Shown here one piece after another: positions 1 to 45,787 of a stretch of DNA of 45,787 nucleotides. A program made the position numbers and the translations under genes. The notes under the pieces were generated by a model. The model searched no databases, was not told the DNA's origin, and worked only from the letters and a program-made list of their open reading frames with translations. Position 1 is the first letter of the stretch. Every line of letters begins with the position of its first letter. This stretch comes from a virus, in the IMG/VR virus record IMGVR_UViG_3300033148_005579, positions 1 through 45,787 of that record. One strand, written 5' to 3'.

Positions 1-142
1 TGATATTGGTGATTTACAGCTGATAGATAATAATGCTAGGTTGTTTATTGATAAATATAAAAAAGAAAATAAGTTTATTGAGGTTAATAAATATGGTAAA
101 ACCCAAAGAAATTCAGCTATATTTTTTAGGAAGGTGTGGTAA
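1..142 (+). CDS. C-terminal end of an unidentified protein (5' truncated by window)
   Basis: An open frame enters from the left edge (codons start at base 2) and stops at TAA 140-142, giving 46 visible residues that end in FFRKVW. The piece is too short to assign to a family. The stop overlaps the ATG of the next gene (TAATG), so it belongs to the same operon as the glycosyltransferase-like genes that follow. A sugar or virion-decoration role is inferred only from that context. Confidence 0.6.
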   Translation, partial: DIGDLQLIDNNARLFIDKYKKENKFIEVNKYGKTQRNSAIFFRKVW

Positions 143-843
143 TGAAAAATGGTATAGTATATATAGCTTTTAGTAATAGAAATAAAAGAATACAACAACT
201 TGGAGAAGATTATTATTTAAAAGAAGTAGCTTATTCTATGAAAACTGTTAAATGTGTGCATCCAAATTTGGATATTACATTATTTACTGATGATATTGGG
301 TTTAATAGTGAGTATTGTGACAACGTACAGATTATTTCACCTAAAAGTGAAAGAGTAAAACAGCTATATCTACAACTTTCTCCTTACGATAATACCTTAT
401 ACTTAGATAGTGATACTGGTGTTGTAGATAATATTATTGATATTTTTTCTTTGATGGAAAGGTTTGATATTGCTGCTACTTTCGACCATATGAGAAAAAA
501 GAAAGAAGTTAGTAAAATATGGAAAGAATACAGGGATATTCCTGATAGTTTTTCTGAATTTGCTGGTGGTGTAATATTATTTAAAAAATCTACTGTGATT
601 GATAATTTTTTTGATATATGGAGAAAAAAATACAAAGAGTGGTGTAGTGTGTCAGGAAAAATTAATGATCAGCCTTCTTTTAGGGTAGCTTTATATCTTA
701 CTTGTAATTTGCATATATATACACTTCCTCCTGAGTATAATATACGTAGCAAAAAAAAACACAATATAATACCACATATTTATCATAATCACAGCCTTTG
801 GGTAAAAAATACAAATTCATATGGTGGTAATATTTGGATGTAG
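142..843 (+). CDS. Glycosyltransferase-like protein (GT-A fold, GT8-like)
   Basis: 233 residues from ATG 142, chosen because AGGAAGG lies 7 nt upstream; a GTG at 136 in the same frame is less likely. The N-terminus (NGIVYIAF) looks like the first beta strand of a GT-A nucleotide-sugar fold. The segment YLDSDTGVVDNI places a DxD-type metal/nucleotide-sugar motif at residues 89-91, as in GT8 and similar transferases. The family is known to move a sugar from a nucleotide donor to an acceptor; donor and acceptor here are unknown. It sits with sugar dehydrogenase and epimerase genes, so glycosylation of virion or host surface is the natural inference. No signal peptide or membrane segment is seen. 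Confidence 0.6.
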   Translation: MKNGIVYIAFSNRNKRIQQLGEDYYLKEVAYSMKTVKCVHPNLDITLFTDDIGFNSEYCDNVQIISPKSERVKQLYLQLSPYDNTLYLDSDTGVVDNIIDIFSLMERFDIAATFDHMRKKKEVSKIWKEYRDIPDSFSEFAGGVILFKKSTVIDNFFDIWRKKYKEWCSVSGKINDQPSFRVALYLTCNLHIYTLPPEYNIRSKKKHNIIPHIYHNHSLWVKNTNSYGGNIWM

Positions 844-860
844 GTAGGAGGTATAATTAA

Positions 861-1523
861 ATGATAATAGATATAATATGTAGTAGTTGTGCAAGACAAG
901 ATTTATTAGAGCAATCAATATATTCTACCAGAGAAAATATTATTAGCAATACCCATACGTTTAGGTGGGTTATAGTAGAAGATTTGGTTAACGACGTTGA
1001 AAGGAGAAAATTAGGTAGGGATTGGATTGAATCACATTCAAACTTATTTGATGAAATAGTGTTTAGTGATATTTTTTGCGGGATAGGTTTTTATTGGCAA
1101 AAAGGGTTAAAATTATGTAAAAGTCCTATTCATATACGCGCAGAGGATGATACACAATATTTACATAAAATTAATATAGACCCTATTGTTGATTTTTTGA
1201 TAAATAGCGATGATGTGATTTCAGTATTATTTTATAGAAAAGACTCTGATATAAAACATAATTTAAAAAAAGTGATTTTAAATAATTTAAAATTAACAGA
1301 GTATAAACTCATGTCAAAATCAGTAGGAATTCTTAAAACTCAACTTGTAAATAATTTAGTAGATTATGTTGGGTGGGGTAATTATTTACATGAAGCTGGA
1401 ACTTTAACACCAGGGTGTGATCAATTAAATTATAAAAGATACGTATTAGGTCACGGTAGTGCTAATTATATTCATGCTGGACAAGATAAAAAATATAGAA
1501 AGGGAAATTGGAAAAAAAGTTAG
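861..1523 (+). CDS. Glycosyltransferase-like protein
   Basis: 220 residues, ATG 861, preceded by GTAGGAGG. The N-terminus IDIICSSCARQDLLEQSI resembles the start of family 2 type GT-A glycosyltransferases. HIRAEDDTQY gives an acidic EDD cluster at residues 95-97 where the metal-binding DxD usually lies, after a strand/helix pair (IVFSD, GIGFYWQKGL). The C-terminal third has no recognisable motif. It probably acts with the preceding DSD-containing protein in decorating a glycan. Family assignment rests on fold-level features only, so the substrate is unknown. Confidence 0.5.
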   Translation: MIIDIICSSCARQDLLEQSIYSTRENIISNTHTFRWVIVEDLVNDVERRKLGRDWIESHSNLFDEIVFSDIFCGIGFYWQKGLKLCKSPIHIRAEDDTQYLHKINIDPIVDFLINSDDVISVLFYRKDSDIKHNLKKVILNNLKLTEYKLMSKSVGILKTQLVNNLVDYVGWGNYLHEAGTLTPGCDQLNYKRYVLGHGSANYIHAGQDKKYRKGNWKKS

Positions 1524-1540
1524 GAAGGAAGGTGATTCAA

Positions 1541-1720
1541 TTGGAAAAGTTTGGAAATCCAGATGTAGAACCTATTTATAGAGATTTTAGACCAGGAGAC
1601 ACACGACATACATTGGCGGACTTAAGTTATATTAAAGATAAATTGGGATATGTGGCCGAGTATGATCTATATACAGCTTTGGATAAGGCTATAGAATGGT
1701 ATAAAAATAAATCAGCATAA
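1541..1720 (+). CDS. Stand-alone C-terminal piece of an NAD-dependent sugar epimerase/dehydratase
   Basis: 59 residues from TTG 1541, which follows a strong AGGAAGGAAGGTG; an in-frame TTG at 1508 has no such site. The segments EPIYRDFRPGDTRHTLAD and LGYVAEYDLYTALDKAIEWY match the substrate-binding C-terminus of SDR epimerases of the UDP-glucose/UDP-GlcNAc 4-epimerase group. The Rossmann domain, the GxxGxxG motif and the catalytic YxxxK are absent, so on its own it cannot be an epimerase. It may be a remnant, or a subunit that complements a truncated partner. The next gene uses a similar SD plus start arrangement. Confidence 0.6.
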   Translation: MEKFGNPDVEPIYRDFRPGDTRHTLADLSYIKDKLGYVAEYDLYTALDKAIEWYKNKSA

Positions 1721-1733
1721 GGAGTTTAAAGAT

Positions 1734-2579
1734 ATGGAAAAGAAAACAGTAGGTGTTATTGGATTTGGGTTTTTAGGAAAGGCTTTTGTTCATGGATTTA
1801 TGCTACATACCAATATAAAGATATATGATAAATATAATAATATATATGATACTTTAGAAGACACTATAAATTCTTCGGAATACATATTTGTTGGTGTTCC
1901 CACACCAATGTGTGATGATGGTAGTCAGGATATATCAAGTATGGATGATGCAATACAAAATATAGTTGAAGTGGCAAAAGAAAGAAAAATTATTGTATTA
2001 AGAAGCACAATTATACCTGGAACTACAAGAAATTATGCTAAAAAATATCCTAATCATGATTTTGTTTTTTGTCCAGAATTTCTTACTGAGAGACAGTATA
2101 AATTAGATTTCATTAATACAGCTAGAATTATATTAGGTGGGGAGAAAGAGATTACAAAAAAAATTAAGGATTTTTATGAGATTAGATTTACACATACACC
2201 TATTTATTTAACAACATGGGAAGCAGCAGAAGTAGTTAAGTACATGGCTAATTGTTTTTTTGCTATTAAAATTTCGTTTTTGAATGAGATGTATGATATA
2301 GCTAATCATATTAACATTCCTTATGAAGAATTAAAAAATATGTGGCTTGCTGATGCACGAATAGGGAATAGTCATATAGATGTACCTGGACATGACGGTA
2401 ATAGGGGTTATGGTGGAAAATGTTTTCCAAAAGATGTTCAAGCTTTTGTAAAATGGGCTGAAGGTAAAGGATTAGAAGTTCATATGTGTAAAGCAGCAGA
2501 CGAAGTTAATTTAAGAATTAGAGATGTTAAAGATTGGTTTGATATAAAGGGAGCCACGTCTAATAATGATTATAAATAA
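1734..2579 (+). CDS. UDP-glucose/GDP-mannose dehydrogenase family protein, short form
   Basis: 281 residues. The NAD-binding GFGFLG is at 11-15 after strand VGVIG. VGVPTPM (54-59) and RSTIIPGTT (90-98) are typical of the family, as is the central helical domain with EAAEVVKYMAN and K179. GYGGKCFPKD carries the catalytic Cys at 230. These enzymes oxidise a nucleotide sugar to a uronic acid in two steps. The usual C-terminal nucleotide-sugar-binding domain (family length 400-450) is almost entirely missing: the protein ends about 50 residues after the Cys. Activity is therefore uncertain, or the substrate may be different. It lies between the epimerase piece and the HAD gene with short spacers. 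Confidence 0.8.
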   Translation: MEKKTVGVIGFGFLGKAFVHGFMLHTNIKIYDKYNNIYDTLEDTINSSEYIFVGVPTPMCDDGSQDISSMDDAIQNIVEVAKERKIIVLRSTIIPGTTRNYAKKYPNHDFVFCPEFLTERQYKLDFINTARIILGGEKEITKKIKDFYEIRFTHTPIYLTTWEAAEVVKYMANCFFAIKISFLNEMYDIANHINIPYEELKNMWLADARIGNSHIDVPGHDGNRGYGGKCFPKDVQAFVKWAEGKGLEVHMCKAADEVNLRIRDVKDWFDIKGATSNNDYK

Positions 2580-2593
2580 GGAAGGTGGTTTAA

Positions 2594-3097
2594 TTGGAAA
2601 AGTTAAAAGAGAGATGTAAAGATATAAAAATTGTTGTTAGTGCAATGGATGGTATTATAACAGAAGACATGACAGCTTTTGATGCCATGGGTAATATAAT
2701 GTTTAAACAATACTATATGAAAGATTTTGAAGTTATAAATATGTTAAAAAAGACATTTACATTTGTATTTATATCTTCAGATAATTATGTTAATTACTCT
2801 TTATGTAGAAAGAAGAATATTCCTTTTTTTCACGCATCAAAAAGCAAGCTTAAGGAATTAACTGAAATAATGAGAAGATATGATGTAACACCAGAAAATG
2901 TATTATATGTAGGGTGTTCTTATTCTGATATAGAAAGTATAAAATTAGCCCAAGTTACTTTCTGTCCAAGTGATGCTCCAGAATCTGTTAGAAATTCTGT
3001 TACTTACCCATTATCAACTTACGGTGGCGGCGGTGTATTGTGTGAGCTTTATGAACTTCTAAAATATGTAATTAAAGATAGGAACTTGACAAATTAA
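2594..3097 (+). CDS. KdsC-like HAD-superfamily protein lacking the nucleophile
   Basis: 167 residues from TTG 2594, preceded by GAAGGTGG. The layout follows KdsC-type phosphatases: strand I (IKIVVSAMDGII), short loop without cap, FISSDN (59-64), K84/K86, and VGCSYSDIESIKLA with D112. The canonical DxDG is AMDG here, so the position of the nucleophilic Asp is Ala17; this was read directly from codons AGT GCA ATG GAT GGT. KdsC enzymes remove phosphate from KDO 8-phosphate. This copy probably is not a phosphatase, and might be a binding or regulatory relative. Its last codons (Leu-Thr-Asn-stop) double as the -35 region of the next promoter. Confidence 0.7.
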   Translation: MEKLKERCKDIKIVVSAMDGIITEDMTAFDAMGNIMFKQYYMKDFEVINMLKKTFTFVFISSDNYVNYSLCRKKNIPFFHASKSKLKELTEIMRRYDVTPENVLYVGCSYSDIESIKLAQVTFCPSDAPESVRNSVTYPLSTYGGGGVLCELYELLKYVIKDRNLTN

Positions 3098-3113
3098 AAA
3101 TAATGATTATGTT
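3086..3113 (+). promoter_or_regulatory. Phage sigma70-like promoter, member of the TTGACAAAT family
   Basis: TTGACA (3086-3091), 16-bp spacer ending TAATGAT, then TATGTT (3108-3113). The same extended pattern is seen at 13980, 20855, 27126, 28448, 32810 and 33147. It lies in the end of the HAD gene and points at the 3125 gene and the replication operon behind it. Confidence 0.6.
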
Positions 3114-3124
3114 GGGGGTATGAT

Positions 3125-3754
3125 ATGAATATTTGGTCAACAGAAAACTTTATATTTAAATCCACTGTTAGTGGTATAAATATTTATAATACAACAGGGT
3201 TGTTTTTAGGTATTATTTCTTATTTAAATACAACTTCTGTGTGGGCTGATAATAATTATTTATATATAAGTACCACGAATTCTGGTGTTATTAGATCCCC
3301 AATGAGTTCTATTTCTGGGTCTGTGTATGATGATTTAAATATATATAAAAATTATCCAGATATAAACAATGAGTATGTTAATTATGTGCATGGAGATGGT
3401 AATTATTTATGTGTGGCAACAATTAGTGGTGCACATATATTTGATTTAACAACAGAGAGTGGTGTATATTCTAACACATTGATCGCTGCAAACAAATGTT
3501 ATCAATTGTCAGACAGGACATCTTATTATATTTATGATAATAAATTAACGACAGTGTATATTGATAATTCTACTTATCTTTATGAATCAGGAGACGGAAT
3601 AATTCCAACAGTTTCTGGTATAAACGATATATATGTTGTAGATAATATAAACAATCTTATATTGTTGGCTACCACAGATGGGGCTGTTGTTATTGAGGAA
3701 AGTAAAGGAAATGAGGTAAACTCACTTTTTAAATATTTTTATATAGAGGAGTAA
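3125..3754 (+). CDS. Beta-rich protein, probably propeller- or fibre-like; function unknown
   Basis: 209 residues, first gene after the 3086 promoter; GGGGGT supplies the ribosome binding site. Composition is Ser/Thr/Asn/Tyr/Ile-rich with repeated short strands such as NNYLYISTTNSG, GNYLCVATISG and NNLILLATTDGA. These are spaced about 45-90 residues apart, as in beta-propeller blades or phage fibre/adhesin repeats. No catalytic motif, signal peptide or membrane segment is visible. Position directly ahead of the clamp loader is odd for a structural protein. I do not recognise the family. Confidence 0.5.
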   Translation: MNIWSTENFIFKSTVSGINIYNTTGLFLGIISYLNTTSVWADNNYLYISTTNSGVIRSPMSSISGSVYDDLNIYKNYPDINNEYVNYVHGDGNYLCVATISGAHIFDLTTESGVYSNTLIAANKCYQLSDRTSYYIYDNKLTTVYIDNSTYLYESGDGIIPTVSGINDIYVVDNINNLILLATTDGAVVIEESKGNEVNSLFKYFYIEE

Positions 3755-3756
3755 AC

Positions 3757-4812
3757 ATGCTTGTAAGAAGGGAAACAAATAGAGGAAGTAATGATTTTAA
3801 CGTTATATATCGCCCGCTAAAGGTAGATGAAATATTAGGTCATGAAACCAATTGTAAAATGATAAAAGGTTGGTTAGATACTGGAGACATACCACATACA
3901 TTTTTATTTATAGGCCCTCCTGGTTGTGGAAAAACCACAGCCGCAAGAATTATAGCCCTCGGGACTAACTGTGAAGTTTCTACTGGTTCAGAACCTTGTC
4001 TAAAATGTCCCACCTGTCTTTCTATAATGAACAATTATAACATGGATATTATAGAAGTCAATGTTGGTCAGTCTGGTAATAAAGGTGATGTTGATAAAAT
4101 AGTAAGGGATCTACCAGGCGCGCCATTCAGTTCTAAATATAAGATAATAATATTTGACGAGGCACACAAATTGAGTGACGCTAGCCAGGATTTATTGTTG
4201 AAGGTTATAGAAGACGGGTACCAACACGTGATTTTTATTTTTTGTACGAATGAGCCACATAAATTAAAGAAGGCATTTTCCGGTGGAAGAGTTAGTAAAC
4301 TTCATTTCGATCGAATTCCTATAGAATTAATTTATCAGTTGTTAGAAAATGTAGCTCAATTTGAAGGGATGGAATATAGAAAAGAAATACTTATGTACCT
4401 TGCTGATGAAGCTAAGGGTGTTCCAAGAGATTGTTTACCTTGGCTTAAACAGGTAAATGATGAAGGAAGTTGGACTATTGAAGCTGCTAAAGAGATAACT
4501 GGTGTTTTACTGGACGAAGAAAACCCACAAGTTATGGACCTATCTAAAGCCTTACTTGCTGGTGATTGGAACACGGTTAAAACAATGTATGATAAGATAA
4601 ATATGCCAGCAGAAAATATAAGGATGGCTGTAGCTGGTTGGTTTGTATGGCAGATGAAAAGGGCTAAAACTCTTGGTAGAGCCAAGATGTTTTCAGACGT
4701 ATTGGAGTTTCTTACGGAACCTATTTATGCTCCAGGCAAAACAGCAGACCATAAGATGTACCATAATATGTTCAAAATAATTTATTTGATGAAAAAGAAC
4801 AGGAGGTCTTAA
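3757..4812 (+). CDS. dnaX: Clamp-loader ATPase, DnaX (gamma/tau)-like
   Basis: 351 residues, ATG 3757 after GAGGAG. The start VIYRPLKVDEILGHE is typical of RFC/DnaX proteins. Walker A GPPGCGKT is at 53-60, and a zinc module follows with Cys 72, 81, 84 and 87, as in bacterial DnaX. Walker B IIFDEA is at 131-136 and sensor 1 TNE near 164. The usual SRC arginine-finger motif reads SGGRVSKL (175-182), so the finger may be displaced. The protein would load the sliding clamp for the family A polymerase, whose ATG overlaps this stop by one base. The C-terminal third is alpha-helical and shorter than tau. Confidence 0.88.
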   Translation: MLVRRETNRGSNDFNVIYRPLKVDEILGHETNCKMIKGWLDTGDIPHTFLFIGPPGCGKTTAARIIALGTNCEVSTGSEPCLKCPTCLSIMNNYNMDIIEVNVGQSGNKGDVDKIVRDLPGAPFSSKYKIIIFDEAHKLSDASQDLLLKVIEDGYQHVIFIFCTNEPHKLKKAFSGGRVSKLHFDRIPIELIYQLLENVAQFEGMEYRKEILMYLADEAKGVPRDCLPWLKQVNDEGSWTIEAAKEITGVLLDEENPQVMDLSKALLAGDWNTVKTMYDKINMPAENIRMAVAGWFVWQMKRAKTLGRAKMFSDVLEFLTEPIYAPGKTADHKMYHNMFKIIYLMKKNRRS

Positions 4813-6719
4813 TGGGTGTTTTTAGTACTGATGTTATTGGGTTACCAAAACCAGTTTATGAATATATAACAACTGATGAGCAAGCAAGAGAGGCTGTTGC
4901 TATTATACATAGACAACCTATTATAGAAATAGATAGTGAAACAACAGCATTAAGTCCTTATGAAGGTAAAATATCTTTAGTTCAGGCTGGTATACCTAAT
5001 AAGGCATATATTTTTGATGTTAGAAATGATACAGGACATAGTAGTGTTGATCCTCAAACACTAAAACCAATTCTAGTTGGTAATAATCAAATAAGAATCT
5101 TACAAAATGCTGTGTTCGATATGAAAATGATTAAACATCATTATGGTTTTTATGTTGAAAATATATATGATACGATGCTTACAGAACAATTATTTTATTT
5201 AGGTCAAAAAGTTAAAGCTAATTTAAAAGCGCTGGTTTTTAGATATCTAGGTATAACCATGGATAAAGAGCCATCTGGTACGTTTTCAGATTATGGGCAA
5301 ACGTTTCAGCCATTTCAATTAGAATATGCAGCTAATGATGTATTTGTTTTACGTTTGATAAGGGATTTACAACTACCAAAAATTAGAGAACATAATTTTG
5401 AAGATGTTTGTAGATTAGAATTTGAATTTACAAAATCAATGTGTGAGATGGAATTAAATGGTATCACATTTGACGCTGAAAAACAAAGAGGTTTAATTAG
5501 AGAAACTGATATAGAAAGACAAAAATTTAGTAAGCAAGTTACGGATATATTATCAAGCAATGAAGACCAAACAACTTTATTTGGTGTTTCGTTAATAAAT
5601 CCTGATAGTAATTTACAATTAAAAAAAGCGTTAAATAAATATGGTTTAAATTTAGAAGGCACATCTGTGGGTGCATTAGAGAAGCATATTGGACTTCCAG
5701 CTATAGATGCTCTTCTTGCTTATAGAAAAGCACAAAAATTTATATCTACTTATGGTGAAACTCTTATAGCACAGATAAGTAAAATAACTGGTAGACTTCA
5801 TACGGATTTTACACAAATGGTTTCTACTGGTAGGATGAGTAGTTCAGCACCCAATCTTCAGAATATACCAAAGAAACAAAAATATAGAAGTGCTTTTGTG
5901 GCCAAACCTGGTTATTCATTGATAACATCAGATATGTCAGGCGCCGAGCTTAGAATTCTAGGTAATGTGTCAAAAGATCCAATTTTTATTGAGTGTTTTC
6001 GTGAAGGAATTGATTTACATACACGTACTATTTCTGAAATTAAAGGCATCCCAATGGAAGAGGTATCTGCTGATATGAGAAATGATGCCAAGTCGATCAA
6101 TTTTGGCCTTGCCTACGGTCTTTCAAAATTCGGGCTTGCCCGGCGCTTAAAAATAAATGAGAAAAAAGCTGAAGAAATGATGACTAAGTATTTTGAAAGA
6201 TATAAAGGGATTAAAAAATATTTAAATAAATCTGCTAGAGATGCTGTTAGAAATAAATTCAGTATGTCAATTAGTGGTAGAAAAAGATTTTATACATTAC
6301 CAGAATATAATCACCCTGACTATAGAAGAATAGAAGCTGAGGTTAAAAGGAGGGGCATGAACCAACCTATTCAGGGTGGTAATGCTGATACTATTAAACA
6401 AGCGATGATTTATTTAACTGATAGGTTAGAGAGTAGTGGGTATGATGCTAAACTTATTTTAACAGTTCATGATGAACTAGTTGTAGAAACAAGAAATGAC
6501 CATGTTGAAGCGGTTAAGCCGATAGTGGAGCAATCATTAATAGATGGTTTTGGTAGATATTTTAGTGTTATTCCTATGGAAACAGAGGGATTAGTAGGGG
6601 ATTGTTGGTTGAAGGGTTTGTGTGAGAATAAAGTTGATGGTAGGAAATGTGGTGGTCATGAATTTAGATTTAATGCGGAAGACAAATTAACATGTATAAA
6701 ATGTGGTAATCATGTCTAA
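4812..6719 (+). CDS. polA: Family A DNA polymerase with 3'-5' exonuclease and C-terminal zinc ribbon
   Basis: 635 residues. The proofreading domain shows D41/E43 (IDSETT), D103 (VFDMKM) and Y172..D176 (YAANDVF), a complete DEDDy set. Polymerase motif A is SDMSGAELR (D374), motif B RNDAKSINFGLAYGLS (423-438) with Phe at 431, and motif C TVHDELV (553-555). There is no 5'-nuclease domain, so primers must be removed by other enzymes such as the RNase HII at 10617. After the palm an extra C-terminal tail carries Cys 604, 613, 628 and 631 plus His 616, probably a small zinc ribbon not usual in PolA. It is translationally coupled to the clamp loader. Confidence 0.95.
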   Translation: MGVFSTDVIGLPKPVYEYITTDEQAREAVAIIHRQPIIEIDSETTALSPYEGKISLVQAGIPNKAYIFDVRNDTGHSSVDPQTLKPILVGNNQIRILQNAVFDMKMIKHHYGFYVENIYDTMLTEQLFYLGQKVKANLKALVFRYLGITMDKEPSGTFSDYGQTFQPFQLEYAANDVFVLRLIRDLQLPKIREHNFEDVCRLEFEFTKSMCEMELNGITFDAEKQRGLIRETDIERQKFSKQVTDILSSNEDQTTLFGVSLINPDSNLQLKKALNKYGLNLEGTSVGALEKHIGLPAIDALLAYRKAQKFISTYGETLIAQISKITGRLHTDFTQMVSTGRMSSSAPNLQNIPKKQKYRSAFVAKPGYSLITSDMSGAELRILGNVSKDPIFIECFREGIDLHTRTISEIKGIPMEEVSADMRNDAKSINFGLAYGLSKFGLARRLKINEKKAEEMMTKYFERYKGIKKYLNKSARDAVRNKFSMSISGRKRFYTLPEYNHPDYRRIEAEVKRRGMNQPIQGGNADTIKQAMIYLTDRLESSGYDAKLILTVHDELVVETRNDHVEAVKPIVEQSLIDGFGRYFSVIPMETEGLVGDCWLKGLCENKVDGRKCGGHEFRFNAEDKLTCIKCGNHV

Positions 6720-7416
6720 GAAACTATCATTAGAATATATTAGAAAGGAGTTTATGAAAGAAGAATATACACTTCTTAGTAATGTGTATAAAAATAACAA
6801 ACAAAAATTAAAGTATAAATGCCCTTATGGTCATACACACTCTGTTTCTTGGGATGCGTGGTCACACATGGGCCGTAGATGCGCAGTATGTTCCGGTAAT
6901 GCTAAACTAACAATTGAGAAAGTGCGTAAAAATTTTGAGAAAGAAGGATATAAATTAATTAGTAAAGAATATATTAATGCACATACTAAATTGAAATACA
7001 TATGTCCAAATAATCATAAAAGCACTATGTCTTGGAGTAATTGGAATAATAAAAAAAGATTTAGATGTCCTAAATGTTCTAATAAAATTTCTAAGCAGGA
7101 AAAGATTATATCTAATTTTTTACGTGACTTGGGTATAAATGTTAAAACTAATGATAGAAATATGTTGGTGAATCCTATTACTGGAAGAAATTTGGAATTG
7201 GATATGTGGCTGCCAGATATGAACAAAGCAATAGAATTTAATGGTGATTATTGGCACAATGATCCGATTAGAGAAAAATGTGATAGAATAAAGAAAAAAT
7301 TATGTGAAGAATTAGATATAGATTTATTAATAGTAACATATGAAGAATGGATAGAAGATGAAGAAAAATGTAGATCAAAAATTATAAAATTTATAGGAGA
7401 TTTTTTTAATGAATAA
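6712..7416 (+). CDS. Probable homing endonuclease (zinc-ribbon repeats plus Vsr/PD-(D/E)XK-like nuclease)
   Basis: 234 residues from ATG 6712, overlapping the end of the polymerase gene by 8 bp. Two N-terminal repeats, each with LKYxCPxxH...W...C..C (about residues 35-62 and 93-122), look like paired zinc ribbons. The C-terminus has LELDMWLPDMNKAIEFNGDYWHND, the acidic/His arrangement of very-short-patch-repair-like (EDxHD) phage homing nucleases. Position immediately behind a DNA polymerase gene is typical of free-standing homing endonucleases. The ends overlap both neighbours (8 bp each), so it has been integrated without breaking either gene. Confidence 0.65.
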   Translation: MSKKLSLEYIRKEFMKEEYTLLSNVYKNNKQKLKYKCPYGHTHSVSWDAWSHMGRRCAVCSGNAKLTIEKVRKNFEKEGYKLISKEYINAHTKLKYICPNNHKSTMSWSNWNNKKRFRCPKCSNKISKQEKIISNFLRDLGINVKTNDRNMLVNPITGRNLELDMWLPDMNKAIEFNGDYWHNDPIREKCDRIKKKLCEELDIDLLIVTYEEWIEDEEKCRSKIIKFIGDFFNE

Positions 7417-7849
7417 TTTAAGAATTTATTTTAAGAAGTTAAGTGAGAAGGCAGTAATTCCAAAATATAGTAAAACTGGTGATGCCTGTTGTGATTTAAC
7501 TATTATAGAAGATTATACTATTAAACCAGGAGATATAGTTTTAACAAGAACGGGGTTTGCTATGGCATTACCTGAAGGTTTTGAAGCACAAATAAGACCA
7601 AGGAGTGGTTTGGCATTTAAAGGATTAACAGTAGTAAACTCTCCTGGTACTGTTGATGCTGGTTATAGAGGAGAAATAAAAATAATATTTACAAATTTAG
7701 GGAAAGAAAATATTGTACTTAGATCTGGAGATAGAGTTGCACAAATGAAGTTAGCGGTTGTCTATACCGGCCATTTTTTAGATGTTGGGGATAATAATCT
7801 AGAAGATACAGAAAGAGGTGGTAGTGGTTTTGGATCAACTGGATTCTAA
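7409..7849 (+). CDS. dut: dUTP diphosphatase, trimeric type
   Basis: 146 residues, ATG 7409 after TAGGAGA. All five family motifs are visible in order: SKTGDACCDL, IRPRSGLAFKG, NSPGTVDAGYRGEI (with the catalytic Asp), GDRVAQMKL, and the C-terminal ERGGSGFGSTGF that closes over the active site. The enzyme hydrolyses dUTP to dUMP and pyrophosphate, keeping uracil out of phage DNA and feeding dTMP synthesis. It works with the dCMP deaminase at 16979 and the uracil-DNA glycosylase at 23774. Length is normal for the family. Confidence 0.96.
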   Translation: MNNLRIYFKKLSEKAVIPKYSKTGDACCDLTIIEDYTIKPGDIVLTRTGFAMALPEGFEAQIRPRSGLAFKGLTVVNSPGTVDAGYRGEIKIIFTNLGKENIVLRSGDRVAQMKLAVVYTGHFLDVGDNNLEDTERGGSGFGSTGF

Positions 7850-7866
7850 TAATATAAGGAGAAAAT

Positions 7867-9600
7867 ATGGGCAAAAATAATAAATTAAGTGATAATGCAC
7901 TAACCATTGCTGAAAATAGATATTTTATGGAAGGCGAGACTTGGGAAGATTGTGCTAATAGAGTAGGTAGTGAGGCCGCCGGCGCAGAAAATGGTGACTC
8001 TAAGATTTATAGTGAGAAGTTTTCTGAAATGATATATGAAATGGATTTTTTACCTGGTGGAAGGATTTTAAGAAATACAAGAAGAGCAAGGGGATCTTTA
8101 TTTAATTGTTACGTATTACCAATAGGTGATTCTATAGAAGAAATAGGTCAATTTATGAAAGATGCTCTTATACTGTGGAGCGAAGGTGGTGGTGTAGGTT
8201 GTAATTTTTCATATCTAAGACCAAGAGGTACTGCTATAAAGGGAAAAGGTGGAACATCTTCTGGTCCTGTTAGTTTTTTAGAATCATCTGATGCTCTTGC
8301 AGGCACCATAGAATCCGGCGGCAGTAGAAGGGCCGCTTGTTTGGCTTGTATGAATGTTTCACATCCAGATATATTAGAATTTATTGATGTTAAATTAACA
8401 CACGGTAAATTAAGGAATTATAATCTTTCCGTGGCAGTAAATGGTGATTTTTTAGAAGCAGTGGAGCGTAATAAAAATTGGCAATTTAAATTTGCACAGC
8501 AAAATTATGGAACTATAGCAGCCAAGGAGATATGGGATAAGATTATAGAAAACATGATTAAATGTGCAGAACCTGGTTTATTAAACTGGAGAAATTTACA
8601 AAGTAATAATTCTTATTATTTTGATCCCATACTTTCAACAAATCCTTGTGGAGAAGTTCCTTTAGGTTCTTATGGTGTTTGTAATCTAGGCTCATTAGTG
8701 TTATCTAATTTTGTTAAGGGTCGTACAACAACCAATTGGAAAAAAATGGAATATGTTTTAAAATTAGCTGTAAGATTTCTAGATAATATTATAGATATAA
8801 ATAAATATGTTTTGAAAGAAATAGATATTAATGCACATAATGGAAGACGTGTTGGTATTGGTGTTATGGGGTTAGCAGAATATTTATTTACTAAAAAATT
8901 AAAATATGGATCTAAAGAAGCTATTTATGAAGTAGAAAGATTAATGAGATTTATAAGAGACACTGTATATGATGCATCTATTGAACTTGCTATTGAGAAA
9001 GGGGCATTTCCTAAATTTGATTCTGTTAATTTTAGTAAAGCTCATTTTGTTAGAACATTACCCGCTGCAACTAGAATGGCAATAAAAAAACATGGTATTA
9101 GAAATGTTAGTTTAATGGCTGTTGCACCCACAGGAACTATTAGTTTATTACCAGAAGTAACTTCTAGTATAGAACCTTTATTTCTTAAGGCATATTTAAG
9201 ATCTGATAGAATAGGTAAAAGATTATATGTGAACCCTATATACAAGGAAGCCTTGTTAAATAATACTGATGGAGAAATTGAGGATTGGTTTGTTGACACT
9301 AGTGATTTAAAACCGGCAGATCATTTTGAAACACAAGCAATTGTTCAAAAATATGTTGATGGTGCTATTTCAAAGACAATTAATTTGCCAGAAAATACCA
9401 CCCCAGATGAATTGAGTGATTTAATGTTGGAATATATATATGATTTAAAAGGGGTAACGGTATACGTTGACAAAAGCCGTGAAGGTCAAATATTAAATAA
9501 AGTTTCTAGAGATGAAGTTAAAGAACATTTATTAGAAAATAAAGAGACGACTGAGGACATGGAGATTGCACAGTGTGCCTCTGGTTCTTGTGATATATAG
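7867..9600 (+). CDS. nrdJ: Class II (adenosylcobalamin-dependent) ribonucleotide reductase
   Basis: 577 residues. The signature segments are FLPGGRILRN (61-70), C81 and C272 as the redox pair, LWSEGGGVGCNFS (103-115), NPCGE (259-263) with thiyl Cys 261 and Glu 263, and APTGTISLL near 420. The C-terminal CASGSC (570-575) is the thioredoxin-accessible shuttle pair. No small-subunit gene is seen nearby and no ATP-cone is present at the N-terminus, consistent with NrdJ rather than class I. It reduces ribonucleotides to deoxyribonucleotides using vitamin B12, so the host must make or import the cofactor. The gene ends directly before a run of eight G that serves as SD for the next gene. Confidence 0.93.
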   Translation: MGKNNKLSDNALTIAENRYFMEGETWEDCANRVGSEAAGAENGDSKIYSEKFSEMIYEMDFLPGGRILRNTRRARGSLFNCYVLPIGDSIEEIGQFMKDALILWSEGGGVGCNFSYLRPRGTAIKGKGGTSSGPVSFLESSDALAGTIESGGSRRAACLACMNVSHPDILEFIDVKLTHGKLRNYNLSVAVNGDFLEAVERNKNWQFKFAQQNYGTIAAKEIWDKIIENMIKCAEPGLLNWRNLQSNNSYYFDPILSTNPCGEVPLGSYGVCNLGSLVLSNFVKGRTTTNWKKMEYVLKLAVRFLDNIIDINKYVLKEIDINAHNGRRVGIGVMGLAEYLFTKKLKYGSKEAIYEVERLMRFIRDTVYDASIELAIEKGAFPKFDSVNFSKAHFVRTLPAATRMAIKKHGIRNVSLMAVAPTGTISLLPEVTSSIEPLFLKAYLRSDRIGKRLYVNPIYKEALLNNTDGEIEDWFVDTSDLKPADHFETQAIVQKYVDGAISKTINLPENTTPDELSDLMLEYIYDLKGVTVYVDKSREGQILNKVSRDEVKEHLLENKETTEDMEIAQCASGSCDI

Positions 9601-9614
9601 GGGGGGGGAAAAAT

Positions 9615-10211
9615 ATGAAATTAGGATTCGATTTGGATGAAGTGGTGATTAACCTAGTTGATGTATTGATAAGATATATAAAAGAAGAATTTGATTTAGA
9701 TTGGACTATAGATAATTTTGTTAAGTATGATATGTTAGAAAATAAATTTCATAAAGATATTGATGAAAATAACAAAATTGCTTGGCGGGCGATAAATATA
9801 GTCAGTGATATAGATATTCAAATGACAGCTAAACCTTATGAAGGAGCACCTGCATTTATTAGAGGATTAAAAAAAGAAGGTCATTCAATCCACTTTATAA
9901 CAGCAAGAAAACGTGGGGAAGAAAATAAGACTGTTAAATGGTTGAGAAAGTATAAAATACCATTTGATAGTGTGCATCATATTGGCTATGGTGAAGAGAA
10001 AGGACAGCTTGGTAGAGTATTAAATCTTGATTTTTATATAGATGATCATGAGGAGCATCTTGAATCCATGTATAAATATAAAAAGCGATGGAATAAAGGT
10101 TTAGCTCTAATGACCAGGCCGTGGAATGTTAGTTCTTATGATGCAAGTAAGTTTGTTAGGATTAATAATTGGGTTGAATTAAGAAGACATCTGGGAATTC
10201 ATAAGAGATAA
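9615..10211 (+). CDS. 5'(3')-deoxyribonucleotidase-like HAD phosphatase
   Basis: 198 residues, ATG 9615. FDLDEVV (5-11) gives the nucleophile D6 and the acid/base D8. FITARKRGEENKT is motif II with Thr, and FYIDDHEEHL is motif IV with the metal-binding acidic pair. Sequence order fits the NT5C-type nucleotidases. The family dephosphorylates dNMPs, here probably trimming nucleotide pools next to NrdJ and dUTPase. The ribosome binding region is an uninterrupted run of nine G (9600-9608), an unusual site that is also prone to slippage. Confidence 0.75.
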   Translation: MKLGFDLDEVVINLVDVLIRYIKEEFDLDWTIDNFVKYDMLENKFHKDIDENNKIAWRAINIVSDIDIQMTAKPYEGAPAFIRGLKKEGHSIHFITARKRGEENKTVKWLRKYKIPFDSVHHIGYGEEKGQLGRVLNLDFYIDDHEEHLESMYKYKKRWNKGLALMTRPWNVSSYDASKFVRINNWVELRRHLGIHKR

Positions 10212-10222
10212 GGAGGATTAAT

Positions 10223-10636
10223 ATGGCTAAGAAGAAGAAGAAGGATAAGGTTGGTAAAAAGGTGAGTTGTACGTTATGTAAAGCACAGTATAATAGTTTT
10301 TGTACAATCAAAAGAGTTTCTGTATCTTTAAATAAAAAAAGACACTGTGATAGATATGATTTTGATGAAAGCAAAGTTAAAGATGGTGTTCCCATTCCCA
10401 CTAAGAGGATTACTTTTAGAGAGAAAGAAGTTATTAGAAAAGAACGAAAGGAACAACTTAAGGAACTTAAAGACCAAATAAAGAAGCAAGGTGGTGGTTA
10501 TACTGCTGAGATTAGTACCCCCGTAAAAGACTCTAGAATTTATAAACCTTATGGTAATGAAAAATATCCACTAACTGGTGATTTAAGTAGATTTACCACA
10601 ACAGGAAGTAGTGATGATGACAAAGATAAGACCTAG
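10223..10636 (+). CDS. Small basic Cys-motif protein, function unknown
   Basis: 137 residues, ATG 10223 after AAGGAGG. It starts with a Lys-rich stretch, then a possible zinc site (CTLCKAQYNSFC and HC around residues 16-42), a charged helical middle (REKEVIRKERKEQLKELKD) and an acidic, Asp-rich tail. I do not recognise the family. Its tail overlaps the RNase HII start by about 20 bp, so the two are coupled. Nucleic-acid binding is plausible from charge and the Cys pairs but is not shown. Confidence 0.7.
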   Translation: MAKKKKKDKVGKKVSCTLCKAQYNSFCTIKRVSVSLNKKRHCDRYDFDESKVKDGVPIPTKRITFREKEVIRKERKEQLKELKDQIKKQGGGYTAEISTPVKDSRIYKPYGNEKYPLTGDLSRFTTTGSSDDDKDKT

Positions 10637-11231
10637 TTATTCTATAGAGTTGGAACACATTGAGAAGGGATATAAGTTTGTAGCTGGTGTTGATGAAGCC
10701 GGCCGTGGGCCAGGCGCCGGCCCGGTGGCAGCTGCCGCTGTTAGAATTCCCTCTAATCATGTAGAGGATCTAATAAAATTAGGAGTAAATGACTCTAAAA
10801 AATTATCTGAGAAACGCAGAGAAATTTTATATGAAAAAATAATATATGACTGTGATTATGGTATAGGCATAATAACTAATGATATTATAGATGAAATAAA
10901 TATACTAGAGGCTACTAAACTTGCTATGGTTAAAGCCATAAATGATTTAGATTTATGTGATTATGTTCTTGTGGATGGTACTATTTTATTAAAGATACCT
11001 ATTGAGCAAGAACAAATAATAAAAGGTGATACTAAGTCATTATCCATAGCAGCTGCTAGTATATTAGCTAAGGTTACAAGGGATAGGATAATGTATGATC
11101 TTCATGATGTTTTTCCTGTGTATTCGTGGGATACAAATAAAGGATATTTAACCAAGAAACATATGGAAGCTATAAATAAATATGGAGTGACTGAGTATCA
11201 TAGATTATCTTTTAAAAGGGTTGGAAAATAG
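10617..11231 (+). CDS. rnhB: Ribonuclease HII
   Basis: 204 residues from ATG 10617; ATG 10614 and GTG 10611 are alternatives, and AGGAAG 5' of 10610 suits 10617. AGVDEAGRGPGAGPV (residues 23-37) holds the catalytic Asp-Glu pair, followed by VNDSKKLS, the third acidic site in VDG, and GDTKSLSIAAASILAKV. The C-terminus is complete (HRLSFKRV). It nicks RNA-DNA hybrids at ribonucleotides, probably for primer removal and excision repair. This compensates for the missing 5'-nuclease of the polymerase. The active-site codons are strikingly GC-rich (10696-10736) against an AT-rich gene. Confidence 0.95.
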   Translation: MTKIRPSYSIELEHIEKGYKFVAGVDEAGRGPGAGPVAAAAVRIPSNHVEDLIKLGVNDSKKLSEKRREILYEKIIYDCDYGIGIITNDIIDEINILEATKLAMVKAINDLDLCDYVLVDGTILLKIPIEQEQIIKGDTKSLSIAAASILAKVTRDRIMYDLHDVFPVYSWDTNKGYLTKKHMEAINKYGVTEYHRLSFKRVGK

Positions 11232-11234
11232 ATT

Positions 11235-12497
11235 ATGAAAGATTATCTTATAATATCATCTTTTACAACAGATGAAGGCGTATCACAGGCAAGTATGTTT
11301 CATATAACTACATTCTTAAAAAATATGAATCTTACTTATGATGTGTTAGATGTAGGTGGTAATATAGATTATTACGATCCGCCTGAGCATATTTATAGTG
11401 AATTAAACAAAGCACTGTGGTTGAAGAAAGAATTATTTGATGAGGAATGGATAGATAGTTATATACCAAAAGTAGAAGAAAATAAATATGATATAATCTT
11501 ATGTTCAGCTTTATTCTCATTAGATATAATATTTCAAGGTGGGTATGTTAAAAGATATAAAGAAAAATATAAAGGATCTAGAGCTGTTATTGGTGGAGCA
11601 GCATTAAAAAATTTAAGTAAAGAACAGTATAAAGTAATAGCTTCGGTGTTTGATGAGATTTATACACACGATATAATTAATAATCCAGATTACTCATTAC
11701 TACCTATAGATAATTTTATTACAGTTATGACGGGGAGTGGTTGTAATTGGAAGAAATGTAAATTTTGTAATAGTGGCAAACAAATATATTATTTAAGGGA
11801 TTTAGATAATATAGTTAATGATTTTATAGATATTTCAGAGTTGTCTCCTAACACAGAAATAATGTTGTCTTCCGATTCTATACCAATTAAAGATTTAAAA
11901 CTTTTGATGACAAAGCTAAAGAGAGTTAAAAACAAACAAAAATATAATTTCATGGTAAGAGCAAGTAATGAGATTGATAAGGATTTTTCGTTATTAGTAA
12001 AAGAATCTAGTTGTACAGACGTTTTTGTGGGGGTGGAGATATTTGATGACAAAGGTTTAAGAACCATCAATAAAGGTATAAATGTCGATATTATTAAAAA
12101 GTCTGTAATCAATTTAAGCCATTATACTAATATTCATATAGGATTGATACTGTTTCTTCCCCATATATCACAAAAGCAGTTGGATAAGCAACTCAAAAAT
12201 TTAGAAGAACTTTTACCTTATGTCGATAATATAGAATTAGAAACCTTATCCATATTACAGGGTTCTGAGTTTCATAAAGACCATAAAAAATATGGTATAC
12301 AATTGTTTCCAAAGAGTAATTTGATTTTTGATTACTGGTGTTATGGGTTAAGTCCAGATGTTCCATGGACATTTAAAAATAAAAATAAATTAAATATGTG
12401 GTTTAAGCATATTGAACAGTTAAAAAATTTGCTAAATAATCATGTGGATGACCAGTATTGGGAGCATACTGATTATATAAAAGAGGGGGTAATATGA
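11235..12497 (+). CDS. Radical SAM protein of the B12-binding-like group
   Basis: 420 residues. An N-terminal alpha/beta region of about 150 residues (YLIISSFTTDEGVSQ, YDIILCSALFSLD, AVIGGAAL) resembles the cobalamin-binding half of B12-type radical SAM proteins, but no DxHxxG cofactor motif is seen. The cluster motif GSGCNWKKCKFCNSGK has Cys 170, 175 and 178, a CX4CX2C spacing instead of CX3CX2C. GVEIFDDKGLRTINKGI is typical of this group. Substrate unknown; methylation or RiPP-like modification are possibilities. It is followed by the small ORF and SpeD-like gene with overlap, hinting at one pathway. Confidence 0.75.
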   Translation: MKDYLIISSFTTDEGVSQASMFHITTFLKNMNLTYDVLDVGGNIDYYDPPEHIYSELNKALWLKKELFDEEWIDSYIPKVEENKYDIILCSALFSLDIIFQGGYVKRYKEKYKGSRAVIGGAALKNLSKEQYKVIASVFDEIYTHDIINNPDYSLLPIDNFITVMTGSGCNWKKCKFCNSGKQIYYLRDLDNIVNDFIDISELSPNTEIMLSSDSIPIKDLKLLMTKLKRVKNKQKYNFMVRASNEIDKDFSLLVKESSCTDVFVGVEIFDDKGLRTINKGINVDIIKKSVINLSHYTNIHIGLILFLPHISQKQLDKQLKNLEELLPYVDNIELETLSILQGSEFHKDHKKYGIQLFPKSNLIFDYWCYGLSPDVPWTFKNKNKLNMWFKHIEQLKNLLNNHVDDQYWEHTDYIKEGVI

Positions 12498-12655
12498 GTG
12501 ATGAAATGTATAAATTAGAAATTACTCTCGCTAAAAAAGAAGGATACTTAGGTGGTCCTGAAAATGATAGGGAAGAAATGTCACCTAGGTTTGATCCTAT
12601 AGCGGGGATAACTTGTTGGATCGGGCGGCAGAAGGCCGCGCACCTTATGGTGTAG
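12494..12655 (+). CDS. Small ORF overlapping the SpeD-like gene
   Basis: 53 residues from ATG 12494, after GAGGGGG. It overlaps the radical SAM stop by 4 bp and the downstream gene by 43 bp in another frame. It is acidic at the N-terminus (MSDEMYKLEITLAKKEGYLGG has the best visible order; no motif). It may be a leader that couples translation to the TTG-started SpeD-like gene, or the original N-terminus of that protein separated by a frameshift. I do not recognise it. Confidence 0.5.
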   Translation: MSDEMYKLEITLAKKEGYLGGPENDREEMSPRFDPIAGITCWIGRQKAAHLMV

Positions 12656-13008
12656 AATTGGTTTTGGATTTACATGATTGTGATGTAACAAAGTTTAATA
12701 GAAGTTCTTTGGACAATTATTTTACAGAGTTGTGTGATTTAATAGATATGGAAAAGTGTGAAGTTTATTTTTGGGATGATTTGTATACACCCGATGAAGA
12801 AAAACAAACATTACCACACACAACTGGAACATCAGCAGTTCAATTTATATTGACAAGTTCGATTGTTATACATACGCTTGATGTATTACAAAAAGTGTTT
12901 GTAAATATTTTTAGTTGTAAAGATTTCTCTACCAGCGTGGCAGAAGAATTTACAGTTAAATGGTTTGATGGTGTAGCAGTTAGTAGTACGGTGTTAGAGA
13001 GAATGTAA
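12613..13008 (+). CDS. speD: S-adenosylmethionine decarboxylase-like pyruvoyl protein (SpeD family)
   Basis: 131 residues from TTG 12613 (TTG 12616 also possible; GGGG lies 6-9 nt upstream). YGVELVLDLHDCD matches the SpeD N-terminus. In FILTSSIVIHT the Ser at 82 aligns with the self-cleaving, pyruvoyl-forming Ser, His 87 with the catalytic His, and Cys 102 with the proton-donor Cys. Ser 74 is also kept. The usual Glu before the cleaved Ser is Thr 81, and the usual His after it is Ser 83. SpeD makes decarboxylated SAM for spermidine; the changed residues allow for another substrate. A GCGGC/GCCGC hairpin (12625-12639) covers the start of the gene. Confidence 0.7.
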   Translation: MLDRAAEGRAPYGVELVLDLHDCDVTKFNRSSLDNYFTELCDLIDMEKCEVYFWDDLYTPDEEKQTLPHTTGTSAVQFILTSSIVIHTLDVLQKVFVNIFSCKDFSTSVAEEFTVKWFDGVAVSSTVLERM

Positions 13009-13991
13009 TGAATGTTGTTATGATAGTTCCTACAGGAATAGGAGCAGAGATTGGAGGCCACGCTGGAGATGCAAATGCTGTAGCGCGTCTTTTGGCTTCA
13101 GTTAGTGACACACTAGTTGTTCATCCTAATGTGGTAAATGCTTCTGATATAAATGAAATGACAGATAATATGTTATATGTAGAAGGAAGTATTTTGGATA
13201 GATTTTTATCTGGAGAAATAAATTTAAAAAAGGTTAAAGCAAACAAAGTGTTGGTTGCTACTAATCCTCCACTAAATAATGACGTTGTAAATTCAGTGTC
13301 GGCAGCCAGGGTTACGTTAGGTTTGGATGCGTTTGTTGTTGTGTTAGACACGCCATTAAGAATGATTGCTACTAAAGCAGAAGATGGTTCTGCTGATGGA
13401 GTTATAACTGGGTGGCAGGAATTAATAGATCAAATGAGTAATTACAATTTTGATGCGTTGGCTATTTCATCGCCTATTGAAATTGAGAAAGAAGTAGCGT
13501 TTGATTATATGCGGAACGGCGGTGTAAATCCTTGGGGAGGTGTGGAGGCTAAAGCTTCTAAACTTATAGCCAGCGTTTTAAATAAACCAGTTGCTCATGC
13601 CCCAATAGAATCTGGTATATTCAATGATTTTAGGGAGATTGTTGATCCTAGATTGTCAGCAGAAACTGTGTCTGTTAGTTATATTCACTGTGTGTTAAAG
13701 GGGCTCCACAAAGCCCCAAGAATTGGAGGTAATTTTTCAATTGATGATGTAGATTGTTTAGTTAGTCCAGATAGTTGTTATGGTTTTCCACATCAAGCAT
13801 GTGAGCAAAACAACGTTCCTGTTATAGTGATCAGGGAAAATAAAACTTGTTTAAATAATAAAATGCCTGATCATTTTATATTTGTGGAAAATTATATAGA
13901 AGCTGTGGGTGTAATAGTGGCTATGAAAGAAGGAATAGGATTATTTTCTGTTAAAAGACCAGTAAATTTTACAAAGATCTTGACAAATTGA
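13008..13991 (+). CDS. DUF3326-family protein
   Basis: 327 residues. ATG 13008 overlaps the SpeD-like stop by one base, so the two are translated together. MIVPTGIGAEIGGHAGDANAVARLLA at the N-terminus, split here as VPTGIGAEIGGHAGDA and AVARLLA, is the hallmark of DUF3326, followed by VHPNVVN. The family is known from cyanobacteria, plastids and some bacteria without an assigned reaction. The C-terminal part (PDSCYGFPHQACEQNNVPVI) has two Cys and one His in a Gly/Pro-rich loop. Coupling to a pyruvoyl decarboxylase homologue is the best functional clue. The last codons (LTN) encode the -35 of the next promoter. Confidence 0.75.
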   Translation: MNVVMIVPTGIGAEIGGHAGDANAVARLLASVSDTLVVHPNVVNASDINEMTDNMLYVEGSILDRFLSGEINLKKVKANKVLVATNPPLNNDVVNSVSAARVTLGLDAFVVVLDTPLRMIATKAEDGSADGVITGWQELIDQMSNYNFDALAISSPIEIEKEVAFDYMRNGGVNPWGGVEAKASKLIASVLNKPVAHAPIESGIFNDFREIVDPRLSAETVSVSYIHCVLKGLHKAPRIGGNFSIDDVDCLVSPDSCYGFPHQACEQNNVPVIVIRENKTCLNNKMPDHFIFVENYIEAVGVIVAMKEGIGLFSVKRPVNFTKILTN

Positions 13992-14007
13992 AATTAATGT
14001 TTATATT
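13980..14007 (+). promoter_or_regulatory. Promoter of the TTGACAAAT family for the ligase operon
   Basis: TTGACA (13980-13985), 16-bp spacer ending TAATGTT, TATATT (14002-14007). It lies in the last codons of the DUF3326 gene and 28 bp upstream of the ligase ATG. Confidence 0.7.
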
Positions 14008-14034
14008 ATGTATAGAATAAAAGGAAAATAATAT

Positions 14035-15312
14035 ATGAAAAAAGATTTATCAAATTTGTTAGGTGAGGTAAGGGCCACGTCTAAACCTTCGGAGAAGTGT
14101 GCTATTATATCCAACTATGATTCTGATTTTTTAAGATATCTTATCACAGCTGCTTATGATCCATTTAAAATGTATCATTTGAATATAGGTAAGAAAGAGA
14201 TACCTTTTCCAGGTGATAAAGGTATAGATGAAATTAAGGATGATGTTATAAAAACTCTTGATTTTTGTGAGAAATCTAAATCTCCCAAACAAAACAGAGA
14301 GACTATAATTCCTGTTTTAGCTGAATTAAATGCTGGTTCTCAGGATTTATTGTTAGGCACAATAGATAAGAACTGGAAATGTGGTCTTGGAATAAAAAAT
14401 TTAGTAAAAACTTTCCCAGATATTGTGCCGGAATTTGAGGTGCAATTATCTAATACATACAAAACTTCTGAATTAAAAAAGAGTTTTGTAAAAAAGAAAC
14501 GTTTATGTTCTTATAAACTTGATGGTATTAGGTGTATAGCTTTAAGACGTGAGAATGAATGGGAATTTTTCACCCGAAAGGGTAAAAAACTATTAACATT
14601 AGACCATATAAAAGATGACCTTGAGATTCTATACGACAGGCTTGGTTATACATTTGTAGATGGTGAGGCATATAAACATGGTCTTTCGTTTGCTGAAATT
14701 CAAGGAATGGTTATGGGTTTTACCCAAGGTACAGCATACGGTATAGATTATAATGTGTTTGTCATGGGTTATAAAGATGATTTTTTGACTCAAAGCAATT
14801 CTGGAATGGTAGTAGCCACTAAGGAAATAACGGCTAATATGAAGTATATGACGGCGCTTGAGCAGCATCTAATAGAAGATAATGAGATATATGATGAATT
14901 AGACAAAGCTTTTGCTGATGGTTATGAAGGCGTAATGTTGAGAGATCCAGACAAGTTATATGATTTCAAAAGATCAGATGCTTTATTGAAGGTGAAAGAG
15001 GCTTTAGATAGTGGTGAAGGTGAGCAGTATGCTGATTGTACTGTAGTTGATTATTTGTTTGATGATTTCCCTGTTATAGAGGATGGAGTTATGATAACAA
15101 AAACTTTACTTACTAAACTTTGGGTGCGTCAGCACACTTACAATGATAAGATTTGTAAAGTTGGATCAGGATATGGTTTGAAATTTAGATATTATTATAC
15201 TGAACATATAGACGAGCTTATAGGAAAGATTGTAGAGATAAAATTTCAAGAATATGGTTCTAAAGGATTAATGAGATTTCCGCGATTATATAAAATTAGG
15301 GAGGATTTATAG
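14035..15312 (+). CDS. ATP-dependent DNA ligase
   Basis: 425 residues, ATG 14035 after AAAGGA. Motif I is CSYKLDGIRC with the adenylated Lys at 161. Then come FTRKGKKL, motif III VDGEAY, motif IV EGVMLRDP and motif V LLKVK, followed by an OB-fold region ending FPRLYKIREDL. The N-terminal ~140 residues are a helical DNA-binding domain. It seals nicks in phage DNA during replication and repair, downstream of the RNase HII and polymerase functions. It is the first gene behind the 13980 promoter. Confidence 0.93.
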   Translation: MKKDLSNLLGEVRATSKPSEKCAIISNYDSDFLRYLITAAYDPFKMYHLNIGKKEIPFPGDKGIDEIKDDVIKTLDFCEKSKSPKQNRETIIPVLAELNAGSQDLLLGTIDKNWKCGLGIKNLVKTFPDIVPEFEVQLSNTYKTSELKKSFVKKKRLCSYKLDGIRCIALRRENEWEFFTRKGKKLLTLDHIKDDLEILYDRLGYTFVDGEAYKHGLSFAEIQGMVMGFTQGTAYGIDYNVFVMGYKDDFLTQSNSGMVVATKEITANMKYMTALEQHLIEDNEIYDELDKAFADGYEGVMLRDPDKLYDFKRSDALLKVKEALDSGEGEQYADCTVVDYLFDDFPVIEDGVMITKTLLTKLWVRQHTYNDKICKVGSGYGLKFRYYYTEHIDELIGKIVEIKFQEYGSKGLMRFPRLYKIREDL

Positions 15313-15788
15313 TGAGTAGGAAATATATGAATAACAGGTGGTGTGTTAGATGTGGCAAGAAATCACCAACACCTTACCTTAAAAAGAATATAAAACTCTT
15401 TCCTAAAAAAGGAAAAGTATTAGATATAGGATGTGGTAATGGTAGAAACTCAAGATACATGTTAGACCAAGGATATAGAGTAGACTCTATAGACATGGCC
15501 GGAGACTTTGGAATCAAGTGTGTTTTAGGAGAGGACCCATTACCTAATAAGAAATATGATATATTACTAGCTAACTATATCCTTATGTTTTTAGATGAGG
15601 GTATGAGGTTTAAGGTGATGGCAGAGATGATCTCTCGCGCAAAGAAAAATTCTATTCTAATGATAGAAATGTATCCCGCAAAAGATGCTTATGAATATAA
15701 TTTTGATAGTATGGTAGATTATTTTTTGGATAGGAACTGGAACAAGGTTAGAAAATCAAAGGATAAATGTGTATTAAAAAATGATTAA
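15312..15788 (+). CDS. Class I SAM-dependent methyltransferase
   Basis: 158 residues from GTG 15312 (overlapping the ligase stop by one base after GGGAGG); ATG 15327 is an alternative. GKVLDIGCGNGRNSRYMLDQG at about 36-56, shown as VLDIGCGNGRNSRYM, is SAM motif I, DSIDMAG motif II and YDILLANYILMF motif IV. A WCVRCGKKSPTP stretch at the N-terminus holds a Cys pair. The acceptor is unknown; the minimal size suggests a small-molecule or nucleotide substrate. The stop overlaps the next small ORF. Confidence 0.75.
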   Translation: MSRKYMNNRWCVRCGKKSPTPYLKKNIKLFPKKGKVLDIGCGNGRNSRYMLDQGYRVDSIDMAGDFGIKCVLGEDPLPNKKYDILLANYILMFLDEGMRFKVMAEMISRAKKNSILMIEMYPAKDAYEYNFDSMVDYFLDRNWNKVRKSKDKCVLKND

Positions 15789-15948
15789 AATAATATTATC
15801 ACACGATGAATCACAGAAAATAGGTCGTCATATATTAAACGGCCGACCTTATATTTTTGAAAATGTAAGAGTTGAATTAGGGACAACTGAAGTTGAAATA
15901 AAAATACCAGTAGAAATAATTTTTAGAGAATATAAAGGTGTGTATTAA
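15781..15948 (+). CDS. Small protein of unknown function
   Basis: 55 residues from ATG 15781, overlapping the methyltransferase stop by 8 bp and ending 3 bp before the next ATG. It reads as alternating short strands (VRVELGTTEVEIKIPVEIIF), so a small beta protein is likely. No SD of note; coupling by overlap is the reason to accept it. Confidence 0.55.
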   Translation: MIKIILSHDESQKIGRHILNGRPYIFENVRVELGTTEVEIKIPVEIIFREYKGVY

Positions 15949-15951
15949 AAA

Positions 15952-16725
15952 ATGTATAAATGGAAAGTTTGTCCAATACAAGGGCGTCAGCTGAAAGATG
16001 TTAGGGAAGAGGATATATTCCACGACTTCCGTATATGTGATACATATAGAGGTGGTGGTGGGTATGATCAGTTTCCTGAAATAGTTATGAAAAGACTTGG
16101 TCCATGGAGATTAGAACGTTTGCGAGGAAATATAGCGAAACAATTTGTTGTCCAGCTTCGAGGATGCCATTTGAATTGTCCTTATTGTTATGTAACCTCT
16201 GATGGGATTAGAGGAAAGTTTTCAGAATATACCTCTACCAAACTTGTTATGGTTGAATTTATTAGAGCAAATCATAAGTATAATTGTGGTGTGTTTCATC
16301 TTATGGGCGGAAGCCCCGCGCTATATATAGAATACTGGCATAAAATTTTAGATATATTACCTCCTATATTTATATTTCATAGTGATATGTTACTTACAGA
16401 GAAAGTATACCCAAATTTAAGTAAGTTAAGAAGAACTAATGCAGTGTATGCAGTAAACATCAAAGGAGTTACAGATGAAGATTACTTCAGAAACACTGGT
16501 CATAAAATTGTTTGGAGAACGTTTTGGGCTAATTTTGATAATTTGGTATTTTCAGGTTTACAATTCTATGTTACGTTTACGAATCCTGATGTTAAAAACC
16601 TTGATGCATTTAAAAGGGATATCATAGATAGATATGGTGATTGGGTATTAGAAGATAGTTTTGTCATAGATTTAATAGAATACGATGCGTTGAAAGTGAA
16701 AGTAAATGATAACAATATTACGTAA
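15952..16725 (+). CDS. Radical SAM protein, function unknown
   Basis: 257 residues. VQLRGCHLNCPYCYV has the canonical CX3CX2C cluster motif (near residues 69-76), and HLMGGSPAL is the GGE-like SAM-binding strand. Later segments (YAVNIKGVTDEDYF, FYVTFTNPD) fit the partial TIM barrel of small radical SAM enzymes such as activases or QueE-type enzymes. No second cluster motif is seen at the C-terminus. The substrate is unknown. The end overlaps the next zinc-type ORF by 20 bp. Confidence 0.75.
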   Translation: MYKWKVCPIQGRQLKDVREEDIFHDFRICDTYRGGGGYDQFPEIVMKRLGPWRLERLRGNIAKQFVVQLRGCHLNCPYCYVTSDGIRGKFSEYTSTKLVMVEFIRANHKYNCGVFHLMGGSPALYIEYWHKILDILPPIFIFHSDMLLTEKVYPNLSKLRRTNAVYAVNIKGVTDEDYFRNTGHKIVWRTFWANFDNLVFSGLQFYVTFTNPDVKNLDAFKRDIIDRYGDWVLEDSFVIDLIEYDALKVKVNDNNIT

Positions 16726-16975
16726 TGAAAACAATAATATTATTTATGAATGTGACTGTGGTGTTAAAGGTAAATGTATGGTTAAACCCAAAGAGGAAGG
16801 TAGCATTATTGTAGTTGATGTTAGATGTCCTATTTGTTTGGAGGTTAAAAGAGTTTTTTTAACACAGTATGAACCTGGAAAAGAGGATCAAGAAGACTCA
16901 AAACTTTCTTGGTCGCCAATAATTAGTAATGATGTCATTGAATATTCATTAAAAAAGGATGATGAAAAGGAATAA
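16706..16975 (+). CDS. Small zinc-ribbon-like protein
   Basis: 89 residues, ATG 16706 inside the end of the radical SAM gene. CDCGVKGKC and CPICLEVK give two Cys pairs about 25 residues apart, a probable zinc ribbon, followed by an acidic tail. Unknown function; it could be a partner of the radical SAM protein given the overlap. Confidence 0.65.
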   Translation: MITILRNENNNIIYECDCGVKGKCMVKPKEEGSIIVVDVRCPICLEVKRVFLTQYEPGKEDQEDSKLSWSPIISNDVIEYSLKKDDEKE

Positions 16976-16978
16976 TAC

Positions 16979-17917
16979 ATGAGTTTAATATTAGATGGTC
17001 TTTATGATCAACATGTTAGATATTTAAATAATAATAACATAGAGAAAGTTATAAATGATTTTGCGGAAGCAAATCCAAATTCTACGAGAGATCTTTATAA
17101 TATAACAAATATAGTAAAAACAAGTGCTGTTTGTGGTTATACATATAGAAAGTGTTACGAAAAAATAAGAAAAACGGTAGCCTCTATAGTTATACCTGAC
17201 AGTGTTGTAGCTGCTATAGTTAAATTTATACACAATCCTAATAATAAAAGAGATATATATAGAGAAGTAGCAGCATATAAGCACCAAGTATCTGAAAGCA
17301 TGGTTACTGATGAAATGATAGAAGAAATAAAAAATGTCAGTTTTGATAGTTACTCTATTAATGAAGAACCGGTGGAGGATTGGGATGAATACTTTTATAA
17401 TATATGTGTACAGATAGCAAGACATTCTAAATGTTTATCTAGAAGAATAGGTGCTCTTTTAGTTAAAGATAAAAGAATTATTGCTGCTGGTTATAATGGA
17501 CCAGCATCAGGTATAGCTAGATGTGATCAAAGATGGCGAATAGATCCTATTTTTGCTGAAAAATATAAGGACAAGGTTGTAATTGATAAATATACTAACG
17601 ATTCTTCTTTTGAACAATTAAAAAATATATGTCCAAGGCGAGCAATTGGCGCAAAATCTGGTGAATATTTAGAGATGTGTCCAGCAGTGCATTCTGAAGA
17701 AAATGCTATTTTAATGTGTGCGCGATCAAACGCAGAGGCAAAAGATGCAACAATGTATATGACTTGTGGTATTCCTTGTAAATTATGTATGAATAAAATT
17801 ATTCAAGTAGGCATAAAAGAAATTGTAGTGACAACGTTAGCTATGTATGATGACACCTCTTTATATCTATTAGAAAACAGTAATGTTAAAGTTAGGTTAT
17901 TTGATTTTATTAAATAA
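16979..17917 (+). CDS. dCMP/cytidine deaminase family protein with a long N-terminal extension
   Basis: 312 residues. The deaminase domain occupies about 135-312. VHSEEN has the zinc-binding His 238 and catalytic Glu 240, and GIPCKLC has zinc-binding Cys 267 and 270. A CDQRW...CPRR insert resembles the extra zinc site of phage dCMP deaminases. It would turn dCMP into dUMP for dTMP synthesis, in step with the dUTPase. The first ~130 residues (helical, with RKCYEKIRKTVASIVIP) are not part of known deaminases and may be a regulatory or second domain. It closes the operon just before a strong promoter. Confidence 0.85.
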   Translation: MSLILDGLYDQHVRYLNNNNIEKVINDFAEANPNSTRDLYNITNIVKTSAVCGYTYRKCYEKIRKTVASIVIPDSVVAAIVKFIHNPNNKRDIYREVAAYKHQVSESMVTDEMIEEIKNVSFDSYSINEEPVEDWDEYFYNICVQIARHSKCLSRRIGALLVKDKRIIAAGYNGPASGIARCDQRWRIDPIFAEKYKDKVVIDKYTNDSSFEQLKNICPRRAIGAKSGEYLEMCPAVHSEENAILMCARSNAEAKDATMYMTCGIPCKLCMNKIIQVGIKEIVVTTLAMYDDTSLYLLENSNVKVRLFDFIK

Positions 17918-17921
17918 TTAT

Positions 17922-17950
17922 TTAACAAAACTGATTTTTTGTAATATAAT
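17922..17950 (+). promoter_or_regulatory. Strong sigma70-like promoter of a different type
   Basis: TTAACA (17922-17927), 17-bp spacer, perfect TATAAT (17945-17950). It lacks the TTGACAAAT/TGAT extension shared by the other promoters and precedes a gene with a stabilising leader hairpin, suggesting a separate expression class. Confidence 0.75.
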
Positions 17951-17957
17951 ATATATA

Positions 17958-17974
17958 CAGGGTTACAAACCCTG
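17958..17974 (+). promoter_or_regulatory. 5'-leader hairpin
   Basis: CAGGGTT ACA AACCCTG, a perfect 7-bp stem with a 3-nt loop at the expected start of the transcript. It would protect the mRNA 5' end from decay or act as an operator. The strong SD (AGGAGGAG) follows 16 nt later. Confidence 0.65.
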
Positions 17975-18003
17975 CATAAATATTACTTAGGAGGAGAAAT
18001 ATA

Positions 18004-18519
18004 ATGGCTGATAATCAAGAACAATATGCTTTTTTTCAAATCCCTCACACAGGCGTCGTTAGTACCACATACGGTAATCCTGTACAAACCAGAGATCTTA
18101 ACATGAGAATGTCTAATTTTGGTGCACTTTGGATTGCTGATGCTGTGGGAAGAAGTACAGTGGATTATACCAAGCTTAAATATGGTTTCGAAGCTAAAGG
18201 TGCTATGGAGGGTGCTGCCGAATTTGGTTTGCATGATCTGGTTCAAGATGCGGAAATGAATGACAATCCATTGGTAGCGGGTTCTACGGTTAGGTATACA
18301 AGAAATGATGAGATGTTTAAAATGGGTATGGCCACAGATGATACAGGTGATAAGGAAATTACTTATGCTGTTAGTTTTCCTAAATTCGATGTTATGGATA
18401 CGAAGGTTGTTAAACCAGATAATATGGCGTCGAATAGAAACTATCCATCAGAAGGTTGGAGATCCTTTGGTGGAAAGTATGACTTCTTACCATACATAGG
18501 TGGTGGATTTACACACTAA
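18004..18519 (+). CDS. Probably abundant protein of unknown function
   Basis: 171 residues behind the best promoter of the window, a leader hairpin and an AGGAGGAG site, which together predict high expression. The sequence is soluble, Gly/Asp/Met-rich, and has no Cys, signal peptide or membrane segment. Recurrent aromatic-Gly motifs (FGALWIADA, RSFGGKYDFLPYIGGGF) end the protein. I do not recognise the family. A virion component, a DNA-binding coat or a host-directed effector are all possible. The expression signals are the main reason to look at it. Confidence 0.8.
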   Translation: MADNQEQYAFFQIPHTGVVSTTYGNPVQTRDLNMRMSNFGALWIADAVGRSTVDYTKLKYGFEAKGAMEGAAEFGLHDLVQDAEMNDNPLVAGSTVRYTRNDEMFKMGMATDDTGDKEITYAVSFPKFDVMDTKVVKPDNMASNRNYPSEGWRSFGGKYDFLPYIGGGFTH

Positions 18520-18532
18520 TAAAGGGTAATTG

Positions 18533-18733
18533 ATGGAAGATTTTTGTGATTGCACTGACTATAAAACATTAAAAAGTAATAATAAAGATCTATTCAAGTG
18601 GCACCCATCTTATGGGTGGGTGCTATCCTGGATAGAGATCACCAATGAAAGGGGATATACTCAAATACATGGGTATGGTATAGTTGCAAATTTTTGCCCA
18701 ATGTGTGGTAAGAAGGTAAATAATGCCAAATGA
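18533..18733 (+). CDS. Small zinc-knuckle protein
   Basis: 66 residues from ATG 18533. CDCTD near the N-terminus and FCPMCGKKV at the C-terminus bracket a tryptophan-rich middle (KWHPSYGWVLSWIEI). Small proteins of this layout are frequent in phages and have no known job. The coding sequence contains a 7-bp hairpin (18602-18618). Its end overlaps the next gene by 11 bp. Confidence 0.65.
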   Translation: MEDFCDCTDYKTLKSNNKDLFKWHPSYGWVLSWIEITNERGYTQIHGYGIVANFCPMCGKKVNNAK

Positions 18734-19274
18734 CAAGAATAAGACATTTACTAACCCTTCAACGGATGAGCATGTCCTTGAAGCCGAACGTCTAAAGAAA
18801 GCGTGGTTTGATCATGTTTTAAATAGTATTGAACGCCTCGCTGAAAGCGATGAGAAAGTTTTTTGTGAGCTACAGATTACAAAAAATGAATTTTATAAAG
18901 AAATTTCAGAAGTTAAGGATACTATAAGAAAAGAAATTAATGCGTTACATAAAGATGTAGATTTAGATATGGATAGATTAGAAAAACGGTTGATTAGAGC
19001 TATTGATATTGTTAGTAAAACCATAGATACTATATCAGTTAAAGAAGTTAGAGATGAATTAAAAAAAGATTTAATATTATTAAAAGCAGAATATAAAGAC
19101 GAATTAGATTCTATAAAGAGAGATGGACTAAAACCACTTAGTGAAGATATAGTTAAATTACGTATAAAAATGGCTAAATGGGGTGGTTTAGGTGGTTTAA
19201 TATTTAGTGCCATCGTGTTTTTGCTTAAATGGTTGGTACCTATAATTATAAGTGGTATAAAACATGCACAATAA
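18723..19274 (+). CDS. Coiled-coil protein with one C-terminal membrane segment
   Basis: 183 residues. A long charged, heptad-like helix region (about 20-150) is followed by a single hydrophobic segment (GGLIFSAIVFLLKWLVPIIIS, residues 159-179) and a short basic tail. It would be tail-anchored with the coiled coil in the cytoplasm. A holin or a membrane-tethered scaffold are possible, but the lysis enzyme is 24 kb away. The end overlaps the PAS gene by 11 bp, suggesting a link to the sensor. Confidence 0.65.
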   Translation: MPNDKNKTFTNPSTDEHVLEAERLKKAWFDHVLNSIERLAESDEKVFCELQITKNEFYKEISEVKDTIRKEINALHKDVDLDMDRLEKRLIRAIDIVSKTIDTISVKEVRDELKKDLILLKAEYKDELDSIKRDGLKPLSEDIVKLRIKMAKWGGLGGLIFSAIVFLLKWLVPIIISGIKHAQ

Positions 19275-20499
19275 CCAGGGTAATATGAATAATTTTGATA
19301 TAGGATTAAATAAGTTACGTGAATTAACTGGCAAACTTACTGAGAATGGTTATTTAGTCGACCGTGCTGAACAATGGGAGTTTGCACTTGATGCTATACC
19401 TGATTTAGTGTTTATAGTTAATCAGAATTATAAAATTAAATTTATAAATAAAGCGTTAGTTGAAAAACTGGATATTGATAGAAATGATGTTGTAGATAAA
19501 AATTGTTGTGAGGTTTTTTCTGATACAAAAAATGTTTGTTTGTGTCGTATAAACCTTTCAACTAGTAATTTATTAAATTATGATTTTGAAAACAACAAGC
19601 AGTTAGATGGAACCATTAATTTAGGTGACATTCATATAGAATCAGTTTTAAATGGTTGGTTTAATTTCACAAGATCATCCATATTCGATGATGATGGTGA
19701 TCTACTAGGTTTTATTTGTGTACTTAGAGACATTACGGATCGTATAGAAGTAGTTGAGGAGTTAAGAAAAAGTGAGGAGAAATATCGAAACATACATGAA
19801 ACAGCGCCCCTTGCTTTTATTAGTTGGGATTTTGGTTGTAGAATAACAGAGTGGAATAAAAATGCTGAAAAAATATTTGGTTGGGAGAAAGAAGAAATTG
19901 TAGGCAAAGATTTTTTTGACTATATTATTCCACATCAAACAAGAAATGATTTTGAATGTATTGTTCGAGATCTTTCAGATGATTATGTGGAGAACGTTGT
20001 TAATGAGAATGTTACTAAAACCGGCAAGATAATAATATGTGAATGGTATAATTCAGTATTTCATGATTGTAGTGGTAAACCCACAGGTGTTATTTCATTA
20101 GTATCTGATATTTCTGAAGAAAAAGAAAAAGAAAAGTTAATAAGAAGTATTTTTAAGGCTTCTCCCTCTGGTATAGGTCTTATTAAAGATAGAATTATAC
20201 AGTGGTCTAATAAAAAATTGAGAGAGATGACTGGTTATAGTGAGGAGGAGTTGAATAAAAAAGATATTCGTATTCTCTATGACTCTGATAAAGAATACAA
20301 CCGTGTTGGTGATATTATGTATAGCCAACTTTCTGATAAAGGTTATGGATATATCAGAACAATTTGGCAAAAGAAAAACAGCGATGTTATGAATGTTTTG
20401 TTAAGCTCTGCTCAGGTTGATGAAAAGGGCGTATCAAAAGATATTATATTTACAGTTACTGATGTAACTAATTGGGGCAAACAGGATAAAAGTCTTTAA
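19264..20499 (+). CDS. Triple PAS-domain sensor protein without kinase domain
   Basis: 411 residues with three PAS domains: about 23-155 (AIPDLVFIVNQNYKIKFIN), 165-285 (GCRITEWNKNAEKIFGW, VISLVSDISEEKEKEKL) and 290-405 (KDRIIQWSNKKLREMTGYS, FTVTDVTNWG). Each has the core beta strands and a closing DIT/DVT motif. The first contains a Cys cluster (NCCEVF, CLCRI) that could hold a redox or metal cofactor. No histidine kinase, GGDEF or HTH output domain follows; the protein stops after the third PAS. The next gene, 11 bp away, encodes a receiver-like protein, the obvious partner. PAS proteins are rare in phages. Confidence 0.88.
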   Translation: MHNNQGNMNNFDIGLNKLRELTGKLTENGYLVDRAEQWEFALDAIPDLVFIVNQNYKIKFINKALVEKLDIDRNDVVDKNCCEVFSDTKNVCLCRINLSTSNLLNYDFENNKQLDGTINLGDIHIESVLNGWFNFTRSSIFDDDGDLLGFICVLRDITDRIEVVEELRKSEEKYRNIHETAPLAFISWDFGCRITEWNKNAEKIFGWEKEEIVGKDFFDYIIPHQTRNDFECIVRDLSDDYVENVVNENVTKTGKIIICEWYNSVFHDCSGKPTGVISLVSDISEEKEKEKLIRSIFKASPSGIGLIKDRIIQWSNKKLREMTGYSEEELNKKDIRILYDSDKEYNRVGDIMYSQLSDKGYGYIRTIWQKKNSDVMNVLLSSAQVDEKGVSKDIIFTVTDVTNWGKQDKSL

Positions 20500-20510
20500 G
20501 AAATAATATT

Positions 20511-20858
20511 ATGAAAGTTTTTGTTTTAGAAGATGATAGTTATCGTATTAATTTTTTTATAGAAAAATTTTGCGATTGTAATGTAATTGTAACTGAGAAT
20601 GCATATTCAGCTATCGAATATTTAAAAGATGATATGTTTGATTATATATTTTTAGATCACGATCTTGGTGAAGCCAATGGTTGTGGTTTGGATGTTGCTG
20701 AGTATTTATTTGATAATCCTAATAATGATAATAATTATGCGAGTATAGTTGTACATTCTTGGAATGTACCTGCAGCACAGAAGATGATGTCTTTATTACC
20801 AAACCACTCAAAATATATCCCATTTGATGTGGTTGTTTTATCTGAGATAGAGACTTGA
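20511..20858 (+). CDS. Receiver-like protein, probably cyclic-phosphate-processing receiver (cREC) type
   Basis: 115 residues. VFVLEDDSYR gives the acidic pocket D8/D9, and FLDHDLGEANGCGLDVAEYL carries DHD at 49-51 where a receiver has its phospho-acceptor Asp. The Arg after the acidic pair and the HDL motif fit the cREC group proposed to handle cyclic phosphates, rather than a classic response regulator. There is no output domain. It directly follows the triple-PAS protein and both genes end the transcription unit, since the next promoter overlaps its stop codon (TTGACA includes TGA). Confidence 0.7.
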   Translation: MKVFVLEDDSYRINFFIEKFCDCNVIVTENAYSAIEYLKDDMFDYIFLDHDLGEANGCGLDVAEYLFDNPNNDNNYASIVVHSWNVPAAQKMMSLLPNHSKYIPFDVVVLSEIET

Positions 20859-20882
20859 CAAATCAAAATTAGTGATTATAAT
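20855..20882 (+). promoter_or_regulatory. Promoter of the TTGACAAAT family
   Basis: TTGACA (20855-20860), 16-bp spacer ending TAGTGAT, perfect TATAAT (20877-20882): the best -10 of the family. It drives the 20925 gene and those behind it. Confidence 0.75.
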
Positions 20883-20924
20883 ATATGTTATTGGAGTTTG
20901 TAAAATATAAAAGGAGTGTAATTT

Positions 20925-21170
20925 ATGCCAAAAGATTTTATAGATTGTCAAAAAAGGGGAGGAAGGATAGTTACTGAGAAGTTAAAGGGGAATAAGTATA
21001 AACACATTTGTTACGATAAAAATGGTAAGCGTTATGAGGGGGAGATTAAAACTAAGAAGAAAGCAAAAAGCTTTAAGAAAAACAGATTTAATCAGATAAA
21101 AAAATCTAGAATTTTAATTAGTGATCTAAAAAGATTAAAAAACCATTTTGATGAGAATTATAGAACTTGA
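20925..21170 (+). CDS. Small basic protein, unknown
   Basis: 81 residues, ATG 20925 after AAGGAG, first gene behind the 20855 promoter. Very Lys/Arg-rich (KTKKKAKSFKKNRFNQIKK), predicted beta hairpin then helix. Nucleic-acid binding is likely from charge. First in an early-type operon, so a host takeover role is possible. Unrecognised family. Confidence 0.65.
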   Translation: MPKDFIDCQKRGGRIVTEKLKGNKYKHICYDKNGKRYEGEIKTKKKAKSFKKNRFNQIKKSRILISDLKRLKNHFDENYRT

Positions 21171-21484
21171 AAAAGAAAAGAAAACCTTTAAAAAAATATT
21201 TTAAATTAGGTAAATTAAAAATTCCGTTAAAAGGAAGATTAGGATTTAAAAGTAAAGAGTGGTTAGCTTTAAAAAGACACTGTGAAAGAAGGGATGGTAG
21301 AAAAAGATGTATTAAATCTAACCAAGATTGTTATGGTTCGATACATTTACATCACAAGAAGCCGTTGAAAGCAGGTGGAACTAATAGGCCGGTTAATTTA
21401 GCTTGGATATGTCACGTACATCATTGTATAGAGCATCCATTTATGATAAAATTATTAATAAAACAGACAGAAAGGAGAAGGTAA
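21167..21484 (+). CDS. HNH endonuclease
   Basis: 105 residues from TTG 21167, overlapping the previous stop. LHHKKPLKAGGTNRPVNLAW (about 64-83) is the HNH core with His-His, Asn and a following CHVHH; Cys 43 and 50 (RCIKSNQDC) supply the zinc site. Free-standing HNH proteins of this size are nicking or homing enzymes, or part of terminase. The basic N-terminus should bind DNA. Target unknown. Confidence 0.75.
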   Translation: MKKKRKPLKKYFKLGKLKIPLKGRLGFKSKEWLALKRHCERRDGRKRCIKSNQDCYGSIHLHHKKPLKAGGTNRPVNLAWICHVHHCIEHPFMIKLLIKQTERRR

Positions 21485-21696
21485 TGAAAAAAGAAAAAAG
21501 GTTGTTTGGTAGTGAGAATCCTAATAGTTTTATGCTTCTTGGTTTGATTAATACATTAGCTAATAAGGGAATATTAGATAAAGAAGAAAGAGAGTCAATA
21601 TTTGATTTGGGATATTATATAGAAGAATCTTCTAACTTAATAGATGCGAGAAAAATAAAAGAAAAGTTGGATGTATTAATAGAAAATAAGGAATAG
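21484..21696 (+). CDS. Small protein, unknown
   Basis: 70 residues from ATG 21484, which overlaps the HNH stop (TAATG) and has AAGGAGAAGG upstream. Helical, charged (NTLANKGILDKEERESIFDLG). No motif recognised. Confidence 0.6.
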   Translation: MKKEKRLFGSENPNSFMLLGLINTLANKGILDKEERESIFDLGYYIEESSNLIDARKIKEKLDVLIENKE

Positions 21697-21710
21697 AAAA
21701 GGAGAAGGTT

Positions 21711-22187
21711 ATGAGATATGAAGATGCAGATGAAAGTTTAGTAGAAGTATATTTAAAGGTAGCAGAGGAAAGATTTTCTAATACATGTGCAAATTTAAAA
21801 ATAAAATTAATGTTTGATACAAAGAAACGTGTAAGCAAAGGTAAATTGTGTTTGGCTTCAGTTGAGATTGCAAACGATAAAATTAAATATTTTACAAAAC
21901 ATGAGGTCGAAGTTGGCGGTTATGACTATATTTTAATTGTTGATAGAAAAGCCTGGGAATTATCTAATGAAAAAGATAGGATTAGATTAATCTCTCATGA
22001 ACTTAGACATGTATTTATAGATGAAAATGATAAAAGAAAAATATTACCACACGACATTGAAGATTTTGTTGTAGAAGTAAAATTAAACGAAGATGATCCT
22101 GATTGGGGGTTTAAACTTTGTACTTTGGTATCGGATGTATACGATCAGGAAAAGGAATTAAAGAAATTCAGTAAACAAGGAGAGTAA
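21711..22187 (+). CDS. Putative phage metallopeptidase
   Basis: 158 residues, ATG 21711 after AAGGAGAAGG. The zinc motif HELRH is at 96-100 preceded by IRLIS. HDIEDFVVEV downstream could supply the third ligand. The layout fits the family annotated as putative phage metallopeptidase, whose substrates are unknown. It lies in the operon behind the 20855 promoter with small proteins and not with virion genes, so a role inside the infected cell is more likely than virion maturation. Confidence 0.8.
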   Translation: MRYEDADESLVEVYLKVAEERFSNTCANLKIKLMFDTKKRVSKGKLCLASVEIANDKIKYFTKHEVEVGGYDYILIVDRKAWELSNEKDRIRLISHELRHVFIDENDKRKILPHDIEDFVVEVKLNEDDPDWGFKLCTLVSDVYDQEKELKKFSKQGE

Positions 22188-22188
22188 T

Positions 22189-22482
22189 ATGGTTGATGTA
22201 AAGGAAAAAAATAAAGAAGTCCCTGAAAAAAGAGAACTGACAGAAGAAGAAAGATCTATTAAATGGATGAATTATGTAAGTGATGAAGTTAATGCTCTTT
22301 TAGCTGTATTTTTACCTATATCAAAAGAGGGTGTGGTTGGTATGAAATATAAACCAATTGTTGTGGAGACACTTGAAACTGGACCTGTATATGATTATAG
22401 TAAAGCAGACGGCGTTGAGATCAGACTGATATTTAATTTTGAAGATAAAATAGACATACCATCTGAAGAAGATAAAAAATAA
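22189..22482 (+). CDS. Small acidic protein, unknown
   Basis: 97 residues starting 2 bp after the metallopeptidase stop, with GGAGAG as SD. Glu-rich at both ends with a mixed alpha/beta middle (VGMKYKPIVVETLETGPV). It may be a partner or inhibitor of the metallopeptidase by position only. Confidence 0.6.
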   Translation: MVDVKEKNKEVPEKRELTEEERSIKWMNYVSDEVNALLAVFLPISKEGVVGMKYKPIVVETLETGPVYDYSKADGVEIRLIFNFEDKIDIPSEEDKK

Positions 22483-22512
22483 TCTAACCTCATTTATGAT
22501 AGGAGATAAAAT

Positions 22513-23094
22513 ATGAGCAGCGGCCTTATTTATTTCAAAGACGGTGATTTAATTGCAGAGAGTGGGGAAGTTAAAATTTATAAATTTAATAATGATTTGT
22601 TTTTAGAAATAGGGCCAGGTCATAATTTATGGGCTTTAGGTAGTGAGATCTCTGATTATATATGGCAATTAAATGATAGACCTAAAGGTAAATGTTTAGA
22701 AATTGGTTTAGGATTAGGCGTAGCATCTAAATATATATTGTCTTTACCTAAAGTTAAAAGTTTAACTACTATAGAATTGAATAAAGATGTAATAGATGCC
22801 TATAAACAATTAAAACCCGAGCATTACTCTTTGGAATTTGAGGTTTCCTCTGAAAAAAGACATACGGTTTTAAATGCTGATGGTCTTATTTATATGTATG
22901 AAACTAATCAAACCTTTGATTTTGTTTTTATAGATTGTTATAGCATTATAGATGAAGATACACTACCAATGATTGCTGATATTAGTATAGCAGCTAGAAG
23001 AATTTTAAACAACGGTGGAGAAGTAGTAGGGTGGTTTGATAAAGCGACCCCAGAAAAATTTGTACAAATGTTTTATTCATTATTTGATAAATAG
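22513..23094 (+). CDS. Rossmann-fold methyltransferase/spermidine-synthase-like protein
   Basis: 193 residues. KCLEIGLGLGVASKYIL (about 60-76) is the SAM/dcSAM-binding loop, SLTTIELNKDVIDAY the acidic strand 2 end, and FDFVFIDCYSIIDE the catalytic-face strand. The N-terminal beta part (VKIYKFNNDLFLEIGPG) resembles the small domain of spermidine synthases. True aminopropyltransferases have an Asp-Ser/Thr-Asp signature after strand 4; here it is DCYS. It could use decarboxylated SAM from the SpeD-like protein, but a plain methyltransferase is equally possible. Confidence 0.6.
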   Translation: MSSGLIYFKDGDLIAESGEVKIYKFNNDLFLEIGPGHNLWALGSEISDYIWQLNDRPKGKCLEIGLGLGVASKYILSLPKVKSLTTIELNKDVIDAYKQLKPEHYSLEFEVSSEKRHTVLNADGLIYMYETNQTFDFVFIDCYSIIDEDTLPMIADISIAARRILNNGGEVVGWFDKATPEKFVQMFYSLFDK

Positions 23095-23109
23095 AAAGGC
23101 GGTGATTTA

Positions 23110-23274
23110 ATGCCAGGAAAAGATGGAACTGGACCAGATGGAAAAGGTCCAAAGAAAACAAATCAAGGAGTACCTACACCTAAGAGAGTTGGTGGTGGCG
23201 GTGGCAATAGAAGTGGCCAAGGCCGTGGTGGTTCCAATAAAGGCCGTGGACGTGGAGTAAAAAGAGGCCAATAG
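23110..23274 (+). CDS. Small Gly/Arg-rich protein with a DUF5320-like start
   Basis: 54 residues from ATG 23110 after AAAGGCGGTG. It begins MPGKDGTGPDGKGP, close to the DUF5320 signature, then runs into a disordered RGG-like tail (GQGRGGSNKGRGRGVKRGQ). RGG tails usually bind RNA. The coding DNA is much more GC-rich than its neighbours. Unknown role; too short for most ORF callers. Confidence 0.6.
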   Translation: MPGKDGTGPDGKGPKKTNQGVPTPKRVGGGGGNRSGQGRGGSNKGRGRGVKRGQ

Positions 23275-23306
23275 AATTGTTAAATAAATAAGGAGGATTA
23301 AGTATT

Positions 23307-23744
23307 ATGGGTTGTGACTGTGATAAGCATACACTCAAAGGTTTAGTTGGCCGTGCTAAAGAAGCCATTGAGGTAAGTAAAGAACTTACCACAAAAGATA
23401 GAAAGAAATTAAAGTCTGCTACTTTTTGTGGTCCAAACAGATCATTCCCAGTCCCGGATTGTAAACATGTTGCTACAGCTAAAGCTTATTTAGGCAGATC
23501 AAATTTTTCGGCGTCAACGAAGAAAAAAATTGCTGCTTGTATAAATAAAAAAGCAAAATCTCTTGGTTGTACACCAGGAAAAAAAGCTAAAGCAAATATG
23601 GAAGAGTGGTATCCAAAATATATAGAACTTTCCGCTGAGGAAAAGAAAATTTATAGTTCTGATAGTTTTAAATCCACTAAAGAATTAGTTGAGGAATCGA
23701 TTGCTAATCCAGGATTGGAATTATTTGATACAGATAGAAGTTAG
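23307..23744 (+). CDS. DUF6582-like phage protein
   Basis: 145 residues, ATG 23307 after AAGGAGG. FCGPNRSFPVPDCKHVATA (about 41-59) with KKIAACINKKAKSLGC downstream is a recurring phage/prophage domain that I associate with DUF6582. Six Cys residues (GCDCD at the start) may bind metal or form a redox site. Function is unknown. It sits between the RGG protein and the uracil-DNA glycosylase. Confidence 0.6.
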   Translation: MGCDCDKHTLKGLVGRAKEAIEVSKELTTKDRKKLKSATFCGPNRSFPVPDCKHVATAKAYLGRSNFSASTKKKIAACINKKAKSLGCTPGKKAKANMEEWYPKYIELSAEEKKIYSSDSFKSTKELVEESIANPGLELFDTDRS

Positions 23745-23773
23745 ATAGTTAAAGTATTTAAAGGAAAAGGACC

Positions 23774-24334
23774 ATGCTTGAAAAGGTAAAACAAACAGCA
23801 TCAAAATGTACTGCTTGTGAATTATATAAAGGAAGAATTAATCCAGTATTTGATAAAGGAAATCCAGTAGCTGAGATAATGATATGTGGGATGGTTCCTG
23901 CTCATGATGAAAATTTGGCAGGAATACCTTTTGTTGGTAGAGCTGGAAAATTATTGGATATTATATTAACCGATGTTGATTTAACTTATGATGATGTATA
24001 TATAACTAATCTAGTCAAATGTTTTGTTGCGGCAGGTAAATCTCTATCTAATAAATGGATAGATGCCTGTCGTCCTTTATTGGATGAACAAATTCGTTTG
24101 ATAAAACCACATATTATCATAACGCTTGGTGCAGATGCATCTAAAAGTTTATTATCAGTTGATTTACCCATAGGCAGGATGCGCGGAAAAATAGTATATT
24201 ATGATGATGATATATTAATTGTTCCTACATATCATCCTTCTTATTTATTAAGAAAGGGCGGAGAAAAAAGTCCAGATTACCCAAAGGTAATAGATGATTT
24301 TGAATTGGCAATAAAATGTTTGAAGGAGTTTTAA
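23774..24334 (+). CDS. Uracil-DNA glycosylase, family 4-like (Fe-S)
   Basis: 186 residues. Four Cys at 12, 15, 83 and 99 (CTAC, VKC, DACR) match the 4Fe-4S ligands of family 4/5 enzymes. GIPFVGRAGKLLD is the conserved loop after motif 1, and TYHPSYLLR is the DNA-intercalation motif. Motif 1, usually GExPGxxE, reads GMVPAHDEN, so the water-activating residue differs. The family removes uracil from DNA. With dUTPase and RNase HII it forms a repair set. The start ATG follows AAAGGACC. Confidence 0.85.
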   Translation: MLEKVKQTASKCTACELYKGRINPVFDKGNPVAEIMICGMVPAHDENLAGIPFVGRAGKLLDIILTDVDLTYDDVYITNLVKCFVAAGKSLSNKWIDACRPLLDEQIRLIKPHIIITLGADASKSLLSVDLPIGRMRGKIVYYDDDILIVPTYHPSYLLRKGGEKSPDYPKVIDDFELAIKCLKEF

Positions 24335-24336
24335 AA

Positions 24337-24501
24337 ATGAGAGATACGGAAATTTCACCTTTATATTTACTTCTTTGTTGGTCAAGAAGATCTTTGTGTT
24401 TGTTGAGTAAATCCAAATATTCAATAGATGGGTTTCCTAATTGGGCAGAGGTAACAAATAAACGTTATCGATCTGTTTATAAGAGGTGGTATGGGTTATA
24501 A
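24337..24501 (+). CDS. Small protein, unknown
   Basis: 54 residues from ATG 24337 after GAAGGAG. Starts MRDTEISPLYLLLCWSRR and ends basic/aromatic (RYRSVYKRWYGL). No motif. Last gene before the tRNA array. Confidence 0.5.
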   Translation: MRDTEISPLYLLLCWSRRSLCLLSKSKYSIDGFPNWAEVTNKRYRSVYKRWYGL

Positions 24502-24540
24502 AACTTATGGATATCGAAACAAGTAGAATTCTTAATGAAA

Positions 24541-24629
24541 GGAAGAGTGGCCGAGCGGCTTATGGCGACAGTTTTGAAAACTGTAGGGTGTGAAAAGCTC
24601 CGTGGGTTCAAATCCTACCTCTTCCGCCA
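24541..24629 (+). tRNA. tRNA-Ser (UGA)
   Basis: Acceptor GGAAGAG pairs with CTCTTCC, the anticodon loop is TTTGAAA (anticodon TGA), there is a long variable arm typical of Ser, the discriminator is G and CCA is encoded. Reads UCA, a codon frequent in AT-rich phage genes. Confidence 0.93.
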
Positions 24630-24630
24630 T

Positions 24631-24704
24631 GCCTCCGTAGCTCAGCAGGCCAGAGCTCCTCACTTGTAATGAGGATGTCACGGGTTCAATTCCTGTCGGA
24701 GGCT
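24631..24704 (+). tRNA. tRNA-Thr (UGU)
   Basis: Acceptor GCCTCCG/CGGAGGC, anticodon loop CTTGTAA (TGT). Starts one base after the CCA of the Ser gene; its own CCA is not encoded. Confidence 0.92.
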
Positions 24705-24720
24705 CAAGAAAGGAGATAAA

Positions 24721-24895
24721 ATGAGAGAAAAAACTAAAAGAAAAAAAAGGCGATCCTTGGTCAAAATTAATTTGTACTAAATGTGATAGTGAAGATGGTT
24801 ATGATTTATTCTTACACGATGATCATTCTGGATGTGTTATAGCAGTTTGTAAAGAATGCAATAAAATATATTTTTTAGAAAGTCATTATGAATAA
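24721..24895 (+). pseudogene. Small zinc protein interrupted by a frameshift at an A8 run
   Basis: ATG 24721 follows AAGGAGATAAA but its frame stops after 19 codons. The +1 frame is open from before the A8 run (24741-24748) to TAA 24893 and encodes KGDPWSKLICTKC, then a second Cys pair (CKEC), a complete-looking zinc ribbon with no start of its own. Removing one A joins both halves into one 57-residue protein. Either the gene is broken, the assembly has an extra A, or ribosomes/polymerase slip on the run. Confidence 0.55.
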
Positions 24896-24903
24896 TTCTA
24901 TTT

Positions 24904-24975
24904 AGCCGCGTAGCTCAGGGGGAGAGCGTCGCTTTTACAAGGCGAGCGTCATTGGTTCAAATCCATTCGTGGCTA
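24904..24975 (+). tRNA. tRNA-Val (UAC)
   Basis: Acceptor AGCCGCG/CGTGGCT, anticodon stem TCGCT/GGCGA, loop TTTACAA (TAC), T-loop TTCAAAT, discriminator A. CCA not encoded. Confidence 0.88.
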
Positions 24976-25019
24976 CAATGCGGGTAAATCCTATAGTAGT
25001 GATAAGTTAAATAATAAAT

Positions 25020-25107
25020 GGAAAGGTGGCCGAGCGGCTTATGGCGCTTCCCTGCTAAGGAAGAGGGTGTAACAGCCCCGTTGGTTCGAATCCAACCCTT
25101 TCCGCCA
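25020..25107 (+). tRNA. tRNA-Ser (GCU)
   Basis: Acceptor GGAAAGG/CCTTTCC, anticodon loop CTGCTAA (GCT), long variable arm, CCA encoded. A second Ser tRNA with the same D-arm sequence as the UGA one, so probably a duplication. Confidence 0.93.
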
Positions 25108-25124
25108 GATGAAAGGAAAATTTA

Positions 25125-25280
25125 TTGGAACACAAATGTTCGGGAATTCCTTGTTATGTTTCTAGAGAAGAAGCTAGGAAAATTATAATAAAGGCTTTAG
25201 AAAAAGATAAGGTGCCTATATCAGGATTAGAATGGGCATTAGATTCTATTTTTAATAGGATTCATATTGTAAATAATTAA
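25125..25280 (+). CDS. Small protein between tRNAs
   Basis: 51 residues from TTG 25125 after GAAAGGA. Begins MEHKCSGIPCYVSREEARKI, then a helical part (LEWALDSIFNRIHI). One Cys pair. No family recognised; accepted because SD, start and intact frame fit the intergenic space exactly. Confidence 0.5.
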   Translation: MEHKCSGIPCYVSREEARKIIIKALEKDKVPISGLEWALDSIFNRIHIVNN

Positions 25281-25286
25281 AATTGA

Positions 25287-25373
25287 TGCGGCGTCGAGAA
25301 GTCTGGTCCATCTCACTGGGCTCATAACCCAGCACCCGAAAGGGTATCGGGGGTTCAAATCCCCCCGCCGCTA
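25287..25373 (+). tRNA. tRNA with anticodon CAU and a long variable arm (atypical Met/Ile2)
   Basis: The anticodon arm CTGGG-CTCATAA-CCCAG has anticodon CAT and three G-C pairs, as in initiator tRNA. The best acceptor (TGCGGCG/CGCCGCT) leaves a T:T mismatch at 1-72, also initiator-like. The variable region is 16 nt and folds as ACCC-GAAA-GGGT, a class II arm seen normally only in Leu, Ser and bacterial Tyr tRNAs. T-arm GGGGG/CCCCC is perfect. Identity (initiator, elongator Met, lysidine-Ile or other) cannot be fixed from sequence. Confidence 0.75.
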
Positions 25374-25386
25374 AAGGAGATTTATT

Positions 25387-25641
25387 ATGAAAGATGAAAA
25401 GATTATAGCTGCTGTTAATAAATACGAGAAGGAGATAAGAGAACTTATTTTTTTTAATTGTGTAGCTAGAGATTTAAGACATTTAGAATGGATGACTAAA
25501 CAAATACCAAAATTTATAACTGCTGGTCGTAAAGAAAAAGCTAATAGATGGTTAGGTTTTATACAAGGCGCTTTATGGGCAGATAACATTTATACAATAG
25601 AACAAATGAAGGAACATAATAAACCAGATGAAAACAAATAA
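25387..25641 (+). CDS. Small helical protein, unknown
   Basis: 84 residues, ATG 25387 after AAAGGAGATT. Contains FNCVARDLRHLEWM and RKEKANRWLGFIQGALWADN, a pattern of amphipathic helices frequent in short phage proteins. No known domain. Confidence 0.65.
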   Translation: MKDEKIIAAVNKYEKEIRELIFFNCVARDLRHLEWMTKQIPKFITAGRKEKANRWLGFIQGALWADNIYTIEQMKEHNKPDENK

Positions 25642-25662
25642 AAAAACAAGAATAAGAGGTAT

Positions 25663-25705
25663 GAGACGACTCCGTCTCCTCACTTTTACTCACCTATTTA
25701 GGTGA
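25663..25705 (+). terminator. Two adjacent hairpins before tRNA-Phe
   Basis: GAGACG-ACTC-CGTCTC (25663-25678) followed after a short T-containing stretch by TCACCT-ATTT-AGGTGA (25690-25705). Possible weak terminator or RNA-processing sites separating the small ORF from the next tRNA; the T-tract is poor. Confidence 0.35.
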
Positions 25706-25710
25706 ACTGT

Positions 25711-25786
25711 GGAGAGGTAGCTCAGCAGGTAGAGCGTTGGACTGAAAATCCGAGCGTCGCTGGTTCAATTCCGGCCCTTTCCACCA
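25711..25786 (+). tRNA. tRNA-Phe (GAA)
   Basis: Acceptor GGAGAGG/CCTTTCC (one G-T), anticodon loop CTGAAAA (GAA), D-arm GCTC/GAGC, CCA encoded. Confidence 0.92.
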
Positions 25787-25789
25787 AAT

Positions 25790-25871
25790 GGGAGGGTGGC
25801 GTAATTGGCAGGCGCGTCGGTCTTAGAAGCCGATGGGGAAACCCGTGAGAGTTCGAGTCTCTCTCCTCCTA
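25790..25871 (+). tRNA. tRNA-Leu (UAG)
   Basis: Acceptor GGGAGGG/TCCTCCT, anticodon loop CTTAGAA (TAG), class II variable arm (TGGGGAAACCCGT), T-loop TTCGAGT. CCA not encoded. Confidence 0.9.
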
Positions 25872-25883
25872 AAGGAGATTTAA

Positions 25884-26225
25884 ATGACAACAAATAGAGT
25901 TATGAAGATACATGAATTTGAGGATTCTATTTATTATAGAGCTTCTTGTTCTTGTGGAGATCAAGATTGTGATTTGACATTAGAATTAGAAAAAGATGAT
26001 GATTGTGATATGATTTTTCTTAATATGTATAAGAAACTTCACTGGTCAGCTCATTGGAGAGCAGAGAATTTTTTTGTAATATTATGGCGTAAAATAAAAA
26101 TGGCTTTTAAAATTTTATTTTTAGGTTATACAGAGGTTGAAGAGTGTTTTATTTTTTGCGGTGATAAACAGATAGATGACTTCTTGGATGCATTAAAAGA
26201 AGGTCGTGATTATTTAAATAAATAA
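25884..26225 (+). CDS. Unknown protein with an N-terminal Cys cluster
   Basis: 113 residues, ATG 25884 after AAAGGAGATT. RASCSCGDQDCDLTLEL carries three Cys that could bind metal. A hydrophobic patch FVILWRKIKMAFKILFLGY (about 65-83) may be membrane-associated. No family recognised. Confidence 0.65.
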   Translation: MTTNRVMKIHEFEDSIYYRASCSCGDQDCDLTLELEKDDDCDMIFLNMYKKLHWSAHWRAENFFVILWRKIKMAFKILFLGYTEVEECFIFCGDKQIDDFLDALKEGRDYLNK

Positions 26226-26226
26226 T

Positions 26227-26301
26227 TCCAGGATAGTTCAGCGGTAGAACGAACGGCTGTTAACCGTTATGTCGCAGGTTCGATCCCTGCTCCTGGAGCC
26301 A
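26227..26301 (+). tRNA. tRNA-Asn (GUU)
   Basis: Acceptor TCCAGGA/TCCTGGA, anticodon loop CTGTTAA (GTT), T-loop TTCGATC, discriminator G, CCA encoded. Confidence 0.92.
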
Positions 26302-26319
26302 GATTAGGAGGTGCTCATA

Positions 26320-26493
26320 ATGAAACAATGTCTTCATAATAAAAAAGGACAGAAGCCAAAGGACGGTAGTTCTACAAAACTTGAAGGCGAAGGTAATTGT
26401 TATGAGTGTGATTATGATCCAGAAAATAATAAAAATTGTAAGAGGTTTTGTCCTATAACAATACAAGTTTTCGATGTCATTGATAAGGAATAA
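26320..26493 (+). CDS. Small Cys-rich protein
   Basis: 57 residues from ATG 26320, preceded by a perfect AGGAGGTG. CYECDY and CKRFC form two Cys pairs, a likely zinc site. Function unknown. Confidence 0.6.
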   Translation: MKQCLHNKKGQKPKDGSSTKLEGEGNCYECDYDPENNKNCKRFCPITIQVFDVIDKE

Positions 26494-26502
26494 ATGTGCC
26501 TT

Positions 26503-26539
26503 TGGGGCGGGCCAGAAGGGGATGAATAACCCAGCCCCA
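26503..26539 (+). other. GC-rich stem-loop
   Basis: TGGGGC and GGG on the 5' side pair with CCC and GCCCCA on the 3' side, separated by one bulged A and an 18-nt loop. It stands out in very AT-rich DNA between a small ORF and the NADAR gene. No T-run follows, so a terminator is doubtful; a structured leader for the NADAR gene is possible. Confidence 0.5.
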
Positions 26540-26569
26540 TCCAAAAATAAATAATTAAAGGAAAAGGTT

Positions 26570-27034
26570 ATGATTAATAATTTTGATGATGAATATATGT
26601 TTCTTAGTAATTTTTTTGAATTAAAAACCCCAATTACCGTTGATGGTTTGGTGTTTAGAACTAATGAGCATTTTTTTCAAGCTTATAAAACTTTAAATGA
26701 AAGAGATAGAATTTGGATTGCTAACCAAGCGACACCTGGAGCGGCTAAAAAAGCCGGAAATAAAGGTGGTATTGGCAGAAAAATAAAATTGAGAGACGAT
26801 TGGAATATAATAAAATTTGATGTTATGTTTATGGGATTGTTTTTAAAATTTATAAATAATGAAGATCTATCTATTAAATTAATAGAAACTGCCCCAAAGA
26901 TTTTGGTTGAAGATAATTGGTGGCATGATAATATTTGGGGAAATTGTACGTGTGGACAATGTGTTAATATAGAAGGACAGAATCATCTTGGATTACAATT
27001 AATGGAGGTAAGAAGACTATTAAGTTTGTTGTAA
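26570..27034 (+). CDS. NADAR-family protein (YbiA-like N-glycosidase)
   Basis: 154 residues. FLSNFFELKTPITVDG at the N-terminus, NEHFFQAYKT (about 32-41), TPGAAKKAGNKGG and ILVEDNWWHDNIWGNC are the family signature. Members hydrolyse N-glycosidic bonds; some are known to remove ADP-ribose from guanine, reversing DarT-type toxins, while YbiA acts on riboflavin intermediates. In a phage, an anti-defence role against ADP-ribosylating systems or NAD-linked signalling is plausible. The Cys pair CTCGQC near the end is not a general family feature. Confidence 0.88.
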   Translation: MINNFDDEYMFLSNFFELKTPITVDGLVFRTNEHFFQAYKTLNERDRIWIANQATPGAAKKAGNKGGIGRKIKLRDDWNIIKFDVMFMGLFLKFINNEDLSIKLIETAPKILVEDNWWHDNIWGNCTCGQCVNIEGQNHLGLQLMEVRRLLSLL

Positions 27035-27038
27035 AAAT

Positions 27039-27115
27039 AGAGGTGTAGCTCAATGGTAGAGCGGCGGGCCTTGGACCCGCGTCTGTTGGTGGTTCGAGCC
27101 CATCCACCTCTGCCA
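27039..27115 (+). tRNA. tRNA-Gln (UUG), unusual C33
   Basis: Acceptor AGAGGTG/CACCTCT perfect, anticodon stem GCGGG/CCCGC perfect, which fixes the loop as CCTTGGA with anticodon TTG and C instead of the near-universal U at position 33. CCA encoded. If the loop were shifted to keep U33 the anticodon would be TGG (Pro), but the stem then fails. Confidence 0.8.
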
Positions 27116-27125
27116 TAAAAATAAT

Positions 27126-27153
27126 TTGACAAATTAAAAATAGTGATTATATT
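27126..27153 (+). promoter_or_regulatory. Promoter of the TTGACAAAT family
   Basis: TTGACA (27126-27131), 16-bp spacer ending TAGTGAT, TATATT (27148-27153). It lies ten bases before tRNA-Glu, so it drives that tRNA and the methyltransferase gene. Confidence 0.72.
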
Positions 27154-27163
27154 ATAAATGTGA

Positions 27164-27236
27164 GGGGCTGTGGTGAAGTGGATAACACAACTGGCTTTCG
27201 ACCAGTCATGCGCAGGTTCGAACCCTGTCAGCCCTA
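27164..27236 (+). tRNA. tRNA-Glu (UUC)
   Basis: Acceptor GGGGCTG/CAGCCCT, anticodon stem ACTGG/CCAGT, loop CTTTCGA (TTC). First element of its transcript. CCA not encoded. Confidence 0.87.
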
Positions 27237-27248
27237 AAGGAGTTAATT

Positions 27249-27488
27249 ATGATTGAAGTTAAAATAAATTTAGTACCATTTGGTAATTATAAACAAGAAA
27301 GACAAATTGGATATATTAAAATTTGGAATGATGATACAGGGGGCATAGAGGTTGGTAATTATGGTTATGAAATTAGTGATGACTACGGTAGGTTAGTGCT
27401 TTCTGGTGAATACAAAGGTTTCAAACGTGGTAAGGGTATATTTTTGTTATTAAAAGAAATTTTAGATTTTGCATATAGTGGTGTATGA
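27249..27488 (+). CDS. Small beta-rich protein, unknown
   Basis: 79 residues, ATG 27249 after AAAGGAG. Alternating strands (IGYIKIWNDDTGGIEVGNYGY, VLSGEYKGFKRGKG given in pieces) and a final helix. It overlaps the methyltransferase start by 4 bp, so the two are co-translated. Confidence 0.65.
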   Translation: MIEVKINLVPFGNYKQERQIGYIKIWNDDTGGIEVGNYGYEISDDYGRLVLSGEYKGFKRGKGIFLLLKEILDFAYSGV

Positions 27489-28465
27489 AGAAAATAGATT
27501 TAGGACAATTTAATACAAAATTAGATGTGTGGTTGAAGCCACAGGTAGAGGCTTTTATAAGAATGTCCCAGTACAGTAATGGATTAGATCCTTTTGCCGG
27601 AGATGGCGATCTTGTTAAAGTAATGTCTAATCTTGGTTTGAATAAGATAAGAGGGTTAGATATAGATTCTAATTTAGATTGGGAAATTAACGATAGCCTT
27701 GTAGATGTACCTTACTATGAGAATACAATTGTAATTACTAATCCACCTTATTATGCGCGAGTTTCGGCGAGTAGGAAAAAATCTCCTTGCTTGAAGTATT
27801 TTGAGAATGGTGGTTTTGCTGATCTTTATCAGATAGCTATAGCACGTGTTTTAGAAAAATATGATGACGCTGTCTTCATAATTCCTGAAACATATTTTCT
27901 AACAGCTGGTATGTTTTTTAAAGAGGATTTATGTTTAATAACTGTGCTTGAAGATAACCCTTTTTATGATACAGATTGTCCTGTGTGTGTGGCCTGTTTT
28001 CAAAAAGGTAAATTATTTCAACAACCTTTTTATGATATTTATAAAAATGATAAGTTTTTATTTAATAGTGAACAGTTAGAAACGATTTTGAGTCGCTATA
28101 ATTCTGAAATAGGGTTGTTAAAAGTTGTGTTTAACGACCCCAATGGTAACATAGGGCTTCGTGGTGTAGATGGAACTAATCCAAATGAAAGAATTAAATT
28201 TTGTTTACCTGAAGAATTGAATTATAATGTGGACAAAATAAAAGTTAGTTCGCGCGCAATAACAATTCTAAATGTCAAAGGAGATTTTGACAGAATAGAT
28301 TTAATTGAAAAAGCAAATTTTTATTTAAATGAACTTAGAGAAGATACAAAGGATGTAATTTTTGCCCCATTCAAAGGTAATAATAAGCCCGGCAAACGTA
28401 GAAGAAGGTTAGATTTTCATTGGGCAAGAAAATTATTAAATAAGGCCTTGACAAATCAAAATTAG
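27485..28465 (+). CDS. DNA N6-adenine methyltransferase (M.TaqI/gamma-like)
   Basis: 326 residues. LDPFAGDGDL (34-43) is the SAM motif and ITNPPYYARV (84-93) holds the catalytic NPPY. FNTKLDVWLKPQVEAF at the start is the usual motif X region. The C-terminal half would be the target-recognition part. It methylates adenine in a specific site. The next gene, with its own promoter, looks like a restriction endonuclease, so this is probably the modification half of a phage-borne type II system. The promoter of the next gene lies in its last codons (ALTN). Confidence 0.85.
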   Translation: MKKIDLGQFNTKLDVWLKPQVEAFIRMSQYSNGLDPFAGDGDLVKVMSNLGLNKIRGLDIDSNLDWEINDSLVDVPYYENTIVITNPPYYARVSASRKKSPCLKYFENGGFADLYQIAIARVLEKYDDAVFIIPETYFLTAGMFFKEDLCLITVLEDNPFYDTDCPVCVACFQKGKLFQQPFYDIYKNDKFLFNSEQLETILSRYNSEIGLLKVVFNDPNGNIGLRGVDGTNPNERIKFCLPEELNYNVDKIKVSSRAITILNVKGDFDRIDLIEKANFYLNELREDTKDVIFAPFKGNNKPGKRRRRLDFHWARKLLNKALTNQN

Positions 28466-28475
28466 TGATTATATT
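28448..28475 (+). promoter_or_regulatory. Promoter of the TTGACAAAT family for the endonuclease gene
   Basis: TTGACA (28448-28453), 16-bp spacer ending TAGTGAT, TATATT (28470-28475). It gives the putative endonuclease independent expression from the methyltransferase. Confidence 0.75.
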
Positions 28476-28526
28476 ATAACTATGGCAGGAATTATAAATA
28501 AATTTTTAAAGGAAAGGAAAATTATT

Positions 28527-29240
28527 ATGAGTACAGAGAGAGTTATTAAAAGAGAGTTAGACAAAAGAGATCTTGATAATACAGAGGAAACACAGTTAAT
28601 AGCACTTCTGCATATCGAAGATGGAACGGAACTTCCTAGTTGGTTAGAGGAAAAAATTACTAAGCGTTGTAATAAATATGGTTTTAGATTTGGTGAGGTT
28701 GTTGGTGAGATTGCCTCAAGCCGTATTGTTGCAGCTGAGTATGCTAAGAGTGCAGTTAGGCAAAGTGTTGCTGAGAAAGTTCAGTTCGCTACGCTTAATA
28801 AAAACGGGCTTAGCGTTGAGAAACTTCCTAATTCTGGGCCAGGTGCAGTAAGAATTTTAGATGGTAATTTGGTTTATGGAAGTCTTGGTGCCACTGATCG
28901 TTCTACCAAAGCTATAGATGGTAGAAGATCCAATGATTGGGTATTTTCAAAGTTTACATGGGATGGTGGTGGATCTCAGGATAATCAAGGCCGTGATGTT
29001 TTGAATTTTCTGGATGGTGCTAATGATTATATCGCTAAGCATGCAAATAATTATAGGTTTGTAGCACTTCTTGATGGTAAGAAAAAAAAAAAAAATTATA
29101 GGATGTTTGATCAGTACGTTAATGGTAGGGTTTTGGTAGAAAATACCGATAATTATATCGTTAAGTGCCGTGAAAGAGTTGTTAATGCTAAAGATAGTGT
29201 TGTTGCAAGACATGCAGATGATAAACAAACCATTATTTAA
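28527..29240 (+). CDS. Putative type II restriction endonuclease
   Basis: 237 residues from ATG 28527 after AAAGGAAAGGA; ATG 28482 lies at the expected transcription start and is less likely. WVFSKFTWDGGGSQDNQGRD and FLDGANDYIAKHANNYRF followed by VALLDGKKKKK resemble the core of PD-(D/E)XK restriction enzymes, with a possible acidic site in KAIDGRRSNDW. The family call is by pattern and neighbourhood (adjacent N6-adenine methyltransferase), not by a decisive motif. Codons for the Lys run include 14 consecutive A (29082-29095), a slippage hot spot that could switch the gene off. Confidence 0.5.
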   Translation: MSTERVIKRELDKRDLDNTEETQLIALLHIEDGTELPSWLEEKITKRCNKYGFRFGEVVGEIASSRIVAAEYAKSAVRQSVAEKVQFATLNKNGLSVEKLPNSGPGAVRILDGNLVYGSLGATDRSTKAIDGRRSNDWVFSKFTWDGGGSQDNQGRDVLNFLDGANDYIAKHANNYRFVALLDGKKKKKNYRMFDQYVNGRVLVENTDNYIVKCRERVVNAKDSVVARHADDKQTII

Positions 29241-29248
29241 GTAAGAAC

Positions 29249-29262
29249 GCCCCGAAAGGGGC
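29249..29262 (+). terminator. GNRA-capped hairpin before tRNA-Gly
   Basis: GCCCC-GAAA-GGGGC, 9 nt after the endonuclease stop. No T-run follows, so it may be an RNA-stabilising or processing element rather than a terminator. Confidence 0.45.
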
Positions 29263-29268
29263 ACAAAT

Positions 29269-29343
29269 GCGGTCGTAGTTCAATGGCAGAACGTCAGCCT
29301 TCCAAGCTGATTGTTGAGAGTTCAAGTCTCTCCGATCGCTCCA
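29269..29343 (+). tRNA. tRNA-Gly (UCC)
   Basis: Acceptor GCGGTCG/CGATCGC, anticodon stem TCAGC/GCTGA, loop CTTCCAA (TCC), discriminator T, CCA encoded. Confidence 0.92.
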
Positions 29344-29348
29344 ACAAT

Positions 29349-29423
29349 GCGGGTATAGCTCTAATGGTAGAGCATCGGATACTCCAATCTGAAGGTTCCT
29401 TGGTTCGAATCCAGGTGCCCGCT
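29349..29423 (+). tRNA. Gly-like tRNA with an 8-nt anticodon loop
   Basis: Acceptor GCGGGTA/TGCCCGC, D-arm GCTC/GAGC, T-arm CTTGG-TTCGAAT-CCAGG and T discriminator are normal and Gly-like. The anticodon stem TCGGA/TCTGA encloses TACTCCAA, eight bases instead of seven (or, if T-A pairs, a 6-bp stem with a 6-nt loop). Compared with the loop of the preceding Gly gene it has one extra base, which would present CTCC. Such expanded loops are known from +1 frameshift suppressors. CCA not encoded. Confidence 0.75.
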
Positions 29424-29433
29424 TAAGGTATAA

Positions 29434-29507
29434 GGGGAAATAGCTCAGTTGGGATGAGCGCCTGCCTTGCATGCAGGAGGTCGTCGGTTCAAGCCCGACT
29501 TTCTCCA
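29434..29507 (+). tRNA. tRNA-Ala (UGC)
   Basis: Acceptor GGGGAAA/TTTCTCC, anticodon loop CTTGCAT (TGC), T-loop TTCAAGC, discriminator A. CCA not encoded. Confidence 0.9.
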
Positions 29508-29521
29508 ACGAGAAGGAAATT

Positions 29522-29752
29522 ATGATAAAGTTAGACCTACATAGATTAAAACATGAGGAAGCAGAGCGTGAGACCATCCGTTTTCTAGAGGCAAATTGGG
29601 GGTCTAATAGAGAAGCAGAAATCATAACTGGTAATAGTGGTATAATGCGAAGATTAGTTGTGGATATATTAATTGAGTATGGTCTAGATTATAGGATAGG
29701 TAGATCGTTGGATTTAAATAACAAAGGTTATATTGTAACTTGGATGGAATAA
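29522..29752 (+). CDS. Stand-alone Smr-domain protein
   Basis: 76 residues from ATG 29522 after AGAAGGA. LDLHRLKHEEAERETIRFLE (4-23) is the DLHxxxxxEA start of an Smr domain and IITGNSGIMRRLVVDIL corresponds to its HGxG-type loop, with Thr-Gly-Asn in place of His-Gly. Smr domains nick DNA or RNA, and MutS2/SmrB Smr domains are known to act on collided ribosomes. A lone Smr domain directly ahead of a tmRNA fits ribosome rescue, though the loss of the HGxG His leaves activity open. Confidence 0.75.
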   Translation: MIKLDLHRLKHEEAERETIRFLEANWGSNREAEIITGNSGIMRRLVVDILIEYGLDYRIGRSLDLNNKGYIVTWME

Positions 29753-29785
29753 ACTAACTTTATAACTATAGAGGGTGTATTAAAT

Positions 29786-30117
29786 GGGGGCGATCTGGTT
29801 TCGACAGGGTGGATTCAGTCAAAACTTCAGCGCGTAGACGTCACAAACTACGTTAAAATTGTGAAAAAAATTAAATAGCAATTCCATGATAACTCACATG
29901 GCGGACATGTTGGACTCATGTCCAGTTCGTCATGTCGAATCTTTAACGGCGTTAGCCGTTTAAAAGATCACGAAGCTCGACAGAGCTTAGCAACAGAATC
30001 TGTCAAATAAAGATTGTGCAAGTAGTTTACTTATTGAAAATGTTTTAAATATTATCGCTGTCAACGTTTTAACATGAGGTATTCTGGACGTGGGTTCGAT
30101 TCCCACCGCTTCCACCA
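29786..30117 (+). ncRNA. ssrA: Transfer-messenger RNA
   Basis: 332 nt. The 5' end GGGGGCGATCTGGTTTCGAC and the 3' tRNA-like end (GGACGTGGGTTCGATTCCCA, then CGCTTCCACCA) are diagnostic, with acceptor GGGGGCG/CGCTTCC. Pseudoknot 1 is visible: stem CGTAG/CTACG and stem TCACAA/TTGTGA. The tag frame should start about 11-16 nt later. One frame from 29880 runs 27 codons and ends ALAV-stop at 29961-29963, degron-like; the frame one base later ends after two codons (TGA TAA). It rescues stalled ribosomes and tags their products. Downstream hairpin AACGGC-GTTA-GCCGTT covers the stop. Confidence 0.95.
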
Positions 30118-30137
30118 ATTTATTATATTAGGTAATA

Positions 30138-30211
30138 GGAGCATTGGCGCAGTCTGGTAGCGCAGAGGCCTGTCGAGCCTAAGGTCATCGGTTCAAATCC
30201 GTTATGCTCCG
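30138..30211 (+). tRNA. tRNA-Asp (GUC)
   Basis: Acceptor GGAGCAT/ATGCTCC, D-arm GCGC/GCGC, anticodon loop CTGTCGA (GTC) on a stem with an outer G:A mismatch, discriminator G. CCA not encoded. Confidence 0.87.
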
Positions 30212-30225
30212 CGAGGAGATTTATT

Positions 30226-30354
30226 ATGGATACAAAAAATAAAATATTATTTGTTGTATGTTTGTTTACATTATTTCTTCCAATAACTCTTATTTTTTTA
30301 ATAACTAGTATAGCTATGGCATTAGAAGATTGCGCTGGAAAGGTAATAAAATAA
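30226..30354 (+). CDS. Tiny membrane or secreted protein
   Basis: 42 residues from ATG 30226 after GAGGAG. A hydrophobic segment ILFVVCLFTLFLPITLIF (7-24) continues to IAMA, which could be a signal peptidase site, leaving a ten-residue tail with one Cys. Unknown role. Confidence 0.55.
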   Translation: MDTKNKILFVVCLFTLFLPITLIFLITSIAMALEDCAGKVIK

Positions 30355-30355
30355 C

Positions 30356-30568
30356 ATGTGGCCAACAATAGTTAACGATGTAATAATAGATTGTAGAAGG
30401 GATTTGTGGAATTGGACATATTACAATGAACCCTTCAGACAAGAAAATTTGGACAGAGATTTTCCACCATTACCATTAGATTATGAAGGTCATTGTTCAC
30501 ATAGAGTTGGTATAGAAAATGGTAATAAATTTCATTGTTGTATGTGTGGTTATACAATATTAAAGTAG
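30356..30568 (+). CDS. Small Cys/His protein
   Basis: 70 residues, starting one base after the previous stop. CSH and CCMCG near the C-terminus could bind zinc; Trp/Arg-rich N-terminus (RRDLWNWTYYNEP). No family recognised. Confidence 0.6.
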   Translation: MWPTIVNDVIIDCRRDLWNWTYYNEPFRQENLDRDFPPLPLDYEGHCSHRVGIENGNKFHCCMCGYTILK

Positions 30569-30584
30569 GAAAGGTAATGGGAGA

Positions 30585-30743
30585 ATGATTGATCCAAAGA
30601 ACATTATGTGGAAAGGTAAATTATTAAGAGATTACTCGAAGGAAGAATTAATTGAAATAATTATACATCTTAATAATAAAAGTAATGATAATATTACAGA
30701 ACATAGAAGACAATTAGAATTTTTAACATCATTAAGGAGGTAG
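30585..30743 (+). CDS. Small helical protein
   Basis: 52 residues from ATG 30585 after GGGAGA. YSKEELIEIIIHLNNK is an amphipathic helix; a second helix follows (TEHRRQLEFLTSL). Unknown. Confidence 0.5.
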   Translation: MIDPKNIMWKGKLLRDYSKEELIEIIIHLNNKSNDNITEHRRQLEFLTSLRR

Positions 30744-30804
30744 GCATGTTTATATATCTAAAAGATATCTTTTAAGGTTTTAAATAAATCTTAGGAGGTA
30801 TGGT

Positions 30805-31530
30805 ATGTCTTATATAATACCTGATAGTTGGAAACAGTTCGTTATTTCTTTAGAGAGCGCGGTTTTCAGATGTGATCCGGCGCCAGGTACTGGAAAACAT
30901 TGTTATAAATTTAGAAATTTTTACAAAACAAAGAATTGTTTACAAGAACGTAAGTTGTACGGAGATCTTGATCATAGAAAGTATAGTAGAGGAAAAAGAT
31001 ATCCTGCTAATTTACCAAATGCTTGGGATGATCTTCGTAAGTCCAGATCTTATGATAGAAAAAGCTGGAAAAGGGTTAAGAAGAAAAAACAATGGATGAA
31101 GAGAGGGGATAAAATTATGTATCCAACATTTACTTCATTAGGCGCAGAAAGTAGTGCTGATGATACAGTAGAAGGAGTTAGTTCACAAAAAAAGAAATCG
31201 AATTACAATATATCAGAGACTAAAACAAACACTGACGATTATACAAGACCTGGGACAGATGCTTCCCAAACTGATGATGATGATCTTAGACCTGAACCTG
31301 TTGAAGAAGGTTATGAGGTTAGTGATAACCAAAAGAACCCAGAGAAAGATTCTGGTAGACCAGGTATGAGGACACATCAAGACCCATTTGCTGATGTGGG
31401 TCAACCACCAACAGAAGATATTTTACCTTTAGAAGACAACACACCTGTTGTAGAAGATGATGCTTCAAAGCATGGTTCTAAAAATAAGTATCGTATTGGT
31501 GGAGATGAAGGAAAAAGAGGTATTAATTAA
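30805..31530 (+). CDS. Unknown protein with basic head and long disordered acidic tail
   Basis: 241 residues, ATG 30805 after TAGGAGGT. The first ~105 residues are basic and may fold (HCYKFRNFYKTKNCLQERK, with three Cys). Residues 110-241 are low-complexity Asp/Glu/Ser/Pro and surely disordered. No known domain; could be an adaptor with a DNA/RNA-binding head. Confidence 0.65.
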   Translation: MSYIIPDSWKQFVISLESAVFRCDPAPGTGKHCYKFRNFYKTKNCLQERKLYGDLDHRKYSRGKRYPANLPNAWDDLRKSRSYDRKSWKRVKKKKQWMKRGDKIMYPTFTSLGAESSADDTVEGVSSQKKKSNYNISETKTNTDDYTRPGTDASQTDDDDLRPEPVEEGYEVSDNQKNPEKDSGRPGMRTHQDPFADVGQPPTEDILPLEDNTPVVEDDASKHGSKNKYRIGGDEGKRGIN

Positions 31531-31654
31531 AAAAACAGAGAGGTATACTATGTTTAAATAGATTAAAATACCACCATAGGTTCGCGGACCTCCATAGGTT
31601 CTCCTATAAATTAACGAAATTAAATTATATTTATAAATATAGGAGGACTAAAAA

Positions 31655-31966
31655 ATGAGTAAAACAACGAGGTATCTTGAACTTAAAAGTGAGTTAAAAA
31701 AATTGGCAAGGGAAATCAAGTACTGGAAGCCAAGAAGAAAGTTAGATAAACGTGGACAACACACACTTTGGCAGGTAGAAGCACAAATCTGGAAAAGGAA
31801 ATATGAATTCAGACATAAGCACATTGCATATTGTCAGCTTAGGGGGCGTCTTAGATGGCAAATTGAAAAGCCTGCCCTTGACAATCTCCCCAATGAAAAA
31901 TATATTGAGGAGATTACGGCTAAGCATGGAGAAGCTATATGTGCTAGTACGCAAAGATCTGTCTAA
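31655..31966 (+). CDS. Small basic helical protein
   Basis: 103 residues, ATG 31655 after TAGGAGG. Dense in Lys/Arg and aromatic residues (REIKYWKPRRKLDKRGQ, KRKYEFRHKHIAY), so nucleic-acid or ribosome binding is plausible. It overlaps the Pth2 gene by 41 bp. Confidence 0.6.
   Translation: MSKTTRYLELKSELKKLAREIKYWKPRRKLDKRGQHTLWQVEAQIWKRKYEFRHKHIAYCQLRGRLRWQIEKPALDNLPNEKYIEEITAKHGEAICASTQRSV
31878..31906 (+). promoter_or_regulatory. Possible promoter inside the 31655 gene
   Basis: TTGACA (31878-31883), 17-bp spacer, TATATT (31901-31906), 20 bp before the Pth2 ATG. It lacks the extended spacer motif of the other promoters, so it may be coincidental. Confidence 0.3.
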
Positions 31967-32228
31967 GTCTCAACAAGCAATACAAGGCGGTCACGCAGTA
32001 GCAGAATATCTACTTCGTGGCCGTTTGTCGTCTTGGGACAATGGCACATTAGTTTATTTAGCAGTTGAAGATGAGGATGAATTGAAATCTTGGGGAGAGA
32101 TTTTTGATATTGCATGTACTTGGTGGGTTTGTTTTAAGGAACCTGATAAAAATAATGAATTAACTGCTATCGCTGTTCTTTTGGAAGAGTATGAGCAAGA
32201 TTTAGTAGAGGATTTGAGGTTATTATGA
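31926..32228 (+). CDS. pth2: Peptidyl-tRNA hydrolase, Pth2-like
   Basis: 100 residues from ATG 31926. LYVLVRKDLSKSQQAIQGGH then AVAEYLL is the Pth2 N-terminal strand and helix with Lys and His in the active site; ACTWWVCFKEPDKNNELTAIA matches the central loop with Asp/Glu, and the C-terminus ends in the usual short strand/helix. Pth2 frees tRNA from peptidyl-tRNA released by stalled ribosomes. Next to tmRNA and Smr it supports a ribosome-rescue theme. Overlaps the following gene by 4 bp. Confidence 0.8.
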   Translation: MEKLYVLVRKDLSKSQQAIQGGHAVAEYLLRGRLSSWDNGTLVYLAVEDEDELKSWGEIFDIACTWWVCFKEPDKNNELTAIAVLLEEYEQDLVEDLRLL

Positions 32229-32830
32229 TTGATCCAGAACGTATAACTAATTATAATTTGAATGAAAAAGAATTACAGAAACATATTTTATTTTGGGTTT
32301 GTGCGGCCGGAAAAAATGGCCGCACAGCCGCAAGATGTTTAGAAGTATTTTTATCTATGATAACTTATAATAATATGAGTTCATTTGAAGCTATAATAGA
32401 TAGATGTTTATATGGTGATATGAAAATTGATAATAAGACTATACCTGATTTGATGAAGCTTGCAGGAATAGGTTGTTATAATCAAAAAAGTAGAACCTTT
32501 AAAGAACTTGCTTGGTCAAATATTAATTTGAAAACTTGTACAGCAAGTGATCTTGAAAAAATATATGGTATAGGTATGAAAACATCAAGATGTTTTATAT
32601 TACATTCAAGAAAAAACACTAGATATGCTGGTCTTGATACCCATATATTAAAGTTTTTAAGAAAAATGGGACACGATGTTCCTAAATCTACACCAACTGG
32701 AAGAAAATATTTAGAGTTGGAGGCTGCTTTTCTTAATTATGCTGATATGGTATACAAAACACCAGCAGAATTTGATTTAGATATTTGGAATCAATATAGT
32801 GTGAAGACCTTGACAAATAACAAACAATGA
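32225..32830 (+). CDS. HhH-GPD base-excision DNA glycosylase
   Basis: 201 residues. EKIYGIGMKTSRCFILHSRK is the helix-hairpin-helix with Lys 119 in the position of the Schiff-base Lys of EndoIII-type enzymes; GLDTHILKFLRKMG brings the catalytic Asp 138, the same 19-residue spacing as in Nth. The Fe-S cluster Cys of Nth are absent. It would excise damaged bases and cut the strand. The coding sequence holds a perfect 9-bp GC-rich inverted repeat (32300-32326). The end of the gene contains the next promoter. Confidence 0.8.
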   Translation: MIDPERITNYNLNEKELQKHILFWVCAAGKNGRTAARCLEVFLSMITYNNMSSFEAIIDRCLYGDMKIDNKTIPDLMKLAGIGCYNQKSRTFKELAWSNINLKTCTASDLEKIYGIGMKTSRCFILHSRKNTRYAGLDTHILKFLRKMGHDVPKSTPTGRKYLELEAAFLNYADMVYKTPAEFDLDIWNQYSVKTLTNNKQ

Positions 32831-32837
32831 TTATATT
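32810..32837 (+). promoter_or_regulatory. Promoter of the TTGACAAAT family for a non-coding transcript
   Basis: TTGACA (32810-32815), 16-bp spacer ending CAATGAT, TATATT (32832-32837). Transcription should begin near 32845, ten bases before tRNA-Arg. Confidence 0.72.
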
Positions 32838-32854
32838 ACAGTGTAAGAAAGTAT

Positions 32855-32919
32855 GTCCCTGTATGGTAGGCGTGTGCTTCTAAAACACTATGTCGCGGGT
32901 TCAATTCCTGTCAGGGACT
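32855..32919 (+). tRNA. D-arm-less tRNA-Arg (UCU)
   Basis: Acceptor GTCCCTG/CAGGGAC is perfect, anticodon loop CTTCTAA (TCT) sits on a GTGT/ACAC stem, T-arm GCGGG-TTCAATT-CCTGT is present. Between acceptor and anticodon stem only TATGGTAGGC remains, so the 5' half of the D-stem is gone and no D-arm can form; total length 65 nt. It could be a decayed tRNA or a functional truncated one. Confidence 0.7.
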
Positions 32920-32922
32920 CAA

Positions 32923-33134
32923 TGATGGTAGGAGGTTGGCCTAAAAGCAGCCATCCTATAATGAGTGGGATCGTTAAAGAGGCAAAGCCTCTGTGGATGG
33001 GCTTCCGAATATCATTTGACCTCACGGCTGGATGGAAGATATTCGGGTGTCCTTAGATCGGGACTGTAAACCCCTGCACGTAGTGACCAGCCAGCGTGTA
33101 CTTTTGGCGTAATAGCACACTACCATCAATTTTT
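32923..33134 (+). ncRNA. Structured RNA carrying a 23S rRNA GTPase-associated-centre mimic
   Basis: A perfect 9-bp stem TGATGGTAG (32923-32931)/CTACCATCA (33120-33128) closes the element and is followed by TTTTTT. Inside, TTGGCCTAAAAGCAGCCATC (32936-32955) matches helix 43 of 23S rRNA (E. coli TTGGCTTAGAAGCAGCCATC, 18 of 20) and GCGTAATAGCACACT (33107-33121) matches helix 44 (14 of 15). In rRNA these blocks are under 15 nt apart; here ~150 nt intervene. That insertion folds: AGAGGC-AAA-GCCTCT (32978-32992), CCGAATATC/GATATTCGG (33005-33046), and GGCTGG in its loop can pair with CCAGCC at 33087-33092. Ribosomal protein L11 and translational GTPases bind this centre in the ribosome; binding here is inference. 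Confidence 0.8.
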
Positions 33135-33146
33135 TAATAAAATAAC

Positions 33147-33174
33147 TTGACAAATGATAATTAATGATTATCTT
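33147..33174 (+). promoter_or_regulatory. Promoter of the TTGACAAAT family for the recombination operon
   Basis: TTGACA (33147-33152), 16-bp spacer ending TAATGAT, TATCTT (33169-33174). It follows the U-run terminator of the structured RNA and precedes the Rad52-like gene. Confidence 0.68.
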
Positions 33175-33209
33175 ATATGTTAAGAACAAAGGAAAAGGAG
33201 ATTTTTATT

Positions 33210-34073
33210 ATGGATAAAACAATTTTTGATAGTTTTTATGACAAGTTTGCTGTGTCAACAAGACCAGGAAGAGGTGGGAAGTATCCGTTTGTTCCCGCTA
33301 ATGATGTTACTGATAGGATGAATAGATTATTTCAAGGTAATTGGTGTTCGGAAGTTACGTTCCAAGATTCTTTTGCTGATGGTACAGTTATTGTTAGAGT
33401 TAAAATATCTGTGTTAGATCCTGAATCTAACATGTGGTTTCATCACGAGGGTTTTGGTGGACACAAAGATGCCGGCGGAGAGCCTGGAAGTTCTTTTAAA
33501 TCAGCATACTCTAAAGCACTTGTAAATGCTTGTAGACGATGGGGCGTTGGTTTATATTTAGAAGGTAATGAGGTTAGTAATATTCCTTCAAGTGCGGGAA
33601 TGCCAGGACCAGCTCCACGGCCGATCCAAGCACTTCCAAAGCAAGGATTACCACCTAAACCGTTAACATCTCCACCAATTTTGGATTCTTTGCCTCCAGT
33701 AAGTAAGCCACCAATAGTTGAACAAACTGTTATACAACAAGTTTCTTCACCACCAAAGGTATCGTCAACACAAGCAATGCCTAAGATTCCTGAGCCTATG
33801 CACGGCGCCACTTTAAATGGTGGTCATATAGCACCTACACAAACACCTGGACATGTGTCTGCAACAACAGAAACACCAAGTTCTGATATGATAAGTGATG
33901 TTCAGAAGATAGCTATTCAAAGTATGTATGATATGAGAGGTTATAAATATGAAGATTTAGCACAATCGGTGTTGGGAAGTGTTATAGATGTTAATACACT
34001 AACACATGACCAGGCCGTTTCAGTTATACAGTATGGTAATGATTTATATAAGAAAGATAAAATTAACCAATAG
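33210..34073 (+). CDS. Rad52-like single-strand annealing protein
   Basis: 287 residues from ATG 33210 after AAAAGGAG. The first ~135 residues carry the fold signature GGKYPFVPANDVTDRMN, VRVKISVLDP, GFGGHKDAG and SSFKSAYSKALVNACRRWG. A Pro-rich, poorly structured linker (about 136-225) leads to a conserved helical C-terminus (DVQKIAIQSMYDMRG to AVSVIQYGNDLY). Such proteins anneal complementary single strands in phage recombination. It heads the operon that also contains the Clp-type ATPase. Confidence 0.85.
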   Translation: MDKTIFDSFYDKFAVSTRPGRGGKYPFVPANDVTDRMNRLFQGNWCSEVTFQDSFADGTVIVRVKISVLDPESNMWFHHEGFGGHKDAGGEPGSSFKSAYSKALVNACRRWGVGLYLEGNEVSNIPSSAGMPGPAPRPIQALPKQGLPPKPLTSPPILDSLPPVSKPPIVEQTVIQQVSSPPKVSSTQAMPKIPEPMHGATLNGGHIAPTQTPGHVSATTETPSSDMISDVQKIAIQSMYDMRGYKYEDLAQSVLGSVIDVNTLTHDQAVSVIQYGNDLYKKDKINQ

Positions 34074-34095
34074 TTAAAATACATAGGAGAATGTT

Positions 34096-36066
34096 ATGTC
34101 CAAAAAAAATGACGGTGATTACTCTGTTTTTAAGAGATATCTAGAGGAAGCTGGGTTTGAGGTTTTAATTTTAAAAATACCTGCAGATGAAATTGAAGAT
34201 AAGTTGGCGTATTTGGCTAAAGAAAAGGGTCAGATTACTAAGAGTTATTTTGAGGATTTTACTATTGCTACTTGTATAGCTAATATAAATCAACTTCTCT
34301 ACCACATTAATCAACAGATGGATGATCCGCCGGATTTACTTAAGGTTAGAGAAGAACTAATGGGTTGTATAATGGAAATAAATACAACTCTCGATCCTAA
34401 TAATTTGATTTTAAATAAAAATTTTGTTATAAAAATTAAAGATGGTAAGTTAAATGTTGGTGAAAAACTTTTAACTGAAAATAAATATTGGGACATTTCT
34501 TATTATGAAGATATAAATAAATTACAAGAAACGTTTGACGAAGAGCATAAAAAATTTAATGCAGAAGAGCAGAAAAAAGAAAAACAATTTAAAAAAGGTG
34601 ATAATATATCAGTTGATGATTTAGATAGTACCATTGTACAAAAATGGTGGAAAAGAATAAACAAATATATTAATGTTAAAAAGTTTAATAAAGAAGACGG
34701 AGATCTTGTTTTAAAACAAAGATATTTTCATAATAGAACTAGTTTTAATGCTTATGTAGTGTCTAAATGTGTGGTAGATTTTGAAGAGTTGTTCAGTTAT
34801 CTGGATAGTATAGGTGTGCCAGCAAGAGTTGCTCCGCCTATTCTCATGAATGAACTTTATCAGTTGTGTCGTTCATGTAATTCCTTTTTAACTTATGATA
34901 GAGCACAGGAGTTGTCTGATCAGTCAGAGAAATCAACAGGAGTTGATCCCAAACAACATCATGACTGTGGGTTAAAATCTGCAGATGTTGGTTCTATGAG
35001 TCAGTATATGAGGAAAAAGGCTCAAAGAAAGTTTAGAGATGTTCCTAAAAAAGAACTGTTAAAACTTAATGATAATATGAAGGTTTTTTTGATCGGCCAA
35101 GATCAAGCCGTTGATGATTTAACAGAAGCAATTCAGAGGGCTAGTGTTGGTTTGAAAGATCCATATAGACCGATCGGATCATTTTTATTTGCTGGTCAAA
35201 CTGGTATTGGTAAAACATTCGCGAGTAAAGTATTAGCTGATGAATTAATTAAAGGTAGGGACAATATGATCACAATTGATTGTTCTGAATACTCATCTGA
35301 TCATGAGTATGCTAAATTAATTGGTGCACCTGCTGGTTATATGGGACATGATAGTGGTGGTGTTTTAACTAATGCCGTATTGAATAACCCATTTACTGTG
35401 GTTGTTTTTGATGAAATAGAAAAAGCAAGTGTAAAGATACATGAATTGTTATTACAGATACTTGAAGAAGGTCGTTTAACAGATGGTAAAGGGGTTATGG
35501 TTTCTTTTAAAAACGCTGTTGTTATTTTGACCTCTAATGTTGGTGTCAAAGAGGTTGATGGTATTGGTAAAACCATTGGATTTGGTGATGTAGCTAAAAT
35601 TACAGATGATAAAAGAGATGGTGCTATAGATAAAGCTATCAAGAGTAAATTTAAACCTGAGTTTCTTAATAGACTTGATAATATTATTTATTTTAAATCT
35701 CTTGTTAAAAAAGATTATATGAAAATTATAGATATTGAATTGTATAAACTTAATGATAATTTGAAAAATAATGATACTGATTATAAAGAAGTAGAATTAA
35801 AGTTTGATAAAAAGATCAAAGATTTTATCTATGAAAAAGGCATTGATGAACAATATGGTGCTAGACCTTTAAAAAGATGTATAGAAAAAACAATTGCTAC
35901 ACCATTAGCTCAAAAACTACTTTCCGAAGATATAAAAAATGCTAATATTTTTGTAGCCCTTGATGGTGAGGAAGTATTGTTTAAAGTTGAACAGAAAATA
36001 GATGAGATCCCTTTTTATATGTCTAATCAACACGAAAAAATTGAAAAAAATTTTAAAAAGGATTAA
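34096..36066 (+). CDS. Clp/Hsp100-type AAA+ unfoldase, ClpA-D2-like
   Basis: 656 residues with one AAA+ module: Walker A GQTGIGKT (near 367-374), pore loop AGYMGHD, Walker B VVVFDEIEKA (near 433-442), sensor 1 LTSNVG, Arg finger FLNRLDNI (near 522), sensor 2 GARPLKR (near 588). KTIGFGD near 494 puts an IGF tripeptide where ClpA and ClpX dock on ClpP. The first ~330 residues are unlike ClpA and probably select substrate. No protease gene is seen, so it may use host ClpP. No degradation target is known; tmRNA-tagged proteins are one option. Confidence 0.88.
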   Translation: MSKKNDGDYSVFKRYLEEAGFEVLILKIPADEIEDKLAYLAKEKGQITKSYFEDFTIATCIANINQLLYHINQQMDDPPDLLKVREELMGCIMEINTTLDPNNLILNKNFVIKIKDGKLNVGEKLLTENKYWDISYYEDINKLQETFDEEHKKFNAEEQKKEKQFKKGDNISVDDLDSTIVQKWWKRINKYINVKKFNKEDGDLVLKQRYFHNRTSFNAYVVSKCVVDFEELFSYLDSIGVPARVAPPILMNELYQLCRSCNSFLTYDRAQELSDQSEKSTGVDPKQHHDCGLKSADVGSMSQYMRKKAQRKFRDVPKKELLKLNDNMKVFLIGQDQAVDDLTEAIQRASVGLKDPYRPIGSFLFAGQTGIGKTFASKVLADELIKGRDNMITIDCSEYSSDHEYAKLIGAPAGYMGHDSGGVLTNAVLNNPFTVVVFDEIEKASVKIHELLLQILEEGRLTDGKGVMVSFKNAVVILTSNVGVKEVDGIGKTIGFGDVAKITDDKRDGAIDKAIKSKFKPEFLNRLDNIIYFKSLVKKDYMKIIDIELYKLNDNLKNNDTDYKEVELKFDKKIKDFIYEKGIDEQYGARPLKRCIEKTIATPLAQKLLSEDIKNANIFVALDGEEVLFKVEQKIDEIPFYMSNQHEKIEKNFKKD

Positions 36067-36068
36067 AA

Positions 36069-36572
36069 ATGGATGAATTAGAAGCAAATTTAAATGCTAC
36101 GTTGGTTGCTTTAAAAGTTAATTATAAAAAAATAGGGTTAATGAAAAACATAGCTAATCTTTTTTTAATTGATTCTTTTGGAGTGCTTGTGTGTACCATG
36201 TACAGAAAAGACTATACACTCGTTGCTACGGCATTGAAAGATTCTTACAAAGATTGGAGAGTTATTTATATCGTTGTACAAGATAATTTTTTGGAAAAGA
36301 AAGATGAAATTATTTGGGAACTGATGAGGAGCGGTTATTTAAAGTGGCTAAGAACAGAGAGATGCTCTGACTCAGAGTTTAGAAGAATGATGTTTAATGG
36401 TGGTTTTGCTAATAAACTTATTAATAAAAGATTAAAACTTTATGGAGACGCGCCCAAATATAGGTATCTAAGACTATGTGATGAGTTTGCGAAGGGACAA
36501 GGAAGAATAAGTGAATACTTATCTAAAGAACCGGCATTTTTTGATTTTATGCCAGAACAAATTACTTTATAG
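36069..36572 (+). CDS. Unknown protein
   Basis: 167 residues, starting 3 bp after the unfoldase stop. Mixed alpha/beta N-terminal half (NLFLIDSFGVLVCTM, WRVIYIVVQDNFL), basic helical C-terminal half (KLINKRLKLYGDAPKYRYL). Could be an adaptor for the unfoldase by position. No family recognised. Confidence 0.65.
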   Translation: MDELEANLNATLVALKVNYKKIGLMKNIANLFLIDSFGVLVCTMYRKDYTLVATALKDSYKDWRVIYIVVQDNFLEKKDEIIWELMRSGYLKWLRTERCSDSEFRRMMFNGGFANKLINKRLKLYGDAPKYRYLRLCDEFAKGQGRISEYLSKEPAFFDFMPEQITL

Positions 36573-36588
36573 AGGAGGTGTTATCGTA

Positions 36589-36765
36589 ATGGACGTCTTA
36601 GAAAAAACTAATGGAAGGTTGGAACCGGCAGCTGAAAGGGAGTATGCGAATAAGAAAGGTAAGCCTTTTAAATGTGTGAAGTGTGGTGTAATTCAACGGA
36701 TAGAAAATGTTGAGTTTGGTGAGAAATATAAATGTGCTGTTTGTGGGGGAGATTTAACGGAGTAA
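36589..36765 (+). CDS. Small zinc-ribbon protein
   Basis: 58 residues from ATG 36589 after AGAGGAGGTG. CVKCG and CAVCGG are 16 residues apart, a rubredoxin/zinc-ribbon knuckle pair. Unknown role. Confidence 0.7.
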   Translation: MDVLEKTNGRLEPAAEREYANKKGKPFKCVKCGVIQRIENVEFGEKYKCAVCGGDLTE

Positions 36766-36785
36766 TTAGTAAAAGGAGAGCAACA

Positions 36786-36995
36786 ATGTGTAGTGAAAAA
36801 ACATATACATTTGAATACACACCACCTGTAGAATTTTATGTGCCTGGAGAAATAGAAAATACAAGGTATTTGGAAGATATTGAAGGTCAACCACGTTTTA
36901 ATATTGTAAAATTTGATATAGTAGAACATGTAGTAGATAAAGAAATGGTTTGTGATTTATGTGAGTTGAAAAATAATAAATATTTAAAGTCATAG
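36786..36995 (+). CDS. Small protein with C-terminal Cys pair
   Basis: 69 residues from ATG 36786 after AAAGGAGAG. Beta-type N-terminus (YTFEYTPPVEFYVPGEI), CDLCEL near the end. Unknown. Confidence 0.6.
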   Translation: MCSEKTYTFEYTPPVEFYVPGEIENTRYLEDIEGQPRFNIVKFDIVEHVVDKEMVCDLCELKNNKYLKS

Positions 36996-37019
36996 GTTGG
37001 AAATGGTGGTTGTATTATA

Positions 37020-37094
37020 ATGAGTGGTACAGCGTTGTTGTGTGAAAAATGTGTGGGTAACATAACGCAGTTATTTAATGGAGTAACTAAATAA
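37020..37094 (+). CDS. Possible very short ORF
   Basis: 24 codons from ATG 37020 with a weak upstream GG-rich region; contains CEKC. It ends one base before the next small membrane protein, which is the only argument in its favour. Confidence 0.25.
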   Translation: MSGTALLCEKCVGNITQLFNGVTK

Positions 37095-37095
37095 A

Positions 37096-37203
37096 ATGGT
37101 TTTATTACAATTATTTATATTATTATTAATTGGATATATAGGGTACAAAGTTATTTATATTCCTAATACTAAAGAAGTTGTTAAAAAATTTAAGGATTAT
37201 TAA
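37096..37203 (+). CDS. Tiny single-pass membrane protein
   Basis: 35 residues from ATG 37096. LLQLFILLLIGYIGYKVIYI is a membrane segment, followed by a basic cytoplasmic tail. Stop is 2 bp before the next ATG. Unknown. Confidence 0.45.
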   Translation: MVLLQLFILLLIGYIGYKVIYIPNTKEVVKKFKDY

Positions 37204-37205
37204 TT

Positions 37206-37913
37206 ATGAAATTTTTTTATTCAGCATCAGTTATGGGGTATGGTTTCGGATATGATTGGCACAAGAAGTATAATTTTCCTAATTTCCCTAGAGTTACTAG
37301 AACTTTAACTTGGGATAAGAAATTAGGTATACCTTTTGCTATATTAAAATATGGGAACACTGTGTGGAACAAGGTTGGTTTGCATAACATGGGATTTTTT
37401 GATTGGTGTTTAGATTATACGATTCATGGTAACACTGTATATGATTTATCAAATGTTATGATTTCTATAGCCGGCTATGATTGGCAAATAAAAGGTATGA
37501 TTAATTATATTGAAGAGTCAGATTTAAATATTGCTGGAATAGAATTAAATTTTTCATGTCCGAATGTTAAAAGTTTTGACAATAGAGAGATACCAAAAAC
37601 TAAGTATCCTTTGTATTTAAAACTAAATTATACCCAGGACCCTTATGAATATGATTTAGATAATGTGGCTGGAATAAGATTAAATTCTATCCCCACTATA
37701 TTTGGAGGTCTTTCTGGTAAGGCTGCTCAGTTAAAAAATTGGAAGTTTATTGAAAATCATAATTGGCAAGGATTAAATATAGCAGGTTGTTCATTTACAA
37801 ATGTAGATGATATAAGAATACTTTCTAATATGAGTTGTTCAGAGATAGGGATAGGTTCTATTATAATGACTGATCCAAAGTTTGTTGAGTCCTTAGACAA
37901 ACTTGGTGTTTAA
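37206..37913 (+). CDS. Dihydroorotate-dehydrogenase-like FMN barrel protein
   Basis: 235 residues. GIELNFSCPNVKSF (111-124) matches the PyrD segment with the catalytic-base Cys of class 1 enzymes, YLKLNYT the FMN-contacting Lys strand, and IFGGLSGKAAQ the glycine loop; SEIGIGSIIMTDP resembles the last phosphate-binding strand. It is about 70 residues shorter than typical PyrD, missing part of the N-terminus. It may supply pyrimidines or act on another flavin substrate. Phage copies are unusual. Confidence 0.6.
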   Translation: MKFFYSASVMGYGFGYDWHKKYNFPNFPRVTRTLTWDKKLGIPFAILKYGNTVWNKVGLHNMGFFDWCLDYTIHGNTVYDLSNVMISIAGYDWQIKGMINYIEESDLNIAGIELNFSCPNVKSFDNREIPKTKYPLYLKLNYTQDPYEYDLDNVAGIRLNSIPTIFGGLSGKAAQLKNWKFIENHNWQGLNIAGCSFTNVDDIRILSNMSCSEIGIGSIIMTDPKFVESLDKLGV

Positions 37914-37925
37914 AGGAGTATTAAA

Positions 37926-38393
37926 ATGAATAATGATAAAGAAGATGGAAATGGTGGTTGTCCATCAGTACCTAAAAGAATTAATCCTTGGATTAAATTA
38001 GCAGCAGGAATACTTGGTTTGATTTTACTTGTTGGTGGTGTCATTTGGGGGTCGGTTAATACTTTTGCGATGAAGCCGGAAGTTTTAGCTGTTAAAGTTG
38101 AGGCTGAAAGGGGAAGACAATTACTTGCTGAGAAATCAGTAGAAACATTTAATATATTTCAGAAAGCATATAGGGAAGACCAAGAAAGATTTAGACAAGA
38201 GCAGGAACGTACTCAAATAAAAAATGATATAAAAAATTGGCAACAAAGACTTAACGATTCTTATAGAAATGAACGTCATATAAGAGATGATTTACAAAAG
38301 AATCCAAATGATTTAGTATTAAAAAATAGATTACAAGAAGAGCAAAGATTACAACAGTTATATCAACAGAAGTTAAATGAACTTCTAAGGTAG
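37926..38393 (+). CDS. Membrane-anchored coiled-coil protein (possible inner-membrane spanin-like)
   Basis: 155 residues. One hydrophobic segment (LAAGILGLILLVGGVIWGSV, about 25-44) then a long Gln/Glu/Arg-rich coiled coil to the end. Type II topology like i-spanins, but it is not next to the endolysin, so the assignment is only a possibility. Confidence 0.55.
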   Translation: MNNDKEDGNGGCPSVPKRINPWIKLAAGILGLILLVGGVIWGSVNTFAMKPEVLAVKVEAERGRQLLAEKSVETFNIFQKAYREDQERFRQEQERTQIKNDIKNWQQRLNDSYRNERHIRDDLQKNPNDLVLKNRLQEEQRLQQLYQQKLNELLR

Positions 38394-38408
38394 TTTGGAG
38401 ATTATATT

Positions 38409-39203
38409 ATGGCTGAAGACATACAAAAAGTTGAAGTTGAAGAATCTAGTGATGGTTTGGGTGAGTTATTAGATCCCACTTATCCTTTATTACAAAGACT
38501 TAGAGAAAATTGTCCGGGTACTTTTAAACATTCCCAAACGGTAATGTCTATGTTAGAGACTATAAGTTTGTCATTGGGACTTGATGTTGTTTTTATGAAA
38601 GTTGCCGGTCAATACCATGACATAGGAAAAGTAAATAACCCTAAATTTTTTTCAGAAAATCAATTGGATGAAGACGGGAATCCACATGATAATTTAGACA
38701 CTAGAATGAGTTATCATATAATAAGTAGACATGTCTCTGATGGTATAAATATATTGGTAAATGATCATAAATTTCCTAGGAAACTTATAGAAGTAGTAAG
38801 TCAACATCATGGGACATCTGTGGTACAATATTTTTTTGATAAATCAGGTTCCGATTTAGAAGATGCTTATAGATATAAGTGTTCCCGTCCAACGTGTATT
38901 GAGTCTGCAGCATTAATGATTGCTGATCATGTTGAGGCAACTTCTCGCTCAAAATTACAGGCCGGAAAACTAGATCCATCTGAGATCATTGATTCTATTA
39001 TTCAGAAATTATTAGATGATGGTCAATTAGACGATGTTTACATGCGTCTTGGTGATTTAAAAAAAATAAAAGAGTCCTTATCTAAGGAATTAGAAGGGGC
39101 CTACCAAAAGAGGGTGGATTATGATAAAGCAAAAAAAGAGCCTAATAAAAAAAAGACATCGAGAAAAGAACCAAAAGAAAAGACGCTTAAAGAAAAACCT
39201 TAA
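38409..39203 (+). CDS. HD-domain cyclic-dinucleotide phosphodiesterase (PgpH-like)
   Basis: 264 residues. The domain follows the cytoplasmic HD of PgpH: GTFKHSQTVMSMLE (H41), AGQYHDIGKVNNPKFFSENQ in two parts (H70, D71), NPHDNLD, H103/H108, QHHGTSVVQYFF (H133, H134) and MIADHVEATSRS (D173). PgpH hydrolyses c-di-AMP with two metals. The membrane part and extracellular domain of PgpH are absent, so this is a soluble enzyme. It probably lowers a host second messenger or a defence nucleotide such as a CBASS signal. The C-terminus is a Lys-rich tail that overlaps the next ORF. Confidence 0.82.
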   Translation: MAEDIQKVEVEESSDGLGELLDPTYPLLQRLRENCPGTFKHSQTVMSMLETISLSLGLDVVFMKVAGQYHDIGKVNNPKFFSENQLDEDGNPHDNLDTRMSYHIISRHVSDGINILVNDHKFPRKLIEVVSQHHGTSVVQYFFDKSGSDLEDAYRYKCSRPTCIESAALMIADHVEATSRSKLQAGKLDPSEIIDSIIQKLLDDGQLDDVYMRLGDLKKIKESLSKELEGAYQKRVDYDKAKKEPNKKKTSRKEPKEKTLKEKP

Positions 39204-39321
39204 CATAGATGCTTTGGAATCTAATATAAGAAAAAATAGTAAGCTTGATAGTCACGGAATAAGTGATATAATAGAAAATCCTAAATTGTATAGAAAAGAA
39301 AGTAAATATATAAGTAGGTGA
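39121..39321 (+). CDS. Small basic ORF overlapping the HD gene
   Basis: 66 residues from ATG 39121 after GAGGGTGG, sharing 83 bp with the HD gene. Extremely basic N-terminus (KKRHREKNQKKRRLKK). Because the overlap is A-rich in both frames, part of it may be fortuitous; the portion beyond 39203 is otherwise unexplained. Confidence 0.45.
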   Translation: MIKQKKSLIKKRHREKNQKKRRLKKNLNIDALESNIRKNSKLDSHGISDIIENPKLYRKESKYISR

Positions 39322-39326
39322 TTTTT

Positions 39327-39647
39327 ATGAGTGGTGATGCTTTAAAAATATTAACAGTAGACTGTCCAAAATGTGGTGCTAAAAATATTTTTCATTTCAT
39401 ATCATATTATGATGATAAATGTTTTAATTGTGATTATGATATAATAAAACACGCACATAGTAAATTATTTGCTAAAAATAAAAAGAAAAAACTTGAAATA
39501 TTATTGGAAGAAGTTCGTTCTCTAGAACCAGAGGATGATTATCATGTGGTTAGGGCCGCAAAGATTGAATTAGGTTTAATAGATAATATAAAGAAAACCA
39601 ATTACATCTTAGCAAAGATAGAAAATTTTGATATAGAAATGTTATAG
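39327..39647 (+). CDS. Zinc-finger protein, unknown
   Basis: 106 residues from ATG 39327. CPKCG and CFNCDYD are 17 residues apart, then a charged helical part (KKKKLEILLEEVRSLEPEDD). Unknown role. Confidence 0.65.
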   Translation: MSGDALKILTVDCPKCGAKNIFHFISYYDDKCFNCDYDIIKHAHSKLFAKNKKKKLEILLEEVRSLEPEDDYHVVRAAKIELGLIDNIKKTNYILAKIENFDIEML

Positions 39648-39667
39648 AATAAAAAGGGGAGGTAAAA

Positions 39668-39841
39668 ATGAATAAATTAATTGTTACTTTATGTATGTTA
39701 TTTACAATAGTTATGGTTGGAAGTACTCATAGTTATGGATCAGACCATTATATTTTATCTAACGGTAAAGCTGTTCCTGCTTGTTATATTACTAATTATA
39801 TGGGCCATACTGATTTAAATTATAAAAGTTTTACAAATTAA
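39668..39841 (+). CDS. Small secreted protein
   Basis: 57 residues from ATG 39668 after GGGAGG. Signal peptide NKLIVTLCMLFTIVMVGSTH with likely cleavage near HSYG, leaving about 35 residues outside. One Cys in the mature part. Unknown; a superinfection or envelope effector would fit the topology. Confidence 0.55.
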   Translation: MNKLIVTLCMLFTIVMVGSTHSYGSDHYILSNGKAVPACYITNYMGHTDLNYKSFTN

Positions 39842-39853
39842 AAAGGAATTAAA

Positions 39854-40507
39854 ATGAAAAAGCTAAGAAATTTTTTCAACGAAGCAAAAAATAAATGGAA
39901 GAATAGTTTTAATAAAACAAACTTTGTAAATGATAAGATATATGAAGTTCGTTTGTGGGGTATAGATGGTAAAAGTTTTAATGAAGATGAGCAACGTGCT
40001 TGGGAAATTATAAAAGAAATTCATCAAGAAGTTCTTTTTGATGATAACAATTGGCATTTTTTTTATGAGAATTGGTATAATATTATAAGATGTTCTGCCA
40101 AATTCTATTCTAAACTTATTGAAAAACTAGATAGTCTTGGTGTATATTACAAGGAACATGGTGAGTGGATAGATGAACAAGAATCTACTCGTAAACACCA
40201 AAAAATATTTCAAGGTGTGTTTCATTATTTTACATTAATGGCTTTGGAGGAGTATGATTCGAAGGATATAGATGGTATTTATGATAGAGTATCTCATTGT
40301 TTTTTTAATCATCAATTTTATGTGTTAGAGGATATTAGAAAAGAAAACGGTGTTCAATGGGAGGCTAATCTTATGTCTAAAGCTGTAATAGAAAGGGCTG
40401 GTTATAGTTCTTATTGTTATAGTAAAGGAATTAATCCAAGCAAAAGTAATACATTTAATACATATGAAACAACTCTTATAGAACATGTTGAAAAAATATA
40501 TGAATAA
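39854..40507 (+). CDS. Unknown protein, helical
   Basis: 217 residues, ATG 39854 after AAAAGGA. Aromatic and acidic, helix-rich (NWHFFYENWYNIIRCSAKFY, HQKIFQGVFHYFTLMALEEY). His and Asp are frequent but no metal motif is clear. No family recognised. Confidence 0.65.
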   Translation: MKKLRNFFNEAKNKWKNSFNKTNFVNDKIYEVRLWGIDGKSFNEDEQRAWEIIKEIHQEVLFDDNNWHFFYENWYNIIRCSAKFYSKLIEKLDSLGVYYKEHGEWIDEQESTRKHQKIFQGVFHYFTLMALEEYDSKDIDGIYDRVSHCFFNHQFYVLEDIRKENGVQWEANLMSKAVIERAGYSSYCYSKGINPSKSNTFNTYETTLIEHVEKIYE

Positions 40508-40525
40508 TAAAAGAAAGGATAAATT

Positions 40526-40990
40526 ATGGTAGAACTCATTTGGCAACATTTGTTTTGTAATTTGCCAATTATTTCAGTTATGGTAGTGGTATTAGTTTTA
40601 TTTAAAGCCCGCTTGGATAAGAAGAAAGCTGAGAAAGAAATTAAAAGAACCCAAGATAAATTTAGAAAGTTATTATCTCAGAAAAAATCATCTGAAGTTA
40701 GGGTTGGTAAAATTGGAGAAAATATGGCTCCTTTTATGAAAGATTGGCCATACGATCCGAATAGATTTAGATTTCTAGGCAATCCAGTTGATGGAATTCA
40801 GTTTACTGATGATGAGGTTATCTTTGTTGAAATTAAAACTGGAAAAAGTAAATTAACTAAGACCCAAAGATCTATTAGAAATTTGTTAAGAAAAAAAGAT
40901 GTTGTTAGTTTCGCTACGTTCAGAGTAGGTGAAAATGGATGTACATTAAAAAGAGATGGGGAAGATGAAGAGGATGAAGAAGAAGTTTAA
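40526..40990 (+). CDS. Membrane-anchored Holliday-junction-resolvase-related nuclease
   Basis: 154 residues. A membrane helix (ISVMVVVLVLFKARL, about 16-30) and a coiled linker precede the nuclease core: GKIGENMAPF (E65), FLGNPVDGIQF (D89), IFVEIKTGKS (E102, K104), a complete PD-(D/E)XK set. The whole arrangement, including the N-terminal anchor, matches the family of predicted endonucleases related to archaeal Holliday junction resolvases. It probably cleaves branched DNA near the membrane. Acidic tail (DGEDEEDEEEV). Confidence 0.82.
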   Translation: MVELIWQHLFCNLPIISVMVVVLVLFKARLDKKKAEKEIKRTQDKFRKLLSQKKSSEVRVGKIGENMAPFMKDWPYDPNRFRFLGNPVDGIQFTDDEVIFVEIKTGKSKLTKTQRSIRNLLRKKDVVSFATFRVGENGCTLKRDGEDEEDEEEV

Positions 40991-41086
40991 CTAACCACAT
41001 TAATAATGGAACAATGGATCTTAAAGTTTTATTTTGTAAAAACACATCACAAGTTTTAAAAATAATTTTTTAGAGGAGGAAATATT

Positions 41087-42019
41087 ATGCCAAGTTGGTT
41101 GATTGTAATGTTTTTTATGTTACTAGGTGGTGGTATTGTTTATGCTGTTAGAAAACATAAAGATGATGATAACAATGATCAAGAAACAGTAGACAATTCA
41201 TCTGAGGAGGAAGATATGAAAAAATTTGCACTTGTAGTTGGAATTAACCACTACGCACTTCCAGGAATGGATTTAGCGGGTTGTGTTAATGATGCAAACA
41301 ACATGAAAAATTTTTTAATTGAATGTTGTGGGTTTGAAGAAGGTGGTATTAAAATGCTTTTGGATGACCAAGCAACTAAAGCAAACATACTTGGTCATTT
41401 AAATTGGTTACTGTCTAATAGAAAAGAGGGAGATGAATTATTTTATTATCACTCTGGACATGGCACACAGGTTACTGATATTTCTGGGGATGAATCTGAT
41501 AAATTAGATGAGGTCTTGGTGTCACATGATTTTAATTGGAGCGACCCTTTATTAGATGATGATGTTGCAGCTATATTTAAAAAACTTCCGGTAGGAGCTT
41601 TTTTATCTATGGTATGTGATACATGTCATAGTGGCAGTATGACTAAGGATATTGTTAGAAATATTGCTATGCCAAAAGAAATGGCTGAAAAAATAAATGG
41701 TAGAAGTTTAAAAATAAATAAATTTGGTGTGAAACAAAAAGGAACTAGCCCACAAAGACATATTCTTTTATCGGGATGTAAAGATGATCAAACTTCTTCT
41801 GAAACAACTATAGATGGTATGAGGCAGGGGTTGTTAACTAATACTTTTATTAAAGAGTGTAGAAAATCATATAAATCTTGGAGGGAAACACACACCAATG
41901 TTATAAACAGTTTATCAAATTGGAGTCAGGAACCTGTGTTGTCTGGTTCTGATGATTTAAAAGATAGAGTTGTGTTTGGAAATGAATTAGGTCAGCATGT
42001 GTCGATGAAGATGGTATAA
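41087..42019 (+). CDS. Membrane-anchored metacaspase (caspase-like C14 peptidase)
   Basis: 310 residues. Membrane helix WLIVMFFMLLGGGIVYAV (4-21), acidic linker (25-43), then the caspase fold: ALVVGINHYA (48-57), FYYHSGHGTQ with His 125, and VCDTCHSGSM with nucleophile Cys 180; D139-type residues for basic P1 binding follow. Metacaspases cleave after Arg/Lys. A second strong site, GAGGAGG (41204-41210), lies 5 nt before ATG 41216 (Met 44), exactly where the protease domain begins, so a soluble form is probably made too. Role in infection unknown. Confidence 0.88.
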   Translation: MPSWLIVMFFMLLGGGIVYAVRKHKDDDNNDQETVDNSSEEEDMKKFALVVGINHYALPGMDLAGCVNDANNMKNFLIECCGFEEGGIKMLLDDQATKANILGHLNWLLSNRKEGDELFYYHSGHGTQVTDISGDESDKLDEVLVSHDFNWSDPLLDDDVAAIFKKLPVGAFLSMVCDTCHSGSMTKDIVRNIAMPKEMAEKINGRSLKINKFGVKQKGTSPQRHILLSGCKDDQTSSETTIDGMRQGLLTNTFIKECRKSYKSWRETHTNVINSLSNWSQEPVLSGSDDLKDRVVFGNELGQHVSMKMV

Positions 42020-42051
42020 ATGTGTACGCTTTTTAGAGGTTAATTTTTGAC

Positions 42052-42069
42052 GCCGGTTCATTAGGCGGC
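42052..42069 (+). repeat. GC-rich repeat copy 1
   Basis: GCCGGTTCATTAGGCGGC: GCCG/CGGC can pair over a 10-nt loop. GGTTCATTAGGCGGC recurs as GGTTCACTAGGCGGC at 43471-43485 (14 of 15). The two copies bracket the GIY-YIG endonuclease and the amidase. Confidence 0.6.
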
Positions 42070-42140
42070 TTTGCGCTTTAAAAAAAATAATGCGGTAATT
42101 ACTAAAATAAGCTCAGTCAATATAAATAGGGGGATTTATA

Positions 42141-42845
42141 ATGTCTTTAGTTTATTCTATAAAAAATAATGTAAATGGAAAATGTTATATTGGAAAAACT
42201 ATTCAAGAATTAAATAAAAGAATATCTAAACATTTACGTCTCGCTAAAAATAAGTCCAAATTACATTTACATAATGCCATTAGAAAATATGGTTGGGAGA
42301 ATTTTTCTTATTTTGCTTGGCATGTCTCTGTTTCTAATGACGAAGAAATTTTAAACCGGTTTGAAATTAATAAAATTAAAGAATTTAACACATTTAATAA
42401 TGGGTATAACATGACAACAGGAGGTGGTGGTGGTTTTGGCTCTGGTAAAAATAGCCCATGGTATGGTAAAACATTTTCAAAGGGACATAAAAAAAAATTA
42501 AGTGAATCAAAAAGTGGAAAAAATAATTATTGGTATAATAAAAAGAATCCGAAACATTCTAAGAGAATGAGTGGTGAAAACCATCCAATGTATGGTAAAA
42601 AGAATCCAGAACAATCTGAAAGAATGAAAGGTAAAAATAATCCTATGTATGGTATTAGTGGTAAAAATGCTCCAAATGCTAAATCAATAATATTAATCCA
42701 CCCAAATGAAAAAGAAGAAAGATTTTATTGTATCATGGATGCTTGTAGAAAATATAATTTACAACATAGTAATTTGTCAATGATATTAAATGGCAAACGT
42801 AAACGACATAAAAATTTTAAATGTAAATATATGGAGGGAAATTAA
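42141..42845 (+). CDS. GIY-YIG homing endonuclease with NUMOD3-type repeats
   Basis: 234 residues. VYSIKNNVNGKCYIGKT (4-20) is the GIY-YIG start, followed by R and the NNGYNMTTGGGG loop with Asn. Repeats of the type GKNNPMYGKK (about 98-180, four copies) are NUMOD3 DNA-binding modules, and the C-terminus (FYCIMDACRKYNLQHSNLSM) is a NUMOD1-like helix-turn-helix. A selfish mobile gene, most likely homing into the site between the metacaspase and amidase genes. Confidence 0.9.
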   Translation: MSLVYSIKNNVNGKCYIGKTIQELNKRISKHLRLAKNKSKLHLHNAIRKYGWENFSYFAWHVSVSNDEEILNRFEINKIKEFNTFNNGYNMTTGGGGGFGSGKNSPWYGKTFSKGHKKKLSESKSGKNNYWYNKKNPKHSKRMSGENHPMYGKKNPEQSERMKGKNNPMYGISGKNAPNAKSIILIHPNEKEERFYCIMDACRKYNLQHSNLSMILNGKRKRHKNFKCKYMEGN

Positions 42846-43442
42846 ATGATAGTGTTGCTAGATAATGGACATGGTGGTGTTGTAGCGGGAGTCTATCAAA
42901 CCCCTGGAAAAAGATCTCCTATATGGGATGATGGTAGTCAATTATTTGAAGGTGAGTTTAATAGATCAATTGTGTGTGGGATTGTTCAAGTGCTTAGTGA
43001 GATGAACATAAACTATGTTGTTATCACACCTGAATATGAAGACATTTCTTTGAGTGAAAGAGTTAGAAGGGCTAATCAGTATGATCCTAATGAATCTTTT
43101 TTTATTAGCATTCATTCTAATGCTGGCAGAGGAAGTGGATTTGAAGTTTATACTTCACCCGGACAAACAAAGAGTGATAAGATTGCTACTGTTGTAGGTG
43201 AGGAATTTAGACGTATTTTTCCTTATAGAAGACTTAGAGCAGATTTTTCAGACGGAGATTTAGATAAGGAAGCAAAGTTTTATGTTCTTAAAAAAACCAG
43301 AATGCCAGCAGTGTTAACTGAAAATTTTTTTATGGATAACAAAGATGAGTGCAAAAATATTCTTATGACTAAGGAAGGCAGAAATAGAATTATTGAATAT
43401 CATATAAATGCTATTATAAGAGTAAAGAAAGAATTGTATTAG
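42846..43442 (+). CDS. N-acetylmuramoyl-L-alanine amidase endolysin (Amidase_3)
   Basis: 198 residues. Zinc ligands and catalytic residues are visible: LLDNGHGG (H9), FEGEFNR (E37), FISIHSNAG (H90) and AVLTENFF (E159). It cuts the amide between muramic acid and the stem peptide. No signal peptide or cell-wall-binding domain, so it needs a holin or other release path; no clear holin lies adjacent. It is the last + strand gene before the terminator. Confidence 0.92.
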   Translation: MIVLLDNGHGGVVAGVYQTPGKRSPIWDDGSQLFEGEFNRSIVCGIVQVLSEMNINYVVITPEYEDISLSERVRRANQYDPNESFFISIHSNAGRGSGFEVYTSPGQTKSDKIATVVGEEFRRIFPYRRLRADFSDGDLDKEAKFYVLKKTRMPAVLTENFFMDNKDECKNILMTKEGRNRIIEYHINAIIRVKKELY

Positions 43443-43702
43443 GAATTTTTGGATGTTAATTTCGAAGCGCGGTTCACTAGGCGGCGCGCGCGAGAAAATT
43501 TTTTAAGTAAATAAAAAAAATATTTAACAATATTATTTAACAATATAATAAAAACATATACTATAGTATACCTTTAGATAGTTTACCTAATAGAGTTGTT
43601 CTATGTGATGTTTTTTCTTAACAGAATTGATTTTTATTCAGTAGGAATAATAGGGGAATTTTTAACAAGGGGAAAAAAGGAAAGAAGGAAAGAAGGAAAA
43701 CG
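43443..43702 (+). other. Intergenic region with AT-rich repeats and palindrome
   Basis: No convincing gene. Apart from the GC-rich repeat it holds a direct repeat ATTTAACAATAT (around 43522-43547), the palindrome ATACTATAGTAT (around 43559-43570) that could be an operator, and a purine run of GGAAAGAAGG-type units (43669-43700) leading into the terminator. Confidence 0.5.
43466..43490 (+). repeat. GC-rich repeat copy 2
   Basis: Contains GGTTCACTAGGCGGC (43471-43485) in a longer hairpin: GCGCG pairs with CGCGC around the repeat. Related to the element at 42052. Not followed by a perfect T-run but an ATTTTTT occurs 10 nt later, so it may also end transcription. Confidence 0.55.
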
Positions 43703-43739
43703 AAGCATCGACGTAAACGTCGATGCTTTTCTTTTTTTC
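43703..43739 (+). terminator. Strong intrinsic terminator between convergent operons
   Basis: AAGCATCGACG-TAAA-CGTCGATGCTT, a perfect 11-bp stem, followed by TTTTCTTTTTTT. It ends the + strand lysis region. The purine-rich flank upstream gives a partial U-run for minus-strand transcripts, so it may work both ways. Confidence 0.9.
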
Positions 43740-43744
43740 TATTT

Positions 43745-44044
43745 TTATTCAAACCAACAAGCATTATGTTTCCTGGATTGTTCTGCTTGCTCATAGTCTT
43801 TTTTCAATTTTTTAATTGTACTTTTCCAATCTATTATGGGTATCGAATTCATAATAGGTGTTAGGTCAACACACCTTGAATGTACAATTGTGTTCGGGAA
43901 TAATTTGTAGTTATTAATCAATAAGTAAATTTCATTCCCACTTTTTATTTGCTTTCTACATAGGGGACAAATACCCATATCTTTTTTGTAATTACGTTTT
44001 TTTATGTGTGTGGTAACACCATCAACAACTACTTTTGTTTTCAT
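43745..44044 (-). CDS. Small zinc-type protein, last gene of the minus-strand operon
   Basis: 99 residues. CPLCRKQIKSGNE and HSRC around residues 26-58 form a treble-clef-like Cys/His set; the tail is charged and helical. Overlaps the upstream gene by 4 bp (ATGA). Ends next to the terminator. Unknown role. Confidence 0.65.
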   Translation of the reverse strand: MKTKVVVDGVTTHIKKRNYKKDMGICPLCRKQIKSGNEIYLLINNYKLFPNTIVHSRCVDLTPIMNSIPIIDWKSTIKKLKKDYEQAEQSRKHNACWFE

Positions 44045-44376
44045 TTATGCCACCCTAAGATGGTTGTTAATTCAGCTTCAAATATGGTGTGTATTAATAT
44101 GTGCGATATTTCCACTGGGGAATACCCCTCTTCTGTGTATTCCTCAAATAATATTTTAAGAAGTTCACGGGCTTTGATATCAAGACCGCGCCCTTCTTCT
44201 GTATATCTATGGTTTTTATTAAATAAACTTTTATACATTTTTTGTCCTGCTTTAAGACCTTCCCAGTAAGCTTTAATCTCTTCATCACGCCATGCATATT
44301 GACATTTACCACAAGGCCATAGGTGTGTGCCTGCTGGGTCAATGGTGAGTTCTTTTTTACATTTTGGGCATTTCAC
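44041..44376 (-). CDS. Zinc-ribbon protein
   Basis: 111 residues. MKCPKCKKELTIDPAG and WPCGKCQYAW give a CxxC...CxxC ribbon in the first 26 residues; helical remainder with an EEY/EEGYSPVEISHIL segment. Unknown. Overlaps the upstream stop by one base. Confidence 0.7.
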   Translation of the reverse strand: MKCPKCKKELTIDPAGTHLWPCGKCQYAWRDEEIKAYWEGLKAGQKMYKSLFNKNHRYTEEGRGLDIKARELLKILFEEYTEEGYSPVEISHILIHTIFEAELTTILGWHK

Positions 44377-44594
44377 TACATATCCTCCTTGTTTGGTATA
44401 TGAAATTTTTCATTTTTTATATAGAAACACCCAGTACCGCTTGAATTATCAATCCATTCGTCAAGAAGAGCGTGGAGGTACTCGCGGTGTTTATCATCTA
44501 TTCCTTCAAAATTACATCCGCGTGGTTCTATATCGGAGTGGACCCAGGTACCGTCCTCTATTTGGTACTCTATTTCACCTTGTAATGTTGTCAT
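44376..44594 (-). CDS. Small acidic protein, unknown
   Basis: 72 residues. Contains HREYLHALLDEWIDNSSGTG; a short beta part before it. No known motif. Second Cys pair is too far apart for a zinc site. Confidence 0.6.
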   Translation of the reverse strand: MTTLQGEIEYQIEDGTWVHSDIEPRGCNFEGIDDKHREYLHALLDEWIDNSSGTGCFYIKNEKFHIPNKEDM

Positions 44595-44617
44595 ATTTTT
44601 ACCAGTCCTCTCCTTTT

Positions 44618-44848
44618 TCAGACCTTTTTAGATTGCCAATAGTATCTTGTAACATCAGGTCTCCAACAAAATGAAAATTGTCGTTTTTTATTTTTCGTCT
44701 CGATACCTAATACATAGGTGGTAAATTTCATGGTGCCTGCTGTTTTACATTTTTTTGTCCAAAATTTAAAGTCTGGGTCTGTTGTATGTAGGCCGACTCG
44801 GCAGGACATTAAAATTGGAAATATAAAAATTTTGTTAAATATCCTCAT
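44618..44848 (-). CDS. Small protein with N-terminal hydrophobic segment
   Basis: 76 residues, ATG at 44848 after GAGGG. The start IFNKIFIFPILMSC resembles a short lipoprotein or signal sequence with a Cys at 16, then a basic soluble part. Overlaps the upstream gene by 14 bp. Unknown. Confidence 0.5.
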   Translation of the reverse strand: MRIFNKIFIFPILMSCRVGLHTTDPDFKFWTKKCKTAGTMKFTTYVLGIETKNKKRQFSFCWRPDVTRYYWQSKKV

Positions 44849-45074
44849 TAGCTTTACCCTCGTCTAGCTCCTCAATGGTTACTACTACCTTTACCCTTTT
44901 CACTTTGGAAAAATCATCCACTTCTCCATAACTACAGCCGGGCATGGTCACATCCTTTTCAATGATATCCCCAAGCGGACGAATATCTTTGGCTATATAT
45001 CTAAGAACAACAGTCTCAGCGCCAGCTCGTCCTCTCACTTTACCCCTATCGAATTTTCTATAATGAGTTATCAT
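44835..45074 (-). CDS. Small protein, unknown
   Basis: 79 residues from ATG 45074 (MITHYRKFDRGKVRGR). An upstream in-frame start at 45197 would run inside the neighbouring zinc gene and is rejected. C-terminal beta strands (KRVKVVVTIEELDEG). Overlaps the 45058 gene by 17 bp. Confidence 0.55.
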   Translation of the reverse strand: MITHYRKFDRGKVRGRAGAETVVLRYIAKDIRPLGDIIEKDVTMPGCSYGEVDDFSKVKRVKVVVTIEELDEGKANEDI

Positions 45075-45240
45075 TTTTCTTCGCTTTTTTGATTTTTTGA
45101 CATTTTGCAATGTGTTTATCATTTGGATAATACCATGTGCATGCACATTTTGAGCAAGCACCTTCTCTAGCAAAGTGATCCTTGGGATAATGCCCACAAT
45201 TGCATTTAACCTTCTCGTATTTTGCCCAACGTTTATTCAT
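45058..45240 (-). CDS. Small Cys-rich zinc protein
   Basis: 60 residues. CNCGHYPKDHF and CSKCACTW supply four or more Cys plus His, a compact zinc ribbon; basic C-terminus. Start overlaps the upstream stop by one base. Unknown. Confidence 0.65.
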   Translation of the reverse strand: MNKRWAKYEKVKCNCGHYPKDHFAREGACSKCACTWYYPNDKHIAKCQKIKKAKKNDNSL

Positions 45241-45581
45241 TATTTAACTCTTCCCGAACCAGTATATTTACCATTTTTGTTGTAATATCTTATGGTATTA
45301 CCACGTTGGTATGATTTGCCTGTGTATTTACCATGGTTATCATAATATCTGGTTTCTTTTGAGCGTTGATAATCGTGTTGAGGATAAGGTCGATAAGTAC
45401 ATGATGTGATGAGCAAAGATAACATTATTAATATTAAAACCTTTTTAATCATAGAATTATTCTCTTTAACATTATCCATTATATTTTCTATTGCAATCTT
45501 CAATGCTTCTTCTTCACTGATAGCGTCTACTGTTTTAGTAATTACTATCTTAACTATACTTTCTCTTATTAATTCTGCCAT
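45240..45581 (-). CDS. Probable lipoprotein with short tandem repeats; start uncertain
   Basis: 113 residues from ATG 45581, which has GGGAG upstream. From internal Met 44 (ATG 45452) the protein reads IKKVLILIMLSLLITSCTYR, a textbook lipoprotein signal with lipobox Cys. The mature part holds two similar units (RYYDNHGKYTGKS and RYYNKNGKYTGSG). Either the true start is 45452, or a 43-residue cytoplasmic domain is fused in front. Surface or periplasmic protein; role unknown. Confidence 0.6.
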   Translation of the reverse strand: MAELIRESIVKIVITKTVDAISEEEALKIAIENIMDNVKENNSMIKKVLILIMLSLLITSCTYRPYPQHDYQRSKETRYYDNHGKYTGKSYQRGNTIRYYNKNGKYTGSGRVK

Positions 45582-45585
45582 TTCA

Positions 45586-45787
45586 TCACTCCCTCAAAAA
45601 TCCGAATTTATATACACCCTCTCTCATTCTATTCTCAAACTCTTTATAAAGTTTAACAAAAGTTTTGAGGTCATCAGGTAGATATTTCTTTAAGATTAAT
45701 TTTATTTGATACCATCCAGCATCCCATGTGTTGAGATGATATTCTGGATGTTCTTCAATCATCATTCTTCTATATTGAAATGACTTT
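45586..45787 (-). CDS. C-terminal end of an unknown protein (5' truncated by window)
   Basis: 66 codons are open from the right edge to TGA 45588-45586; a Met-Met at about residue 8 could be the true start (MMIEEHPEYHLNTWDAGWYQ). Helical, Lys-rich after that. It is the most upstream visible gene of the minus-strand operon, whose promoter lies outside the window. Confidence 0.5.
   Translation of the reverse strand, partial: KSFQYRRMMIEEHPEYHLNTWDAGWYQIKLILKKYLPDDLKTFVKLYKEFENRMREGVYKFGFLRE

Follow-up and report, generated by a model that had tools for sequence, protein, structure and literature searches.

The window analyzed here is a whole IMG/VR virus record of 45,787 bases, a fragment that carries phage polymerase, clamp-loader, endolysin and homing-endonuclease genes together with genes for 13 tRNAs and one tmRNA. 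The phage-borne tmRNA lies among the tRNA genes at 29786-30117 and has the predicted tag VTNYVKIVKKIK. At 38409-39203 (+ strand) we found an intact open reading frame with an ATG start, coding for a 264-aa protein that is predicted to be a soluble PgpH-type HD phosphodiesterase. A GGAG resembling a ribosome-binding site, read from the sequence, is located 8 nt upstream of the ATG (38397-38400, + strand). The product matched the HD family of Pfam (E 8e-12) and HDIG of NCBIfam (E 8e-15), and a phmmer search of the PDB returned as its sole sequence match the HD domain of Lmo1466/PgpH from Listeria (4s1b, E 8e-40), aligned over residues 22-238, which places the catalytic domain at 38472-39122 (+ strand). 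The QHHGT motif occupies residues 132-136. No hydrophobic stretch was detected in the window protein (locus L001), inspection of its sequence revealed no GYP motif, and a PHROGs search with it returned no family.

Several genes around the HD gene, all on the + strand, recur on other virus contigs. The conserved order begins with a Clp-type AAA+ ATPase (34096-36066), continues with ORF167, to which no function was assigned (36069-36572), and leads to the HD gene; it is kept in L107, L011, L012 and L101. Directly upstream of the HD gene is a 155-aa protein whose single hydrophobic segment is accompanied by a charged tail, probably a coiled coil (37926-38393), and downstream is a 109-aa zinc-ribbon-like protein (39318-39647), both of them also present in L107. 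These are followed by a 217-aa uncharacterised protein (39854-40507), common to L107 and, partly, L010, and by a PD-(D/E)xK-type nuclease of the Endonuc_Holl family (PF10107, Pfam E 8.6e-20) with an N-terminal hydrophobic segment (40526-40990). This nuclease adjoins or lies near the HD gene where both occur, having been found on four of the 20 contigs searched, directly after the HD gene in three and two genes away in the window. In the window's clade, this Holliday-junction-type nuclease with its membrane segment comes after HD in L107, L011 and L101, L012 keeping the first three genes only. In another clade the gene after HD encodes a DNA ligase (cluster 10, six loci).

Other genes in the window were recorded as observations in their own right. 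A divergent dihydroorotate-dehydrogenase-like protein, also present in L107, is encoded at 37206-37913, with a Pfam match below the cut-off (E 3e-5), and a 411-aa protein with three PAS stretches is encoded at 19264-20499. At 41087-42019 there is a caspase-domain gene (Peptidase_C14, E 8e-28) whose product has a hydrophobic segment at its N-terminus; its SGHG and DTCHSG motifs resemble an intact His/Cys pair. Its relatives occur in L010 (63% identity), L107 and the L109 contig, and its single match among phage records was a 485-kb uncultured phage.

To place the HD protein among HD families we used a profile built from nine phage proteins, which matched 4s1b in the PDB with an E of 1e-57, the next matches being Cas3 at 0.03 and HD-GYP at 0.2. 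An AlphaFold model, for which the input was nine sequences only (pLDDT 77.6, pTM 0.75), matched four PgpH HD chains (4s1b/4s1c) with E values of 3e-11 to 1.4e-10 and target TM scores of 0.82-0.85; the next fold match was HD-GYP, at an E of 0.04, and a BFVD structure search with the model gave no match at E 0.001. By sequence, profile and fold, the window protein is nearer to the HD domain of PgpH than to any other HD family. An assignment to the HD-GYP phosphodiesterases was rejected on the missing GYP motif and on these E values (no better than 0.2 in the profile search and 0.04 in the fold search), and Cas3, dNTPase and YqeK readings were ruled out by profile and fold. The protein is not a full-length PgpH, which comprises a 7TMR-HDED domain, seven helices and the HD domain, because it has neither membrane nor sensor modules. 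The prediction of a PgpH-type HD phosphodiesterase is well supported.

The metal ligands of PgpH are H514, H543, D544, H580, H604, H605 and D648 (PMC8177086); K547 stabilises the oxyanion, and D648 activates the attacking water (PMC12072042). By alignment, all of these positions have counterparts encoded on the + strand of the window: H41 corresponds to H514 (38529-38531), H70-D71 to H543-D544 (38616-38621), K74 to the oxyanion-stabilising K547 (38628-38630), H108, directly preceded by R107, to H580 (38730-38732), H133-H134 of the QHHGT motif to H604-H605 (38805-38810), and D173 to the water-activating D648 (38925-38927). The preliminary description of this locus had claimed a full set of HD ligands together with QHHGT, and the mapping of seven metal ligands and the catalytic lysine confirmed it. 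Aligned with 87 other homologues, each of the 28 phage proteins proved to retain the full set of eight catalytic residues, a conservation that is partly conditioned for H41, H70, D71 and K74, as these lie inside stretches used as search patterns, and that is free of this bias for H108, H133, H134 and D173. Because 27 further phage proteins retain the same catalytic residues, the match is far beyond chance.

Beyond the shared fold, ligands, lysine and HDIGK and QHHGT motifs, and at about 36% identity to the HD domain of PgpH (Lmo1466), the window protein differs from that enzyme in having neither the extracellular 7TMR-HDED domain nor transmembrane helices, and the phage proteins carry residues of their own beside the ligands. 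Position 107, next to the ligand H108, is R or K in all 28 phage proteins, whereas it is mostly S or A in bacteria. Q43 and N77 are each present in 25 of the 28 and are conserved in phages, not in bacteria; G112 (G584 in bacteria) is mostly replaced by S, and the GPKPQTKE stretch around 158-159 is altered relative to the bacterial sequences. These phage-wide substitutions near the predicted active site (Q43, N77, R107, positions 158-159 approximately, and G112 to S) may be indicative of a changed substrate or partner.

Relatives were found by two alignment scans of IMG/VR; an earlier scan of viral contigs with a single protein had given no match, probably owing to over-specific patterns. Counting the window protein, the phage family has 28 distinct members; the other 27, whose identity in the scan tables is 37-66%, come from IMG/VR contigs between 5 and 315 kb in length. 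These 27 relatives are all 236-280 aa long and, like the window protein, have no hydrophobic stretch. Each of the 88 homologues taken from bacterial genomes, plasmid-collection entries or mislabelled phage records is membrane-anchored, its HD domain being preceded by 5-9 hydrophobic stretches, although the genome-derived ones among them are the best 80 of more than 500 matches, so that soluble bacterial copies may exist elsewhere. In a tree of 97 rows, the nine phage rows formed one clade (SH-aLRT 100) apart from these 88 homologues; the tree is midpoint-rooted, and its rooting therefore does not indicate the bacterial source of the phage gene. Nine pairwise dN/dS estimates were made, and the five synonymously unsaturated pairs gave values of 0.04-0.41; the phage family appears to be under purifying selection. 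A T4-type capsid gene is present on six of the 28 records, all of them larger contigs, and tail-sheath genes on two. Three family members served as tblastn queries against a set of 50,697 phage records; only eight records matched, all of them judged likely to be bacterial contaminants, and no isolated phage matched the family. Sequence, fold, tree and family-wide conservation together bear out the claim that this phage encodes a PgpH-type HD domain in soluble form. The family is apparently undescribed in the searchable literature, and it represents a new variation on a known enzyme, not a novel type of system.

The reading that we consider rather probable is that the phage makes an unregulated PgpH catalytic domain, which opens a cyclic dinucleotide and drains a host nucleotide signal. 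The product would be a soluble, probably constitutively active two-metal phosphodiesterase lacking the sensor and anchor of PgpH, presumably expressed during infection, in which a metal-activated water would attack the ring of the cyclic dinucleotide. By homology to PgpH, reported to act specifically on c-di-AMP and not on c-di-GMP (PMC8177086), the most likely substrate would be host 3',5'-c-di-AMP, converted to 5'-pApA; a related cyclic dinucleotide may be the substrate instead. Of seven bacterial genomes with PgpH, six also had a diadenylate cyclase domain, which was found on none of 11 phage contigs; any c-di-AMP destroyed would therefore be host-made. With the host signal drained, the phage may gain either a reset of host ion and envelope homeostasis or a blunting of a cyclic-nucleotide defence.

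The main rival to c-di-AMP hydrolysis is counter-defence, in which the PgpH-fold enzyme would degrade CBASS-like or type III CRISPR cyclic nucleotides, as Acb1 and viral ring nucleases do. We regard this as doubtful overall, although the HD protein may neutralise CBASS. Jumbo-phage HD-GYP, HD-alarmone and DHH enzymes are predicted to be counter-nucleotide defences in the parts of Iyer et al. (2021; PMC7824862) that deal with them, and the HD-GYP and HD-alarmone enzymes resemble the window protein in being HD phosphodiesterases of phages for which nucleotide signals are the proposed target; the window protein, however, lacks GYP, belongs to the PgpH branch and falls outside the families named in those parts. 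The gene neighbourhood also offers some evidence for counter-defence. An RSH-type HD gene clusters with the HD gene in four loci of one sublineage (L115, L119, L121 and L123), SAM-lyase-like genes lie within about 2-14 kb of the HD gene in four of the five contigs having them, and the window encodes a NADAR-domain protein at 26570-27034 (Pfam E 4e-24). However, RSH-type genes are far from the HD gene in most other large contigs, and for this reason the idea that the HD gene generally sits in a nucleotide-defence island was dropped, the evidence for such an island being suggestive in one sublineage only. The reported inactivity of PgpH on c-di-GMP also argues against counter-defence, as does the fact that we found no host or CBASS link for the window phage. 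The likeness to the anti-CBASS nuclease Acb1, a phage enzyme linearising cyclic nucleotides, is in proposed role only, as its fold is unrelated and its chemistry different. Acb1 has a 2H phosphoesterase fold.

Alternatively, the protein may have another HD activity, such as that of a nucleotidase, dNTPase, Ap4A hydrolase or Cas3-like nuclease, serving nucleotide salvage or DNA processing. Consistent with this are weak Cas3-type matches (E about 1e-4) and the ribonucleotide reductase and dCMP deaminase encoded at other places in the window, but profile and fold place PgpH many orders of magnitude away from Cas3, HD-GYP, YqeK and dNTPases, making such an activity unlikely. That the gene is a bacterial pgpH fragment or contamination is extremely improbable: although the eight phage-collection matches look bacterial, and the two read in detail (L002 and L008) are membrane-anchored PgpH genes, the window has its phage polymerase, clamp-loader and endolysin genes, the gene order is kept in L107 and other virus contigs, six larger contigs carry the T4-type capsid gene, and the phage clade is separate in the tree.

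Returning to the draining of a host cyclic dinucleotide by an unregulated PgpH domain, we tentatively suggest that the family could form an undescribed class of phage signal erasers, in which large phages use a sensor-less PgpH domain on a host cyclic dinucleotide, with specificity possibly shifted towards a defence signal. The window gene comes from a large uncultured phage, and its relatives are present on many further contigs of uncultured phages, so that some phages probably erase a host nucleotide signal with this enzyme. An active enzyme would let phages directly collapse c-di-AMP, a messenger essential to many bacteria, or a related defence signal, and it would also provide a ready-made soluble c-di-AMP eraser as a laboratory tool. 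Panoptes-type systems sense the loss of cyclic dinucleotides (PMC12657218, PMC12657230); they would punish the HD enzyme if it acted on 2',3'-c-di-AMP, and an active enzyme would be a natural candidate trigger for them.

Two further observations were made by inspection of the related virus contigs. The reverse strand of L010 carries NAD synthetase-, nicotinamide phosphoribosyltransferase- and nicotinamidase-like genes (7103-11949). In L019, a protein encoded at 7350-8129 has a PEP-CTERM-like tail (VPEPASMLLLGTGLIMFG), which hints at a Gram-negative host with an exosortase.
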